The notes beneath the pieces are model-generated. The model made no database searches and was not told the DNA's origin. It saw only the letters and a list, made by a program, of their open reading frames with translations. A program made the translations under genes and the position numbers. 5,299 nucleotides of DNA from an uncultured Eubacteriales bacterium (GTDB lineage Bacteria > Bacillota_A > Clostridia > Peptostreptococcales > Anaerovoracaceae). Position 1 is the first letter of the stretch. Each line of letters opens with the position of its first letter. Where the stretch lies: positions 1-5,299 of the forward strand of contig CACYHM010000080.1 of the NCBI GenBank assembly GCA_902774195.1, read 5' to 3'. Positions 1-5,299 of the stretch are shown here, one piece after another.

Positions 1-56
1 TCATCAAACCTTACGTCTATTACAGATCCTGATATCTGAACTACACGTCCTGTCAT
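1..56 (-). CDS. atpD: F1 ATP synthase subunit beta, N-terminal fragment (3' end outside window)
   Basis: Only the first 18 codons are in the window: MTGRVVQISGSVIDVRFD, which matches the start of the beta-barrel domain of beta (E. coli MATGKIVQVIGAVVDVEF). Beta carries the catalytic nucleotide sites, but none of the catalytic motifs are in view. The ATG at 56 follows AGGAG (69-65) with an 8-base spacer, and the gene starts 37 bp after the atpG stop with no terminator between, so it continues the same operon. Position after atpG is the standard order and supports the call. Confidence 0.92.
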   Translation of the reverse strand, partial: MTGRVVQISGSVIDVRFD

Positions 57-93
57 TTTCCGATCTCCTGTTGAGTTGATTATTGCTTTTTTA

Positions 94-993
94 CTATTTC
101 CCTTTGCTGCTCAGACTGCGTGCGCCCGATGAGATCTCCGTGATCTCCTGGGTTATCGCATTCTGTCTCAGGTGGTTGTACTGTTTTTCGAGAGCGTCAA
201 GCAGGTCGCTCGCGTTGTCGTTGGCCGAATCCATCGCCATCATCCTCGCGTTCTGTTCGGACGAATAGCTGTTGACAAGCGCCGAATACACATACCCGAC
301 CATGTACGACTGGATTATCCTCTCGAGCACCGTCTCGACATCCGGTTCGTATTCGAAAACAGTCGAAGCGTCTTTGTCCGTCTCTTCGCCCTGCGGCACG
401 AAGTCGTCTCTGTCGAAAGGGATCAGTCTGTCGTGCATCGGCACTCCCGCGCTCATGCTGCCGCCGTACTCGGTATAGCAGACATATATCCTGTCGAAGT
501 CTCCCTTATCGAAGTCATCGAGCAGTTCCATCGTTATGTCCCTTGCCATGGCAAGCGACGGCTCATGCATGGAGTGCGTGAAGGTCTCGCACACATTGGC
601 TCCGCGGCTCTTGAAGTACCTCCAGCCGTAGTCGCCTACTACGTAGAGCCTGTACTCGTCGCTCCTGTCGATCAGCGTCTGGGTCTCTTTCAGGACGCTC
701 TGGTTGTACGCGCCTGCAAGGCCCTTGTCGCCCGTGATCACGAGTATGGCGTTCCTGCCTCCCGCAACGTTCTCATCGACGTCGGCGTCGTAATATCTGC
801 TCGAAAGGTCCGTGCCCACGGCAAACATCCTGCGGATCTCGCGCCTGAGAAGATCGAAGTACGGCTTCGTGTCCTCGGCCTCGCGGCGCGCCTTTCTCAT
901 CTTGGTAGACGAGATGAGGTACATCGCGTTCGTGATCTTCTGCGTATCGCCGACGCTGTGTATTCTGTTTTTTATCGCTTTGGTGCTTGCCAT
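94..993 (-). CDS. atpG: F1 ATP synthase subunit gamma (central rotor shaft)
   Basis: Gamma is the asymmetric shaft that rotates inside the alpha3-beta3 hexamer and couples the c-ring to catalysis. The 299-residue product has the N-terminal helix ASTKAIKNRIHSVGDTQKIT-NAMYLISSTKMRKA (1-35), the Rossmann-like core beginning ILVITGDKGLAGAYN (83-97), and the C-terminal helix SSEQNARMMAMDSANDN (244-260) ending in the family signature ITQEITEISSGA (280-291). Length is slightly above E. coli (287), the extra residues being an acidic insertion around 200-212. The ATG at 993 overlaps the atpA TAA by one base, so translation is probably coupled; only a modest AAGAAAG precedes it. The gene ends with TAG followed at once by TAA. 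Expected fully functional, with no oddity in the conserved contacts. Confidence 0.96.
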   Translation of the reverse strand: MASTKAIKNRIHSVGDTQKITNAMYLISSTKMRKARREAEDTKPYFDLLRREIRRMFAVGTDLSSRYYDADVDENVAGGRNAILVITGDKGLAGAYNQSVLKETQTLIDRSDEYRLYVVGDYGWRYFKSRGANVCETFTHSMHEPSLAMARDITMELLDDFDKGDFDRIYVCYTEYGGSMSAGVPMHDRLIPFDRDDFVPQGEETDKDASTVFEYEPDVETVLERIIQSYMVGYVYSALVNSYSSEQNARMMAMDSANDNASDLLDALEKQYNHLRQNAITQEITEISSGARSLSSKGK

Positions 994-2741
994 TACGAAA
1001 CTTTCTTATAATTCTCTCTGAATTTCGCGGAGATATCGATGATCTCCTGCTTGAGCTCATCGTCCATCTGTCCTGTCGAATCGATGCGGTCGCAGATATC
1101 CTTGTGCTCCGTCTCGAACATGCCGATCAGCTCTTCGATGAACTTGCTCACATCATCAGGCGCTATGCCCTGCATCGTGTGAGCGAGCGCCATCACGAGG
1201 GTGATGACCTGCTCGTGCTGGCTCTTCGGCTTGTACTGCGGCTGCCTCAGCATGCGCATGAGGCCCTGGCCGTACTCGAGCTGGGCCCTGGTCTGATCAT
1301 CAAGGTCTGACGCGAACTGCATGAAGACCTCCATCTCGCGGTACTGCGCAAGGTCGATCCTCAGTGTGCCGGCAGCCTTCTTCATGGCCTTCGTCTGAGC
1401 GTCTCCTCCTACACGGGATACCGAGAGTCCGACGTTGACGGCCGGTCTCTGGCCCGAGAAGAAGAGGTCAGACTCGAGGAATATCTGTCCGTCGGTGATG
1501 GATATGATGTTCGTAGGTATATATGCCGATACATCGCCTGCCTGAGTCTCGACTATAGGCAGTGCTGTGATCGATCCGCCGCCCTTCTCATCCGACATCC
1601 TCGCGGCTCTTTCGAGCAGTCTCGAATGCAGATAGAATACGTCTCCCGGATAAGCCTCGCGGCCCGGTGACCTGTCGAGCAGCAGAGACAGCGCACGGTA
1701 AGCGACAGCGTGCTTTGAAAGGTCGTCGTATACGATCAGCACGTCTTTGCCCTTGCTCATGAAGTACTCTGCCATTGCGCATCCGGCGTAAGGCGCGATG
1801 TACTGAAGCGGCGCAGAATCGCTCGCCGAGGCGGACACGATGATCGAGTTGTCCATCACTCCGTGCTTTATGAGAGTCTGCTGTATGCGGACTACGGACG
1901 AGGTCTTCTGGCCTATCGCCACGTAGATACATATGCAGTCCTTGCCCTTCTGGTTGATGATGGCGTCGACGGCGATGGCCGTTTTACCTGTCTGCCTGTC
2001 TCCTATGATCAGCTCTCTCTGCCCCCTTCCGATAGGGAACATCGAGTCGATCGAGAATATGCCCGTCTCAAGAGGCGTGTCTACAGGCTGCCTGTCGAGT
2101 ATTGCCGGCGCCGGAGTCTCTACAGGCAGATAGCCCGAAGCCTCGATCTCGCCGAGCCCGTCTATCGGGGTGCCGAGCGAATCGACGACCCTGCCGAGGA
2201 AGTTCTCGCCCACCGGAGTACCGGCGGTCTTGCCCGTCCTCTTTACGCTTGAACCCTGGACGACGTCCTCATCGTCATTGAAAAGGATGCAGCCGATCTC
2301 GTCCTCGCGGATATCCTGTACCATGCCTCTGACCCCGTCCGTGAAGAGCAGGATCTCGCCGTATGTGGCGTTATCCAGTCCTTTAACGGTCGCGATGCCG
2401 TCTCCGATGGTCTTGACTTCGCCCACCTGCTCGGCAAGCGCCTCCGGAGTCCACGAAGCGATCTTCTCTCTGAGAAGAGGGATGATGTTTCCGTTCTCAG
2501 TCGGCACTTCGGCCAGGCTTTCTCTCAGCTGACGGAATCTGCCGCCGACTGACCAGTCGTAGACATCCGAACCGACTTCCATCCTGAAGCCTCCCGGGAA
2601 CGCATCGCTTTTGATCCATTCCGGAGTTATGTCCTGTCCGTATTTTTTCTTAAGGAATTCCCCGAATCTCGCCTGCTGCTCTTTGCTCGGCTCTGCAGCC
2701 GAATACAGCTTTGCGCTCAGGTTCTTTTCTTCCTTACTCAT
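993..2741 (-). CDS. atpA: Fusion of delta C-terminal domain with F1 alpha subunit (582 aa)
   Basis: Alpha is the non-catalytic nucleotide-binding subunit of the F1 hexamer. From about residue 79 the protein follows E. coli alpha with a constant offset of 78: beta-barrel domain, Walker A GDRQTGKT (247-254), YDDLSKHAVAYR (338-349), arginine finger Arg443 in SVSRVGG, and a helical C-terminal domain; a loop near 383-388 is ~11 residues shorter. Residues ~8-77 are extra and match the C-terminal domain of delta/OSCP: LYSAAEPSKEQQ, KKKYG, then FPGGFRMEVGSDVYDWSVGG and RFRQLRESL, against the E. coli delta end ([39 protein letters not shown]). The normal alpha N-terminal helix (NIIPLLREKIASW) is retained straight after it. 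The ATG at 2741 is chosen over upstream in-frame ATGs because AGAGGAGG (2755-2748) lies 6 bases before it. The stop and the atpG start share a base (TAATG). The frame is open throughout, so this is a true in-frame fusion. Confidence 0.95.
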   Translation of the reverse strand: MSKEEKNLSAKLYSAAEPSKEQQARFGEFLKKKYGQDITPEWIKSDAFPGGFRMEVGSDVYDWSVGGRFRQLRESLAEVPTENGNIIPLLREKIASWTPEALAEQVGEVKTIGDGIATVKGLDNATYGEILLFTDGVRGMVQDIREDEIGCILFNDDEDVVQGSSVKRTGKTAGTPVGENFLGRVVDSLGTPIDGLGEIEASGYLPVETPAPAILDRQPVDTPLETGIFSIDSMFPIGRGQRELIIGDRQTGKTAIAVDAIINQKGKDCICIYVAIGQKTSSVVRIQQTLIKHGVMDNSIIVSASASDSAPLQYIAPYAGCAMAEYFMSKGKDVLIVYDDLSKHAVAYRALSLLLDRSPGREAYPGDVFYLHSRLLERAARMSDEKGGGSITALPIVETQAGDVSAYIPTNIISITDGQIFLESDLFFSGQRPAVNVGLSVSRVGGDAQTKAMKKAAGTLRIDLAQYREMEVFMQFASDLDDQTRAQLEYGQGLMRMLRQPQYKPKSQHEQVITLVMALAHTMQGIAPDDVSKFIEELIGMFETEHKDICDRIDSTGQMDDELKQEIIDISAKFRENYKKVS

Positions 2742-3228
2742 GATCCGCCTCCTCTGCAGCATCGAGGAACTGATCGAACGCATCAGAAGCCGACTGCTCG
2801 AGGGCGAGCTTTTCGACCGCGCCCGTGACCATGTCGCTTATCTCCTTCTGAGCCGAAGCGATTATCTCGCTCTTTTCCCTGTCGGCCTCGGTCCTCGCGT
2901 CCGCAACGATCTTCTCGGCTTCGCTCTTCGCTTCGCCGAGCCTGCGTTCGCGTTCTTCCTCGACCTCTTTGCTCATTTTGCTCTTCTCGTCCCTGATCTT
3001 TGTCTCAAGATCGCTGACCTTCTTTTCGTATTCCTGCTGACGGTTCTCAGCCTCGGCAAGAGCCTGAGTCGCCTTGCTGTCCATGTCAGCATAGTACTCG
3101 TCCCTCTTTGCCATGAAGTCCTTCACCGGCTTGTAGAGGAGGATGTACAGCGCGCCGAAAAGAATGGTGAAGTTGAACAGATGGAGCAGTATTTGCTGCC
3201 AGTCTATATTAAGTGGTACACCTGTCAT
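2734..3228 (-). CDS. atpF: F1Fo ATP synthase subunit b (peripheral stalk)
   Basis: A 164-residue b subunit, normal in length. It has a short N-terminus (MTGVPLNIDWQQ), one transmembrane helix at about 12-32, and the typical exit motif LLYKPVKDFMAKRDEYYADM. A long, highly charged Ala/Glu/Lys/Arg helix follows, running to near the C-terminus and expected to form the dimeric right-handed coiled coil of the peripheral stalk. In characterised enzymes the C-terminal end of b binds the C-terminal domain of delta; here that domain is found on the next protein (atpA), so b should dock directly on the fusion. The start at 3228 has AGAAGG (3243-3238) 9 bases upstream. The stop overlaps the start of atpA by 8 bp, which implies translational coupling. 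It is not itself fused to delta, unlike the mycobacterial b-delta protein. Confidence 0.95.
   Translation of the reverse strand: MTGVPLNIDWQQILLHLFNFTILFGALYILLYKPVKDFMAKRDEYYADMDSKATQALAEAENRQQEYEKKVSDLETKIRDEKSKMSKEVEEERERRLGEAKSEAEKIVADARTEADREKSEIIASAQKEISDMVTGAVEKLALEQSASDAFDQFLDAAEEADHE
2748..2755 (-). promoter_or_regulatory. Ribosome binding site that fixes the fused atpA start
   Basis: The minus strand reads AGAGGAGG here, then CGGATC, then ATG at 2741. It is the strongest Shine-Dalgarno match in the window at an ideal 6-base spacing. It lies inside the 3' end of atpF. Its importance is that it places translation initiation upstream of the delta-like domain, showing that the extension is translated and is not an artefact of choosing the longest frame. 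Confidence 0.85.
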
Positions 3229-3266
3229 CTGGTTATGCCTTCTTTCCTGATTTTATGCTTTGCCGG

Positions 3267-3686
3267 CTAGAGTACGAATATTATCAGTATTACAACGAGC
3301 AGGGCGTAAATGATGGCCGTCTCGATGAATACAAGTCCAAGCATGAAACTCGTCCTGATCTTACCGTCCGCTTCAGGCTGTCTCGATATGCCCTCGGCAG
3401 CCTTGCCTCCGGAAATACCCATGCCGATGCCGCCGCCGCAGGAAGCGAGTCCGATCGCGATACCTGCTGCAATAGCCTTGAGTCCTGTCGTGTTGTCTGC
3501 TGCATCGTTTCCGGCTTCGGCGATATATCCGTCTCCGGAATCCTCAGCCGTAACAACAGCGCTGCCCTTGTCCGTGCTTCCGCTGTCTGCGAACGCTCCG
3601 ATGGTCGCGACTGTGCCCATGATGAGGATGATGACTCCGAGCACGACCGCCAGTCCTGTAAGTTTCTTGAGATTCAGATTAAGCAT
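3267..3686 (-). CDS. atpE: F1Fo ATP synthase subunit c with signal-peptide-like N-terminal extension
   Basis: Subunit c forms the rotor ring of Fo; each copy carries one ion-binding carboxylate. At 139 residues it is ~50-60 longer than the usual 70-90. The canonical hairpin occupies about 69-138: helix 1 with the glycine-rich [12 protein letters not shown] (84-95), the polar cytoplasmic loop SRQPEADGK (101-109), and helix 2 with Glu122 in [10 protein letters not shown] as the ion-binding residue. Before it lie KK at 7-8, a hydrophobic stretch (9-31), an AFA-D site (31-34) like a signal peptidase I cut, and an acidic, Gly/Ser-rich linker (34-68). Such an export segment fits the known topology, with both ends of c outside. 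The Na+ pattern of Ilyobacter (Gln32, Glu65, Ser66) is only partly kept: Met at the Gln position, Glu-Thr at Glu-Ser. The ATG at 3686 has AAAGGAG (3701-3695) 8 bases upstream. It lies between atpB and atpF. Confidence 0.95.
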
Positions 3687-3731
3687 TTTGGTTTCTCCTT
3701 TATCTGTGATTGCTTTTGATATCTTTATTTA

Positions 3732-4640
3732 TCAGGCCGTCCTGTGTCTGCGGACGACCGTGGTGCGTTTTCTTCCCGGCCTCGCAGGCGGCTGCTTGGC
3801 CAGTCTGTGGTTCTCCTTGTTATCTTTAGGCGCTTTCTCTTTCGGTGTATCGTCAGATACCTTGCCGTAGAAGAGCGCCGTCAGCATGGTAAGCACGTAT
3901 GCCTGGATCACCGCATGAAGCAGAGTGAAGAGCACTCCCACCAGCACCGGCAGCACGTAGCTGAGCGCGGTGTAGTAGTATACGAGCTCGGTCACGAGGG
4001 CTCCCGAGAGCAGAGCTCCGAAAAGCCTGAAGCTCATGGAGATCGGAAGCGAGAACTCCTTGAGAGTCTCTCCTATCCCCTTGAGGCCGTTGCCGATTAT
4101 GCCTCCGGACAGTATGACCAGATACGAGAGGCAGCCCATCATGATCGCTCCGTTTATGTCCGAGCATGGCGCCGGAAGCGATATAGGCGTGCCGGCTGTG
4201 GTCATTACCTGCAGCCCGAAGAGTTCGAACAGCGTGCCCGTGAAGATATACGCGCCGGTCGCGAAGATATATGCACCGAGGAAGCTGTTGATCTTCTTCG
4301 AATTGCTCTTCGCCATGTTGTCGAAGAGACCGACGACCGTTTCGAGTATCGTCTGGAACTTTCCCGGCACCATCGTGAACTTCGGTATGAAGAATATCCT
4401 GCATATCAGTGCGAATACTATCAGCAGGCACGATACGATGATGGCCGCGATGAATCCCGGATTGACGTCCATGATGCCGAAGAGACTGACCTTGTTCATG
4501 TCATGCAGGACAGCGTCCCTCATGACCTCCTGTATGGTCTCCTTCTTTTCGACTTTGCCGACAAGTATAGCCGAGATCATGAAGACCATGGCTATGACGG
4601 CAAATATCAGGGCCGTTTTTTTCCTTTGCTGTTTTGTCAT
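3732..4640 (-). CDS. atpB: F1Fo ATP synthase subunit a, with extra N-terminal membrane segment and basic C-tail
   Basis: Subunit a is the membrane stator that forms the two half-channels for ions against the rotating c-ring. Numbering from the upstream ATG at 4646 (304 aa), the family marks are VPGKFQT at 94-100, the essential arginine Arg207 in MSFRLFGALLSG (E. coli Arg210), and VIQAYVLTMLT at 246-256, which keeps the E. coli Gln252 equivalent. E. coli Asn214 and Glu219 are both replaced by alanine. Two additions are visible: a lysine-flanked hydrophobic segment at about 11-30 ahead of the first canonical helix (about 64-86), and a ~40-residue basic, Pro-rich tail (about 263-304) ending VVRRHRTA. 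Two ATGs, at 4646 and 4640, compete. The AAAGGAG at 4656-4650 is 3 bases from the first and 9 from the second, and other genes here use 6-9, so 4640 (302 aa) is preferred. It is the first gene of the atp operon and no atpI precedes it. Confidence 0.95.
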   Translation of the reverse strand: MTKQQRKKTALIFAVIAMVFMISAILVGKVEKKETIQEVMRDAVLHDMNKVSLFGIMDVNPGFIAAIIVSCLLIVFALICRIFFIPKFTMVPGKFQTILETVVGLFDNMAKSNSKKINSFLGAYIFATGAYIFTGTLFELFGLQVMTTAGTPISLPAPCSDINGAIMMGCLSYLVILSGGIIGNGLKGIGETLKEFSLPISMSFRLFGALLSGALVTELVYYYTALSYVLPVLVGVLFTLLHAVIQAYVLTMLTALFYGKVSDDTPKEKAPKDNKENHRLAKQPPARPGRKRTTVVRRHRTA

Positions 4641-4656
4641 AAGCATTGACTCCTTT

Positions 4657-4675
4657 GGCAGATGATACGTCTGCC
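4657..4675 (-). promoter_or_regulatory. Leader hairpin abutting the atpB ribosome binding site
   Basis: GGCAGA (4675-4670) and TCTGCC (4662-4657) form a perfect 6-bp inverted repeat with a seven-base loop. The 3' arm ends exactly one base before the atpB Shine-Dalgarno AAAGGAG (4656-4650). In the RNA this would stack a small hairpin directly against the ribosome binding site without covering it. It may tune initiation, protect the 5' end, or be chance; no U-tract follows, so it is not a terminator. Confidence 0.4.
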
Positions 4676-4694
4676 CTTACAAATCACTCCGAAG

Positions 4695-4703
4695 ATTTTA
4701 TCA
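4695..4703 (-). promoter_or_regulatory. Candidate extended -10 promoter for the atp operon
   Basis: Between the tandem terminators and atpB, the minus strand contains TGATAAAAT (4703-4695): a -10-like hexamer TAAAAT preceded by TG plus one base, the extended -10 signature of sigma-70/sigma-A promoters. The hexamer at 17-bp spacing upstream (4723-4718, TATGAA) is a poor -35 match, consistent with reliance on the extended -10. A better -35 word, TTGACC (4741-4736), is too far away to pair with it. Transcription would start near 4688, giving a leader of roughly 45 bases. This is inferred from motif and position only. Confidence 0.5.
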
Positions 4704-4757
4704 CTTTACATCTCAATTTCATAGACCTCATTACTGGTCAATTCGCGTTCTGTGCAC

Positions 4758-4784
4758 AAAAAAGAGCCTGCCTGAATGGCTCTT
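4758..4784 (-). terminator. Second tandem intrinsic terminator after rplQ
   Basis: Seven bases beyond the first terminator, the minus-strand RNA can form a second hairpin: AAGAGCC (4784-4778) pairs with GGCTCTT (4768-4762) around a nine-base loop, and the 3' arm runs into a six-T tract (4763-4758). It is weaker than the first because the stem is shorter and the loop larger, but its form and orientation are right. Together the two should insulate the atp operon from read-through of the strongly expressed ribosomal operon. Confidence 0.75.
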
Positions 4785-4791
4785 GTGTCAT

Positions 4792-4823
4792 AAAAAACTG
4801 CGCCGGTCATCCGACGCAGTTTT
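4792..4823 (-). terminator. Intrinsic terminator of the rpoA-rplQ operon (first of two)
   Basis: In the minus-strand transcript a 13-base-pair stem (arms 4823-4811 and 4806-4794) closes on a four-base loop ATGA and continues into six U residues (4797-4792). The core of the stem is ACTGCG-T-CGG pairing with CCG-G-CGCAGT; the single G-U pair is allowed only in the minus-strand RNA, which fixes its direction. It begins 13 bases after the rplQ stop codon. The stem, tight loop and U-run make this a textbook Rho-independent terminator. Confidence 0.93.
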
Positions 4824-4835
4824 GATTGGTTTTGA

Positions 4836-5177
4836 CTAGACCAGCTCGAGATAAACAACTTCAGCGTTGTCACCCTGTCTAGGTCCGAGCTTGAGGATCC
4901 TTGTGTATCCGCCGTTGCGGCCCTCATAGCCCGGAGCGATCTCATCGAAGAGTTTTGTCACAACATCCTCATCGAACAGATACTCGAGGCACTGTCTTCT
5001 CGCGTGAAGGTCGCCCTTCTTTGCGATAGTGATGAGTTTCTCCGCCTGACGTCCTGCCTCTTTGGCTCTCATGTCAGTTGTTGTGATCCTGCCTTCTCTG
5101 AAAAGATCGGTGACGAGGTTTCTCAGCATGGATTTTCTGTGTGCAGAATTTCTGCCCAGCTTCTTATAACCCTTCAT
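4836..5177 (-). CDS. rplQ: 50S ribosomal protein L17 (bL17)
   Basis: Encodes a 113-residue bL17, a component of the large ribosomal subunit that sits near the peptide exit tunnel. The start [20 protein letters not shown] is the highly conserved N-terminal family signature, followed by [20 protein letters not shown] and the C-terminal [20 protein letters not shown] block, which is equally typical. Length is normal for the short bacterial form. The ATG at 5177 is preceded by AAGGAG (5190-5185) with a 7-base spacer, which supports this start. It follows rpoA directly and is the last gene of that operon, since two intrinsic terminators lie immediately downstream. Nothing in the protein looks degraded. 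Confidence 0.97.
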
Positions 5178-5194
5178 CGATATGCTCCTTTCGA

Positions 5195-5299
5195 TTACTC
5201 TTCATCGCTCGGCTTGAGGGAAAGACCCAGCTCAGCGAGTTTGTTTTTAACTTCTACCAGCGACTTCATGCCGAGGTTCCTTACCTTCATCATGTCTTC
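5195..5299 (-). CDS. rpoA: RNA polymerase alpha subunit, C-terminal fragment (5' end outside window)
   Basis: This is the last 34 codons and TAA stop of the alpha subunit of DNA-dependent RNA polymerase; the gene runs off the right edge of the window. The visible residues read [20 protein letters not shown] and then a LAELGLSLK tail, matching the final helix-hairpin-helix part of the alpha C-terminal domain. In E. coli this region, including the Gly296, Lys298 and Ser299 equivalents kept here in LGMKSL, contacts UP-element DNA and activators. The chain ends with a short acidic PSDEE tail. The stop lies 17 bp before the rplQ start, the usual rpoA-rplQ arrangement, so the two are very likely co-transcribed. 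Identification is firm despite the short length. Confidence 0.95.

Follow-up and report, generated by a model that had tools for sequence, protein, structure and literature searches.

In the F-type ATP synthase, the delta subunit (OSCP) normally occurs in one copy per enzyme, and the alpha subunit is present three times. The closest described systems to the locus reported here are a laboratory construct and a few natural proteins. In the engineered deltaDeltaN-alpha FoF1 of Bacillus PS3, whose structure was solved in 2025 (PMC12229609, Nat Commun; PDB 9JC1), one to three stalks were found, and the H+/ATP ratio was 5.8 versus 3.0 (PMC12229609). By gel, this enzyme has two a subunits on average; triple-stalk particles were few in cryo-EM, for which the authors blame dissociation during grid preparation, and ATP-driven proton pumping was below that of the wild type (PMC12229609). 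According to the same laboratory fusion, the N-terminal domain of delta is symmetry-breaking (PMC12229609). Acidaminococcus fermentans and the UniProt entries G4Q3K6 and A0A1I2C5T3 have, or resemble, a natural fusion without this domain, and the multi-stalk arrangement built in the laboratory is so far only suspected for natural fusions (PMC12229609). The first-pass annotation of our locus knew of no characterised delta-alpha fusion; the engineered 9JC1 enzyme and the natural A. fermentans fusion in PMC12229609 overturn that statement. Beyond this paper, no natural delta-alpha fusion, including in Mogibacterium, was found among the matches listed in searches of open-access main texts.

The fused atpA frame and its operon

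The window, that is, the whole stretch of 5,299 nucleotides that was analysed, contains the following features, all on the minus strand.

94..993, minus strand: atpG, subunit gamma (PF00231, E = 1.6e-82)
993..2741, minus strand: atpA, fused delta C-terminal domain and alpha, 582 aa (PF00213 plus ATP-synt_ab_N, ATP-synt_ab and ATP-synt_ab_C; TIGR00962, 728 bits)
2454..2486, minus strand: N-terminal helix of alpha, retained, at residues 86-96 (alpha subunits align from residue 86; model)
2487..2507, minus strand: short linker, residues about 79-85, from the last delta-domain helix to the alpha N-terminal helix (full-length model)
2508..2714, minus strand: delta/OSCP C-terminal domain, residues about 10-78 (PF00213, AlphaFold2 model, Foldseek)
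2734..3228, minus strand: atpF, subunit b, 164 aa, without a delta domain (PF00430, E = 1.2e-15; aligns with PS3 b)
2748..2753, minus strand: AGGAGG ribosome-binding site of atpA (read from the sequence)
3267..3686, minus strand: atpE, subunit c, 139 aa, its N-terminus extended by a signal-peptide-like stretch (PF00137 on residues 72-135)
3732..4646, minus strand: atpB, subunit a, 304 aa, with the motif RLFGALLSG (PF00119)

The gene order is a-c-b-[deltaCTD-alpha]-gamma, and rplQ also lies in the window; in the relatives L007 and L008, the operon runs on as a-c-b-alpha-gamma-beta-epsilon. The frame of atpA begins with an ATG at 2741, 8 bases inside the end of atpF (stop codon TAA at 2734-2736), and its 582 codons are open down to 993. 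The strong ribosome-binding site seen in the first-pass annotation is the AGGAGG at 2748-2753. That annotation had also read this frame as a delta C-terminal domain joined to alpha, and the profile searches bear it out: positions 97-172 of the 172-position PF00213 (OSCP) profile match residues 2-76 (E = 1.4e-10), and TIGR00962, the equivalog of the F-type alpha, aligns from residue 85 with 728 bits against a cut-off of 484. The comparison of the N-terminal piece with PF00213, which the annotation had suggested, gave a significant match: the 79-aa piece scored 42.0 bits on its own and 37.1 within the whole protein, both above the cut-off of 22.3. All three of the delta/OSCP C-terminal motifs that the annotation had listed, RFRQLRESL among them, were found in atpA. 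A canonical alpha would start at approximately residue 79-86 of the product. The PF00213 match begins at profile position 97; the N-terminal six-helix domain of delta is thus missing from the fused chain. No OSCP match was found in the atpF product by profile search.

The structure predictions agree with the profiles. The 79-residue domain was modelled by AlphaFold2 with a pLDDT of 84 and the element order E-H-E-E-E-H, and its top Foldseek match is the delta subunit of Bacillus PS3 (6n2y_I; TMq 0.69, E = 4.7e-05). Of the 50 best matches, those ranked 1 to 42 all belong to ATP synthase entries, and 18 matches have E ≤ 0.001; also listed are the mycobacterial b-delta and entries from E. coli, mitochondria and chloroplasts. 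The full-length model places about 8 residues between the last delta helix (65-77) and the alpha N-terminal helix (86-96). This model has a mean pLDDT of 67, and parts of the conserved core of alpha are of low confidence; since that core was poorly predicted, only the N-terminal part of the model was used.

Distribution of the fusion

The N-terminal 85 residues match 249 protein clusters at E ≤ 0.01, and PF00213 together with an alpha domain was found in all 120 of the 120 clusters among the matches listed. Eight named loci of metagenome-assembled genomes (MAGs), annotated as Mogibacterium, Clostridiales, Clostridia and Lachnospiraceae and with sources including sheep ileum and horse faeces, carry the fusion. 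A fused frame was detected in at least 29 of the 393 genomes sampled from the order of G002, in at least 16 of 146 from that of G008 and, when the phylum was sampled evenly, in at least 5 of 398. All three figures are minimum counts, as PF00213 failed to pick up G008, which is fused. In L008, on the most distant branch, PF00213 gave no match at E ≤ 0.1, and four proteins of that branch are without a precomputed PF00213; the delta domain there is recognised solely through its likeness to other fused copies. A protein search started from L008 yielded 4 proteins out of 85 candidates.

The added domain is under purifying selection: omega was 0.09-0.26 in 9 of 10 pairs of close relatives (the remaining pair was saturated), and that of the alpha core was 0.03-0.07. 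Judged by the E-value, the 249 clusters and this selection, the identity of the atpA N-terminus as a delta domain is beyond chance. The first-pass annotation had allowed that the junction might occur in this one genome only and had proposed looking for it in related genomes; it recurs across many MAGs and the 249 clusters, in two orders (at least 29/393 and at least 16/146). An assembly error or a frameshift that merged two genes accordingly has a negligible probability: nothing was seen that speaks for it, and the 249 clusters, the eight MAG loci, the two orders and the purifying selection already refute it.

Separate delta genes and second alpha genes

No separate delta gene exists in the window, as the first-pass annotation had held for the operon, and none was found above the PF00213 cut-off in 32 fused relatives (8 + 24), where the only second match was that of G003. 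Those 32 genomes do not include G666 or the remaining fused members of G008's order; for the window's own genome, the absence of a delta gene outside the window is judged from these relatives. G003 is a single MAG with two different fused operons (L012 and L016); it may be a mixed assembly, because L012 groups with L054 of another genome.

A search for alpha in 48 fused genomes gave exactly one alpha, the fused one, in 37 of them, a second alpha of normal length in 10, and the two fused ones in G003. Because of the second, normal-length alpha, the fused enzyme is not the sole one in 10 of the 48 genomes (G618, G860, G898, G905, G930, G538, G792, G849, G870 and G921), and their cells likely contain two F-type enzymes. 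The gene rnfC was above the cut-off in 45 of the 48 fused genomes; only fused genomes were surveyed, so that this count is without weight as a marker of low-energy metabolism. In L047 and L048, delta is a separate frame of 160 aa whose C-terminal domain is normal and whose N-terminal part is highly divergent; the presence of that part led us to reject them as stand-alone delta C-terminal domains.

Evolutionary origin

Alpha-core trees were built from 111 and 138 rows. The 111-row tree left out the duplicates L009-L011, L013-L016, L077 and L107 and the short L025, and the 138-row tree left out the same loci plus L012, L073 and L074. In the 138-row tree, one clade (99% SH-aLRT) is composed of 47 truncated window-type fusions, L117 and L080, and the separate-delta alphas L116 and L122. 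Another separate-delta alpha, L121, adjoins this clade (95%), and the other separate-delta alphas fall outside. An inner clade (99%, 138-row tree) unites 42 of the truncated fusions, that of the window among them. L117 and L080 have a full-length delta, with its N-terminal part, in frame with alpha (667 and 666 aa, respectively), and are apparent intermediates. The likely order of events is that a separate delta became a full delta-alpha fusion, from which the delta N-terminal domain was lost once or twice; because forks near the base of the clade are open, this order is one that we infer. Fusion may also have been repeated inside the window clade. The order of G002 has, in addition, a 31-row clade of normal separate-delta alphas outside the window clade. 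Since this order has many such alphas outside the clade, the operon as a whole has probably been transferred between orders.

The relationship to the Acidaminococcus fusion was examined using LpxC as a marker to reach the large class containing such fusions, which we take to be Negativicutes from the placement of Acidaminococcus. At least 23 of 150 sampled genomes in this class have alpha frames of 589-649 aa (G1051 not counted), and 19 of these 23 were fetched, plus G1051. All 19 have delta C-terminal-like sequence ahead of alpha, as judged by eye and not by a profile. G1051, with a frame of 594 aa, was rejected as a fusion: its delta and alpha are ordinary and separate. Profile A2, of window-type domains, found no fused frame in 320 genomes of this class at E ≤ 1e-5; the class of G428, which was also searched, comprises 2 genomes only.

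In the 138-row tree, the 19 Acidaminococcus-type loci form one clade (100%), which is nested with 12 separate-delta alphas of their class (100%). Forcing both fusion types into one clade gave a delta lnL of 191 and a p-AU of 9e-167 in a test with 59 rows, which were hand-picked from the 138, the grouping being named after the first tree had been inspected. As one shared clade costs 191 log units, a single origin shared with the Acidaminococcus fusion was rejected, and the fusion arose at least twice. Judged from these trees, the window fusion is a second origin, independent of that of Acidaminococcus.

Changes in subunits c and a

The c subunits of the window clade have 74-111 residues before the RQP motif in all 41 loci in which c was found. 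This distance is 34-46 in the full-length fusions (2 loci), a second fused group (5 loci) and the Acidaminococcus type (19 loci), and 33-74 in 42 separate-delta loci, 3 of which are at 60 or more; all of these lengths were measured from the first in-frame Met and are upper estimates. The extension of the window clade looks like a signal peptide and a polar linker ahead of the usual hairpin. In subunit a, the residue after RLFG, which we take to be equivalent to N214 of E. coli a, is Ala in all 42 window-clade matches. It is Asn in all 29 other matches to the pattern, only 6 of which are from separate-delta loci, most such loci being short; this survey of c and a left out the duplicates and L012. 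The half-channel of the a subunit may, from this residue, differ in the window clade.

A possible multi-stalk enzyme and its alternatives

The sequences establish the fusion, the lack of delta's N-terminal domain, a single gene for b, the selection and the origin independent of Acidaminococcus. The operon encodes a genuine F-type ATP synthase in which delta has lost its N-terminal six-helix domain and its b-gripping C-terminal domain has become the N-terminus of alpha. By analogy with the engineered enzyme, it is rather probable that the delta C-terminal domain of each alpha docks b2 directly, permitting more than one stalk. Because alpha is present three times, three docking domains would replace one, a consequence that the first-pass annotation did not draw; each alpha would carry its own b-docking site beside its N-terminal helix, and b2 would be anchored straight to alpha, as that annotation had supposed. 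More than one b2 + a stalk could assemble once the threefold axis is free of the delta N-terminal domain. With extra stalks, more ions would be moved for each ATP, and ATP synthesis would become possible at low ion-motive force; in the direction of hydrolysis, more ions would be pumped per ATP. A further step, which we propose tentatively and hold at somewhat less than an even chance, is a natural three-stalk enzyme, in which up to three b2 and three a would surround one c ring and multiply the ions per ATP. Such an enzyme would have arisen twice in anaerobes (in the clostridial lineage of the window and in that of Acidaminococcus), here through a full delta-alpha that shed its N-terminal domain, and with a remodelled a subunit and an exported c extension.

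The most serious alternative is an ordinary single stalk: of the three delta domains, one would bind b2, either because a and b are limiting or because the first stalk disfavours others, and the gain would be a covalent, dissociation-proof attachment, in line with the covalent peripheral stalk of the first-pass annotation. The window operon has one atpB and one atpF gene, so that an enzyme with three copies of both a and b would depend on a matching supply. The rarity of triple-stalk particles in the cryo-EM of the engineered enzyme (PMC12229609) points the same way, as do L117 and L080, which keep an N-terminal part that could occupy the axis in a single copy only. However, the engineered enzyme, with the same domain order, forms multiple stalks and averages two a subunits by gel (PMC12229609), and at least two lineages have independently lost the N-terminal domain, a loss that a mere tether would not require. 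We consider the single stalk possible but doubtful.

The remaining alternatives fare much worse. If internal initiation or proteolysis left only some of the alpha with a delta domain, the 1:3 ratio would be restored, and the window does have a GTG at the junction (codon -20). However, this GTG occurs in 13 of 45 loci and is accompanied in those 45 loci by none of the ribosome-binding motifs tried; AGGA precedes any candidate internal start in 3 of the 45 only (L008, L114 and L119), at differing places. With no consistent start across the 45 loci, an internal start yielding unfused alpha is unsupported, and this explanation is very unlikely. Membership of the N-ATPase family, with the delta C-terminal domain moved from b to alpha, might be suspected from the b subunit, whose best matches are PRK14474 (E = 5.3e-16) and TIGR03321 (E = 1e-15), both below the cut-offs, and from positions 181-244 of TIGR03321, which weakly match the 79-aa piece (E = 0.0014). 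Against it, alpha scores 586 bits versus a TIGR03324 cut-off of 750, the N-ATPase-like alpha L074 lies outside the 52-row window clade of the 111-row tree, the delta domain scores better against true delta families, and the genes run a-c-b-alpha-gamma in the window and, in L007 and L008, continue to beta and epsilon. An N-ATPase origin via a b-deltaCTD protein was rejected by the alpha scores and the tree, and its probability is close to nil.

The fusion is found in a group of gut bacteria in which, by analogy, each enzyme could in principle hold up to three stalks. If evolution made the same change twice in anaerobes of low energy yield, the number of stalks may set the ion/ATP ratio, like the size of the c ring. 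The window lineage makes this question directly testable, as it offers many species, apparent full delta-alpha intermediates, and ten genomes with a normal alpha beside the fused one.

Comparison with known systems

The mycobacterial b-delta (PDB 7JG5, 7NJK and others) has the same delta C-terminal fold and is likewise a fusion of delta to another subunit; however, it joins delta to b, whereas the window has a separate b gene (2734-3228). The N-ATPase resembles the window in having a delta C-terminal-like domain without a separate delta gene (PMC11738941), and differs from it in carrying the domain on b, in belonging to another alpha clade and in its gene order. The b subunits of L073 and L074 are N-ATPase-like: they are 249 aa long and match the delta C-terminal domain weakly. 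For Chloroflexus aurantiacus (PDB 9ITJ series), delta is deposited as 12 chains in 6 entries and b as 72 chains in 18 entries, averages of two and four per entry, and these chain counts by themselves suggest two natural stalks; its delta is a separate protein of 157 aa, unlike that of the window. No paper on this enzyme was found in the open-access literature.

The kind of fusion is known. Within the scope of our searches, no description was found of an independent and widespread second lineage of it that has apparent intermediates and altered c and a subunits. What is new here is the second independent origin, the full-length delta-alpha relatives resembling intermediates, and the changes in c and a. 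Either G4Q3K6 or A0A1I2C5T3 could belong to the lineage of the window. The Acidaminococcus type (G993/L153 and 18 further loci) has, like the window, the order a-c-b-[deltaCTD-alpha] and no delta N-terminal domain in the chain. Its tail before the delta domain is longer than that of the window type, and unlike the latter, it has a c of usual length in 19 of 19 loci and Asn after RLFG in 17 of 17.

The PS3 construct is the nearest in architecture. Its chain 9jc1_I (580 aa versus 582) lacks the delta N-terminal domain and has the delta C-terminal domain directly before alpha with a short linker, as in the window, and aligns colinearly with both window domains (12-562 to 8-562, E = 7.6e-178). For the N-terminal 147 residues, 9jc1_I is the sole chain covering the delta domain among four at E ≤ 1e-6, and by this alignment, the window linker is three residues shorter than the engineered one. 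The construct is man-made and also has the C-terminal domain of epsilon removed; stalks were counted there, whereas the window is known from its sequence.
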